From Thamnidium elegans (taxonomy: Eukaryota; Mucoromycota; Mucoromycetes; Mucorales; Mucoraceae), in contig JAIXMG010000003.1 in NCBI GenBank assembly GCA_025201345.1, positions 1,426,001-1,490,000 on the forward strand: 64,000 nucleotides of DNA, written 5' to 3'. Position 1 is the first letter of the stretch; every line of letters begins with the position of its first letter. The position numbers were made by a program, and so were the translations under genes. The notes beneath the pieces were generated by a model, which was not told the origin of the DNA, did not search any database, and was given only the letters and a program-made list of their open reading frames with translations. This document shows positions 1 through 64,000 of this stretch, piece by piece.

Positions 1-1524
1 AAAAATTAAAAAAAAAATTCTGACTTGTATATTTTCAGATACCGCTATGTTACGCAAAACCTTGTTTTTATTGTACCCATCTGTATGCACTCTATTTAGA
101 CTCTTTTATTTGGTCGTTTTGACGAATATATAAGCTTTTTTAGTGCGTTTTGAAGGACTATTTATCTGTATTTAATAGTTTTATTTTTGAAACAATGGGA
201 TATACTCTCCACTTTTTTTTTTTTTCGGTTTCTTTTTTTTCAAAAACTGTTTGTTTCAATTTCATAAGTTTGTCAACATTGATAGCACGGTTCAAGCTAA
301 TAGGAATGTGGAACTGCAGCACTTTTTTTTTTTTTTTTTTTTTTCGCATAAATAGAATGAGACAACTTTCGTTTCTCTTCGTTCTAATGTATTCAAAATG
401 TTGTTGTTTTCTGCTTAACAACGACAATAACTGATAAAAATAAGCGTGTAGCATAAAGATGGGTCAACTTACTTATTTACCTATAACCGAGTTATAGCTA
501 GCGTGTAAATTTTAATAAAATGTATGCAGTTTTTTTTTTTTTATTATTATTCTCTTTAGTTGATCCCGTTTATATTCTTTTAGAGTAAAATGTATTCGCT
601 AAATAGGAATTGCCCAGCTATCGAAACGTTCTTGAAGAGTGTACAATTATTTCTATATTTTAATTTCAATAAGCGATTTTTAGTTGTTTATGGAAATGTT
701 GTGTTTTGTCACATTATTGTGTACTAAATACTTGTGCAGATAATTTATGCAAATATGACCTAGTAATACTTAAACTTCAAATAATGTTATTTTTTTTTAT
801 TGTAGCTGTTGTTTTAAAAAGTTTATGTGTACTATTCAAAAAAAAAACAGGGGCAAATGTTTAAACAGAAAACCTGGGGGGGTGTTTGTCTAAACTTTAC
901 CCGGCATTTTTAGTATTTTTATGTGGAGACATTGGTCAGCGAAAAAGGCACATGATTTGTCTATAATAGGGTACTTTGTACAAGAAATAAATGACGTTGA
1001 TAGTTACTAAAATGATATAATCTAAATTAAAATATTGAGTTTAAGTAAGGTGGTATCATTTTTTTAGTTTTATTTTAATGTGTTTACCAAATGAATTGAT
1101 GTAGTACATCCAGAGTCTCGTTGATATCATGCACACCTGCTTTAAGAACTATCCAAAGGGGGGGAATATGTGTACGTCTAAAACGTACATCTACTAGCTT
1201 CTTCAACGTATACACTTATTCTCCATGATGTATATCTGTGATGTTTCTGATCTTCCTTTGTCAATCGAGAAAAAAAAAAAAAAAGGATACAGAGAATAAT
1301 AATTATTTAGGTGCAATTTTTTTTTTATGAAAAACAAGCAAACGATAACTCGTTTTTTTTTTTTCTAAATTTTATAGAATCTTATAAAGCCGCTTTACTG
1401 ATCTATTAATTTCTGTTTTTTACAAGTAATATATTTCGGAATAACTTAATATCCGGATCGTAAGCTTTTGGTGTAAAAAATATATTATTTATTAACAGCG
1501 TTATTTCTGCTCATAAATTAGCTC

Positions 1525-1553
1525 AACGAGCCAGATATATTAATGAGCTCGTT
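1525..1553. repeat. Short inverted repeat (7-bp arms)
   Basis: Arm AACGAGC at 1525-1531 is the exact reverse complement of GCTCGTT at 1547-1553, with a 15-nt A/T-rich spacer. It could form a hairpin about 130 bp upstream of the tRNA gene. No function is implied by the sequence alone. Confidence 0.4.
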
Positions 1554-1606
1554 AAAATAAAAAAATATACGAAATAGATGGAAGTAACTACAATTTAAAA
1601 TCCAAA

Positions 1607-1623
1607 CACGTGATATTCACGTG
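1607..1623. promoter_or_regulatory. Perfect palindrome of two CACGTG E-boxes
   Basis: CACGTGA and TCACGTG flank a 3-nt TAT spacer, making a perfect inverted repeat of two E-boxes. CACGTG is the core site of bHLH factors (Cbf1, SREBP-type and others). It lies about 57 bp upstream of tRNA-Ser. The motif is plain; its use as a binding site is inference. Confidence 0.4.
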
Positions 1624-1679
1624 CTTTTGTTAAAATATATTACCTTGAGTAAAACTACAAAAACTTCTGGACATGAATC

Positions 1680-1761
1680 GTCGCTTTGTCGGAGTGGTTA
1701 ACGAGATAGCCTGCTAAGCTATTGCTCTTTGAGCGCGCAGGTTCGAATCCTGCAGGCGACG
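1680..1761 (+). tRNA. tRNA-Ser (anticodon GCU)
   Basis: A complete class II tRNA without intron. The acceptor stem pairs GTCGCTT (1680-1686) with AGGCGAC (1754-1760), followed by discriminator G at 1761. The anticodon stem is ATAGC/GCTAT (1706-1710 and 1718-1722) around loop CTGCTAA, so the anticodon is GCT at 1713-1715, reading serine AGC/AGU codons. A long variable arm, as expected for tRNA-Ser, precedes a T arm with stem GCAGG/CCTGC (1737-1741 and 1749-1753) and loop TTCGAAT. CCA is not encoded, as is normal in eukaryotes. Confidence 0.95.
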
Positions 1762-3166
1762 CTTCTTTTTGGTAATTTTTTGGCGTTGTGGTGTGTGTAG
1801 ATGTGTGTAACCTTGCTGTTACGAATAGAAGAGTATCGTATACTGGTTTAAAGCCCTATCTTATCTGAACAGAGCATTATTTTCACTCCGTTTATTATCA
1901 CATCATTTTTTATAGCATATAACACAGCGTTTGTGCGTATTCAATGTGGGTTTTGAATAAGCTTTTTACCGTATGATTTAAGTTGTTGACATGTTGATAT
2001 AACTCTTCTAGTATAGAAAGGTCGTATTTTACAGAATACCCACATGCTACAGGATACTTAGTTATTGGCTCATGTTGTCTATTTAATTGTTTTATATACA
2101 CGTTTACAGCTTGTTATAACTTATTTTAACACGCCAAAAATGTTTCGTTCAAACTTGTTTCACGCAAGAAAGTTGCTTGAGCATGTAAATAAAATGTGTA
2201 CCCAAAAACAGAGTTTGTATTTTTTTTTTCTGTATCATATGAAAAACAGTCTTAATTCACTCTTTGCTAAAAAATCACTTATCCTTCTTTTTTTCTTTGA
2301 AAGTTGGCTGTGGTTTTAAGGAATAAGCTCTCCTATATTAGTTATAAGCATGGGGAATTGAGGACTATACCGGCCTTAATACCATCTCTTTTCAAACTAA
2401 ATAAACACGTCTTTTAATAACTTGTAGCGCTCACTTAGAGCCACCTGTCGTTATTGTGATTTATAACGGCGCCATCCCTTTTAATACTTAACTGCCAACC
2501 AAATATATAAAACGAGTTATATTAAATAGTTTACACCAGACTGCCCAATCCTGCGTTTTCTTTTACGGGAATGAATAATAATATGACGCGATAAGTTTAA
2601 GGAGGGGCGGTTTTTTTTTGCATGAAAACCTAATTTTAACATGCCACTTTTTTTTTTCTGTTCTTGGAGCCTTCTAAATCAACTATATCACATGTTTTTC
2701 CTATTGTCACTTCAAAAAAAAAAAAAAAAAATTGAATTCACTGATTTCAAAGAAGTTGAGAAGGAATTGCAAGGGGGGAATCCTATCAAATAAGAGTACA
2801 TTTTATTCTACGTAAAACAGAACGTAGACAATATTTTTGCTACAAAAGTTACTATATTTCAAGTAATGTACGAGGCCAAAAAATACAGAATAAAATAACA
2901 GTCCTTTTCAAATCAACTTGATAATAGATTCTTTTTTTTTTAATGTCTTTTACAAAAGAGTTTGTGTAGCTTTTTTTTCTTATTTTACCTTTTGATTGCC
3001 TTTGACTCTACTTGCTTTGTTTATGTGTGTAAACAAGAATAAATGAAACATTTTAATCCAACTAGATTGTTAAAGGAGTTGTATGCTTATTTAAGCTCCG
3101 TTAGTTACCAAGGTGCAACGGTGAAAAAAAAAAAAAAAAGATTTTTCTTCCTTTTTTTTTTTAAAC
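1762..3166. other. Intergenic DNA, no convincing gene
   Basis: AT-rich with many A/T runs. A 63-codon minus-strand frame at 1910-2101 has ordinary amino-acid composition, but no homology is recognised and no flanking exons were seen. It is not called as a gene. Confidence 0.5.
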
Positions 3167-4226
3167 ATGGCTGACGAATCCGATCCTTTTGAATGCCGTT
3201 TGGTATTCTCTTCATTATTAAGCAAACTCAATGCATCACAACAAGCTATTCAAAAAGTAGCTAATTATGCTATGCGCCACAAGAATTTATCAGAAGATCT
3301 ATACAGTTGTATTATTGAAGTGCTTGAACAGGTAAGAAATCGCTCTTTTTTTTTTTTTAATTGTAGTTTTAGAAGTATGGAATGAGAGAGAGAGAGAAGC
3401 TCTACCTTTTTTTTAAATTATTATATTCGTTTTACATTAAAACTATTTTATTAAATCATATTAAAATGTCTTTTTGTCTTTTTTGTTTTTTTTGAAATTT
3501 AAAAATAAAAATAGGCGTCATATAACGCCCGGTTAAATATAATCTATGTACTGGATGCAATTTTTTCGGCTAGTCAAAAAGCAAGATACACTAGTTATAT
3601 AGAGCAGACGCGACCTGATTTACCTCGTATTATTCATGCTGTAGTGGCTGGTGGACCCAAAGGCGTACTGAATATACCAAACACACAAAAGGTAATAGTA
3701 AAATAGAAATTGTGTGGTTGTATCACTAACGTCTGTGACTGAAAAATTAGATTTTAAATAACTGGAAAAGAAAAGGGTATTTTGATGAAAAAGATTTAGA
3801 AGAAGCAGAAAAGCCATTATTAGAACATGATTCAAGGTATGATATAAAAGATATAATGATAATAGAATATACTAAATATAAATGGTTTAGCTTAATACCA
3901 GCGCAAACAAATGCGGAGGCTTTTTCAAAGGAGGATATTTTAAGAAGAATGGAAGAAGATAGAGAAAGGGTAACGGAAGAAATCTAACGGAACTACCGAA
4001 TTTTTTTTTTAAAGTTATTTATTACATGTAGCATAAAAGACTAAGAGAGGAAATTTGGATAAGACCACCAGAGGAAAGTAAAGACGCAGAGTTTGAAGAA
4101 TTTTGGAATTCAACAGATTCACTTGATCCTGAATCTGACTATGAAATAATGATGGTACAAAACATGTTACGTTTACCCCATTATTCTTGGAATATGATGC
4201 TAAGCCAAAGGTCAACACTTTCATAA
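3167..4226 (+). CDS. CTK3: CTD kinase subunit gamma (Ctk3-like)
   Basis: Predicted regulatory subunit of the CTDK-I complex, which phosphorylates Ser2 of the RNA polymerase II C-terminal domain in the nucleus. Proposed exons are 3167-3331, 3515-3691, 3751-3836, 3891-3969 and 4032-4226, giving about 233 residues. The N terminus reads as a CID-like helical domain, with the family-typical stretches DPFECRLVFSSLL, NASQQAIQKVANYAMRH and DLYSCIIEVLEQ, then a helix containing NIIYVLDAIF. The C-terminal part keeps the LLEHDS and HKRLREEIWI blocks seen in this family. The 54-bp intron 3837-3890 is divisible by three and has no stop, so retention would add 18 residues; it is called an intron because it starts GTATGA, has a CTAAAT branch-like site and ends TTTAG. 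The start is the first ATG after a poly-T tract. Confidence 0.85.
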
Positions 4227-4870
4227 AAGCCATGTGAAGTGTGATTAGATAATTTGCGCCTTTTAATAAATACATTTTGCGTGAGAATGAACGAGGCATT
4301 ATGATCTGCTTTTAATGTCTCAAAACAAATAAAAAAGCTTATTATGTGTGTGTGTTACACATTTTTGTTAAATAATCTATTTTATCAGTTCATTTACATG
4401 CTTGTTATTATTTGAACTTGGATGTTGTTTTATTTAACTCAGATGTTCCCCCAGATGTCAAGGGGTATTTAACTTCTTTGGGGGTACCCATATTAATAGC
4501 TATAATAGGTGAAATTGTATTTTTAATTCTTTCTCCGGTACGACTACTACGAGTACTACTACTACTATTACTAGAATAATGAGAGAAAAAGTGAGTCTTT
4601 TTATTATGGAATAATATCATGCGCAATTGTTTATTGATTCAGCGTTTGACAAGGAGGATGTGTTACACTTTATTTTCTTCTTAATTATATGGTGATGATT
4701 TTATACAAAAGCCTATATCCGGTAACATCGGGAACATATATTTTTAAAACAGCTCAGCTGGCTTGTAGCGTAATTTTTTTTTTTTTTTTTATATAAAAAA
4801 GATGAAATCATAAAATATTTTATTCTTTTTTTTTTTATTCATTTATTTATCTATTACTATTTATTAAAGC
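4227..4870. other. Intergenic, with an unsupported minus-strand ORF
   Basis: Spacer between the CTK3-like gene and the alpha-arrestin gene on the same strand. A 72-codon minus frame at 4408-4626 has a Ser-rich N terminus and an unrecognised C-terminal segment (core PKEVKYPLTSGGTSELN). It could be a real small gene or the last exon of one, but no splice partners or homology were recognised. TATA-like A/T tracts precede the arrestin start. Confidence 0.4.
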
Positions 4871-6321
4871 ATGTTAAACGTTCATCCTATGCATTTCACA
4901 CAGTCACCAGAATTCCGAATTCAGTTAGAAAACGATCACCTTATCCTGCATGGCAACTCAGAAGAATCTGCAGGTACCATTTTACGAGGCAGTGTCTTAT
5001 TTAATTGCCAAGATAAAACAAGAGTGAAATCTATTAAATTGAAATTCTCAGGCATGACCAGTGTCAGTTGGTGTGAAGGTAAAAAAAAAAAAACTGCAAA
5101 TCATATATAATATTTTACTCATATTATTATTAGGGCGTAAAACAAATCAAAAAGTATTCAAGGCAAAACGTACAATTATTGAAAAAGAGTTGATCTTTTT
5201 AGATATAAAAAAAAAGCACCACTTGTGTCAAGGGCAATATAAATGGTAAAAAAAAAAAAAAAAAAAAAAAAAAATGGATATACCTAAAAAAGGTAAATTT
5301 TTTTATTAAATTTTTTTTTTCTTTTTTTTTCAGGGACTTTGAAATACCTTTGCCGGGAAATTTACCGGAAACAATTCATCATGAATTAGGTAAAGTTCAA
5401 TATCAACTTAAAGCTTATTGCGATCGACCCAAATTCTCAAAAGATTATATGGATGAATGTTCAATCAGACTAAGTCGACACTTATTGGCATCTAGTGTCC
5501 AATATACTCAAGAAGTAGAAATTTCAAATGTATGGGAAAATAAGGTTGCTTATAATATAAGTATTCCCAGTAAAATCTACAGTCCAAATAAAATTATTCC
5601 TGTCTCATTTGACTTACTTCCACTTGCTCCTAACCTTAAAATCGAATCGGTTGTATGTTCCTTAAAAGAATATGTTACTTGTGCCACTTCTACTCATCAA
5701 AAGACTACAAGCAGAGTACTGAATTTCCTTCGTGATGATCACTTTACTTTAGACCCTGTGACCGGTCGTTTCACAAAAACCCAAGTATTGATCGTTCCTG
5801 GGCAAAGAGATAATAGACTTCATTTCGATATGCGTGGTGAATTAATTGAAATTCAACATACACTTAAATTTACCGTTTCATTAGAAAATGCAGACGGTCA
5901 TATTTCCGGTAAATATCACAACATATAAAATTGATTTCATTTTCATATACTTAAATCATTCTAATTTATAGAATTAAAAGCAGCTATTCCAATGGTTATT
6001 GCACCATCTTTACCTGAAGATGAAGATGATATTTTACCGCCTTATCAAGAAAACAGAAGATCTATTTATTATGATCCCGAAACTTTAGCTCATATGATCG
6101 CTATGGGTGAAGTGATGCCATGCTCTCGTTCTTCCCCACCCTCTTTATCATCTATAACAAGTGGCAGTAGTATCGGATGTGAGGATGATGTGATACCAAC
6201 ACGTTGGATGGGTATGGATATATCTACTGTGCCGTCTTATGCCACTGCTTTACTAGCGAGTAACATACCATGTGCTTCCTCTTGCTCTTTACCAACATAC
6301 GAATCAATCACTGTTTATTAA
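4871..6321 (+). CDS. Alpha-arrestin (ART family trafficking adaptor)
   Basis: Predicted arrestin-related adaptor linking plasma-membrane transporters to a Nedd4/Rsp5-type ubiquitin ligase for endocytosis. Exons 4871-5078, 5134-5245, 5334-5908 and 5972-6321 give about 414 residues. The arrestin N domain covers exon 1 to early exon 3 (GSVLFNC, VKSIKLKFSG, then a W-DFEIPLPGNLPETIH segment typical of arrestins). The arrestin C domain follows in exon 3 (VAYNISIPSKIYSPNKIIPV and the VPGQRDN region). The C-terminal tail has LPPY (in ILPPYQE), VPSY and LPTY, which match LPxY/PSY-type WW-domain ligands used to recruit Rsp5. Intron 2 is mostly a poly-A run and intron 1 begins with one. It converges with the 5-phosphatase gene, the two stops lying about 190 bp apart. 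Confidence 0.88.
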
Positions 6322-6511
6322 CACACGCACTGATATATATATATATTCTAATATCATCCCCTCCTCCCTTCCCCTTATATATCTTAACAACATCTATTTT
6401 GTACATAACAATTATTTATTATTTTTCTACGCTCTTTTTTATACATATAAATATAAAATTTATTTACTTTTTTTTTTTTTTTTTTTGTGTTTTGTGTTTT
6501 TTTATATTTAT

Positions 6512-8537
6512 TTAACGAAAGAGTCTTTGCCACCAAAGTTTTGTTCTTGGACGCTTGGTTTGTTTTGATTGACGAGAATGAGCACTTTGTAAAGTAAAGG
6601 TTTTGTTTAACTTTATGATTTTTTGATGAATAGGAATAGAGGTCCATTCATCAAAATAAATACCAAATACACCAATCACAGGCATATGGTCACTTACACC
6701 AAACAGGGACTCATGTAGTACAGCATCGTAAGAATAGCAAACGGTATCGCGCATAAATTGTCTATTATTTTTACCAAAGGGGAATATAGAAAGAGAAGCC
6801 TTTTGGGTTTTGAGGGGCTTCCTTTTTAGTTTTTTGTTATTAGGTTGTGGTGGTGAGATATGATGCGTTGAAGCTCTGTCACACCAGAGAATACGGTCCG
6901 TCCAGCTAGGTACACGTTGCTTTTCAGAACTATCATAACAAAGTATGGTGTCCGAATCAAACAAGGCAATTTTGGAATCACACGGGATTACGATTTCGTC
7001 CTCTGATACTTGTTCTTGGTTTATATTATACAGTTGGCCCGGTTCTGTTTGTTGTGGTACATTAATTTTTTTTTTAGTGCTTAGTCTACGTTTGAGACTT
7101 TTGACTGATTTAGCTCGAGTGTTATGGATGCTGGATTTAACGGATTGTTTAGTAGTAGATGCAAGTCTGGGTAAAGAAGATGTAGAAGAAGTAGTAAGGG
7201 ATATCATGGTATTATTTTTATCACAAGGTTGGGTTAATGGGCTATAATCGGATTCAGAAGAATCTGCATTGGTTGATGCAACTAAGGTTACAGCAGCAGC
7301 AGCAGATGCGCTCACACCAGTAATAATGGTATCTAATTTATAAGTAGGAGGGAATTGAATAGGGTGTTCATGAAAGAAAGCTAATGGAGATCCCTCCGTT
7401 CTTCTTTCAACTGATAGTTGATCATATTCTAATAAAGTCTATATATATAAAAATAAAATATTAAAGAATGCTCTGTGGTTTCCCTTTGTGTAAGGTGATA
7501 TTTAATTTACATTATAATCTCCTTGCTTTATAGCGTCGAATACGAAGGAGCGCTCGGCGTTAATACGGTAATTAGTATCACCAAATAAGAAAACGTGATC
7601 AAATTGATCGATAACGGAGGGATCTACTCTTTTTTTATAAACGTTAATATTGGTTTTTAACGGGTTTATTTGATTCAAAATAACTTTACATGACTTTTTT
7701 TTGTTCTTTTTTGTGTTAAAGTTGGGCATTTTTAGTTCACACAAGATTCGTTGTACATTAGCGTTTCTTTCTGATAACTTTGTTTGATGTGCTAATATTT
7801 TTTGTTTTTTTTTGTTATAGTGTATTCTTATTATTATGCATTAAACGTTTACCTGTAAGGTGACAATTTATAAATAACAAAGACCTGGAGCCAAATAAAA
7901 TTGATACAGCCACGGCACCTTTATTACTAAAATACAGAAAAACGTGTTTTAGTCTTTTTTTTTTTTTTATGTATAAAAAATAGAGTATCTCTTTTTTTTT
8001 TTTTTTTTACCCAACCATATTGGCCCAACCAGTTTTTATAGATTCTGATTGAACGTCTTTTACTAAATGCTCAACAGGTAACCAAACAAATACAGCAACA
8101 TGCAGAGCAGCCAAGGTTTCTGTTTGTACTAATTTATAATGAGTACCGAGATAGTCCGACAACCTCTTTTCCCAAACCTCTTTCGAAGGATAGAATAGAG
8201 ATTCAGAGATATCTCGTTCGCACTCTTGGGTGCCAATCACTAATAGATGGTAGGGATGCGTAGCTGTACCATCTAAACCGGTTTGACGGTGGTGGTGCAT
8301 ATTGTCATGGTTACGATTGTTTTCGGTTAAAAATGTCGAGAGGTCGATAGGTAGTAGTCGGCCGTACATGTTCCAGGTACCAACAAACACTTTGAGGCGA
8401 TCGTTGTAGCATGGTGGTTGTTGAGTAGCAATTGTCGGGCTTTGATCCACAGATCTAGAGTTACCATGGTTATTATCACTTTTTCTATTTTTTATGAAAT
8501 GGGAGACTGCTTTTGAAACTGTCCAAGAATTGGACAT
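6512..8537 (-). CDS. Inositol polyphosphate 5-phosphatase
   Basis: Predicted Mg-dependent phosphatase removing the 5-phosphate from phosphoinositides or inositol phosphates. Exons, in transcript order: 8011-8537, 7853-7926, 7511-7791, 6512-7438, giving about 602 residues. INPP5 motifs appear in order: VFVGTWNMYG (about 50-59), IGTQEC (101-106, metal ligand Glu), NCHLTAH across the exon 2/3 junction, FGDTNYRI (270-277), FPPTYK, VPSWTDRILWCD (about 470) and SDHMPV (about 543-548; the usual SDHRPV with Met for Arg). A Ser-rich insertion of about 130 residues with a poly-Ala run separates FPPTYK from the SWTDR block. No membrane segment or SAC1 domain is seen, so it is a stand-alone 5-phosphatase. 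The start ATG at 8537 lies 3' of the pyrimidine/purine tract in the shared divergent promoter. Confidence 0.88.
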
Positions 8538-8789
8538 TTTTTTACTAATAGAGAAAACGTGGAAAAAAAAAAAAAAAAAAAAAAGAAAGAGAGAGAGAGA
8601 GAGAAAAAAAAAAGAAAAAACTAAAAAAGTAATTATTTTTAAAAAAAAAAAAAAAAGGTGTGACACAATTCCAAATCAAGGAACAAAAGTGTGTGTTGTA
8701 CTGAGTGTTAAACTGGGCCTCGTTTTTAAAAAATTCTTCTTTACTCTTCTTTTGTGTATACATTTTTTTTTTTTTTATATTTATTTATT
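8538..8789. promoter_or_regulatory. Divergent promoter, 5-phosphatase / SCAP
   Basis: Only about 250 bp separates the two start codons. On the plus strand the interval contains an A-rich purine block, a GA repeat near 8587-8603, another poly-A tract near 8641-8656, and a poly-T tract just before the SCAP ATG. No canonical TATA box stands out. Shared regulation is inferred from spacing only. Confidence 0.5.
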
Positions 8790-10550
8790 ATGCCTTATAG
8801 GACAGTAGCTAGGCTATCAAAAAGGTTATCGAATTATTACTATGACTACGGTAAAACGGTTGCATCACGAATAAATTTATTACTGCTATTTTCTCTATCG
8901 TTTATATTTTATTTTTCACTACCTTATCTTACAAAATCCGTTCCAACAGCTGTAACACCAACAACACACAATAATATACCATTATCTCAAATATCAACTT
9001 CCTTAGACGCTCAATGTTGGCATGCATCTGCCCACGTTCAATTCAACAACTTTACACAAAACAGCCGTCTCTTTCCCTCACAGTATTTAATTACGGAACG
9101 AATTCGGTTATCTCATCCTGATCAACCGGTTACGTTTGAATTGATTCAACAGGCCAAAGAAATTTATGAATCGCTTACGACGATGATTGTTATGGAACAA
9201 GATTCAGCAGTTTCTTTATCTTCTATTTGCTATAAGCATCAGGGCCATTGCCTAGTTCATGCACCTCCTTTTGAACTTTTGCAAGATGAATCAGATTGGC
9301 GTAAAAATACCAATCTGAACAGCCAAACACCGTTAAAGTACAAGAGTCATCCGTATTCGATCTATTCAAACACCACGTTCAATCAGCTTGGTGAATTTAT
9401 TAAAGCGGATGCTGTATTACTAACATTTGTGTTGAAACAATCGGCAAATGGTAATACGGTGCGTATCTGGAATAATATATTGCAGCAAGTAAAGTCCAAG
9501 TATAATATCATTGATCATCATCAATTTAGTTTACCTGAATCTTCCATCTGGTACGGTTCAACAAATACGTCTCCTCAAATGATTCAATACAAGGTAGATT
9601 TTTTTCCATGGGGGGTGTTAGCGGAGTGTATTAAACTCGTTTTTTTTTTGTTTTTGCTTTTTTTTTTGTAGTTTAATTTGTTTCCGTATGAAGTATCAAA
9701 TAAGGTACAATTGTCAATTGTCGCTTATATCATTGTCTTTTACCTGGTTTCGACGGCGTTTGGTAAATCCAATCTGGTGAAGTCTGGGTATACGTTTGGG
9801 CTAGCTACAGTGTTTTTATCAACCGCTTGTTTCACGACCACTTGGGGTATTTTCATCAAACTCGGGATCTCTCTTAATAATGTTCCGTGGTATCTCTTAC
9901 TAATATCCGTCAATATCGCTTCATTAGAAAACGTATTCTTGTTAACGAACGCTGTACTTAATGCTGGTTGTGATATGATTGTAATTGAAAAAGTTAGCCG
10001 TGGTAAAGAAAAAAAAAAAAAATAGTCGCTACTTGTAAAAAAAAAAATAATATATAACTGAAATTCTTTTTTTATTAGGGTTGCAAAGTGTGGGAGTACC
10101 AATGACGGCTACATTAGCAGCAGAATTGATTATTCTTACATTAGGAGGATATATGGACAATGCATTAATTAAAGAGTTTTGTATGTTTACCAAAGTTGCG
10201 TTATGCGTAGATTATATCTTGGAAATGACGTTTATTATTGCAGTATTATCTATTGATATTAAGCGAGTAGAGGTAAATAGAGACACAGACACAGCACGTA
10301 TACATATACTAACCGGGGTTTTCGTAGTTGGCTGATTTAGATGACCGTCAAATGTCAAAAAGATTACACGAGATTGCAAATCGCGATACAGAAGCGATTC
10401 AACAAAATCCCGATTTCTGTCCGGTACAAGATAATCCTAATGAACAAGATTCAAAGTCCTGTGCTGATTGTAAAGACTTTAAAACTCACAGAGTATATAA
10501 CGCTTTAATGGTAAAAATAACTATCAATTTTATTTATTTTTATATAAGCT

Positions 10551-10584
<34 letters not shown>

Positions 10585-13500
10585 GCTTTGTTTTGTTGTG
10601 ATTTTATTGACACTGTTTTGTTCCAATGAAGCGAGTCAGTACCAGCAACAGCATCAACAGGTAGATAAATATAAAGCGCACCAACCGGAACTAAACCAAT
10701 TGTCAGATCAGTTTTGGACAACAGTAAATCCAGAGCAAGACATCACTTGGCTTAAAATCCAGCCGCCTCATCTGTTCATTTACGACGACGATATCAACCG
10801 AGTAACAGATCACCTTGAGCAACTGCAAGAATTGTATCTTGCGAAATCGATGCTGGTTCGAGCAAAGATGCAACGACGCCCGTCGTTGTTCCGCATGTTT
10901 ATCTTAACCAGTCTGCAAAACACGCTACTGTTTGTGTCACAGATCAATATCCCGATGCTGATGTTGTGCTTTGTCACGATAGGGATTATTACGTGGATGA
11001 CGCCGAAATGGCGAGACCAGTGGCTGCTGCCTATTCTGACGCACACGTTCAACCAGTTCTTCTTGGGGCTGATTCACTGGTTTCCGTTACAGTTCATGAA
11101 ACGCGTGTATTATTTTTACCTGAAGGGACAGTGGGGCAAAGAATACGATGGCGACGGTGTGCACCGGGGCGCGATCTCGGTGCAGAACATATTTAACCAG
11201 CAACAATATCGGGCCAATGTGAAGCATGTGCAGGTACGCACGCTGACGAGCCAACATGTAGCAGATATCCAGAACTTGGACGCCAATGCCAAACACAGCT
11301 TGGTATCGTGCGGTCAGGACGGTAGGCTCGTGCTGTGGAACGCAGATGTCTTGAAATCAACGTGGGTCGCTCGGCTCGATAAACTGTCTCCGATTCGTGG
11401 CGGGGTCATGCAAGCAACACTCAACGCAGACTTCTTTCAGCAAAAGAAAAAGAAGGTGTCGAGCGTGCCTAGAAAATCTACACAAAAGAAAAAATCCAGC
11501 CGTACGCAGCAGGTGGTCAAAACTATCTTGCCAAAGGCTAGATGTGTTAAGGTCGACCAGGGCAATAAGTGGATCGCGGCCGGGTACGACGACGGCATGG
11601 TTCGTATATGGAATATTAGTACGGGAACGCTAGTAAGAGAAATGGAGTACCAGCCTCACTTACCTTCTGTCGAAATCCAAGACCCCGAAACACCAAAGTT
11701 GCGTAATAGAGTACACGGCACGGTCAAGCAAAAGAGCCATGTAGCGTCCGACCGTATCTTGTTCATTCAGTTTATTGGAATCATCACAGAGTACTGTCAT
11801 CCGCTGGTCGCGGAAGCGGCGGCGCGTGTAGGGTCCTCGGAAATCGAGGCGTCGCAGAATTTCATCATCTCGGTGCATAAGAGTGGATTTATCTACGAAT
11901 GGGATATTTTGTCGGGCGAGTGTATTCAGACAGTAAAGACCGGGCACCTGAAAGAAATCACGCAGCTGCATGTAGTCGATATCAAGGCGCCGTACCGCAA
12001 GTTAGGTATCACGTGGGTGTTTACTGCGTCGAAAGACGGCACGGTCAAGTGCTGGGAACGTCGGTTGATTCAGTCTAAAGATAGCGAGCAAGAAGAAGTG
12101 ACGACGACTGGGTGGAAATTAGCATACACTATTGAGCAAAATAGTCCAATTACGTCTATTGCTACTGAGTTACCTGTGGGCGGCATGGGAGTTGTTGTGA
12201 CGGGATGCAGCGACGGCTCCGTGCGGGTGTGGAACTTCGAGACAGGTGAATGTGTCGGAACTTTATCGCTTGGTAAATCGTCGATGCCGTCTACGTCGAT
12301 TGATAATTTGTTGGTGGGCGGGCCGATCCGTAAATTCTCAAAGTTTTCAAGCGGGCTTGCGGAGCAGCAGTCGTCGGATGATGAGGCGTCGGATACGGCG
12401 TCGGTGTACTCGCGCCACGAGGCAAATGTGACGGCGGATCATCGTGGGTCCATCTACCAGGTGGCAGTGACGCGCTACTGCGAGGTCGAGAACGGACCAG
12501 GTCTGTGTCGCAGCTGCGATACGTGCTTTGGAAACGGGTTTTTGATCGCGTCCAGTTCGATGGACGGTAAAGTGCATGCGTGGAGGCTGGAACGGTCCGA
12601 CGGCGGGCACGAAGGGTCGTGCACGCTGTGCACCAAGGACTATCACCGCAAGCAGTACAAGCACCGCAAGTCAGAAGACAGTTCGGACAGCGGCAGACAG
12701 ACGTTGACAGCCAGTGGCAGAAGAAGAAGATCAAGCGTGCAGGTCAAAAAGAGAGCAGCGCCGACGCGGCCGGTGATGACGGATGTATCCATGCTGGAGC
12801 TGCTGGACATCGAGCAGTTGGCGGGCGATGTGCATATTCCGTTAAAGGCGACGTTTTTGGGCAAGGTGGACCAGCCGGCGGGTCGCGGCGTGGTGTTTTG
12901 CGATAAGATTTTGGCGGGCGTGAGAAGGCGTCGGGCGTCGAGCAAAGGAAGCGGCGAGTGGGAGACCTGGTTTGCATCGCTGCAGTATTACGACCCCTCC
13001 AAGGAAGACGACGGGGCCATGCGGATACCGATTGAAACGTTTGATCTGGACGACGATACCTCGGCGCAGCTAGACTTGCAAAAGGAAGAGGAGATTCAGA
13101 CTTTTACATTGAGAGACACGCTGTTAGGGTTGTTTACGTCGGCACCAGCTGGTTCTGCTGTTGGCGGTAATGAAAAGAAAACGTTAGAACATCAGTTAAA
13201 GTACAAGCGTATCCATGAGGGCTCAGATGGTGAGTACGATGATGATGAGGCGGATGAAGATATGCTGGAGGCAAGTGAAAACTTACCGTTCTCTACGGTG
13301 CGACATATTATCCCACTCGATGGGTGCGCGCTGGCGTGTGATTTTGGTAACTTTATTAAGCTGGTGTACCTTGATAAACCTAGTTTGACAGAGAAGGAGA
13401 AGCTGAAGCAGGCGAGTGATTCGATCGATACAAGGCCGCTGCATAAAAAGAAGATTGTGGAGCAGGTGATTGAAGAAGACGAAGGGGTGGATTCGGGGTG

Positions 13501-13801
13501 TCAGTGCGATGAGGAGGAAAACAGTGGGTGCGCAACCAAGGATGACTGCTGCGGAGGTGCCAATAAAGAGAAAAACGGTGGCAAGTGTTGTGGTGGCAAC
13601 GTGAAGAAGCAACAGGATGAAAAAAGACGACAAAAGGCGTTGTTGAAAAAGAAATCGATCGAGAATGCTAGTTTTAATGGGTGCAGTGGGGCTCGTAGTA
13701 TTGCCGATTGCTCGTTACGCAATAACTGTTCAAAGGCCTCTGACTGTATGTCCTCGACTTCTGTCGTACCTTCTCCTTATTCTTTTAATAACTGGTTGTA
13801 A
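8790..13801 (+). CDS. SREBP cleavage-activating protein (SCAP) homologue
   Basis: Predicted ER sterol sensor that escorts SREBP to the Golgi. Exons 8790-9593, 9672-10002, 10079-10272, 10328-10510 and 10586-13801 give about 1575 residues. An N-terminal membrane helix (about 28-47) precedes a lumenal loop with Asn-glycosylation sites, then a sterol-sensing multispan region (about 272-445). Asp423 in CVDYILEM and the following VLSIDIKR match SCAP exactly where human SCAP has the sterol-critical Asp443. The COPII-sorting hexapeptide MELADL is present as VELADL (442-447), with intron 3 falling between Glu and Leu. The cytosolic part holds at least six WD40-like repeats (for example ending LVLWN, VRIWN, VKCWE, VRVWN, VHAWR). 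The tail is Cys-rich (about 1476-1510). It is longer than mammalian SCAP (about 1280). The last exon is strikingly GC-rich compared with its surroundings. Confidence 0.9.
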
Positions 13802-14383
13802 TAACCTTGTGGAAAAAAAAAAAAAAGTTGTATAATTTTTTTTTCTTCTTCTTTATATATATATATATATATCTTCATACCATTTTTTATACATGTATTT
13901 TTATTCACTTGATTCAGAGCTGTAAAAACCTTTTTTTTTTTAAAAATAAATAAATAAATAAATAAACGATTACTAGCATATCTTTGCAGCAAATGAACTA
14001 TCATTTGATATAGTGTCATGATAATAATGATGTTATAACTATACATTTAGAATATTTTAGTATCGTATGCAGATACATGATGTAAAAGAAGGAAAAAGAG
14101 AGAGAAAAAAAGGAGGCAATAATAAAAAAGAAAAAAGACACGCTGTAAATCTTTCTACAGTTATGAAAAAATCATACTATATTTTATTATTACTTTTTAA
14201 GCAAAGAAGACGTGGTCGTAAATAGCCAATCGTTTCATATCACTCGACCACTCTCGTTTTTTTTATATGAAAAAAAATGGCATGATTTTTTTTTATTATT
14301 ATTGTAATTGCTACTCGGCTCGAAAGTATATTTTAATAAGAATGGTGCATTTAATAAGGCCCACGCGGAGGAATGATAAATTG

Positions 14384-14416
<33 letters not shown>

Positions 14417-15495
14417 CGTTAGGAAAATAGAATACAAGGTAATAGTTTAAATAGTGACCATCTAATATACCTTTTTTTTTTTCAGTGCGCACTCTGTTTT
14501 TTTACATGTTTTTGCCGCACAATGTCAAGTAAAAAAAAAAACAGAATAAGAAAAGAGAAAAAGGAGAAGCGGATATTACAATAAAAGGGATATATGTCAC
14601 AAAAAGGTAGAAATTTTATTAAGACTAAGATTAAATGCGCACACAAACAAAGGCTTTTTTTTCTTTTTTAAAAAAAAAAGTATGTGTGTGTACATTTACG
14701 CACTTAACCCTTTCATCACCCCCGTTTTTTTTTTTTTTTTTTCAAAAAAGGGATTAATGTTTCAGTACTTTCTTGTCAAAAGAAATAAGCCCAATAGAGG
14801 CTTACAATAAAAAAAAAAAAAAGATCGTCTTGTCATATTCTAAGCCCTAAACTAGTACCGTGACAAATAAAACTGTGTGCTGCATAAATTTACTAGGTAC
14901 AAAAAGCTGGTGACATAAGCTAAAAGGTGGTCCGGAAATAAAAAATAAATAAAATGTAGTCAGTCTATTGCAAAGAGAACGGGTTTAAAGTGAATGAACA
15001 ATAAAATGATTGATGGTTTTATGAGAAAGAAAAGAGATCACGAGACTTGATCTTTTTATTAAAGTTCACTATTATAAGAAAACCAAGTTTTTTTTATACG
15101 GTAATCAATTGATTATACAACTACCCTTATAATTTAATGAGACCAATCGTTTCTATTATTATAACTGTTATGATTAGTGCAATTTCTTGTTCTTACATCA
15201 TTTTTTTTTTTTACTTGTAAAAAAAGGCAAGGCGTCTATTTTAAATTTAGCAGGGCTGATGAAAAATGTGTGTGTGTGTGTTTTTATATGTTTTATGTGT
15301 GGTTGCGTTTCAAGATGATCATTCACCTTTTATTAGGGTTAGGGCTTTTTTTTTATTATTATTCATGCACGTACCTTTTTTTTTTTTTTTTGGGTGTATA
15401 AAAAGAGAAAAAATCGGATATAATTTTTTTCTTTTTTCTTTATAATTTCTTATCACGCACAAATTATACACACACACACACACACACACATAAAA
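13802..15495. other. Intergenic, no gene seen
   Basis: About 1.7 kb of AT-rich DNA with TA microsatellites (about 13855-13871 and 14392-14416) and A/T homopolymers. Frames here encode only low-complexity peptides. The last 100 bp form the promoter of the Kre9-like gene. Confidence 0.6.
15397..15405 (+). promoter_or_regulatory. TATA box of the Kre9-like gene
   Basis: TATAAAAAG lies about 95 bp before the ATG at 15496, followed by a T/C-rich stretch and a CA microsatellite in the presumed 5' UTR (about 15470-15490). Spacing and sequence fit a TATA-driven, probably highly expressed gene. Confidence 0.55.
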
Positions 15496-15900
15496 ATGTT
15501 CAACAAAATTTATCTTATCGCTTTATTCTTTTTCGCTTTTATCGCATGTTTAGCAAGTGCAGGTGCTATTAACCCAAAGATTAATGTACCCAACTCTAGT
15601 ACAAAATGGAGTGCTGGTCAAACTGTAACAATTCAATGGGATGTTACTTACTTTGATGGTTCTGGTCAAGTAAAAATTCCTGAAGAAGCTACTGGTACAC
15701 TCAAGTTGGGTTACCTTGAAGACGGTGATGAATACAATGAACATCTTTTCTGGGATTTGGATACTGGATTTAAGTTGGCTAGTGGTGCTCGGTCTGTCAC
15801 TTTACCTGCCGATCTTGAAACTAAAACTAGTTATATTATTGTACTAATGGGTAACTCTGGTAACGCATCAGCTAAATTCTATATCCGTGCAGCTAAGTAG
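15496..15900 (+). CDS. Secreted Kre9/Knh1-like domain protein
   Basis: A 134-residue single-exon protein. Residues 1 to about 22 form a signal peptide (hydrophobic IYLIALFFFAFIACLASAG). The rest matches the Kre9/Knh1 N-terminal-like domain (Ser-Thr-rich GPI-anchored family) with the characteristic INPKINVPNSS, KWSAGQTVTIQWD and a C-terminal SYIIVLMGNSGNASAKFYI strand pair. Members of this family act at the cell wall, but this one is a minimal domain with no Ser/Thr-rich tail and no GPI-attachment signal, so it is probably a small soluble wall or secreted protein. Codon use is biased and the promoter has a TATA box, suggesting strong expression. The exact role is unknown. Confidence 0.8.
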   Translation: MFNKIYLIALFFFAFIACLASAGAINPKINVPNSSTKWSAGQTVTIQWDVTYFDGSGQVKIPEEATGTLKLGYLEDGDEYNEHLFWDLDTGFKLASGARSVTLPADLETKTSYIIVLMGNSGNASAKFYIRAAK

Positions 15901-16194
15901 TTGGGTCAAGTCTTCTTTTTTTTAAAAAAAAAAAAAAAATGGAGGGAAAAAATCATTTTGTACACTACATTCTATTTTTCAATCAAATTTTTCAATTATT
16001 CCTATTTTGTATATCAGACAGAAAAAAATACATATATTACGCATTTTGTAATCTTTGTCCTGTATTATATCCCTTGCCACTCGTTATTTACATAGTCTTT
16101 TTTTTTCTTCTTCTCTTTTTTTTTTGTATATTCTATTCACTCTTTTTTTCTTCTTCATTTTATCAATAAAAGCCCTTTTTTTTTATTTATTTAT

Positions 16195-17078
16195 TTATTC
16201 TTCTTTGTTTAAACCTGTAACGTCTTTTGCATGCTTCTTTAATTGTAAAAGAGAGCCAAAACCAAAGACCATGGTGCTTAATGTCCACTTGAGCGAATTT
16301 AAAGGACTATACCAACCCCTATGAAGACAAGTGGCTAAAGTAAAAGTACTTTCAGCTAAATGAACAACCACCAAGGTTTTCCAAATCTTTTGAATCAATT
16401 GAGACCCAACTGCATTACGTAATTCAAGCACCTGAACTGGGAATTGACGCTGTAAATAGTCATCCGAGCAATACGCAAGCACTGCAACCATACCAACTGT
16501 AAAACCAACAGTTGTCATAATTGATTTTTGTGGCAAATAAAAGCTATTTAAAGGAACTTGTGGTTGAGGGGGTGTGTATACGTCTGTAGCTGATGCAACT
16601 ATTGCTTTGGCGATAGCTTTAAAAGGAGGAGGTCCGGTCAACGAACTAGGCTGTATATGCATGTGTGATTAGAACTCTAAATCTTTTTTTTTTTTTTTTT
16701 TTTTTTTTTACATTGCATACTATTTACCAAACCCAAAGCTTCTTCGGCTTCTTTGGCCATTGCTTCTAATACAACTCGAATTTCTTCTCTCTTTTGTAAA
16801 GGTGTTTTGAAAGGAATAGTAACACTGTGCATTTTTGTTTGGTTAGGTAATTCATAATCTAAAGTAAATCCAACAGAGTCAAGACTCTTGAACGTGGCCT
16901 TGGTTGCATTGTCAATTTTTCCAAAATACCGAACGTAAGCAAGGTTGGTAGCTATTTTTTTTATTTTTTATTTGTGAGTTTTTAATGTGCATATTGTAAG
17001 GGTTACTTTTTATTTACCTTCGTGAACACTCATGTAAGCTGCGATAGGTGCACTATGAGGAGCAATAGGATCAGACAT
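16195..17078 (-). CDS. DUF2470 domain membrane protein
   Basis: Exons in transcript order 17018-17078, 16728-16951 and 16195-16650 give about 246 residues. Residues about 8-95 resemble DUF2470 (HSAPIAAYMSVHEG, NLAYVRYFGKID, LDSVGFTL), a domain linked to FMN-binding split-barrel and haem-handling proteins. A Pro-rich linker leads to a C-terminal region with several hydrophobic segments (for example MTTVGFTVGMVAVLAYC, then a region around KTLVVVHLAEST and TLSTMVFGFGSLLQL), so the protein is probably membrane anchored. It converges with the Kre9-like gene; the stops are about 295 bp apart. No function is assigned. The third exon is preceded on the minus strand by an intron with a 28-nt poly-A tract. 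Confidence 0.75.
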
Positions 17079-17582
17079 TTTTTTTGTATATTAGTAATAT
17101 TAAAAAAGAAAAGAAAAAAGAAAAAAAGAAAAGGAAAGTTTAATCCGTGTTTCCTAATTTACATAAGTGTAAAATAGACTAATTCATACTCACTGTGTTA
17201 CTTGATTTACTTTAAAACGCAACAGAGAATCGTGTTGTCATTTCCATAGAGCACGTTTTGTAGTAGCGTTTTTTATTACTGCTTTTTCAAATTATTAAAA
17301 TGTACAAGTTAATTTATGCAAATGAATACAGTCTCCTTTTTTTTTCAGTATTGGCTGAATCGATTAATTTCGTATTCTAGGGTTTGATGTAATTACCTTG
17401 AAGCAATTTTTTACTCCTCACACAAGAGGCGATGAAAAAGTGCGGGTATTAAAAAAAAAAAAGAAAGTATTTTTGTCCTGGTTTTTTTATTCTACCTACA
17501 AAAAAAAAAAAACGTATTTTCTTTGAGTACCCTCCCATCTCAATTAAAATATTGTATTCAAGTTTTTTTTTTTTTGGTCGCC
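17079..17582. promoter_or_regulatory. Divergent intergenic region, DUF2470 / RhoGAP genes
   Basis: About 500 bp between divergent start codons, with A-rich blocks at 17101-17140, 17450-17464 and 17501-17512. No specific regulatory motif was recognised. Confidence 0.4.
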
Positions 17583-20292
17583 ATGACACCGATTCAACAT
17601 TTTAAAACGACGTTTTGGTCGCAAAAGCAACCAGAGTTAACGCTACCCGACTTTCAAACGGGGTACTCTGTCTTACATCAGAAACTGGGACAAAGCAAAT
17701 GTGAAAATGAAGAGCTGGTTTCTTTTTTCAAGGAGCGTATTGCGATTGAAGAAGGCTACGCTAATAAGCTATGCGAGCAAGGGAAATTGCAACTGAAGCC
17801 AGGTGGGTTTGGCCGCGATGAAGGCGCGGGCCTTGTAAAATGCTTCAGCCAGTTGAAGGAAACCAGTCGTCGTATTGGCGAGCAACATAAAACGACGGCC
17901 AACGCTGTTCAAAGCCACGTCTTGACCCCGTTACAGGAATTTCACGAGGATTATAAACGCAATGTGTCGCATTCGAAGCAGGCGGTAGACAGCATGCTGA
18001 AGCAGTTTGATGGGCTGGTAAAAGAGGCAGAGAAGTCAAGACATGTTTATCATCGCAAGTGCAAAGACGCAGATAAGGCGGAGGAACTGGCTGTGAAACA
18101 CGCTGCCAATGTTACTACTGGTGAGGAAAAATCAATCACTCCCCCTCCTCCTCCTCCTCCTGCTCCTCTTCCTCCATCACAAGAGGATACAAACATGAAC
18201 ACAAAGATTCAACTGGGAAATCAAATCATGCTTCAGACCGAATTGGATGGTTTGGTAAGACGCATGAGACAAGAAATCACGATGGGTGACCACCGTGTGC
18301 CCATTTTAGGTACATATAAAAACACATCGACGGGTGAAGATATTGCTATCTGGTTACAGCAACATCTAGCTCAGTGTAAAGATTCACCGGCTATGGCGGA
18401 CGTGGTAGGACAACAGTTGATTCAGCCCTATCATATTTTACGGTTAATCGGTCAGCGCGGTAATAAATTTACAGCTTCTGCTAATTCTTATTATCAGTGG
18501 CGTGTAGCAGGTGACGAGGACACATCTAGTATTGCTTCTAGTACTACAGAAGCAACGTATGCTGCGTTAGGCGGGCTCATGGAAAAGATTACAATTGCAC
18601 CTCCACTTGTCACTAATACAACACCGCCCGAGGAACCTCACAAGAAGTCTCGACGTGAAGCAGAAAAAGCCGACCAAGCGTACCGCGCATCCGTGCTTAA
18701 GCTGGATCAAATGCGTATGGCGATTGAAGAAGCGATGTTTGCTCACTTGACTGAAATGGAACAAGTGGAATTAGAACGTATCCAGAAACTAAAAGAATTT
18801 ATCTCGTCGTTTATTGCGTCCATGTCGGTTGTTATTCCGCAAGATAAATTGGTGATTGAGGAAATGATGGTATTTCAGGAGTCGTTGAAGCCTGATCAGG
18901 ATATTCAATTTATTGTTCAGCAGTATGCAGTTGCATCTTTTTCGCCCAAGGCTATTCTTTATGATAATTATTATCATGGTACTTGTCACGGTAAGTTTCT
19001 TTTCTCCCTTTTTTTTTTTGCTTATTTAATATAGATGTCTAATGATGTTAAAAAAATAGATCAAGTTTTTGGCGTTCCGTTAGAAGAACTCGGAAAACAA
19101 ACGCAGGATAACGTACCGCGTTTTATCAGTATTCTCTTACAGGTGATTGACAAGAGCATAGATACCATTACCGACGCCGAAGAAAAGAAAAAGGTATGGT
19201 CTACGCCGTGTGCATTAGACCGGGTTCATGCGACGTGCATCGAGTTGAATATGGGCAGCGATTTATTAAATTTAGAAATGGTCCAAAAGTATGAGCCTCA
19301 GTTGCTTGTTGCTGTATTAAGATACTTTTTATTGGAACTGCCTGAGTGCTTGATGACTTATGAGTTCTATGATCCGGTGGAAGCTCTTTTAGGAGGAAGT
19401 ATGTTATAGGCCTTTTTTGTTTTTTGTTTTTTATTTAAATTTTTTTTTTTTTGTGTGTGTTAGATGATAATGAAGAGTTACGTCTGGCGTCTTTTAGCAA
19501 CCTTATTGCGACACTTCCCAGGGCTCATTTCGCTAGTCTCTCAGCAATTTTTGAAAACATAACAAGGTAAATAATTATACAGATGTAATGCACGTAAATT
19601 TAAAGGCATCAAATAGGTTTGTTAGCAAGGTAGATGCATCAGAGGAAACTGTTCATTCGATTTGTCAGTCACTTGGGCCAGTCATCCTTCGGTCGCGCAT
19701 CGACTCGTTTACAGTCATGAACAGCAAAGTGCCGGTGAAATTCGTGCATGAGTTAATAAAGCACAGCAAGGAGATCTTTTCAGAGTCCACGGTCAAGTTG
19801 CACGCGGAAAGCGAGAAAAGACGCCTCGCAAGGCCGATTGTTGCGCCCAGTGAGGATGCCAGGTCGGAAAAAAGGGCCACGCGTCTGATGTCGTTTATGC
19901 GTCCGACCATCCACACGGCAGAAGAGTTGAATAAGTGGACGATGCACTCGATGATGGGTGTGTTTCAGAGAAATACGAGTCAGTCATCACCTACTGAACA
20001 GCAACAGCAACATACTGCTAGTAGGTCAGTACCTTTAGCGTTTGGGTCAACCATTACAGAGTCTCCTCCTTCTTCACCTAGGATCTCTGCTGCTGCAGAT
20101 GAAATCGTCCAAGAAACCATGTTTGACGGCGATCATATTTTTGACGAGGAAACTGATGACAAGTCTCAAGATATTTTGAACGATTTTGAAGAGGTGGTTG
20201 AAGAAAAAGTGGAAAAGAAAGAAAATAATACCCAAGAACGACCTAATATCGATTCATCCTTCTTTGATGATGACGATGAAGAAGACGATTAA
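17583..20292 (+). CDS. F-BAR / DEP / RhoGAP protein (Rgd2-like)
   Basis: Predicted membrane-curving Rho GTPase-activating protein. Exons 17583-18990, 19060-19398, 19464-19566 and 19617-20292 give about 841 residues. An F-BAR N-terminal half (about 5-185: FWSQKQPELTLPDFQTGYSVL, FKERIAIEEGYANKL) leads to a poly-Pro stretch (about 186-199), a DEP domain (about 237-315: GTYKNTSTGEDIAIWLQQHL, NKFTASANSYYQWR), the F-BAR C-terminal helices (about 350-425) and a RhoGAP domain (about 470-620: FGVPLEEL, VPRFISILLQVID, SLGPVILRS). This order matches yeast Rgd2. The usual arginine-finger motif (GxxRxSG) is not seen; the equivalent stretch reads KKKVWSTPCALDRVHATC. Intron 1 is taken to end at 19059, because the upstream AG at 19034 would give an in-frame stop. 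The tail is acidic. Confidence 0.82.
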
Positions 20293-23123
20293 AAAAAAAA
20301 AAAAATCTTTGTAATAAACTATTTTTTTTTTTGTTACCCCCTTCTTGTGTGTATATGCTATCTGTACAATTATGTTTAAAGTTTGTTGTTGCTTCATTAG
20401 TGAATAGAAGCAGAGCACTTCTTAGCTTGCTATCAGCCAAAAAAAAAAAAAAAAAAGGTCTTTTTTTTTGCCTTAGGATGACGATATGTTCATGTAAAAA
20501 AAAAAAGCTCTTGCATTAACCAAGCTAGTTTTAGGCAGTAAAAAGAAACTTGGCGCTTTTACAAACAAGAAAAGATACAAAATAGGAAATATAGTTAAAT
20601 AACCTTATTTTGTAAAAAGAGCAAAATAGAGTCATGCGAAGGTCGGGGGGCATTCATAAAATAAACAAGATAATTTTAGTTAAATTGGTGGACGCATTCT
20701 GTTAGAACCTCTCTCTGCACTTGAACTCTTTTTAATATTATATTTTAACCTATCAGGAACTACATAGTTTATTGTAAACGGCCCCTAGAGCAGTACTGTC
20801 ATAGAATATTCTCGCGCTATTTCTATTAAACTTGTTCATCACGCTAAACTAAAAAAAGTAAAAAAAACGCGACGATCCGTACTAAACTTTGTTCGAAGGG
20901 CCAAGTTTAAATGCTGGTATCCAGGTCTAAAACTTGATTTCAAACTATAACTAGACTTTATATTCATTATTGACGCAACTATTATGAATTGTATTTAAAT
21001 GAGAGGTGGGGGTATCCTTTCCTTAAGCAACTTAGGTTACTTTTTAAAAAGAAGAATGATGGGGGGGGGGGAGAGAGCTATTGCGGGATATACGTATATC
21101 CTTGATTTTAATTAACTCGCGATAACTGCCACACTGTCTTTTTTTTTTAATAGAGATGAAGTATAGCAATTGGCTTTTAATAACGATAAAAAAAAACAGC
21201 CTCCGCAACAATGAAAAATAAAATGGCGTGGAGGCATTTTATTTGTAAAGAGAATAGATGGTTGATGTAACATGTGTGTACATATCTTTCTCTATCCCTC
21301 TAGTGCGTAATTTAGGGATCAAAATCAAGATTGGCCAATAAAGAGGCGAAGAAAGTTAGATTTGATCCTTTATTGCACCATCCAGCAAAAAAAAAAAAAA
21401 AAAAAATTGGTTTAAAACTCAACACATCAAGTCAATTTGATTCGATAATCTCTCGTTGTAAGACCAAAAAGTATTACAGATCTTAAATTAGCATTTTCGA
21501 GATATGCAAACAGAAGGTTTATATCATCAGGATAACTGAATAGTATACTCGTTAAGAGAGGATTTATTCTTGGGAGGGTTTCTTTTTTTGCAATATTTTT
21601 TTTTATAGATGTAGTCTTGAGAACCATTCTCCCTTCAACCATGTATTAAATATACTCGCTAATATAGTTTCTATAGTTTCTCTAATATATACTATAAGGA
21701 TGCAATGTAACTATGTACTCCTCCCCTTCTTCCTTTTTTTTTTAAAAAAAAGAAAGGTTTGCTTGTTTAAAATACTTTTTGATAGACTCGGAAGATTTAT
21801 CTGTCAACTCAACAAGCTAGTTTCTAAGAATGATAAAAAGGTATGGAATGGGACAGGGAAAAAGGAAAAGAGTTGGTATATAGCTAAGATGTAGATTTCG
21901 GTTCAAAGTGCTTTTAGATACTTTTTTTTTTTCTTATTTAAAATAATAAAATACGTTTAATACAACTTAATACTTCCATTGTGCGTCTATCTAGTGTAAG
22001 AAACAGCATATATTTGCCTACGCGCTCGTTTTCTTTATCTACCTTTTTTTTTTCGAAACACTTTAAATCACAAAAGTAGCCCATCTTTTATCCTTTTCTC
22101 GTTCACACGCGTACCTTCCCACTTCTTTGTATATGTAAACAAAGTTGCCTAGCTACTAACTGTTCTAGTTCGCTTTTCAACAATAATGGTTCCTTTTTTT
22201 TTATATATATATATTGTTACTGTTATTTGTTTTTGAAACAAAGGACTAAGATTATTCCAAATTGTTTTACGTCGTGCTGCTTGAAAAATTACTAGATTTT
22301 AAGTCGACTTTTAGGTTTTGTATATAATACTGGATGCTATGTCAAAGCGCTATACGTATGTACCTGGATTTAGCCTTTTTTTGTGGGAAAATAAATAATA
22401 ATAAAAAAAAAAAAACGCCATTATATTAATCTGATCTATTATTATTCGTCCCTATACAATCTATGAAATAATGACCACGTTTAGATGTTTATAACTTGAA
22501 ATATGAGATGTAGTTTGTCGTTTCGAAAGCATATAGGACCAGTTGTCAATTTCTATCAAAAGGCATTCTGCAAATATCTCCTTTTTTTTCGTTCATTGAT
22601 TTTTTTTAGATTGGAAAAATGTTATCGATTTTCAAGAAACGACAATCTGAATGTATTGCGAAATAAAATTATGCAAGATTCTGATGCTCCATTTCAATTG
22701 GATATTGATTTGAACATAACTTCAATCTGTATTTTTTTTTTTTTTTTTGTATATTTTTTTTGGCGTGTATTTACGCGTAATAAATACTATGAACAAAAGT
22801 TTAATCTTTTCTGATAATAATTGCTATAAAAGATATCAGATCTTGGTTTTATTACAAGTTTCATGAATGAGAAATAGTCGGAGATTTGACATTCAAGAAC
22901 AGTTACTATGCATTTTAACTGGCCGTAAAGCGAAATCTGCAATTCTACTGGCTGTCAATTTCAATTAAATTTTACTGGCTCATCCATTTATCATCTAATC
23001 TGAGGCAATCCCAAGGTTTTTTTAGCATACAAACAGAAAAAAAAAAAAAGTATAAATAGTTTCCATTTTGTACTAATTTCTTTTTTTCTTCATTATAATT
23101 TACTTTATTCTATCTTATTAAAA
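20293..23123. other. Intergenic, no gene seen (2.8 kb)
   Basis: AT-rich DNA with an AATAAA signal at 20312-20317 (3' end of the RhoGAP gene), long A/T runs (for example 21387-21405) and a G10 run near 21061. Short frames at 21427-21642 (minus) and 22503-22814 (plus) look fortuitous. The right end is the promoter of the methionine synthase gene. Confidence 0.55.
23051..23059 (+). promoter_or_regulatory. TATA box of methionine synthase
   Basis: TATAAATAG lies 73 bp upstream of the ATG at 23124, followed by a pyrimidine-rich leader, the usual arrangement of a strongly expressed fungal housekeeping gene. Confidence 0.6.
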
Positions 23124-25436
23124 ATGGTTGTTGCTACTAACCTCGGTTTCCCTTATGTCGGTGCTAAGCGTGAGCTTAAGAAATCTATTGAAGCTTTCTG
23201 GTCTGGAAAGATTTCTGCTGATGAATTAAAGACAGCTTATCAAAAGATCCAAGAAACTCACTGGAAGTTGCAAAAGGAACAAGGTCTTCAACATATTCCC
23301 TCTGGTGAATTCACCTTATACGATCGTGTTTTAGATACCGCTCAACAATTCGGTGTTATCCCCACTCGTTATCAACATATCCAAGATCCTCTCCAACAAT
23401 TCTTTGCTATGGGTCGTGGTATTCAAAAGGCAGCTACTGCTACCACTGAAAAGGTCGATGTCCCTGCTCAAGAGATGAAGAAGTGGTTCGATACCAACTA
23501 CCATTTCATTGTCCCCGAGTTCGAGCCTACTCAAGAATTCAAGCTCCAAGCTCCTCGTGCTGTTGAACAATACAAGACCGCTAAGGCTCTTGGTATCGAG
23601 ACTCGTCCTGTTATTGTTGGTCCCGTTACTTTCCTCCATCTTGGTAAGACTGCCAAGGGTTTCGAGGAGTTCGATACTCTCTCTCTTCTCCCTAAGCTTT
23701 TGCCCGTCTATATTGAACTCTTGAACCAACTCCAAGCTGCTGGTGCTGAATGGGTCCAAATTGATGAGCCTGCTCTTATCTTTGATTTACCTGCTAATGT
23801 CAAGGCTGCTTTCGAAGAAGCTTACAAGACCATCAAGGCTGCTACCTCCATCAAGACTTTGGTTGCTGCTTACTTTGGTCGTGTTGAAGATAACATCTCT
23901 GGTCTCCTTCCTCATGTCGATGCTCTTCACATCGATCTTGTCCGTGCTCCTCAAGAGCTCGATGTTGTCCTCCCTCTCTTGAACAAGGATCAAATCTTGT
24001 CTCTCGGTCTTGTTGACGGTCGTAACATTTGGATCAACAACCTCTCCAACTCTATTGAATTAGCTCAAAAGGCTGTTGCTGCTCTTGGTACCGATCGTGT
24101 CTTCATTGCTCCTTCTTGTTCTCTTGCTCACTCTCCTTTCTCTACCGTTTTTGAAAAGAAGATTGCTGAGAAGAACCCTGAGCTCTTGAGCTGGTTGTCT
24201 TTCTCTGTTGAGAAGACCAAGGAAATCGTCACCATTGCCACTGCTATTAACCAAGGTGTTGATGCCGTCAAGGACACTCTTGCTGCTAACGCTGCCGCTC
24301 TTGAATCTCGTCGTACCTCTGCTCAAACTGCTAACCCTCAAGTCCGTGAACGTGCCTCCAAGATCCCCGCTGCTGACTGGAAGCGTCCTGATGTGTTCCA
24401 AGTGCGTGAGAAGGCTCAAGCCCAAAAGCTCAAGTTGCCTCTTTTCCCCACCACCACCATTGGTTCTTTCCCTCAAAACAAGGAGATCCGTGTTGCTCGT
24501 CAAAAGTTCAACAAGGGTGAGCTCTCTGCTGCTGACTACGATGCTTTCATCAAGGGTCAAATGAAGTTCATGGTCGATTTCCAAGAAAGAGTTGGTTTGG
24601 ATGTGTTTGTTCACGGTGAGCCCGAACGTAACGATATGGTTGAACATTTCGGTCACTTGCTCCACGGTTATGATTTCACTGAAAACGGTTGGGTCGTGTC
24701 TTACGGTTCTCGTTGTGTCAAGCCTCCTGTCATCTTTGGTGATGTCTCTCGTCGTGGACCTATGACAATCGACGAAACCGTCTATGCTCAATCTCTCACC
24801 AAGAAGCCCATGAAGGGTATGTTGACTGGTCCCGTCACCATGATGAAGTGGTCTTTTGTTCGTGATGATATTCCTCTTAACGAAGTCTGTACTCAAATTG
24901 GTCTTGCTCTCCGTGACGAAGTTGTCGATCTTGAAACTGCTGGTATCCCTTGTATCCAAGTCGATGAGCCCGCTATTCGTGAAGGTCTTCCTATTCGTCG
25001 TGCTGATTGGGACGCTTACCTTGAATGGTCTGTTGCTTGTTTCCGTCTCTCTACCTCCGGTGTCCGCAACGAAACTCAAATTCACACCCATATGTGTTAC
25101 TCTGACTTCAACGATATCTTTGATGCTATTGCCGCTCTTGATGCTGATGTCATTACCATTGAAAACTCCAAGTCTGATGAAAAGTTGCTCAAGATTTTCG
25201 CTACCAAGAAGTACTTGAACGCTATCGGTCCCGGTACCTACGATATTCACTCTCCTCGTGTGCCCTCTGTTGAAGAAATGAGCCAAAAGGTTTCTGATAT
25301 GCTTAAGCATATCCCCAAGGAGTTACTCTGGATTAACCCCGATTGTGGTTTGAAGACTCGTGGTTGGCCCGAAACTGAAGCTGCTTTAATCAACATGATC
25401 GAAGTCACCAAGAGATTCCGTGCTCAATACGCTTAA
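23124..25436 (+). CDS. MET6: Cobalamin-independent methionine synthase
   Basis: Transfers the methyl group of 5-methyltetrahydropteroyltriglutamate to homocysteine to make methionine (MetE/Met6 family, cytosol). A single exon of 770 residues, the normal fungal length, beginning with [20 protein letters not shown]. The N-terminal half is the degenerate barrel; the C-terminal half starts near [16 protein letters not shown]. Zinc ligands are visible: His656 and Cys658 in [12 protein letters not shown], and Cys741 in [11 protein letters not shown]. Codon use is strongly biased toward C-ending codons (GTC, ATC, TTC) unlike neighbouring genes, and there are no introns, both consistent with high expression. 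Long frames on the opposite strand are by-products of this bias. Confidence 0.97.
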
Positions 25437-25604
25437 ATACATTTCAAAGTTAATATGTAAAAAGTTCAACACTTCATTAGATATACCTTCCTCCCTTCTT
25501 ATTTTATCCATCTTTATTATTTCCCCCCTCCCACATTTTATGTAAAAAGTTCAACACTGTATAATAGCAAAAAAAAAAAATATATATGCCCTTATATTTG
25601 TTTC

Positions 25605-25610
25605 AATAAA
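25605..25610 (+). terminator. Polyadenylation signal of methionine synthase
   Basis: AATAAA about 170 nt after the stop codon, followed by a T-rich stretch. It is the first canonical signal downstream of the gene. Confidence 0.45.
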
Positions 25611-28600
25611 ATCTAAATGATTTATCTTTTTTTTTTTATAATTATTACTTTGTCTTTTATATATGTGTATATATATTTTTTTTTAAAAAAAAAATGGATG
25701 TGTAGCATCTTTCAGAGTTTTTTTTTATATACGTATTATATATGAAAATAGTAAGAGAATGTCCTACTATGTTGTAAAACCGTTATGAAAGTCGATCCTG
25801 AAGATTACTTACTACGATGAATGAAGTTAAAAGTTTTAGCATCTAATATTCTATTAGTTAATGTATTTTGTGCTCCTCAACACTCGATAATTATTATTGC
25901 TGTCGTTCAAATATACATAATAAAGTCCTGATGTTTATTAGCGAAATTTTGAAGATATTTTTTTAACTATTTTCTTTTTCTGTAGAAGGTTTTCCTTTTT
26001 CTTTAAACTGGGATAAAAAGACTGTTCGCAGAGCATTTTTTTAACTGCTGTTTATCCGATGGTTGAGACGACTTATTACTGTTCGATACCAAATGAAGTC
26101 AGGAAGAAGCTTGAGGTTTCGCTGAGGACTGCAGCACCGTGAACACTTTAATATATAAAAGTAATTTTTATAGAAAAGGTGTTTCCGCAGTCCACCATTT
26201 TTGGGATGAGTATATGGTCTCCACCTTCTCGTGGTTCATCCTGTTATGTTTAGACTTTTGTCTAACAACTAAGAGAGACTGTTCAAGTTTGAAAATAATA
26301 CATGTTTATGCCTGTATATAACGTACACATACAATTACAATAAAACAATTCTCTTGTCCCACTATCAAAGAAATATGAAATATTATTACAGTATGATACA
26401 ATGAAGATCCCAATAGTACCAAATAATAAACTTCGAAGCTGGTGCAAGATTAAACCCAATCAAAGGTTAAAAATAAAAACCAGGTCTCTTTACGTAAGTA
26501 TACCAAAAACTATTATGTACTTTATTTCGGTCGAAAAAATTAAAAAAGGATATAATCAGTGTCAAAGAGGACTATTCAAAAAAAAAAGAAAAAGAAAAAT
26601 GTCATTGAAAAATTCAATGTATACATGACTAACGCTACTATAAATTATGAAGCTGGATACAAGCTTAGAAATTCATATGAAGCTCTTGCTCTCAGTATCT
26701 ATAGTCTAAATCATTCCTTTTACCATAGAATAACCCCCGCATCTTGGCTTTAAAGAAGTTTCAGGATCATTAAGTAACTTAATGGTCTGCTGAATATCCC
26801 CACCCCCCTTTCGTATCGGTTTTATAATAAAAGTTTTGAAATAAAATACTATTGGCTGTAAGCGTATAATAACCCACCAGAGTTGGTTATAAGAGTGTTT
26901 CTTTGCACAGTTGATGTATTACAGCTTTTCTGCGCACAAAAAAAAAAAGAAGCTTGCTACATGTGTAACTTTAGATTGGCTAGTCCGCGGCATGGACCAT
27001 TTCTCCAAAGAAGAAAAGAGCTAGATATTCTTTATTTTGTTTTGGCATCTGATCCTAATTTTCATATCGACATTTCAGCGCTAAAAACGAACTACTTTCT
27101 CGATTGTATAGCGGAAAAAAATACTGTGTTTCTTATTTATACTCAGAGTACAAGACTAGGAGCACAATCCTTATTTTATGACGGACAAAACTTTAGCCCA
27201 ATGTATGATAAAACTTGTCCATTTTTATACATATATTCCCTAAAAAAAAAAACGTTTTTTTTTTATCTTCCATGGTTTATTTTTTACCCTGAACTTTAAT
27301 GATTAAACATGTCAACTCGTACTAGACGCATATTTAAATTAATCAAAATTAAGGATCTCGTTTATACACAAAAAAGTGACCCGGCTCCTCTGAATCACGC
27401 GATAATAAAAGTAGTGCTATTCCAACGGAAATGCTGTACATCTCCCCCGCCCCTTTTTTTGCTCTGATTCAATAGAAATACATTCAAATCAGCTTAATAT
27501 TTCTTGTGCAACGTTTTTTTTCTACATAATAAACAAAAATGTATCACTGAAACAAAAGATATGCGTAATATCTTCTTATCCTATGTGCTTCCAAAAGTAT
27601 ACATCAATAGTGTGTAACGAGCCTTTTTTTTTATGCATGCAGATATTCGCGGGCTAAATTTTGTTTACAAACGTTATCATGGTCATCATGGTTGATAGTA
27701 TATTAGCAGAGAAGTGCGTACGTCTCACAACATAAAATACAAGTTTTAGCATACATACTTACACAAGAAAGAAGGATAATCTAGAATTTAGAAGAGGGTT
27801 TTTTTTTTAGTATCACAGGTTTTAGAAAGAAGTAGGAGAATTACATGTTTATATTACTAACAAAAAAAAAAAAAAAAAAAAAAAAAAGAGATTTGGAAAT
27901 GTAGTAAAGAATAAAATTGTATGCAAAACATCTAATGCCTTTTTCTTTTTAAAAAATAAAAATAAAATAAAAGCTGGGTGATACATTGAGAACAAGTACA
28001 TTTGAAGGGCTGCATTAGTCAGAAAATAAACAATCAAAATGGATATACCCAATCTCAGAATTACTTCCAGAAGCAAAAAAAAAAAAAAAAAGAAGCTATG
28101 CCGACATAATTCTTCAAAGGGGGGGGGGGGAGGAGACACTTTATTTGTATATATCTCCTTTACCTCGGTTTTACAATAGTTTTCGTTGGCTGAAAGTTAT
28201 TTTGGATGAGGTGATCTTTTCCCCGAATTTCTCTACTGGAGCGCTAATTGGATTCCAACCGAATCACTTGGTAAAAGGCAAAAAGAAATATATGTACATG
28301 TTTTTTTTTGAAACAAAGAATAACAAAAGCTGTGCCCCCCCCGTTTTTTGTTTATATATAAAACAGACTTTATCTGTAATGTAAACATTTATGCAATGTT
28401 TGAAGTAAAAATATAGGGTGTATGGTACAATAGAAACATATTTGAAGGTAAGACAAAAAAAAAACTTTTTTTTTTTTTTTTTTTTTTTTTAAAGCTACAC
28501 AATATTGCAACACGTTACGAATGACCTAATCTGTACTATATTACCTAAAATTAATCTCTTATTTGAAATAGTTCAAAATAGTATGATATGGGCTAATACT

Positions 28601-30387
28601 TTATAATGGCTTTTTCGTACCTTTTTTTTTTTTTTTTGTGTGTGTAAAAAGAGATCGCAGTAAGAAAAAAAAAAAAAAAATTAAACTTTTTGTACGTAAT
28701 TAAGAATAAAATGGAAGGGTAGAAGTAAAGGCGAAACTATTCTACCATGACTTTTGTATTACTCGAAATAGTTTATACGCTTTGATAAAATATACCTAAA
28801 ACTTTTAAAATGGCGCGCCTAAAATATATGAATATACAGGACAAAGCAGATAAACTAATTTTTTTTTTTTTCGATGCAATTTTTTACATTATTGGTTGCG
28901 TTTTATTGTTGCCTGGGAACGGAGAAAAAAGGGGATTACCCTAGTGACATTTAATTTTAATTTTTTCTTTTTGGTCAGTAAGATGGTACAAAAAAATGAC
29001 GGATGAAATTATCCGCAGGATTAGTAAAACAAAAACTGTGTAACCTATAGTCCAAAAAGTCGTTATTTTTTTTTAATATTAGCAGCTTTTTCTGTTGTGT
29101 TGTATTTTTTTATTATAAAATGATAGAAATTTTTTTCAGGCACACTATTTTTTAAAAAAAACAAAAAAGCCTAGATGGGTTAGTATTATTAAAAAAAAAG
29201 GAAAACATTGATTCCATGCACACTAGTGTCATCTGACTATCAAAGAGAAAACGAGCCTCAATCATAATAAGTAGGTACCCACACGATAGCAAAAAAAAAA
29301 AAAAAAAAAAAAAAAAAGATATCTTCTCAGGTACGCTCACTTACCGGGGTAAAAATGTAAAAAAAGATCTTCGTTGCTTATAAATCCAACGTCTTAGTTC
29401 ATCTTTTTGTACCGCAGCAAAAAAAATAGTTGACAGAAAGGAAGATTTATATTTTCCGCTCTCGGCAATTGATATTAAGCGTTTTTTTTTTATTTTGACA
29501 TTTTTTTATAATTTGTATACTTGGTTCAATTGAGGAAAAAGGGATCTACTAATGTGACCGTAATTCTTAAACAACTACACACTCTTTTTTTTTTTTTTTT
29601 TTTTTTTTGGGATATCATCTAATTTGTTTAAATGCAAATACTTTTTCTCCCTTACATTTTTTATGTAACAATCCACAATAGTATTTTTTTCTTTTATGGG
29701 GTGATCATATTTAATACGCGCGTGTACAAATGAGCATTAGGGAAAATGCTTGTCATATGGGGTATTAAGCTTTTCTTATAGCTATCAAAAGAAAACAGAT
29801 GTAGAGAAAGCGATTGTGATACTTTAAATGATTTTACCTATCGACAAGAGTTTCTTGGACTATATATATATTCTTTTAAACAATAAACTGAACCCCGCGG
29901 ACTAAAGAGCGATGACGACAGTAGTGTTTCTCCGACACGTGAGTCGCTAAAAGGGATGGGGGATGTAATGCGCTACCATAGCGTATCTATCACAAGGTAG
30001 TGTACACTGTTTGTGACATGGTGCTGAAAAAGAAGAAGTGGTAATTTCTGGTATTTTGAAGAAGCTTTTGAAGCGCACAAAAAAAAAAAAAAAAGACGGA
30101 AGATTTGTTTACCGGTTTTTTTTTTCTTTCGGCCCGAATAAAAAAAGTATATCCTTCCAGTACACGTTTTTTTATTTTTTATTTCAATGAAATGAATTGT
30201 ATAGACAAGTTCAATTGATTTATAGATAAGTGAAAATAGAGGCTTTGTTTTATAGATAACAAACAGTAAAGGAATCACGTACGGGGAACCTTTATATGGA
30301 CATGAATGATTATACTATGTGATTCGGAGAAGGTTGCAGACAAACAAAAAGATCTGTTTTTGTTTATACCTGAAAATCCAATGTAAC

Positions 30388-30397
30388 ATCACCCTAA
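30388..30397 (+). promoter_or_regulatory. Possible SREBP response element upstream of CYP61
   Basis: ATCACCCTAA matches 8 of 10 positions of the sterol regulatory element ATCACCCCAC. It sits about 480 bp before the CYP61 start. Fungal SREBPs are known to control ergosterol genes, and a SCAP homologue is encoded in this window. One imperfect match in AT-rich DNA is weak evidence. Confidence 0.25.
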
Positions 30398-30878
30398 CTT
30401 GTTTGATTTATTATAGTGACAACTTGAGTAAATAAACTTTTTTTTTTTTACTGTTGTTTTCCAAGTAACTATGAAGTTGAAATCAATAATCCTTTTTCTT
30501 TTTCTTTTTTAAATCCTTTTATATTCTGTTTCTATAGTAACTGTTTGTCACCGATGAGTTGTCGTTGATTTTTTTTTCTTGTGTAGCCTGACTTTTTTTT
30601 TTTTTTTTTTTTTTTTTTAGTTGAAAAATAAAAACTCACATTAAATCTCAAATTTGTTTCTCTTCTTCTTTCTGCTTTTAAACAAATTTTCTTCTTTTTT
30701 TTTTTATTTTTTTTGCAGTAAAAAAAGAAAGAAATCTATCAAAAGAAAAAAAACTTATCAAAAACTTTCAATTGTTGTTTTTTTTTAAAAAAAAAAAAGA
30801 AAAAAAGAGAAGGTAAACAAAGCAAAATACGCGTCATACTATATTCTAACAAAGTAATTCATTATAGAAAATAAAATC

Positions 30879-32741
30879 ATGTCTTCCTCAAGGTAAAAAA
30901 ATAAAATAAAATGTTAGAAATATTTTCCGGCTAATCTTTTTTTTTTTTTTTTAGTATTTTTGATCCTCGTTCTATTGAGTCAGCAAAGAATACGGTAGCT
31001 TCATTTATGAAGACGGCCTTTTCTCAGTCTAACGTACCTACTACAACAGCCATTGTGTGTTCTGCGGTTGTGGGTTTGTTCGCTTATGAACAATATGTCT
31101 ATTTAAAGAAAAAAAAGTCTTTACCCGGTCCTAGTTTTAAAATTCCCATTATTGGTGCCTTTACGGATTCATTGTACCCAACCTTTGAAGGTTATATGAG
31201 CAAATGGAAGAGTGGTGAATTATCTTGTGTTAGTGTATTTGACAGGTAAAAAAAAAAAAGAAACAAAAAACCAACAATGAACCGTTTCAGGTTTTGGGTT
31301 AAATAAAAATGCGAGGGGTTAAATTTATTCAATATCCGATACTCACAACATAAATATAGATTTGTTGTGATTGCTTCAACCTGTGAATTAAGTCGTAAAA
31401 TCCTTAATGCACCTGCTTATGCCCAACCCGCGGTAGTTGATTCTATGAAACATATCCTTTGTGATGATAATTGGGTATTCTTGAGTGGAAAAACACATGT
31501 AGATTATCGTAAAGGATTAAACATTTTGTTTACACGTAGAGCATTAGGGTAACTTGTAAAAAAAGAAAAAAGAAAAAAAAGAAAGCCTTAAACTGACTTT
31601 TTTTTTTTTTAAAAAAAAATAGTATTTATATTCCCATTCAAGAAAGAGTATATCAAAAGCATTTCCAAGAATGGTTAGAGTTAGACGGTGCTTCAGAACA
31701 ATATCAATTACGTTTCCGTGAAATCAATATGGAAACATCACTTCGTGTATTCTTGGGTGATTATATGTCGGACGAAGTTGCTTCTACCATCTCTCAAGAG
31801 TACTTTAATATCACGGCCGCTTTAGAGTTGGTCAATTTCCCTATTCCTTTACCTGGTACCAAAGTCTACAAGGCTATCCAGTCTCGTAAATATATTGTCA
31901 AGCATTTTATTGAGAGTATCAAGGACAGTCGTATTAGAATGGCTAATAAGGGTACAGTAAACTCAATGATGGATGCTTGGATTAGCTCCATGATCGATGA
32001 TGAAATTGAATGTGAAAGAGTCGGCAAGGCTGCTCCCAGAAAGTTCGATGACCGTGAGATTGCCTTGACTATCTTGACTTTCCTTTTCGCTTCACAGGAC
32101 GCTACCTCTTCTGCTTTAACTTGGGCTTTCCAGTTGTTGGCTGATCATCCCGAGGTGCTTCAAAAGGTTTATGACGAGCAAATGATGGTTCGTAAAGGAG
32201 ATGCTAGTAAAGGTCTTTCGTTAGAGTTAATGGAAGAAAGTCCTTATCTTCGTCAGGTTGTGAAGGAGGTGCTTCGTCTTCGTCCTCCTGTTTTAATGGT
32301 GCCTTATCAAACTATCCGTGAATGGCCTCTTACACCCAACTATACTGTTCCTAAAGGATGTAAGTACAATACATATTATTATTTTAGATGTTATGGATTA
32401 CTAATTATATTTTTGTAGCTATGGTTATTCCTACTACTTATCCCGCTCTTCATGATCCAGTCGCATATCCTAACCCCGACGCATTTGACCCTGACAGATG
32501 GGGGCCAAATGGAACAGCCGAAAAGCACCCCAAGAACTTCATGGTCTTTGGTAACGGACCTCATCATTGCCTCGGTAAAGAATTTGCAGTTATGCATTTA
32601 ATGGCTATTATCGGACAAGCTTCTCTTAGTTTAGAATGGACACATACTCGCACAGAAAAGAGTGATGACATCTCTATCTTTGCTACTATTTACCCTCAAG
32701 ATGGCTGTATTATGAGCTTCAGACCTAAAACGACCGCTTAA
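30879..32741 (+). CDS. ERG5: Cytochrome P450 CYP61, sterol C-22 desaturase
   Basis: Introduces the C22-C23 double bond in ergosterol synthesis in the ER membrane. Exons 30879-30892 (only 14 nt), 30955-31245, 31360-31548, 31623-32359 and 32419-32741 give about 517 residues. An N-terminal membrane anchor ([20 protein letters not shown]) is followed by the Pro-rich hinge [12 protein letters not shown], the I-helix segment [19 protein letters not shown], the ExxR motif in KEVLRLRPP, and the haem loop [10 protein letters not shown] with Cys461. [17 protein letters not shown] and the [19 protein letters not shown] block are typical of CYP61 rather than CYP51. The tiny first exon encodes only MSSS-; the same ATG context and phase make it the best start. 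Confidence 0.93.
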
Positions 32742-32961
32742 TTTTTTTTTTCTCTCTTATATATTTTAATCTTATTTCATCTCCCTTTCTACATTTTATA
32801 ATTCTGCATATGGTGTTTTCCTGTTAGTTTACACATTGTCTCTCTCTCTCTCTTGTCCTCCCCCTTCATAATACTTTTTTTTCTCTTTCTCTCTCTCTTT
32901 TTTTACCTTCTATATATATTTTATACTATTTTTTTATTAAAGAAATTACAAATAATATTTC
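32742..32961. other. 3' spacer, CYP61 / IF1-like genes
   Basis: Short convergent spacer, very pyrimidine-rich on the plus strand with CT repeats (about 32840-32855 and 32885-32900). No gene is seen. Confidence 0.5.
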
Positions 32962-33193
32962 CTATTGGTTGGGTTTATCAGTTTCTTGTTTTTTGGCGTC
33001 TAAAGAAGCTTTCAAAGCTTTGATTTGCTCTTGCTCCTAAATTAAGAGTCAGTTTTTGCTGCGGTTCTGTAAAAAAAAAATAGAAAAAAGAAAAAGATAT
33101 TTTTACCTTTTGACGAGCGTATTGGTTTTCAGCTGCTTGTTCTCTGGAAGCAAATGCTTTAGATCCAGAAGTAGTGTTTCCTGCTTGGTTCAT
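32962..33193 (-). CDS. IF1-like mitochondrial ATPase inhibitor (small)
   Basis: Two exons (33107-33193 and 32962-33036) encode about 53 residues. The core KAFASREQAAENQYARQK followed by EQEQIKALKASL fits the IATP/IF1 family, in which a basic helix inserts into F1-ATPase and blocks hydrolysis at low pH, followed by a helical coiled coil. The protein is shorter than yeast Inh1 (85 residues with presequence), and no mitochondrial targeting sequence is visible upstream of the inhibitory helix. Either an upstream exon was missed, targeting is unusual, or this is a related small stress protein. It is divergent from a CHCHD-type mitochondrial gene with only about 270 bp between starts. Confidence 0.6.
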
Positions 33194-33460
33194 TTTTGGA
33201 TAATTTTTTTTTTTAAAGAAGAAAGAAAAAAAAGTAAAAAAAAAAAAAAGAAAGTAAAAGAATGTGAAGGAAAGTTTATACGTTATTTTGACGCATAACG
33301 CTTGTCCGTCACACCCGGATTCACCGAACCAATTAAAGTGTCTGTACATTAATACTTGCGCAATCCTTAATTTCCTATTAAAAGGGACTTTTTTTTTCTT
33401 TTCTAAAAAATATACTTCTTTTTTCCTTTTTCACTTATACTTTTTTTTTCAAAAACAAAA

Positions 33461-34060
33461 ATGGCTCGTTCTAGACAGGTAAAATAAATACATACGTTAA
33501 ATGCAAAGAGAGTAGTCGACTAAAAAAAATAAAATAACACTGTAGACTCGTCGTGCTCCTGCTCAACAACAAACTCGTAGTGCACATACTATGCCTACAA
33601 GACAAGCTCCTCGTCAACAACAACACGCTCCCGTTCCACATCAAGCTTCTCCACCTGCAGTAGCACAGCAACAGCCTAGACAACCTGGCATGTTTGCTCA
33701 AAGTAAGTTTCTGTTTAGAAAGTTGTCACGACATATCATATACTAATAAATCGATTTATAGTGGCTACAACTGCTGCTGGTGTTGCTGTTGGTTCTGCCG
33801 TTGGTCATACGATGGCTTCTGGCGTATCTTCCATGTTCGGTGGAGGTGGCAGTAGTAGCGAACCCCAACAACAACAACAACAAGAGCCTTACCAAGAATA
33901 CCAACAACCTATGGCAGGCTCAACACAAAACGGTGCTTCTTGCGAATCTAATGCTAAAGCGTTTACACAATGTCTTGAAGCTACAAATAACGACATGTCT
34001 GCTTGTCAATACTATTTAGATGCTCTTAAGCAATGTCAATCTATGGCTTCTCAATATTAG
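33461..34060 (+). CDS. CHCHD2/CHCHD10/Mix17-like twin CX9C protein
   Basis: Exons 33461-33478, 33546-33702 and 33762-34060 give about 157 residues. The N terminus is Arg- and Gln-rich with no acidic residues, like a mitochondrial targeting segment. The central hydrophobic Gly/Ala segment (TTAAGVAVGSAVGHTMASGVS) is diagnostic of the CHCHD2/Mix17 family. The C terminus has two CX9C motifs (CESNAKAFTQC and CQYYLDALKQC), which form the disulphide-linked CHCH hairpin after import through Mia40. The family works in the mitochondrial intermembrane space in respiratory-chain and cristae maintenance. Gln-rich repeats separate the domains. Confidence 0.88.
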
Positions 34061-34110
34061 AACAATAAAAAAAAAAACTTTATTTATTTATTTTTTTATT
34101 TTTATTTTTC

Positions 34111-35614
34111 TTATCTGCGTTCATAATCAAAATCAAGTTCGAATTGAACATAAGGTCTGTAACTACTATCGTTAACAGATTGTAAGTCATGGTCCAAAAT
34201 TTCGTCTTGATTGTCATTCTTGAAAGATTGGCCGTGGACACCACCTAAACTGCCGTACTGAGCAACCATGATTTCATCGACCTTCTTTTCAAATTTGGGC
34301 TTTGGAGAGATGGTAACGGAAGAGAAATCAGGAGGCAAGCCGTAACGAAGGACGGATTCAACAAATACTCGAAGAGCCTTTAAATGTAACCAAGAAGCAA
34401 AGATTTCACCAAAGTTGGTCTTTGTCAAACGCAACAGTTCAGCTTGCTGCTCACGCTCCGTAGCAGAGACTTCTGCTAATTCACGTTGTTGAGTTTGAAG
34501 TGCGTCTTCGTCATAAGTGAAATCACGAGGAATAAATCTCTCTTCTCTTGCTTTGTGGCAGAATTCATCAATGGTTCTTTGGAATACAGTAACGGTAAAC
34601 AATCCAAACTCTTCATCCTCAGCAATTTTACTAGTAAAACATAATAGAATTTTTTTTTTTTAAAAAAAAAAAGGTTTCTTCTTCTTATTTTGTAATACTT
34701 ACTTGGAAGAACGAGGAACAACCATATCTGTTAATGTTTCATATCTGTTGTTCCATTGTTTATAAAGTGCTTTGGGGACAGCAACAATCAAAGTGGTCAA
34801 GAATTCAGAGTTTAATACACAGTGTTGTTTCTTGACGATACCGTTCAAGTTACGAACAGACAAGTTACCACTTTTTTGTTGTTGTCGGTGTTAGTTAAAT
34901 AATACGAAAAGTACTGTTTTTTTTTAAAGTATAACTTACGTTTGTTTACGTTGTAATGTTTGGAGTGCGTTCTTATTCTGGGTATAGATATTCATCTTGT
35001 TCTTCATAATATTATCAATAGCTGTAACTTCCTAATACAAATAAATAACAAAAAAAAAAGGGGAGGGGGGTTTTAGTGCATCATCGAAAAATAAAGTGTT
35101 TCAAACTTACTTGGCTTAAAGTTCCAGTTGTTTCTTGCAAAGACTTGTCGGTACGGTACTTCATAGTGTTCCATTGGAAAGTAGTGATATACTCAGCAAT
35201 AGGTTCTGTAAAGAATTATTACAAAAAGTACGCGTTATCAGACACACACAAAAAAAAAAAAAAAAAAAAAAACTTACTGTCATTAACTAACAATTGATCT
35301 TGAAGATTAGCTTGTTGGCCTCTTAATAAGTTGTTCAACATATCAGCCATCTTGTTAACAGATTGCTCAAAGACAGTATCATATTTAACAAGGTCATCAG
35401 ATAAAACTACAAGAGCGTCCAAAGTACCAATCTAGAGATATTTTTTTTTCTTTTAGTTTATTTGCGTTTTTTTTTTTTTAAATCTTCATCTCACCTTAAA
35501 CTCAGGAATGTTGAATTGGTAGGTTTGAGCATAGTCAGTTAACTTTCCTTTGATGTTTAAAAAGGTGTTTTGCTTATCACCTAAAGCAGGAACTGAAATA
35601 AAGGTGTACTTCAT
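34111..35614 (-). CDS. VMA5: V-type ATPase subunit C
   Basis: Subunit C clamps V1 to Vo in the proton-pumping vacuolar ATPase and controls reversible disassembly. Exons in transcript order: 35495-35614, 35278-35431, 35111-35205, 34940-35031, 34703-34870 and 34111-34630, giving about 382 residues (yeast Vma5 has 392). Family blocks are clear: N-terminal FISVPALGDKQNTF; LDALVVLSDDLVKYDTVFEQ; KYRTDKSLQE; LNSEFLTTLIVAVP; VVPRSS-KIAEDEEFGLFTVT; and near the C terminus LHLKALRVFVESVLRYGLPP. The gene ends only about 50 bp from the convergent CHCHD-like gene. Introns are short and several have poly-A on the plus strand next to the acceptor. Confidence 0.95.
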
Positions 35615-36770
35615 ATTTCTTTTTTCTTTTTTTTTAAAAAAAAGGGGGTCGGGAAAAAAGAAACAGTTTTAAAAAAATAAAATCGAGAAAGAAATAACCA
35701 CATCGGACACTTAAACATCCATCACTTTTAAACCATCTTAGGCTGTATATACTTTCTTTTTTTTTTCTCGTAAACTGTGTAGATTTTTTTTTCTAGGCTG
35801 TTTTTAGTCCTTTTTGATGTTGGGTCATGAAACGTTTTGTTTTTTTTTACCTTTAATGTGGTTAAATTTCCCCTCAATACTTTTAAGTTTTCTTTTGACA
35901 ACATACTTGCCAAAATATATATTAAATCGTACCTGTATTGCACGTCTACCACGTCGCCGAAACTTAATGCATTTTTGGTTTCAGCACGTTTTTTTTTTTT
36001 TGTTACGCCGCTCAAAAGTTTTGTATTTGACACTTTTTGAGATAAAAAGCATATTTTTTTTTAAATGTATGTTAGGAGTCTCAGTGTTGAAAAAAGAGTG
36101 TGTGATTAACCTTTCATAAAGTAACCGTGTATGGTTCTGTGTATTTTGTTTCTGTCTCGTTAGATACTCATAATGGTTTTGATAAAATTTCCCCATATGA
36201 AGCCGATGTTTTTATAATAACTATACAAAGAGATAAATATAGTTCGAAAATATCATTAACATGATCAGAGTTATTTGCAGCGATAATTACTAACATAAGC
36301 TCCCCCCAGGAACACAGACATTGTAGACAAACTTGTTTGATAATTCCACATGGCTCACAGCGAGAATCAACCACTTTTGTCCGGCCAAACGTTTCAACCG
36401 TATTGGTACACGCTCAGAAGAAAAGAAAAAGTGGTTATTCTATATAAAAGATGATATACATAAATTGGTTGATTGAGAGTCGCTTTTATTTCACAACAAA
36501 ATAGGGAGCGTGGTACATTTAATCATTTATATATAAATGCGTATAACTTGTTGTTACAGTTAAGAGAGAAAATAATTCAAGTAGGCTTGGAAAAACACAA
36601 TATTTATACATTGCCAAATCAAGTAATATGTTTTTATTTTCTTTTTGTAGTGTGTGTCACCACAAAGCTGTTGTATAAATATATTCCATTTTCTTACTTA
36701 TTTAGGATCAAGATACATACAAAGAAAAGCTCATCTCTCTTTCTTTTTCTCTTTTTTTTTTTAAAAAAAA
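35615..36770. other. Divergent intergenic region, VMA5 / CH-kinase
   Basis: About 1.15 kb between divergent starts. It is AT-rich with A/T runs and no recognisable gene. Overlapping frames on both strands between 35.7 and 36.4 kb carry no domain. The kinase start at 36771 follows a pyrimidine-rich leader ending in poly-A. Confidence 0.5.
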
Positions 36771-39411
36771 ATGACAACAATTACAAATACCACCAATACC
36801 CTAGTTTTTCAAAAAGAAAATGAAAATGCCGTAAAACAATTTATCATGGATACTCTGGATAGAAACGAATTACCTAATGGATCTCTGCAAGATCTTTTAA
36901 AAGACGGTATTTTATTATGCGAGTAAGAATTTATATGATGACAGGTGTTAAGCGTATAACTAATCTTTATTTTGTGTAGATTAATTAAAAACTTTTCAAC
37001 AGAACCTATTATTAAAAATGAAAGACGTACAAAATTTGCATATGTAAGTATATAAACGTTTTTTTTTATATAGTGTATATTTAATGGTTTATTTCTTTTT
37101 TAGCAAGATAATATTGGTCAATTCTTAAGAGTAGCAGAAACTGTAAGTATATTATATTGTATTATATAAAAAAAAGAGAAACTAATTCGCTTTTTATTAG
37201 CTTCATATACCCCAGTCCGATTTATTTCAAACAGTAGACCTACTTGAAGGCAAAAGAATGCAGAGTGTCATCTCTTGCTTATTAGCAATCCAAAGAATTA
37301 TGTGTGAGCGCAAAATAATCACCAAGAACAGCGCGACAACCAAAAAAAAAAATGGCAGTACCCGAAACTTATTATTGCTAGTAGATGAATCTTCTACTCA
37401 ACCACAATCAATCTATAAAAAAAAGAGTAGCCATCACTTGTTACCCAAAAAAACCACACCTTCCGAAATCTTGGACTGGTCTAAAAAATTAACTGGTAAC
37501 CCTCATCGACGTATAGAACCTGTAGTTGAAAAAAAGAAATGTATTTCAGTTAAAAAGCCGCCACAAAAGCAGGGCTATGTTAAACTTCAAGTGCATATGA
37601 TTACAAGTAATAACAATCAATTGGCTGTGAGTGAGCCAGCGAGACGTAGACTCTCTTCTGATATATTCATAAAAGAAACAAAAACTAAAAAATTACCGCT
37701 ACCCGTTTTACCAAAGTCTTCTAAATCTACTCCTATCGTCATGGCGCCTAAACTAAATACAGAGTCCAAAAGTAAAACGGTTACAGCGGATCATATGAAA
37801 AAATCTAGTCAAGAGTATAATCAACTGGAATATACCAATAGAAAAACGTCCTTAAAAAAAATGGGAGCCTGTGCTATTAAGGTTGAATGTGATGATGGTT
37901 CTTTAGCTGTTTACGTAAGTAAAAAAAAAAAAAATGTTTATGCCGTACACAAGAAACTAAATATTTACTTTTTTTTTTATTAAAAAAAAAGGCTTTGGGC
38001 AAAAGTATCGGTAAAGGTCAATTTGGTGAGGTGTTTGGTGGTTTGAATATGGATACGGGAGAATATGTAGCTATTAAAAGAATCAGAAGAAATCAAATGG
38101 ATTGTGATGATATGGTAAAGAAGAAAAAAAAATTACTTTTATTAGCAACTATCTAATATACATGTATAGAATGAAGTAAGTGTGCTTAAGCATTTAAATA
38201 GTGAACATATCGTAAGATATGTAGGGTTTTCCAAAGACAAAGAGTTTTTAAACATTATTTTAGAGTAATGTATTACTTTAACTGTATTTTCTTCATTTTA
38301 AAAAAAAAAACTGACTCATTTCTTTTTTACATATAGATACGTTGAAATGGGTTCACTACATAATAACATCAAGGCATTTGGTAAATTCCCAGAGAAATTA
38401 GCAGCTTCTTATACATTCAAGATCTTATCTGGTCTTCATTACTTACACTCTAAAGATGTTATTCACTGTGACTTGAAGGCAGCTAATATTTTAACGACCA
38501 AGACAGGAAGTTTAAAGTTAACTGACTTTGGCGTCTCACTTAGTTTAAAAATGAAGGACGATGAAAACACGGGCGAACCAGCGGGAACGCCAAACTGGAT
38601 GGCACCCGAAGTCATAAAATTCGCTGGTGCTTCTGCCAAATCAGATATTTGGTCCTTAGGCTGTACCATTGTTGAAATGTTGACTGGTAAACCGCCTTAT
38701 GCTGGAATACCGTCCTTCACTGCTCTCTATCGTATCGTAGAAGACGATGAACCACCTATTCCCAAAAATATCGTGTTATCTGATGAGGCAAGAGAGTTTT
38801 TAATATGCTGCTTTAAAAAGAACCCGGCAGATAGGCCCAGTGCGTACGATTTAATGCAATCGAAATGGATGGCTCCTTATTTCAACCAATTGTTGTCTCC
38901 ACCGGGTACAGTTAAAAAGAGTAAAAGTGAAACTTGTTTGGAGCTATCAGATAGCGAAACTTTATCGGATACTCAGGACTATAGAGCTACGCATACTTTT
39001 GTAGACTATCAAACTAAGCAGCAAGGTGAACGTTGTTATAGTTGTCATATGCAAATGAAGAAAGTTTGGGTTAGAAGTTGTCAAGGTAAAGAAAAAATAA
39101 AAAAAAGTACCGAAATAAGATACTAATGTCCTTTTTAGATTGTCAGTTAAAGTTTCATCCACATTGTACAAACAAAGCACCAATGTGTCCCAATATGCCA
39201 ACAGTAAATAATAGCAGGCCTTCTTCAAGTTGTGATAGTCTGGAAAAGAAATTTAAGTCAAAGATTACACCTCTAGGCCCCTTAAATGGTGTTACAGGTG
39301 ATTTAAAGAAAATATACTTGCCTGCGATTCAACACAAGTATCAGTACAAGACTGAAGCGTACGCTCAGGTCAATAAGGGTATTAGAAAGTCCAATACTTC
39401 TGTCATGACCT

Positions 39412-39413
<2 letters not shown>
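36771..39413 (+). CDS. Protein kinase with CH, STE-type kinase and C1 domains
   Basis: Exons 36771-36922, 36980-37043, 37104-37142, 37201-37914, 37992-38114, 38170-38264, 38337-39085 and 39139-39413 give about 736 residues. A calponin-homology domain (about 15-115, ending with transgelin-like SDLFQTVDLLEGKRM) is followed by a Lys/Ser-rich linker and a Ser/Thr kinase domain (about 324-600). Kinase landmarks are GKGQFG (330-335), Lys352, Glu366, HCDLKAAN (439-446; HCD in place of HRD), DFG (459-461) and GTPNWMAPE. The kinase most resembles the Cdc7/Cdc15/SepH type of STE kinases. A C1 domain follows, with ligands His616, Cys630, Cys633, Cys645, Cys648, His653, Cys656 and Cys663. A role in actin-linked septation or polarity signalling is plausible but inferred. 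The 3' half from about 38469 is duplicated twice downstream. Confidence 0.85.

Positions 39414-39414
<1 letters not shown>

Positions 39415-39455
<41 letters not shown>
39415..39455. repeat. CT microsatellite, about 20 repeats
   Basis: It starts two bases after the kinase stop codon. The same site in units 2 and 3 (46142-46159 and about 52835-52852) has only about nine repeats, giving a ready length marker among the units. Confidence 0.85.
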
Positions 39456-39457
<2 letters not shown>

Positions 39458-39476
39458 CATATATATATATATTGTA

Positions 39477-39482
39477 AATAAA
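39477..39482 (+). terminator. Polyadenylation signal of CH-kinase gene
   Basis: AATAAA about 65 nt past the stop, after the CT microsatellite and a TA run; conserved in the repeat units. Confidence 0.4.
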
Positions 39483-39705
39483 TAAAAAAGGGGGTTCTTT
39501 TATTAATTTTTTTTTTGAACTTATTCCAAGTTATAGATAGCGCTAAGATCTTTATACTGTTTGATAAGTAAGTTAGACAATAAATTATTGAAAAGTTAAC
39601 TTAGAAACATAGTTTCATACGGATAGAAGTTAATCAAATAAAGCGAACGCTACGATTATTTAAGTCTCTCTCAAAAATTTATTAAAATAGTAAGAGAGAC
39701 GGTTT

Positions 39706-42700
39706 TTACTCTTTTTTGCGAACGATCGTAGTATCTGACATATTTTCAGTAGACGTATCAATGATTAAATCACTAACTTCAATAACAGGTATGTCACTGA
39801 CCTCAGCAATATTTACATCTTCAACTTCGGCAGTAGTTACACCATCGACTTTGACAGTAGTTACACCTTCAACTTCGGCAGTAATTACCCCATCAACTTC
39901 AGCAGAAGTTAACTCACCACCTTCAGCAGAAGCTAACTCGTCGTCTTCAGCAGAAGTTAACTCGACCTCTTCAGCAGAAGTTAACTCACCATCTTCATAA
40001 ATGTTTAAATCACCAACTTCAAAAGGTTGTCTATCGTCGTAAATATTTGCTACTAAGAAATCATCTCCTGAACGGTATGTAGGGGCATTCTTTCCGAATT
40101 CTGAATTAATTTTAGCTTCAAACTTAGCTTCATTGTTATCAAAGATAAGGCGAATATCGAAGTGAAGACGAGGGTTTTTACCAGTTGTCATTGGATTGTC
40201 TTCGTCACGTTTCAAATAAAGCTCAAATCGATGAATCTTTCGGAAGTTACAGTTGTCTGTTTTGAGTCCTTCAGTAGGTAAGTTATCTACATCGGAAGAG
40301 TAAATAGCTACAAAATAAAAAATATACATTTAGTTATATGAAGATTACAGGAAGTGGAAATTTACCTACTAGCATAAACAATACAATCTTCGTGCGAATA
40401 AAACGTTTTAAAGATGCCCTCATATTCATCTTTTTCTAAAATTTTATCACCTCGGCGAATGAGATATGTCAAATCATCATCTTTACGATCAAAAGCGCTT
40501 GTATACAAGGAAGGGTCATGAGGAGATTGATAAAACAAGTCAATCTTTTTATCACTAGCATAACAATACTCAGATTCCACGCCGTAAATTTTCATTTTCA
40601 TTCTCGTTTCCAGTTTGTAACTTCTTATTCCTTCTATTTTATATTTCGCTGCAGGTACAAGATCTTTAGGAGCATATGCACGGACATTAACGGCATAGGA
40701 GGTTCTGGCAACCCGTTCAGTAAAATCTTCAGGATGGTTACCATAAATTGCAGCGCCTAAAAGTGCTTCCTTTCCGTTGTGCTTTGAAGGGTTGATAAAG
40801 TCAGTTTTAATATTCATGACTTCAGAAATGATGCTAATGACAGTACGTTCCAAATATTCATAGTTTGGTGTACTAGTTTCTAATAAGACACCAGATAGAA
40901 CGATCCTGTCAAAACTAAAACACTGCATCATATCGGCTTGTAATACAAACCGATTTATTTCGAATGCAAGATCTTTAACTGCGGGTAGGAATACGTATTC
41001 CAAAAGATCGTATACTTTAATTGAAACAATACAACATCCGGCATCAGTAATAGGAATATCTTGAACTTTGGTATAGCTATAAAAGTCTAACGTTGTCTAT
41101 TTTAGGAGAGAAAGACTAAGTATTCCAGCTATGTAGAGTATAACTAGTGACCAACCTTTATGTAGTTGAGGAAACCTCTTCTGAGTTCGGTATAGTAGCC
41201 AGGAGTATAGACATCATGGTTTTCAGAGCACATAATACAAGTATTTTTTGACACATATCTATTTAAATAAAAAGTAATTCTACTGGTAAAGTCAAAATCA
41301 AAAGTAGCTGATCTAACACTTCTCACATTTCTGGAAAGTCCAGTATCTTGGTCATCTGTAGAATCTATATAAGTACCATTGATTTTAGTATATTCCATTA
41401 ATGATAAACTACATATATCGTGGTACATATTGATCAGTAGTACATGATTACTGTAAGCAGGTATGTTTGAAAAGTATTCTTTTTCTATATACATGGCAGC
41501 TGCAGTATTGCGACCAATTAATAAAAGACGCTCAGCAGGATCTTCTTCTGAGATAATACCCGCTAATTGAGCAATATAGCGCATTTCAGACTTGTTGTCG
41601 AAGAATTGATAACAATTTTCCATAGTAATGACATATCTGTACTTATCCGTGTCCGCAAGTCCAGCAAGTAGTTTGTGGACGTGATCAAGTACAAGCCTTA
41701 GATATTCACAAAAATAGCGTCTCAGATCGGCCTTAACACTAGACATTAATTTACTGGGAGTTATGAGTTTTTTGTGGTCAGGGTCGATAGGCTGTTTAAC
41801 TAGGGCACCCCAAGTTGTTTTGCCATTAACCGTTTCTTTTGCTGTGGGTATCATGGAATTGTTTCCTTGTAGACCAGGCCTATAATTAATTAGCATTAAT
41901 TTAAATTTAGTATACTAACAAATAAGGGAAATGCAATACCAATCTGTGATTTCAGTCATCTCGTCAGATTCGTTTTCCAAATCTCTGTAGGAACATGATG
42001 TTGTACCATATCCAATATCTGTATGATTATATAAAAAAAAAAAGTTAGCATCATTCTCAGGTATTATATATTAAAAATCGACTCTTTACCTAAGCAGATT
42101 AATGTACTATATTTATCGATAGAAGCGTATCCAAACTTTCGGTCAGCAATATCAGTTTGAGGTTTTCTTCTACTTTGATCGATACCGTAAATCATGGCAC
42201 CTCTCATTGCAGCAGAATCACCACGATCATCGGTGATTAAAGTGCCTATTCTATACTGACTATTGGGAAATGAAGTACCCTTTATGTAGAAGGCTCTAAG
42301 TATCCTCTTTTGTAAGTAAGGGGAGCTTCCGAAACCTCCAACCAAATAGGTACGTTCTATGTTACTATTGGCTTTTTTTATCTGTTTATCTATAAGGCTC
42401 AATATACGCTTTGTAACATCTTCAAATACTTCTGTCCGCATGATGCTATACGGAATCGTCAATTTACAAACACCACGATCACGTATACACTCAACACCAG
42501 CAGGTAAATACATTTTCAATGTAGGTAAAATAACAGCACCTTCCAATACCAGAATGGTAGCTATAGAAAAGAGTATATAAATTAATGACCACTGTGTAAT
42601 TCCATTATATAAAAAAAAAGCTTACGGTCTCCGAAATTTGATTTATGCAAATATTTAAAATCTTCTGCTTTACAAATAATACATTGTCCATCATTATGAT

Positions 42701-43935
42701 TACCTTCATCAATTGGTCCTTTGGAAATGAAACCCGCATGTGTCTTCAAATGCTCGGCATGGTTACATTTAGGGAATTTAAACTCTCTCGATCGGTTACC
42801 GAATACTGGCTACAATTAAAGAATCAGAGCTGCTTTTTTACTAAAGTCATAAATTTTTACCTTGATTTCACTAATAAATTTGTCAATAATAGGAGAAAAT
42901 AATTTATCGCGTTCCATTTTTTCTTCGTTATTTTTAACTGGCACACCATTGTAAAAAAAACGTGTAAGGAGCTCACGCATTTTTTCGTCCACAAATGTAG
43001 AACCACATTTTTCACCACTGTCAGACGTTAACTGACAACGACGAAAAGTATCAGAAGGATCCCCAGTAACAGTCTTTACGGACTCAAAAGTTGCAAGATT
43101 TGCTGTCCCACCACCTGCATCACAAACAATATATTTGTCGCCTGGTTTCATATCCGGTAAATCAGTTTTTTTTTGCTCACAATGTAAGGTAGCAGCATAT
43201 GACTCACTGATAATTGATAAACGACTTCCGTGGTCTTCATCAGTAATTAAACCAGACTCTTTAGCCACAGTACGCATAATAGCTCTTTGTAGGTCGTTCC
43301 ACTGAGCAGGCACAGTAATAACAAAACGAATATTCTCCTTTTCAACAGAAATTTGACCAGTACCACCAATATTTCTTTGAATTGTACTAACAGTATGGTT
43401 AAAGATTTCTCTGAAATAATCAATAGTTGCTCTCATATTGTCATGTTCTGTTTTTTTGGCGTTGTTTGTTTTATAAATGTCATCTTTTTGTGGAATAGAA
43501 GAAGGGAGTTCCAACTTGAATTTTTCTTTAACAATTTGACCGGGCTTTAAGTTGCCATTTTCAATATGATTTCGAGCAGCTTTACCCCAGTGCAATAAAT
43601 GGAAGTTTCTGTCGTAAATGTTGATTGAAGGTGTTTTACTTTCAACTTTTGACTGTTCTGGCCTAAAAGAAAAGAAAAGAAAAGATTTGTAAGTGGTACT
43701 TGTTTAGTCTGGTTTTATAAGTAAATTTACCAACTTGTAACTGCCATAATATCAGGATATTCTGTATCTCTCAGTTCTGTAGTAGTTAGCCCTGCAGTAA
43801 CAGAATAACATGTTCCCGAAAATGTTGTACCGAAATCTACAGAATAACAAGCATTACTTTTCTTTCTTTGTATATGATCTTTTCTCTCTTACCAATAGAG
43901 ATAAGGATTCCATACTTGTGGAATCTGAAAGCCAT
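39706..43935 (-). CDS. Two-domain Hsp70-like (HSPA12-type) ATPase, copy 1
   Basis: Exons in transcript order: 43893-43935, 43731-43836, 42861-43662, 42626-42809, 42090-42560, 41940-42018, 41156-41879, 40370-41096 and 39706-40307, giving about 1245 residues. Domain 1 (1 to about 535) has phosphate-1 DFGTTFSG (15-22), TVPAQWND, phosphate-2 DAGGGT (231-236) and the adenosine motif VGGFG (452-456), as in HSPA12A/B. Intron 5 joins in phase to a second domain starting DIGYGTTSCSY (536), with VITMENCYQ, NTAAAMY and a phosphate-2 region replaced by LLINMYHDICSLSL (about 708-721); it is probably a pseudo-ATPase. The tail carries 8-residue acidic repeats. One extra T in the final exon ends the protein at RKKE, about 15 residues earlier than copies 2 and 3. 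The separate-gene alternative is unlikely because all junctions are in phase. Function unknown. Confidence 0.8.
39790..39990. repeat. Coding 24-bp minisatellite in Hsp70-like copy 1
   Basis: The minus-strand tail encodes about eight degenerate 8-residue units with the pattern E/G-L/V-T-S/T-A-E-x-x (for example ELTSAEEV, GVITAEVE, GVTTAEVE). Copies 2 and 3 differ in number and order of units at the same place (46510-46670 and 53200-53390). Confidence 0.75.
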
Positions 43936-44783
43936 TTTTTCTTTTTTGACTTAAAAGAAAAAAAAAAGGAAAAGAAAGTGTGTAGACATTTAGATTCTGT
44001 AGTTTTTATCTCAGTACCTCATTTGTGTAAGGTATTACAAAACCAAGCCAAGCATACGACACGATGCATTGCTGTATTTCCCCCCTCTCAGTTATCAAAT
44101 GTCCCTCGTCCTTAAACGCCATGAAATCATAATGGTTTAGCCTGGATGATTGGATTTCAGAATATATTCTTCTTTTTGAAATAAGTTAAATTATTTTACT
44201 CACACATTTCGTTGGTGCGAGTGTTACACTAATAGTACATCTGGCCAGTCCATTTAAACTGCTACTTTTAAGCTTTTTTATACATTGAAACGAGAAACGT
44301 ATAAACCTCGATTTATTTTACTGATGCTTAGAAGTGCATCCTGTTTCTTTAAGCATTAAAAACGAAAAAAAAAAATAGCCTATCATTTTGACAAATTAAT
44401 TAAAAATTCTTTATGATGGTTCGCCAGTAACTAACACCTTTATCGATGTTTAAATCAACCCAATATCCAATACGTTCTTCATTATAATATTCAAAGCTTC
44501 TTCTATTATGGTACCTTTGGTTATTACAAACTACAATTGACAGTTACATTTTCCTTTGTAATCCATTCGGTCCATTACCTTGGACTTAAAACAAACTTAC
44601 ATGATTCGAAATTTAAGGTAGAAAAAAGAAGTCTTTTAAATCATGCGCCTTAGTGACCGATTATAATTAATAGAACAATGGATTCGGAAGAAACGCTTAT
44701 TTGGTCCCATTATAGTATAAGGCCACATATATTTATAATATACCATTATACCAAAACAAGCTCTCTTTTTTATTTAAACAAAT
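43936..44783. promoter_or_regulatory. Upstream region of Hsp70-like copy 1
   Basis: About 850 bp between the Hsp70-like start (minus) and the 3' end of the DTW fragment (minus). It contains no gene. It is nearly identical to 50615-51467 (unit 2) and 57294-58141 (unit 3); copies 1 and 3 are closest here. No canonical heat-shock element array was recognised by eye. Confidence 0.45.
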
Positions 44784-45196
44784 TTACTCGACTTTACCAT
44801 CTTCCACTTGCTTACCAGGTTTTCTATCCTTGATATAATCGGATTTATGTCTCCTACAAAACTCCTTATTCTTTTTTTCACCTTTGGAATAAGTGTATTG
44901 GATCAAATCATATAGATATTTATAATAGAACATCAAATTATCATATCGGCCATCATATACCTGACCTGGTTTTAATTCGTAAGCCTGTGAATATTCAACA
45001 TATAAATAATAAATGGCTTCAATCGTCGAAAGGTAATTCACGCTGATATCTTGAAATCTCCAAAAACTGGTTAATCTTGGCTCGATTGTTACTTTTTGAA
45101 CCTTGTTTAGTAAAGGTGTGCCTCGTACGATTTTATTGGCTTGTCTCCAGGTACCGTCTATCACAATCATGTGGTCAAATGAATCTCGAGGGATGT
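44784..45196 (-). pseudogene. Truncated DTW-domain gene, unit 1
   Basis: A copy of the last exon of the intact DTW gene at 58142-59088, cut at the repeat junction. From Met at 45170 it can encode 128 residues starting MIVIDGTWRQANK, including the DGTW motif but lacking the upstream Cys cluster and the first two exons. A TAG lies in frame just beyond the junction. The 128-residue protein sequence is identical in all three units. Confidence 0.85.
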
Positions 45197-46140
45197 GGCT
45201 TGAAGGCAGCTAATATTTTAGCGACCAAGACAGAAAGTTTAAAGTTAACTGACTTTGGCGTCTCACTTAGTTTAAAAATGAAGGACGATGAAAACACGGG
45301 CGAACCAGCGGGAACGCCAAACTGGATGGCACCCGAAGTCATAAAATTCGCTGGTGCTTCTGCCAAATCAGATATTTGGTCCTTAGGCTGTACCATTGTT
45401 GAAATGTTGACTGGTAAACTGCCTTATGCTGGAATACCGTCCTTCACTGCTCTCTATTGTATCGTAGAAGACGATGAACCTCCTATTCCCAAAAACATCG
45501 TGTTATCTGATGAGGCAAGAGAGTTTTTAATATGCTGCTTTAAAAAGAACCCGGCAGATAGGCCCAGTGCGTACGATTTAATGCAATCGAAATGGATGGC
45601 TCCTTATTTCAACCAATTGTTGTCTCCACCGGGTACAGTTAAAAAGAGTAAAAGCGAAACTTGTTTGGAGCTATCAGATAGCGAGGCTTTATCGGATACT
45701 CAGGACTATAGAGCTACGCATACTTTTGTAGACTATCAAACTAAGCAGCAAGGTGAACGTTGTTATAGTTGTCATATGCAAATGAAGAAAGTTTGGGTTA
45801 GAAGTTGTCAAGGTAAAGAAAAAATAAAAAAAAGTACCAAAATAAGATACTAATGTCCTTTTTAGATTGTCAGTTAAAGTTTCATCCACATTGTACAAAC
45901 AAAGCACCAATGTGTCCCAATATGCCAGCAGTAAATAATAGCAGGTCTTCTTCAAGTTGTGATAGTCTGGAAAAGAAGTTTAAGCCAAAGATTACACCTC
46001 TAGGCCCCTTAAATGGTGTTACAGGTGATTTAAAGAAAATATACTTGCCTGCGATTCAACACAAGTATCAGTACAAGACTGAAGCGTACGCTCAGGTCAA
46101 TAAGGGTATTAGAAAGTCCAACACTTCTGTCATGACCTAA
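45179..46140 (+). pseudogene. Truncated CH-kinase copy, unit 2
   Basis: A 5'-truncated duplicate of the kinase gene beginning inside the catalytic loop. A chimeric start MNLEGCG, read from antisense DTW sequence, runs in frame into LKAANIL. With the conserved intron (45813-45865) it could encode about 302 residues holding the DFG-to-C-lobe part and the C1 domain. The N lobe, the ATP-binding Lys and the catalytic Asp are gone (the HCD Asp codon GAC is GGC here). The frame is otherwise open, so it may still be expressed as a kinase-dead C1 protein. Confidence 0.8.
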
Positions 46141-46363
46141 TTCTCTCTCTCTCTCTCTCGCACATATATATATATATTGTAAATAAATAAAAAAGGGGGT
46201 TCTTTTATTAATTTTTTTTTGAACTTATTCCAAGTTATAGATAGTGCTAAGATCTTTATACTGTTTGATAAGTAAGTTAGACAATAAATTATTGAAAAGT
46301 TAACTTAGAAACATAGTTTCATACGGATAGAAGTTAATCAAATAAAGCAAACGCTACGATTAT

Positions 46364-49300
46364 TTAAGTTTCCCCCAAAAATTTATTAAAATAGTAAGAG
46401 AGACGGTTTTTACTCTTTTTGCGAACGATCGTAGTATCTGACATATTTTCAGTAGACGTATCAATGATTAAATCACTAACTTCAATAATAGGTATGTCAC
46501 TGATCTCAGAAATATTTACATCTTCAGCTTCGGGAGTAGTTACACTATCGACTTCGGCAGTAGCTACACCATCGACGTCGGCAGTAATTACGCCACCAAC
46601 TTCAGCAGAAGTTAACTCGCTATCTTCAGCAGAAGTTAACTCGACCTCTTCAGCAGAAGTTAACTCATCATCTTCATAAATGTTTAAATCACCAACTTCA
46701 AAAGGTTGTCTATCGTCGTAAATATTTGCTATTAAGAAATCATCTCTTGAATGGTATGTAGGGGCATTCTTTCCGAATTTTGAATTAATTTTAGCTTCAA
46801 ACTTAGCTTCATTGTTACCAAAGATAAGGCGAATATCGAAGTGAAGACGAGGGTTTTCACCAGTTGTCATTGGATTGTTTTCGTCACGTTTCAAATAAAG
46901 CTCAAATTGATGAATCTTTCGGAAGTTACAGTTGTCTGTTTTGAGTCCTTCAGTAGGTAAGTTATCTACGTAGGAAGAGTAAATAGCTACAAAATAAAAT
47001 ATACATTTAGTTATGTGAAGATTACAGGATATGGAAATTTACCTACTAGCATAAACAATACAATCTTCGTGCGAATAAAACGTTTTAAAGATACCCTCGT
47101 ATTCATCTCTTTCTAAAATTCTATCACCTCGGCGAATGAGATATGTCAAATCATCATCTTTACGATCAAAAGCGCTTGTATACAAGGAAGGGTCATGAGG
47201 AGATTGATAAAACAAGTCAACCTTTTTATCACTAACAAAACAATACTCAGATTCCATGCCGTAAATTTTCATTTTCATTTCCGTTTCCAATTCGTAACTT
47301 CTTATTCTTTCTATTTTCTTTTTCGCTGCAAGTACAAGATCTTTAGGAGCATATGCACGAACATTAACGGCATAGGAGATTCTGGCAACCCGTTCAGTAA
47401 AGTCTTCAGGATGGTTACCATAAATTGCAGCGCCTAAAAGTGCTTCCTTTCCATTGTGCTTTGAAGGGTTGATAAAGTCAGTTTTAATATTCATGACTTC
47501 AGAAATGATGTTAATGACAGTACGCTCCAAATATTCATAGTTTGGTGTACTAGTTTCTAATAAGACACCAGATAGAACGATCCTGTCAAAACTAAAACAC
47601 TGCATCATATCGGCTTGTAATACAAACCGATTTATTTCGAATGCAAGATCTTTAACTGCGGGTAGGAATACGTATTCCAAAAGATCGTATACTTTAATTG
47701 AAACAATACAACATCCGGCATCAGTAATAGGAATATCTTGAACTTTGGTATAGCTATAAAAGTCTAACGTTGTCTATTTTAGGAGAGAAAGACTAAGTAT
47801 TCCAGTTATGTAGAGTATAGCTAGTGACAAACCTTTATGTAGTTGAGGAAACCTCTTTTGAGTTCGGTATAGTAGCTAGGAGTATAGACATCATGGTTTT
47901 CAGAGCACATAATACAGGTATTTTCTGACACATATCTATTTAAATAAAAAGTAATTCTACTGGTAAAGTCAAAATCAAAAGTAGCTGATCTAACACTCCT
48001 CACATTTCTAGAAAGTCCAGTATCTTGTTCATCTGTAGAATATATATCAGTACCACTGATTTTAGTATATTCCATTAATGATAAACTACATATATCGTGG
48101 TACATATTGATCAGTAGTACATGATTACTGTAAGCAGATGTGTTTGAAAAGTATTCTTTTTCTATATACATGGCAGCTGCAGTATTGCGACCAATTAATA
48201 AAAGACGCTCAGCAGGATCTTCTTCTGAGATAATACCCGCTAATTGAGCAATATAGCGCATTTCAGACTTGTTGTCGAAGAATTGATAACAGTTTTCCAT
48301 GGTAATGACATATCTGTACTTATCCGTGTCCGCAAGTCCAGCAAGTAGTTTGTGAACGTGATCAAGTACAAGCCTTAGATATTCACAAAAATAGCGTCTC
48401 AGATCGGCCTTAGCACTAGACATTAATTTACTGGGCGTTATGAGTTTTTTGTGGTCAGGGTCGATAGACTGTTTAACTAGGGCACCCCAAGTTGTTTCGC
48501 CATTAACCGTTTCTTTTGCTGTGGGTATCATGGAATTGTTTCCTTGTAGACCAGGCCTATAATTAATTAGCATTAATTTAAATTTAGTATACTAACAAAT
48601 AAGGGAAATGCAATACCAATCTGTGATTTCAGTCATCTCGTCAGATTCGTTTTCCAAATCTCTGTAGGAACATGATGTTGTACCATATCCAATATCTGTA
48701 TGATTATATAAAAAAAAAAAGTTAGCATCATTCTCAGGTATTATATATTAAAAATCGACTCTTTACCTAAGCAGATTAATGTATTGTATTTATCGATAGA
48801 AGCGTATCCAAACTTTCGGTCAGCAATATCAGTTTGAGGTTTTCTTCTACTTTGATCGATACCGTACATCATGGCACCTCTCATTGTAGCAGAACTGCCT
48901 TTATCATCGGTGATTAAAGTGCCTATTCTATATTGACTATCGGGAAACGTAGTACCGCTTATATAGAAGGCACTAAGTATCCTCTTTTGCAAGTAGGGGG
49001 AGCATCCGAAACCCCCAACCAAATAGGTACGTTCTATGTTACTATTGGCTTTTTTTATCTGTCCACCTATAAGGTTCAATGTACTTTTTGTAACACCTTC
49101 AAATACTTCTGTCCGCATGATGCTATACGGAATCGTCAATTTACAAACACCACGATCACGCATACACGTAACACTAGCAGGTAAATAGAATTTCAATTTA
49201 GGTACAGTAATAGCATCTTTCAATACCAGAATGATAGCTATAGAAAAGAGTATATAAATTAATGACCACTGTGTAATTCCATTGTATAAAAAAAAAAGCT

Positions 49301-50614
49301 TACCGTCTCCGAAATTTGATTTATGCAAATATTTAAAATCTTCTGCTTTACAAACAATACATTGTCCATCATTATATTGACCTTCATCAATTGGTCTTTT
49401 GGAAATGGGACCCGTATGTGTCTTCAAATGCTCGGCATGGTTACATTTAGGGAATTTAAACTCTTTCGATCGGTTACCGAATACTGGCTACAATTAAAGA
49501 ATCAGAGCTGCTTTTTTACTAAAGTCATAAATTTTTACCTTGATCTCATTACTAAATTTTTCAATAACAGGAGAAAATAATTTATCGCGTTCCATTTTTT
49601 CTTCGTTATTTTTAACTGGCACACCATTGTAAAAAAAACGTGTAAGGAGCTCACGCATTTTTTCGTCCACAAATGTAGAACCACATCTTTCATCACTGAC
49701 AGCCGTTAATTGACAACGACGAAAACTATCAGAAGGATCCCCGTCGACAGTTTTTACAGACTCAAAAGTTGTAAGACCTAACGTAACACCACCTGCATCA
49801 CAAATAATATATTTGTCCCCTGGCTCTATATTTAATAACTCTGTTTTTTTTTGCTCATAATATAAGGTAGCAGCAGAAGGTTTGTTAATAATCAATAAAC
49901 GATCCTCGTGGTCTTCATCAGTAATTAAACCAGACTCTTTAGCCACATTACGCATAATAGCTCTTTGTACGTCGTTCCACTGAGCAGGCACAGTAATAAC
50001 AAAACGAATATTCTCCTTTTCAACAGAAATTTGACTAACACCACCAATATTTCTTTGAATTGTACTTACAGTATGGTCAAATATTTCTCTGAAATAATCA
50101 ATAGTTGCCCTCATATTTCTATGTTCTGTTTTTTTGGCGTTGTTTGTTTTATAACTGTCATCTTTTTGTGGAATAGAAGAAGGAAGTTCCAACTTGAATC
50201 TTTCTTTAACAATTTGACCAGGCTTTAAGTTGCCATTTTCAATATGATTTCGAGCAGCTCCACCCCAGTGCAATAAATGGAAGTTTCTATCGTAAATACT
50301 GATCGAAGGCGTTTTGTATTCAAATTTTGACTGTCCTGGCCTAAAAGAAAGGAAAAGAAAACGGTTAGTAAGTGGTACTTGTTTAGTCTGGTTTTATAAG
50401 TAAATTTACCAACTTGTAATTACCGTAATATCAGGATATTCTGTACCTCTCAGTTTTGTATTAGATAGTTCTGCAGTAACAGAATAACATGCCCCTGAAA
50501 ACGTTGTACCGAAATCTATAGAATAACAGGCGTTACTTTTCTTTCTTTGTATATGATCTTTTCTCTCTTACCAATAGAGATAAGGATTCCATACTTGTGG
50601 AATCTGAAAGCCAT
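46364..50614 (-). CDS. Two-domain Hsp70-like (HSPA12-type) ATPase, copy 2
   Basis: Exons in transcript order: 50572-50614, 50410-50515, 49539-50340, 49304-49487, 48767-49237, 48617-48695, 47833-48556, 47047-47773 and 46364-46986, giving about 1252 residues. The exon pattern matches copy 1 exactly in phase and almost exactly in length. Domain 1 keeps DFGTTFSG and VGGFG, but phosphate-2 is DAGGVT instead of DAGGGT, and the conserved Glu before the AA pair is Lys (NKPSAATLYYEQ). The adenosine half of domain 1 (48767-49237) is the most divergent among the three copies (for example LKDAITVPKLKFYLPAS). Domain 2 is close to copy 3. The C terminus runs on to SYYFNKFLGET. Whether it still hydrolyses ATP is uncertain. 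Confidence 0.8.
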
Positions 50615-51467
50615 TTTTTCTTTTTTGACTTAAAAGAAAAAAAAAAGGAAAAGAAAGTGTGTAGACATTTAGATTCTGTAGTTTTTATCTCAGTACCTCA
50701 TTTGTGTAAGGTATTACAAAACCAAGCCAAGCATACGACACGATGCATTGCTATATTTCCCCCCCCCCCCCTCAGTTATCAAATGTCCTTCGTTTTTAAA
50801 CGCCATGAAATCATAATGGTTTAGCCTGGATGATTGGATTTCAGAATATATTCTTCTTTTTGAAATAAGTTAAACTATTTTACTCACACATTTTGTTGGT
50901 GCGAGTGTTACACTAATAGTATTTCTGGCCAGTCCATTTAAACTGCCACTTTTAAGCTTTTTTATACATTGAAACGAGAAACGTATAAACCTCGATTTAT
51001 TTTACTGATGCTTAGAAGTGCATCCTGTTTCTTTAAGCATTAAAAACGAAAAAAAAAAATAGCCTATCATTTTGACAAATTAATTAAAAAGTCTTTATGA
51101 TGATTCGCCAGTAACTAACACCTTTATCGATGTTTAAATCAACCCAATATCCAATACGTTCTTCATTATAATATTCAAAGCTTCTTCTATTATGGTACCT
51201 TTGGTTATTACAAACTACAATTGACAGTTACATTTTCCTTTGTAATCCATTCGGTCCATTACCTTGGACTTAAAACAAACTTACATGATTCGAAATTTAA
51301 GGTAGAAAAAAGAAGTCTTTTAAATCATGCGCCTTAGTGACCGATTATAATTAATAGAACAATGGATTCGGAAGAAACGCTTATTTGGTCCCATTATAGT
51401 ATAAGGCCACATATATTTATAATATACCATTATACCAAAACAAGCTCTCTTTTTTATTTAAACAAAT

Positions 51468-51880
51468 TTACTCGACTTTACCATCTTCCACTTGCTTACC
51501 AGGTTTTCTATCCTTGATATAATCGGATTTATGTCTCCTACAAAACTCCTTATTCTTTTTTTCACCTTTGGAATAAGTGTATTGGATCAAATCATATAGA
51601 TATTTATAATAGAACATCAAATTATCATATCGGCCATCATATACCTGACCTGGTTTTAATTCGTAAGCCTGTGAATATTCAACATATAAATAATAAATGG
51701 CTTCAATCGTCGAAAGGTAATTCACGCTGATATCTTGAAATCTCCAAAAACTGGTTAATCTTGGCTCGATTGTTACTTTTTGAACCTTGTTTAGTAAAGG
51801 TGTGCCTCGTACGATTTTATTGGCTTGTCTCCAGGTACCGTCTATCACAATCATGTGGTCAAATGAATCTCGAGGGATGT
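51468..51880 (-). pseudogene. Truncated DTW-domain gene, unit 2
   Basis: Second copy of the DTW last-exon fragment, with Met at 51854, identical in protein sequence to the unit 1 fragment and to the C-terminal 128 residues of the intact gene. It lacks exons 1-2 and their Cys cluster. Confidence 0.85.
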
Positions 51881-52495
51881 GGCTTGAAGGCAGCTAATAT
51901 TTTAACGACCAAGACAGGAAGTTTAAAGTTAACTGACTTTGGCGTCTCACTTAGTTTAAAAATGAAGGACGATGAAAACACGGGCGAACCAGCGGGAACG
52001 CCAAACTGGATGGCACCCGAAGTCATAAAATTCGCTGGTGCTTCTGCCAAATCAGATATTTGGTCCTTAGGCTGTACCATTGTTGAAATGTTGACTGGTA
52101 AACTGCCTTATGCTGGAATACCGTCCTTCACTGCTCTCTATTGTATCGTAGAAGACGATGAACCTCCTATTCCCAAAAACATCGTGTTATCTGATGAGGC
52201 AAGAGAGTTTTTAATATGCTGCTTTAAAAAGAACCCGGCAGATAGGCCCAGTGCGTACGATTTAATGCAATCGAAATGGATGGCTCCTTATTTCAACCAA
52301 TTGTTGTCTCCACCGGGTACAGTTAAAAAGAGTAAAAGCGAAACTTGTTTGGAGCTATCAGATAGCGAGGCTTTATCGGATACTCAGGACTATAGAGCTA
52401 CGCATAATTTTGTAGACTATCAAACTAAGCATCAAGGTGAACGCTGTTATAGTTGTCATATGCAAATGAAGAAAGTTTGGGTTAGAAGTTGTCAA

Positions 52496-52529
<34 letters not shown>

Positions 52530-52833
52530 CCGAAATAAGATACTAATGTCCTTTTTAGATTGTCAGTTAAAGTTTCATCCACATTGTACAAACAAAGCGC
52601 CAATGTGTCCCAATATGCCAGCAGTAAATAATAGCAGGACCTCTTCAAGTTGTGATAGTCTGGAAAAGAAATTTAAGCCAAAGATTACACCTCTAGGCCC
52701 CTTAAATGGTGTTACAGGTGATTTAAAGAAAATATACTTGCCTGCGATTCAACACAAGTATCAGTACAAGACTGAAGCGTACGCTCAGGTCAATAAGGGT
52801 ATTAGAAAGTCCAACACTTCTGTCATGACCTAA
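51863..52833 (+). pseudogene. Truncated CH-kinase copy, unit 3
   Basis: As in unit 2, a chimeric start MNLEGCG fused in frame to the kinase C lobe and C1 domain, with exons 51863-52496 and 52559-52833 (about 302 residues). The intron carries an expanded poly-A run of about 25 nt right after the donor. Small substitutions (ATHNF, KHQGE) distinguish it from the unit 2 fragment. It lacks the N lobe and the catalytic Asp. Confidence 0.8.
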
Positions 52834-55800
52834 TTCTCTCTCTCTCTCTCTCGCACATATATATATATATTGTAAATAAATAAAAAAGGGGGTTCTTTTA
52901 TTAATTTTTTTTTGAACTTATTCCAAGTTATAGATAGTGCTAAGATCTTTATACTGTTTGATAAGTAAGTTAGACAATAAATTATTGAAAAGTTAACTTA
53001 GAAACATAGTTTCATACGGATAGAAGTTAATCAAATAAAGCAAACGCTACGATTATTTAAGTTTCCCCCAAAAATTTATTAAAATAGTAAGAGAGACGGT
53101 TTTTACTCTTTTTGCGAACGATCGTAGTATCTGACATATTTTCAGTAGACGTATCAATGATTAAATCACTAACTTCAATAATAGGTATGTCACTGATCTC
53201 AGAAATATTTACATCTTCAGCTTCGGGAGTAGTTACACTATCGACTTCGGCAGTAGCTACACTATCGACTTCGACAGCAGTTACACTATCGACGTCGGCA
53301 GCAGTTACACCATCGACTTTGACAGTAGTTACACCTTCAACTTCAGCAGTAATTACGCCATCAACTTCAGCAGAAGTTAACTCGCCATATCTATAAATGT
53401 TTAAATCACCAACTTCAAAAGATTGTCTATCGTCGTAAATATTTGCTACTAAGAAATCATCTCCTGAACGGTATGTAGGGGCATTCTTTCCGAATTCTGA
53501 ATTAATTTTAGCTTCAAACTTAGCTTCATTGTTACCAAAGATAAGGCGAATATCGAAGTGAAGACGAGGGTTTTCACCAGTTGTCATTAGATTGTCTTCG
53601 TCACGTTTCAAATAAAGCTCAAATTGATGAATCTTTCGGAAGTTACAGTTGTCTGTTTTGAGTCCTTCAGTAGGTAAGTTATCTACATCGGAAGAGTAAA
53701 TAGCTACAAAATAAAATATACATTTAGTTATGTGAAGATTACAGGAAGTGGAAATTTACCTACTAGCATAAGCAATACAATCTTCGTGCGCATAAAACTT
53801 TTTAAAGATACCCTCGTATTCATCTCTTTCTAAAATTTTATCACCTCGGCGAATGAGATATGTCAAATCATCATTTTTGCGATCAAAAGCGCTTGTATAC
53901 AAGGAAGGGTCATGAGGAGATTGATAAAACAAGTCAACCTTTTTATCACTAGCATAACAATACTCAGATTCCACGCCGTAAATTTTCATTTTCATTTCCG
54001 TTTCCAATTCGTAACTTCTTATTCTTTCTATTTCCATTTTCGCTTTAGCTTCGAGTTTTTTAGGAGCATATGCACGGACATTAACGGCATAGGAGGTTCT
54101 GGCAACCCTTTCAGTAAAGACTTCAGGATGGTTACCATAAATTGCAGCGCCTAAAAGTGCTTCCTTTCCATTGTGCTTTGAAAGGTTGATAAAGTCAGTT
54201 TTAATATTCATGACTTCAGAAATGATGTTAATGACAGTACGCTCCAAATATTCATAGTTTGGTGTACTAGTTTCTAATAAGACACCAGATAGAACGATCC
54301 TGTCAAAACTAAAACACTGCATCATATCGGCTTGTAATACAAACCGATTTATTTCGAATGCAAGATCTTTAACTGCGGGTAGGAATACGTATTCCAAAAG
54401 ATCGTATACTTTAATTGAAACAATACAACATCCGGCATCAGTAATAGGAATATTTTGAACTTTGGTATAGCTATAAAAGTCTAACGTTGTCTATTTTAGG
54501 AGAGAAAGACTAAGTATTCCAGCTATGTAGAGTATAACTAGCGACCAACCTTTATGTAGTTGAGGAAACCTCTTTTGAGTTCGGTATAGTAGCTAGGAGT
54601 ATAGACATCATGGTTTTCAGAGCACATAATACAGGTATTTTCTGACACATATCTATTTAAATAAAAAGTAATTCTACTGGTAAAGTCAAAATCAAAAGTA
54701 GCTGATCTAACACTCCTCACATTTCTAGAAAGTCCAGTATCTTGTTCATCTGTAGAATATATATCAGTACCACTGATTTTAGTATATTCCATTAATGATA
54801 AACTACATATATCGTGGTACATATTGATCAGTAGTACATGATTACTGTAAGCAGATGTGTTTGAAAAGTATTCTTTTTCTATATACATGGCAGCTGCAGT
54901 ATTGCGACCAATTAATAAAAGACGCTCAGCAGGATCTTCTTCTGAGATAATACCCGCTAATTGAGCAATATAGCGCATTTCAGACTTGTTGTCGAAGAAT
55001 TGATAACAGTTTTCCATGGTAATGACATATCTGTACTTATCCGTGTCCGCAAGTCCAGCAAGTAGTTTGTGAACGTGATCAAGTACAAGCCTTAGATATT
55101 CACAAAAATAGCGTCTCAGATCGGCCTTAACACTAGACATTAATTTACTGGGAGTTATGAGTTTTTTGTGGTCAGGGTCGATAGGCTGTTTAACTAGGGC
55201 GCCCCAAGTTGTTTCGCCATTAACCGTTTCTTTTGCTGTGGGTATCATGGAATTGTTTCCTTGTAGACCAGGCCTATAATTAATTAGCATTAATTTAAAT
55301 TTAGTATACTAACAAATAAGGGAAATGCAATACCAATCCGTGATTTCAGTCATCTCGTCAGATTTGTTTTCCAAATCTCTGTAGGAACATGATGTTGTAC
55401 CATATCCAATATCTGTATGATTATATAAAAAAAAAAGTTAGCATCATTCTCAGGTATTATATATTAAAAATTGACTCTACCTAAGCAGATTAATGTATTA
55501 TATTTATCGGTAGAAGCGTATCCAAACTTTCGGTCAGCAATATCAGTTTGAGGTTTTCTTCTACTTTGATCGATACCGTAAATCATGGCACCTCTCATTG
55601 CAGCAGAATCACCACGATCATCGGTGATTAAAGCACCAATTCTATACTGACTATTGGGAAATGAAGTACCGTTTATGTAGAAAGCTTTAAGTATCCTCTT
55701 TTGCAAGTAGGGGGAGCATCCGAAACCGCCAACCAAATAGGTACGTTCTATGTTACTATTGGCTTTTTTTATCTGTGTATCTATAAGGCTCAATACACGC

Positions 55801-58554
55801 TTTGTAACATCTTCAAATACTTCTGTCCGCATGATGCTATACGGAATCGTCAATTTACAAACACCATAATCACGTATACACTTAACACCAGCGGGTAAAT
55901 ATATTTTCAATGTAGGTAAAATAACAGCATCTTCCAATACCAGAATGGTAGCTATAGAAAAGAGTATATAAATTAATGACCACTGTGTAATTCCATTATA
56001 TATAAAAAAAAAGCTTACCGTCTCCGAAATTTGATTTATGCATATATTTAAAATCTTCTGCTTTACAAACAATACATTGTCCATCATTACGTTGACCTTC
56101 ATCAATTGGTCCTTTGGAAATGGGACCCGTATGTGTATTCAAATGCTCGGCATGGTTACATTTAGGGAATTTAAACTCTCTCGATCGGTTACCGAATACT
56201 GGCTACAATTAAAGAATCAGAACTGCTTTTTTACTAAAGTCATAAATTTTTACCTTGATCTCATTAATAAATTTTTCAATAACAGGAGAAAATAATTTAT
56301 CGCGTGTCTTTATTTCTTCTCTATCTTCAGCTTCCACACCATTGTAAAAAAAACGTGTGAGGAGATCTCGCATTTTTTCATCTAAAAATGTAGAACCGCA
56401 TCTTTCACTACTACCCGCAGTCAACTGACAGCGATGAAAGGTATTTACCGACTCAAATAATGCAAGATTTATTGTGCTACCACCTGCATCACAAATAATA
56501 TATTTGTCCCTTGGTTCCATATTTGATAACTCTGTTTTTTTTTCCTCATAATGTAAGGTAGCAGCAGAAGATTCGTTGATAATCAATAAACGAGCCTCGT
56601 GGTCTTCATCAGTAATTAGACCAGCTTCTTTAGCTATAGTACGCATAACGGTTCTTTGTATATCGTTCCATTGAACAGGTACAGTAATAACAAAACGAAT
56701 ATCATCCTTTTCAACATAAACAATACTATTATTTTGAATAGTACTGAAAGTATGTTCAAATATTTCTCTAAAATAATCAATAGTTGCTCTCATATTATCA
56801 TGTGCTGTTTTTTTAGCGTTATTTGTTTTATAAACATGACCTTTTTGTGGAATATATAAAGGAAGTTCCAACTTGAATCTTTCTTTAACAATTTGACCGG
56901 GCTTTAAGTTGCCATTTTCAATATGATTTCGAGCAGCTCCACCCCAGTGCAACAAATGGAAGTTTCTATCGTAAATGTTGATTGAAGGTGTTTTGTATTC
57001 TCTTTTTGACTGTTCTGGCCTAAAAAAAAAGAAAATAAAACGGTTAGTAAGTGGTACTTGTTTAGTCTGGTTTTATAAGTAAATTTACCAACTTGTAATT
57101 ACCGTAGTATCAGGGTATTCTGTATCTCTCAGTTCTGTAGTAGATAGCTCTGCAGTAACAGAATAACATGTTCCCGAAAATGTTGTACCGAAATCTACAG
57201 AATAACAAGCATTACTTTTCTTTCTTTGTATATGATCTTTTCTCTCTTACCAATAGAGATAAGGATTCCATACTTGTGGAATCTGAAAGCCATTTTTTCT
57301 TTTTTGACTTAAAAGAAAAAAAAAAGGAAAAGAAAGTGTGTAGACATTTAGATTCTGTAGTTTTTATCTCAGTACCTCATTTGTGTAAGGTATTACAAAA
57401 CCAAGCCAAGCATACGACACGATGCATTGCTGTATTTCCCCCCTCTCAGTTATCAAATGTCCCTCGTCCTTAAACGCCATGAAATCATAATGGTTTAGCC
57501 TGGATGATTGGATTTCAGAATATATTCTTCTTTTTGAAATAAGTTAAATTATTTTACTCACACATTTCGTTGGTGCGAGTGTTACACTAATAGTACATCT
57601 GGCCAGTCCATTTAAACTGCTACTTTTAAGCTTTTTTATACATTGAAACGAGAAACGTATAAACCTCGATTTATTTTACTGATGCTTAGAAGTGCATCCT
57701 GTTTCTTTAAGCATTAAAAACGAAAAAAAAAAATAGCCTATCATTTTGACAAATTAATTAAAAATTCTTTATGATGGTTCGCCAGTAACTAACACCTTTA
57801 TCGATGTTTAAATCAACCCAATATCCAATACGTTCTTCATTATAATATTCAAAGCTTCTTCTATTATGGTACCTTTGGTTATTACAAACTACAATTGACA
57901 GTTACATTTTCCTTTGTAATCCATTCGGTCCATTACCTTGGACTTAAAACAAACTTACATGATTCGAAATTTAAGGTAGAAAAAAGAAGTCTTTTAAATC
58001 ATGCGCCTTAGTGACCGATTATAATTAATAGAACAATGGATTCGGAAGAAACGCTTATTTGGTCCCATTATAGTATAAGGCCACATATATTTATAATATA
58101 CCATTATACCAAAACAAGCTCTCTTTTTTATTTAAACAAATTTACTCGACTTTACCATCTTCCACTTGCTTACCAGGTTTTCTATCCTTGATATAATCGG
58201 ATTTATGTCTCCTACAAAACTCCTTATTCTTTTTTTCACCTTTGGAATAAGTGTATTGGATCAAATCATATAGGTATTTATAATAGAACATCAAATTATC
58301 ATATCGGCCATCATATACCTGACCTGGTTTTAATTCGTAAGCCTGTGAATATTCAACATATAAATAATAAATGGCTTCAATCGTCGAAAGGTAATTCACG
58401 CTGATATCTTGAAATCTCCAAAAACTGGTTAATCTTGGCTCGATTGTTACTTTTTGAACCTTGTTTAGTAAAGGCGTGCCTCGTACGATTTTATTGGCTT
58501 GTCTCCAGGTACCGTCTATCACAATCATGTGGTCAAATGAATCTCGAGGGATGT
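51881..58554. repeat. Tandem repeat unit 3 (about 6.7 kb)
   Basis: Kinase 3' fragment (plus), Hsp70-like copy 3 (minus) and the DTW last exon. Its right edge runs into the intact DTW gene rather than a junction. Homology to the earlier units stops at GAGGGATGT, followed here by CACTTAATTTC. Confidence 0.92.
53057..57293 (-). CDS. Two-domain Hsp70-like (HSPA12-type) ATPase, copy 3
   Basis: Exons in transcript order: 57251-57293, 57089-57194, 56254-57019, 56019-56202, 55481-55951, 55334-55412, 54550-55273, 53764-54490 and 53057-53703, giving about 1248 residues. Exon 3 is 36 nt shorter than in copies 1 and 2, with deletions around the segment before FHRCQLTAGS and at NNSIVYVEKDD, and a different stretch VEAEDREEIKTRD in place of VPVKNNEEKMERD. 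Phosphate-2 reads DAGGST. The adenosine-half exon resembles copy 1, while the domain 2 exon 41156-41879 equivalent resembles copy 2. The C-terminal repeat array combines units like those of copy 1 and copy 2. The donor joining domains 1 and 2 is GTAGAG instead of GTAAAG but remains usable. Confidence 0.8.
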
Positions 58555-58591
58555 CACTTAATTTCTTTGCGTCCTGTTTATACTACCTGTC

Positions 58592-58624
<33 letters not shown>

Positions 58625-59088
58625 GTTGTTGTTGTTGAATAAATTGTTATTACTTACAGGTCCTGGGAATAACATAAGAACTCGTTCTGGGTGCTCATAT
58701 TCAGGCATATCCTTCCAACTAAATACTCGAACGTCCTCATGAGCTAAAACTCTAGCATGAAGTGCAGTCGTTTTACCATCGGATTCCAACTCATGTTTAA
58801 TACTATGTAAGAATGGGGTTAGTTTGTATACTAAGAGACTTGTTTTATTTACTGATCTACTTACATGTCTAATGGTACAGGTAGTTTGACAAATGGTACT
58901 TTAGATCGCTCCATTCCCATTACATTAAAGCAGTAATAACAATAGTGCTTCATATGCCTTAAACAACCAGGACAAGCTAATCGACTTGAATTTTCATAAA
59001 GTACTGTATCGTCTTGAATTTTTAATTGAGAGAATGGTGAGTTTTCTCTTAATTCTTTCAAGTCTTTTATATCTATTGCTTTTGACAT
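58142..59088 (-). CDS. DTW-domain tRNA-uridine aminocarboxypropyltransferase (DTWD1-like)
   Basis: The DTWD1/DTWD2/TapT family makes 3-(3-amino-3-carboxypropyl)uridine in tRNA from S-adenosylmethionine. Exons in transcript order 58865-59088, 58658-58802 and 58142-58573 give about 266 residues. A Cys cluster CPGCLRHMKHYCYYC (Cys39, 42, 50, 53) probably binds zinc. The motif DGTW (143-146) with IVIDGTWRQANKI is the signature from which the family is named. A basic C-terminal tail (KKNKEFCRRHKSDYIKDRK) may contact tRNA. The DTWD1 subtype is favoured by the Cys pattern but is not certain. Intron 2 contains a T-run of about 29 nt. This is the only complete copy; its last exon is duplicated twice to the left. 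Confidence 0.85.
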
Positions 59089-59239
59089 AATATTTAAGAG
59101 AAAAGAAAGAAAGATTTTTTTTTATAGAGAGGTTTAATAAATTTTATTAAAATAAAATAATAGTTTGATGAATTAAAAGGAAATTATTGAGGAGGATGGT
59201 TTTTTTTTTTTCTTGAGAGGTTTAAAAGTTGCTGCGTAT

Positions 59240-60946
59240 TTAAGCGGCACTAGGATCGTTAAGATCACAAGCGTTAGGGTGAGTAGCACAATACTTGGGT
59301 TGAACAGGTTCGGCATTGATACCACGAGCTTGCATACGGTAGACCCAATCGTAGAAACGTTCAGAGACAGCCTTGACAGTACGTCTGTTACCCTTCTTGT
59401 CATAACTACCAGACCAGTAGGTTTCGGCAGCAGCAGCAGAACGAGGCCAGAGACGAGGATCAATAACGGTAGGACCAGTTTGTTCAGACCACATGGCAAG
59501 TTCACCACCCAAGATCTTACCCTTGTGGGACTTGTCAATACCGTGAGTGTAATCGTAACTGTAGATACGTTGCCAGGTCTTGAAAGGAGCACACCAAGAA
59601 CCACCACCACCACCATAGTTGAAGACATCAGTAGCACTTTCAGTTTGGTTAGGAGAATCGTAACGGTTATCGTTACCAACCCATCCGCCGTGACCACAAT
59701 CGAGGTAGAAGTAATCAAAGTTGGAGACAATAACATCATGACCCATCTTGGTGTAAGTGGAAGGAGGATCAATCCAAGATTGAATAACGGTGTTCTTGGG
59801 GTAACGACCACCATCTCTGACAGGATCTTCCCAGATGATAGGGGTCTTCTTTAAGGTCTTGGTAACATATTTTAACAAATCAGTGGTCCATTCGAACCAG
59901 ACTTCCTTGGTTGTCATGTTGTGTTGCTTGGTGTACTTTTGAATACCGGCATCTAATTCCCAACAAGCAGTGTTGATTTCATCACCACCGGTATGGTACA
60001 AGCTATCGGGGAAGGTTTCAGTAGCTTCCTTGACAATATCTCTGACGAGCTTGTTGGCCTTCTTGTGAAGAGGGTTAAGTTGACCGGCAGGAGGTTCAGC
60101 AGCAAAAGGAGCCCAGAATTTATCAGCACAGATCATGTAATCAGGGTGAGATTCACCAATGGTGGCAGTATGAGCGGGCATATCAATTTCCAATATGATA
60201 CGAACACCACGAGATTGACCGTACTTGATAATAGTTTTGATATCCTTGGAGCTATAGGTTTCTTCCTCAGAGTAAGCACCCTTTTCAGAAAGTTCAGGGT
60301 GAGACTTGAAGTAGAAAGGCCAGGCTTGAGAATCAGTTGCGTGCCAATGCAAGACGTTCATCTTGTTGAAAGCTTGAGCATCAATGGTACGAAGGATATC
60401 CTTGACAGGGTAGAAGTTACGAGAAGTATCGAGAAGGATACCACGATGTTCGAAAGTAGGAGCATCAGTAATCTTGGCAGAGTGAGCAACGAGCTTTCCA
60501 CCCTTCTTCTTACCGTCCTTGGCTTGAACTAGTTGAGAGAAGGTTTCGAGACCACGAAGGGCACCAACCCAAGTTTTGGCAGAAAGAGTAGCCTTACCAC
60601 CCTTAGCAGGGACTTCTAAAACGTAAGACTCATCAACGCCTTTATCAAGCTTAGCGTTGTTGTTCTTGACATCAATATGGAGACTGCTGAGATAGCCACC
60701 TTTCTTCAAGGTTTGCTTAGGAGTGACTTGAACTTGAACCCAGTTTTCTTTATGGATAAGCTTGTTGTAACGCTTAGCAGCGTCTTTCACATGAACGTTC
60801 TTGGCACCGGTGATCTTGAAATCATTGGAAAGTTGGTTAGTGGAACCAGTCCAGGAAACGGATTGAGGGATAGGGAAAAGGAGGGTCTTTGCGTCAACAG
60901 AGGCAAAGAGAATTGCAGCAGCAGCAGCAGCAATAGAAAACTTCAT
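59240..60946 (-). CDS. Secreted beta-N-acetylhexosaminidase (GH20), intronless
   Basis: Exo-acting enzyme removing terminal GlcNAc from chitin oligomers, probably in wall turnover. A single exon of 568 residues with a signal peptide (about 1-19). The N-terminal GH20b-like domain is followed by the barrel: [50 protein letters not shown], and the catalytic pair Asp322-Glu323 in HTGGDE. WCAPFKTWQRIYSYD, GGELAMWSEQ and PRSAAAAETYWSG follow, the last two contributing substrate-binding Trp residues. A Lys-rich linker (KDGKKKGGK) is present. Codon bias and a TATA box indicate strong expression. It is divergent from a second GH20 gene. Frames on the plus strand here are artefacts of this gene. Confidence 0.95.
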   Translation of the reverse strand: MKFSIAAAAAAILFASVDAKTLLFPIPQSVSWTGSTNQLSNDFKITGAKNVHVKDAAKRYNKLIHKENWVQVQVTPKQTLKKGGYLSSLHIDVKNNNAKLDKGVDESYVLEVPAKGGKATLSAKTWVGALRGLETFSQLVQAKDGKKKGGKLVAHSAKITDAPTFEHRGILLDTSRNFYPVKDILRTIDAQAFNKMNVLHWHATDSQAWPFYFKSHPELSEKGAYSEEETYSSKDIKTIIKYGQSRGVRIILEIDMPAHTATIGESHPDYMICADKFWAPFAAEPPAGQLNPLHKKANKLVRDIVKEATETFPDSLYHTGGDEINTACWELDAGIQKYTKQHNMTTKEVWFEWTTDLLKYVTKTLKKTPIIWEDPVRDGGRYPKNTVIQSWIDPPSTYTKMGHDVIVSNFDYFYLDCGHGGWVGNDNRYDSPNQTESATDVFNYGGGGGSWCAPFKTWQRIYSYDYTHGIDKSHKGKILGGELAMWSEQTGPTVIDPRLWPRSAAAAETYWSGSYDKKGNRRTVKAVSERFYDWVYRMQARGINAEPVQPKYCATHPNACDLNDPSAA

Positions 60947-61368
60947 TTAAAGGAAAGAGGAGGGGATCTTTTTTATTTTTCAAAAAGGGAAGGTGAAGGA
61001 TGTTGATGATAAAATAGAAATTATTATTCCCCTATTTATATGGTTTTTCATATAAGTAGAGAGGGAAAATAAATATATAAATGGTGATTTCTTTTTTTAA
61101 TAGAAAGTTCTTTTTTGGATTATGAAAGCCTTTTTTTTTTTGTATTACATTCAAATATATACCCTGAAACGTACAAAAAGAGGGATCTACCATTTTGGAG
61201 GGGGAGGAAAAAAGGCGGTACTTTAATGGGAAAATATTTCGATTTTGGCTATGGAAATATGCTGTTCATTGACTTAATTGATATACATTTGTATTACATC
61301 TGGTTTTTTTTTTCCTTTTTCTCTTTTACCTTTTTTTTTTTATACAAGGTCTTTCATATATAAAAATA
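60947..61368. promoter_or_regulatory. Divergent promoter between two GH20 genes
   Basis: 420 bp between the starts of the two GH20 paralogues. On the minus strand a TATAAATAG box (61032-61040) lies about 90 bp upstream of the intronless gene. On the plus strand a TATATAAAAA stretch lies only about 15 bp before the other ATG, too close to be its TATA box. Shared regulatory sites are possible but were not identified. Confidence 0.5.
61032..61040 (-). promoter_or_regulatory. TATA box of intronless GH20 gene
   Basis: Reads TATAAATAG on the minus strand, about 90 bp before the start codon, the same box sequence as at the methionine synthase gene. Confidence 0.55.
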
Positions 61369-61500
61369 ATGAGATTATTTGCTTTATCTACAGCAATTAC
61401 ACTTAGTTTTCCTTGTATCACTTGGGCAACATTATTATGGCCAGCACCTCAATCTTTTCAAAAGGGTCAAGTTGAATTAAACCTTGATGTTTGTACTCTT

Positions 61501-61533
<33 letters not shown>

Positions 61534-63991
61534 ATTCGTTCTCCCAAAACTTATATAAAAATTTAAATTGTTAGACTACGTTCCACATCTCTGCTCCCAA
61601 AGTAAAATACCTTCAGGAAGCAATTGATCGTTACACTGAACTTATTACTCATGAACGTTGGACACCGGTAATACCAAAGAGAAAAAAAAATATTCCGTAT
61701 TTAGTAATGTTTTGCTTTTTGCTGATCCTTTTTTTTATTGCCTATTAGATACAAGTTAATATTACACAAAGTAGCCAGACGGTTGCAGGTCGTACATTAG
61801 GCTCTCTAGATATTATTATCAAGGATAAACACCAAGCATTAGAATTTGATGTAGATGAATCATATACTTTAGAAATTCCGTTAAATAGTAGAAAGGCTAC
61901 TTTACGGTCTGACACTGTTTGGGGATCCATTCGTGGATTAGAAACATTCTCGCAATTAGTCCAGTCTCGTCCAGAACGAAACGATAAGGGTGAACTCGTA
62001 TACTATGAAGACGATCAAGAAGAAGAAGACGCAGATAACTACGGCTTTGAAGATCTCTTTATACCTAACGCTCCTATTAAAATTGAAGACTATCCGAAAT
62101 ATGCTCACCGAGGTCTAATGCTGGGTAAGTTATTCTAATATAAACGTGTTGGTATAAATGGACGCTAAGAAAATCAACTAGATACTTCAAGAAATTTTTA
62201 TCCAGTTAGTGACATTCTCCGAACAATTGACGCCATGGCTTATAATAAAATGAACGTAAAGAGGATACACAATATGATTGTTTTATTTTGTGCTCAATTT
62301 TCTTATTTTAGGTCTTTCATTGGCATATCACTGATTCTCATAGTTTCCCATTGAAGCTGGAAAGTCTACCTGAATTAGCTTATGAAGGCGCATACAAGTT
62401 ACACCAGAAACGTTTAGTATACACTAAAAAAGACGTGAAACAGATTATTGATTATGCTTATCAGCGTGGCGTACGAGTTATTCCAGAGATTGATATGGTA
62501 AGCTTTTTTTTTTAACTCTTTCACTACTCTAATGTATTACTAACTTGGTTTTTTCTTTTTTTGAAAAAAAAAAAGCCTGCGCATACGGGATCTTGGGCTC
62601 CAGCTTTTAAAGATATCACGTAAGATATACTCCTTATATATATGCATTTGATATTATCATCCCCTTACTTTTATATGTTTAGAACTTGCACTGGTATCCA
62701 CTATTTAGATGAATCTAATGATTGGAGTAAAAGATTTGCAGCAGAGCCAGGTACAGGACAATTAAATCCTGTACTCAATAAAACATATGAGATAGTGGAT
62801 AAAGTAATAACTGAAGTAGCCTCATTATTTAAAGATGATTGGTATCATGGTGGCGGTGATGAACCTATTTATAATTGTTGGAACCAAGATAAAGATGTTC
62901 AGGATTATATGAAGAAGCATAATGCTACAGGAGTAGATCTACTAGAATTATTTTTAAAAAAGGAACTAGAATCTATTCATAAATCCAAAAAAACAGCTAT
63001 TCTTTGGGAAGGTAATTCTTTTTTTTTTTTGGTTAAAAAATGAAATAATACCGTCAAATAAGATGTTAATTATGTAACTTTATTGCAAAAAAAGATCCAG
63101 TTACCAATGATCACTTGCCTATTTCTAAGGATGTGATAATGCAAGTTTGGATTAATCCGGTTCAGTTGGCAGTAAAGAAGGGATACAAAGTTATTGCGTC
63201 TAATTATAACTTTTGGTACCTGGATTGTGGCCACGGTGGATGGAAGTAAGCAATTTTATTTTTATTTTTGGTACAAGCATGTTTTAAATTGTTAATCATT
63301 ATCTATTTTTTTAAAATAGTGGCAATGATACTAGCTATGATGAACAAATAGCTCCAAAGGTACCTAAAGCAGTAGCGGAGGCTTTAGAAAAGAGTGGTGA
63401 AGAAGATAACTACAGACCACAAAACTGGGGTGGATCTGGTGGCGATTGGTGCAGGTAATGCTTTTTTTTTTGCTGTCAGAAAAAAAAAAAAAAAAAAAAA
63501 CTAATATTATAATCAGTCCATTTAAATCATGGCAGCGCGTATATAGTTACGATATGGCTTTTAACCTGACGGAAAGTGAAGCAGAGAATATTTTAGGTGG
63601 TGAGGTTGCGCTATGGTCAGAACAAACAGATACAACTACGTTAGATGCGCGTCTTTGGTAAGCGATATTTTTATTTTACAAGCGTACATAAAAATACTTA
63701 AAAAGAAAACAGGCCCAGGACCTCCGCGGCAGCAGAAATCATGTGGTCTGGACGGTATGACGAAGATAATCATAAACGCGACATAGGAGATGCTATGCCT
63801 AGAATATTTGATTGGCGTTATAGATTATTACAGCGAGGAATTAACACCGAAGCCTTACAGCCATTATGGTGGTGAGTTTCTTTTAGTTAAAGTTTACGCA
63901 CGTTAAATAATAATCCTTTTTTTTTTTTAATAATAGTGGCCAAAACCCTCATATGTGTGATGCAAATCATTATCCTGTCGTACTGAAATAA
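61369..63991 (+). CDS. Secreted beta-N-acetylhexosaminidase (GH20), 12 exons
   Basis: Second GH20 enzyme. Exons 61369-61488, 61575-61667, 61749-62124, 62182-62255, 62312-62497, 62576-62619, 62683-63011, 63095-63245, 63320-63454, 63517-63657, 63713-63871 and 63937-63991 give about 620 residues. A signal peptide (about 1-20) precedes [12 protein letters not shown]. Barrel motifs match the neighbour: [52 protein letters not shown], and the catalytic Asp357-Glu358 in YHGGGDE (Gly in place of Thr). Then [33 protein letters not shown] and [18 protein letters not shown]. An acidic insertion ([12 protein letters not shown]) lies in the N-terminal domain. The first intron starts with a weaker donor, GTTTGT. 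The many introns and plain codon use contrast sharply with the intronless paralogue. Confidence 0.9.
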
Positions 63992-64000
63992 AGTTATAAA

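Follow-up and report, generated by a model that had tools for sequence, protein, structure and literature searches.

Organization of the HSPA12-like array

The window, a 64,000-nucleotide stretch of contig C23 of the Thamnidium elegans genome (34.1 Mb in 64 contigs), contains a unit of ~6.68 kb that is repeated three times in tandem. Each unit contains an HSPA12-like gene, and its open reading frames include matches to a protein kinase and to a DTW domain. Among the repeat families listed, the kinase part is 98-99% similar, and the HSPA12-like gene, outside its repeat tail, 89-96%. The gene model of copy 1 lies on the minus strand, with its ATG at 43935 and the last base of its stop codon at 39706, and its nine exons, separated by eight GT-AG introns, encode 1245 residues. 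An earlier note on this DNA had proposed that the same design is preserved in all three copies, and this proved correct: the frames of copies 2 and 3 are open throughout, and their exons and splice sites are placed as in copy 1. Introns in the three copies measure 51-71 nt. The encoded parts follow one another in the order first nucleotide-binding domain (NBD1), short linker, second domain (NBD2) and C-terminal beta module; NBD1, which is HSPA12-like, occupies the first ~515 residues of the copy 1 model, and NBD2 and the beta module form the remainder. The features are as follows.

43893..43935, minus strand: exon 1 of copy 1, start codon and first beta strand of NBD1 (MAFRFHKYGILISI)
43731..43836, minus strand: exon 2 of copy 1, NBD1 phosphate-1 loop DFGTTFSG, preceded by a phase-1 intron (Asp codon) and followed by a phase-2 intron (Trp codon)
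42861..43662, minus strand: exon 3 of copy 1, NBD1 connect-1 IISESYAA and phosphate-2 DAGGGTANL
42626..42809, minus strand: exon 4 of copy 1, NBD1 insert with CxH...CxxC
42090..42560, minus strand: exon 5 of copy 1, NBD1 adenosine motif LVGGFG and NBD1 end RGAMIYGID
within 42090..42560, minus strand: 3' part of exon 5 of copy 1, ~20-residue linker and first beta strand of NBD2, KYSTLICL
42019..42089, minus strand: junction intron of copy 1, 71 nt, phase 1, in the NBD2 phosphate-1 Asp codon
41940..42018, minus strand: exon 6 of copy 1, NBD2 phosphate-1-like DIGYGTTSCSY, with a phase-2 Trp-codon intron at its end, as in NBD1
41156..41879, minus strand: exon 7 of copy 1, NBD2 core with ITMENCY, LIGRNTAA and the degraded phosphate-2 NMYHDICSL
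40370..41096, minus strand: exon 8 of copy 1, remaining NBD2 with degraded adenosine motif LSGVL, LGAAIYG and FTERVARTSYAV, and start of the beta module
39706..40307, minus strand: exon 9 of copy 1, remaining C-terminal beta module, variable repeat tail and stop
46364..50614, minus strand: copy 2, 9 exons, 1252 aa
53057..57293, minus strand: copy 3, 9 exons, 1248 aa

NBD1 is HSPA12-like and variably preserved

In profile-profile comparison NBD1 matches an HSPA12-like protein profile with a probability of 100 and an E-value of 5.5e-77, and NBD1 of copy 1 carries the HSPA12-type motif set, comprising DFGTTxSG, the phosphate-2 motif DAGGGT and a GGF adenosine motif. The Pfam HSP70 model (PF00012) scores this domain at only 17.3 bits, below the cut-off of 20.6 and over residues 152-239 only, and scores the deposited relative P0010 at 21.1 bits over residues 150-238 only; the window protein thus has no full-length PF00012 match above the curated cut-off. 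NCBIfam returned DnaK/HscA matches only, all of them below cut-off.

The residues of the phosphate and connect motifs are catalytic in Hsc70 and are taken to correspond in the present family. Motifs were counted in 29 sequences (22 deposited proteins, the three window copies and four paralogues). The connect-1 Glu of NBD1 is present in 28/29, the exception being copy 2, where it is replaced by Lys. The phosphate-2 loop of NBD1 reads DAGGGTANL in copy 1, DAGGVTLGL in copy 2 and DAGGSTINL in copy 3. A complete DAGGGTVD(L/I) is found in 11 of the 28 readable family members, and DAGGGTxD is kept by the paralogues L042 and L043 and by none of the window copies. The first domain had been called 'active' in the earlier note; this description is not supported for copies 1-3, all of which have an altered phosphate-2 loop, with copy 2 also lacking the connect-1 Glu. 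Activity is plausible on sequence grounds for some paralogues, because the complete loop occurs in 11/28 members, including L042 and L043. NBD1 copies with damaged loops may bind nucleotide without hydrolysing it, or may leave it unbound.

NBD2 is a predicted actin-fold domain that has lost its catalytic residues

Neither Pfam (NBD2 of copy 1) nor a PDB sequence search with NBD2 alone gave a match, so profile-profile comparison and structure prediction were required for this domain. The search of each half with hidden Markov models that the earlier note had suggested yields, in Pfam, the weak, sub-cut-off PF00012 match to NBD1 and nothing for NBD2. When the PDB was searched with a profile of the whole family, Hsp70 chains were matched via NBD1 only among the best 60 of 107 matches. 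The structure models represent deposited relatives of the window protein and are of moderate confidence (pLDDT 72.9 and 71.7); 22 of the 26 deposited homologues described below entered the folding alignment. Foldseek comparison of the full model mixed the domains (query TM ~0.2-0.26), with Ssz1 chains among the top structural rows, and NBD2 was therefore folded alone, from P0027, a model without a short stretch that the genome frame contains. In several structural rows NBD2 and the C-terminal beta module align along the NBD and SBD-beta of DnaK, and the predicted secondary structure of P0027 has no helical lid downstream of the beta module. HSPA12 chains do not appear among the structural matches listed, which carries no evidential weight. 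Profile comparison and the predicted structures agree with the earlier note that one Hsp70/actin-fold domain is followed by another, degraded one, and the moderate-confidence models of the relatives do not bear out its proposed refutation, a second half outside the actin fold. Taken at that confidence, NBD2 is an HSPA12-type actin/Hsp70-fold domain.

The sequence of NBD2 is itself conserved, though none of the family sequences examined retains its hydrolysis residues. Its phosphate-1 motif starts with D(I/M)GY in 28/29 sequences, and its own motif ITMEN is present in 27/29. The connect-1 Glu has become Arg in 29/29, and phosphate-2 reads NMYHDICSL or similar, with the Asp lost in 29/29; at this site copy 1 has LLINMYHDICSLSL, the very replacement that had been reported. 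In the adenosine motif the second Gly of the GG pair is substituted in all 12 rows compared. NBD2 thus has the features of a putative pseudo-ATPase, in which the residues that are catalytic in Hsc70 are lost and the predicted actin fold is kept.

The two domains are joined in frame across a conserved intron

Exon 5 ends at 42090 with ATC TGC TTA G and exon 6 starts at 42018 with AT ATT GGA TAT GGT, so that the spliced product reads STLICL-DIGYGTTSCSY in frame, with the Asp codon split between one base in exon 5 and the rest in exon 6. Exon 5 therefore ends in phase exactly at DIGYGTTSCSY, as had been proposed. In copy 1 the junction intron opens with the donor GTAAAG and closes with the acceptor CAG, and between them stand a branch-like TGCTAAC and a T-run; that of copy 3 is 68 nt long, and an intron in the junction codon is also found at six other loci of this genome. 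Retention of the junction intron leads to an in-frame stop in all three window copies, the retained sequence of copies 1 and 2 reading LICLGKESIFNI before the stop.

A search for full-length homologues, which scored the 7990 candidates sharing most words, returned 26 deposited annotated genome proteins of 835-1853 aa ('hypothetical proteins'), from Helicostylum pulchrum (5), T. elegans (4), Mucor flavus (4), M. saturninus (6), M. mucedo (2), Parasitella parasitica (2), M. bainieri (2) and M. circinelloides (1). The double design is thus carried by eight Mucoraceae species (the family placement of Thamnidium, Parasitella and Helicostylum was looked up). By pattern match, 25 of the 26 have the NBD1-NBD2 junction in frame as annotated. 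P0021 is the sole misfit; P0026 fits the pattern and is degenerate downstream, and P0025 ends abruptly inside NBD2. In addition to the window protein, the alignment inspected covered 23 of the 26 homologues (P0001, P0003 and P0013 were excluded). Within the T. elegans genome, intact nine-exon paralogues are present at L041, L042, L043 and L046; L047 is diverged, yet double-domain, the transferred gene model of L045 slips out of frame close to where exon 3 begins, and L048 is partial. The four intact paralogues and the 26 deposited homologues make a chance arrangement in the window implausible. A 1114-residue frame at L050 on contig C15 resembles by eye a third, more diverged double-domain protein and is at most a candidate: HMM comparison and HHalign gave no support (probability 4.1 or less), and neither Pfam nor the PDB gave a match.

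Several deposited models disagree with the double design, and fungal gene models are error-prone given short introns, which together could suggest that the architecture is an artefact of assembly or gene prediction. P0032 and P0033 stop shortly after the start of NBD2, and the M. bainieri model P0038 translates the junction sequence as coding. Both domains and the junction intron are nevertheless present in the DNA of nine loci (the three window copies, L041, L042, L043, L045, L046 and L047), and proteins of the same layout come from eight species, which makes an artefact extremely improbable.

Other discordant models would fit two adjacent genes, an NBD1 gene ending in the junction intron and an NBD2 gene beginning at an internal Met (MRGAM...) or elsewhere. 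The Helicostylum protein P0031 (468 aa) is modelled as stopping in a retained junction intron (LICLGKESIFNIHNCE), much as retention in copies 1 and 2 would give LICLGKESIFNI and a stop, and the models of P0027 and P0028 begin at MRGA, the internal Met of the exon-5 equivalent. Such a start would, however, include ~35 residues of NBD1, and the intron is preceded by the first NBD2 strand (KYNTLICL or a variant of it), which is kept in 25/26 homologues. The first 300 residues of P0027 are identical to the L042 model from residue 497 onward, and the L042 DNA upstream of this part has intact in-frame exons 1-5. At the apparent P0031 gene, moreover, P0001 reads through, with 299 of the first 300 positions identical. 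We consider two separate genes very unlikely.

The same models could mean that single- and double-domain forms are both made, either by retention of the junction intron, for which P0031 would be the product, or by a splice that skips NBD2, from AGAG|GT at the RGA of NBD1 to TTAG|G at the LGA of NBD2. These sites are in phase, the donor being present in 6/7 and the acceptor in 7/7 intact genes, and three M. mucedo models (P0034, P0036 and P0037) join NBD1 in register to the C-terminus of NBD2. The letters are, however, those expected from the RGA and LGA codons that the protein motif requires, the intron would exceed 1 kb as against 51-71 nt in the window copies, and the M. mucedo models could reflect recombinant genes or errors of prediction. 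Production of both forms seems unlikely. A single reading frame running through NBD1, linker, NBD2 and beta module, in nine exons and three tandem copies, is very probably the correct architecture.

The intron positions bear on how the two domains came together. NBD1 and NBD2 are interrupted at two equivalent positions, in phase 1 within the Asp codon of phosphate-1 and in phase 2 within the Trp codon of a W-P pair, and KYNTLICL ahead of the junction corresponds to HKYGIIISI of exon 1. For comparison, 11 HSPA12-like NBD starts outside the double-domain genes were pattern-matched in this genome. The Trp-codon intron is present in 11/11, and the Asp-codon intron, with donor and acceptor, in 8/11 (the second genes of L042 and L046, L049, L050, L051, L052, L044 and one L057 gene); it is absent from both L056 genes and from L060. 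Both introns were probably inherited from an ancestral single gene, and since they are common to NBD1, NBD2 and single-domain starts, NBD2 was probably once the start of a separate gene.

Phylogeny and selection

We built a maximum-likelihood tree from 12 NBD1 rows, 12 NBD2 rows and 26 further rows that were treated as single-domain; two mollusc HSPA12A-like rows served as outgroup, and the set contained no canonical Hsp70 row. NBD1 and NBD2 each form one clade (support 100/100), and both clades sit among Mucoromycota HSPA12-like rows. Because the Parasitella/M. circinelloides/M. bainieri group occurs in each clade alongside the Thamnidium group and the other groups of Mucor, the fusion is probably older than the split of these Mucoraceae groups. 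The stem of NBD2 is 3.07 changes per column long, compared with 1.14 for NBD1, and branches within NBD2 are short. This pattern suggests a single burst of fast change in the NBD2 sequence followed by constraint, with a tree position that is unsure given the long branches. A topology in which NBD1 and NBD2 are sisters is neither supported nor rejected (p-AU 0.42); the tree is thus indifferent to their sisterhood, and self-duplication and fusion of two paralogues are both compatible with it.

Between divergent paralogues (18 pairs), dN/dS is 0.22-0.49 in NBD1 and 0.18-0.31 in NBD2; the junction, measurable in 17 pairs, gives 0.09-0.47. Many of these values come with dS >1. When the window copies are compared with one another, the values are 0.52-0.65 in NBD1, 0.46-0.80 in NBD2 and 0.25-0.78 at the junction, and the beta module gives 1.07-2.22 at the very low dS of 0.02-0.03. 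Between L042 and L043 the dS of the beta module is 0.07, compared with ~1.0 in both NBDs, and this uneven dS along the gene suggests gene conversion.

The high ratios among the window copies, together with their altered NBD1 loops, the missing connect-1 Glu of copy 2, the frame slip of L045 (in a transferred model) and the partial L048, would be expected if the copies were recent tandem duplicates drifting to pseudogenes and the second domain a relic. Seven genes nevertheless have intact frames and splice sites, constraint on NBD2 is about that on NBD1 between divergent paralogues, and NBD2 is conserved in eight species with motifs of its own (ITMEN, 27/29). A decaying family is therefore an improbable account, and the double design is both real in the DNA and old within the sampled Mucoraceae.

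A model for the origin and function of the fused protein

Taken as a whole, the observations are probably best explained by the fusion of tandem HSPA12-like genes into one, with NBD1 as the regulator of a pseudo-ATPase platform. The parts of this explanation differ in strength. An origin by fusion of two tandem HSPA12-like genes is likely: the stop and the C-terminal beta module of the upstream gene would have disappeared, as would the start codon of the downstream gene, and the ancestral first intron of the downstream gene would have persisted as the junction intron. More tentatively, NBD1 might act as a built-in cis regulator. NBD2 and the beta module would together serve, without hydrolysis, as a platform for binding of a partner or client, and NBD1, whose nucleotide pocket would be kept with a quality varying among paralogues, would change shape with bound nucleotide and act in cis on the platform. 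The earlier note spoke of an 'intramolecular dimer'; the term fits the layout of the protein, and an interaction between the halves would be putative. It is possible that the family as a whole is an Hsp70-superfamily cis heterodimer, with an ATP-binding NBD1 wired to a pseudo-ATPase NBD2 that has the only client/partner module, fixed before the sampled Mucoraceae diverged, and with paralogue arrays that adjust NBD1 between hydrolysis and simple binding. Bolder still, splicing in the junction region might toggle single- and double-domain forms.

A working-type NBD naturally fused to a dead one would provide a one-chain system in which to study the control of one actin-fold domain by another, and it would account for thousand-residue 'hypothetical proteins' of Mucor and relatives, including a second half blank in Pfam (one copy scanned). 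The fused design had been thought undescribed, and a search of open-licence PubMed Central papers by title and abstract start agrees, finding no description of such a double-NBD protein. Passages of PMC7928374 do not mention hsp70 or chaperones, and expansions of Hsp70 are reported in Glomeromycotina and anaerobic chytrids in a part of PMC8778642.

Comparison with known systems

The protein is HSPA12-like in its parts and departs from that group by its second NBD. The closest known proteins are the fungal HSPA12-like 'actin-like ATPase domain-containing' proteins, alongside HSPA12A and HSPA12B; NBD1 is ~25-27% identical to animal HSPA12A-like proteins over roughly half of its length, and the motifs DFGTT(F/Y)SG, DAGGGT and VGGFG-type are common to both. 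Relatives of NBD1 reaching other fungi and animals are, however, mostly ~460-800 aa long (human HSPA12A has 675 aa according to a passage of PMC2266713), whereas the window protein breaks the rule of one NBD per protein by fusing two, of which the second is catalytically degraded. With Hsp70 and DnaK it has in common the predicted actin-fold NBD, but the Pfam HSP70 score of the window NBD1 (17.3 bits) contrasts with up to 864 bits for the canonical Hsp70s of the same genome, and no helical lid is predicted after the beta module of P0027.

In Hsp70-type ATPases, regulation comes from external partners that bind to them. In Ssz1 of the ribosome-associated complex and in the Hsp110:Hsp70 pair, a specialised Hsp70-type NBD works through its partner rather than through its own hydrolysis; these are separate chains, whereas here both NBDs are in a single chain. 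Mammalian hexokinase I consists of tandem actin-fold halves, one catalytic and one regulatory, of which the N-terminal half has lost activity. It is a sugar kinase outside the Hsp70 superfamily, and the degraded half of the present protein is the C-terminal one. With such a fusion, the Hsp70 superfamily would have followed the hexokinases along the route of tandem duplication.

Sequence features of the HSPA12-like genes and their neighbours

The following features lie within the tandem array, beside it or at a related locus of the same genome (L042).
39706-40036, 46392-46739 and 53109-53432 (window): C-terminal tail with 24-nt direct repeats
42626-42809 (window): NBD1 insert with CxH...CxxC
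37201-39413 and 45047-46140 (window): protein-kinase gene, adjoining the array
44784-45209 (window), minus strand: DTW-domain open frame fragment within the repeated unit (E 1.4e-16)
5937-6215 (L042): isolated piece of an NBD2 C-terminal module, with an HSPA12-like gene on either side

The tail units, each encoding eight Thr/Ala/Glu/Val-rich residues, are arranged differently among the HSPA12-like copies. NBD2 carries a CIxC...H pattern; this and the NBD1 CxH...CxxC could be metal sites, the latter not being seen in the Parasitella, M. circinelloides or M. bainieri rows of the family protein alignment. As the ORF at 45047 holds only the later part of a kinase domain, it seems that what was copied in the tandem duplication was an incomplete kinase.

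Domain layout at related loci

The L042 fragment is likely the relic of a lost array member. At L050, another HSPA12-like locus, a single open frame of 1114 residues (2566-5910), with a twin at L051, encodes an HSPA12-like NBD followed by ~600 residues starting KRDLLVGIDIDLFDLTATF. This latter part is possibly another second domain, very diverged; profile comparison found no support for one in the L050 stretch. In Mucor mucedo, three deposited models of 538-556 aa (P0034, P0036 and P0037) run from NBD1 straight into the C-terminal portion of NBD2, with the two in register, which restores a single-domain layout.
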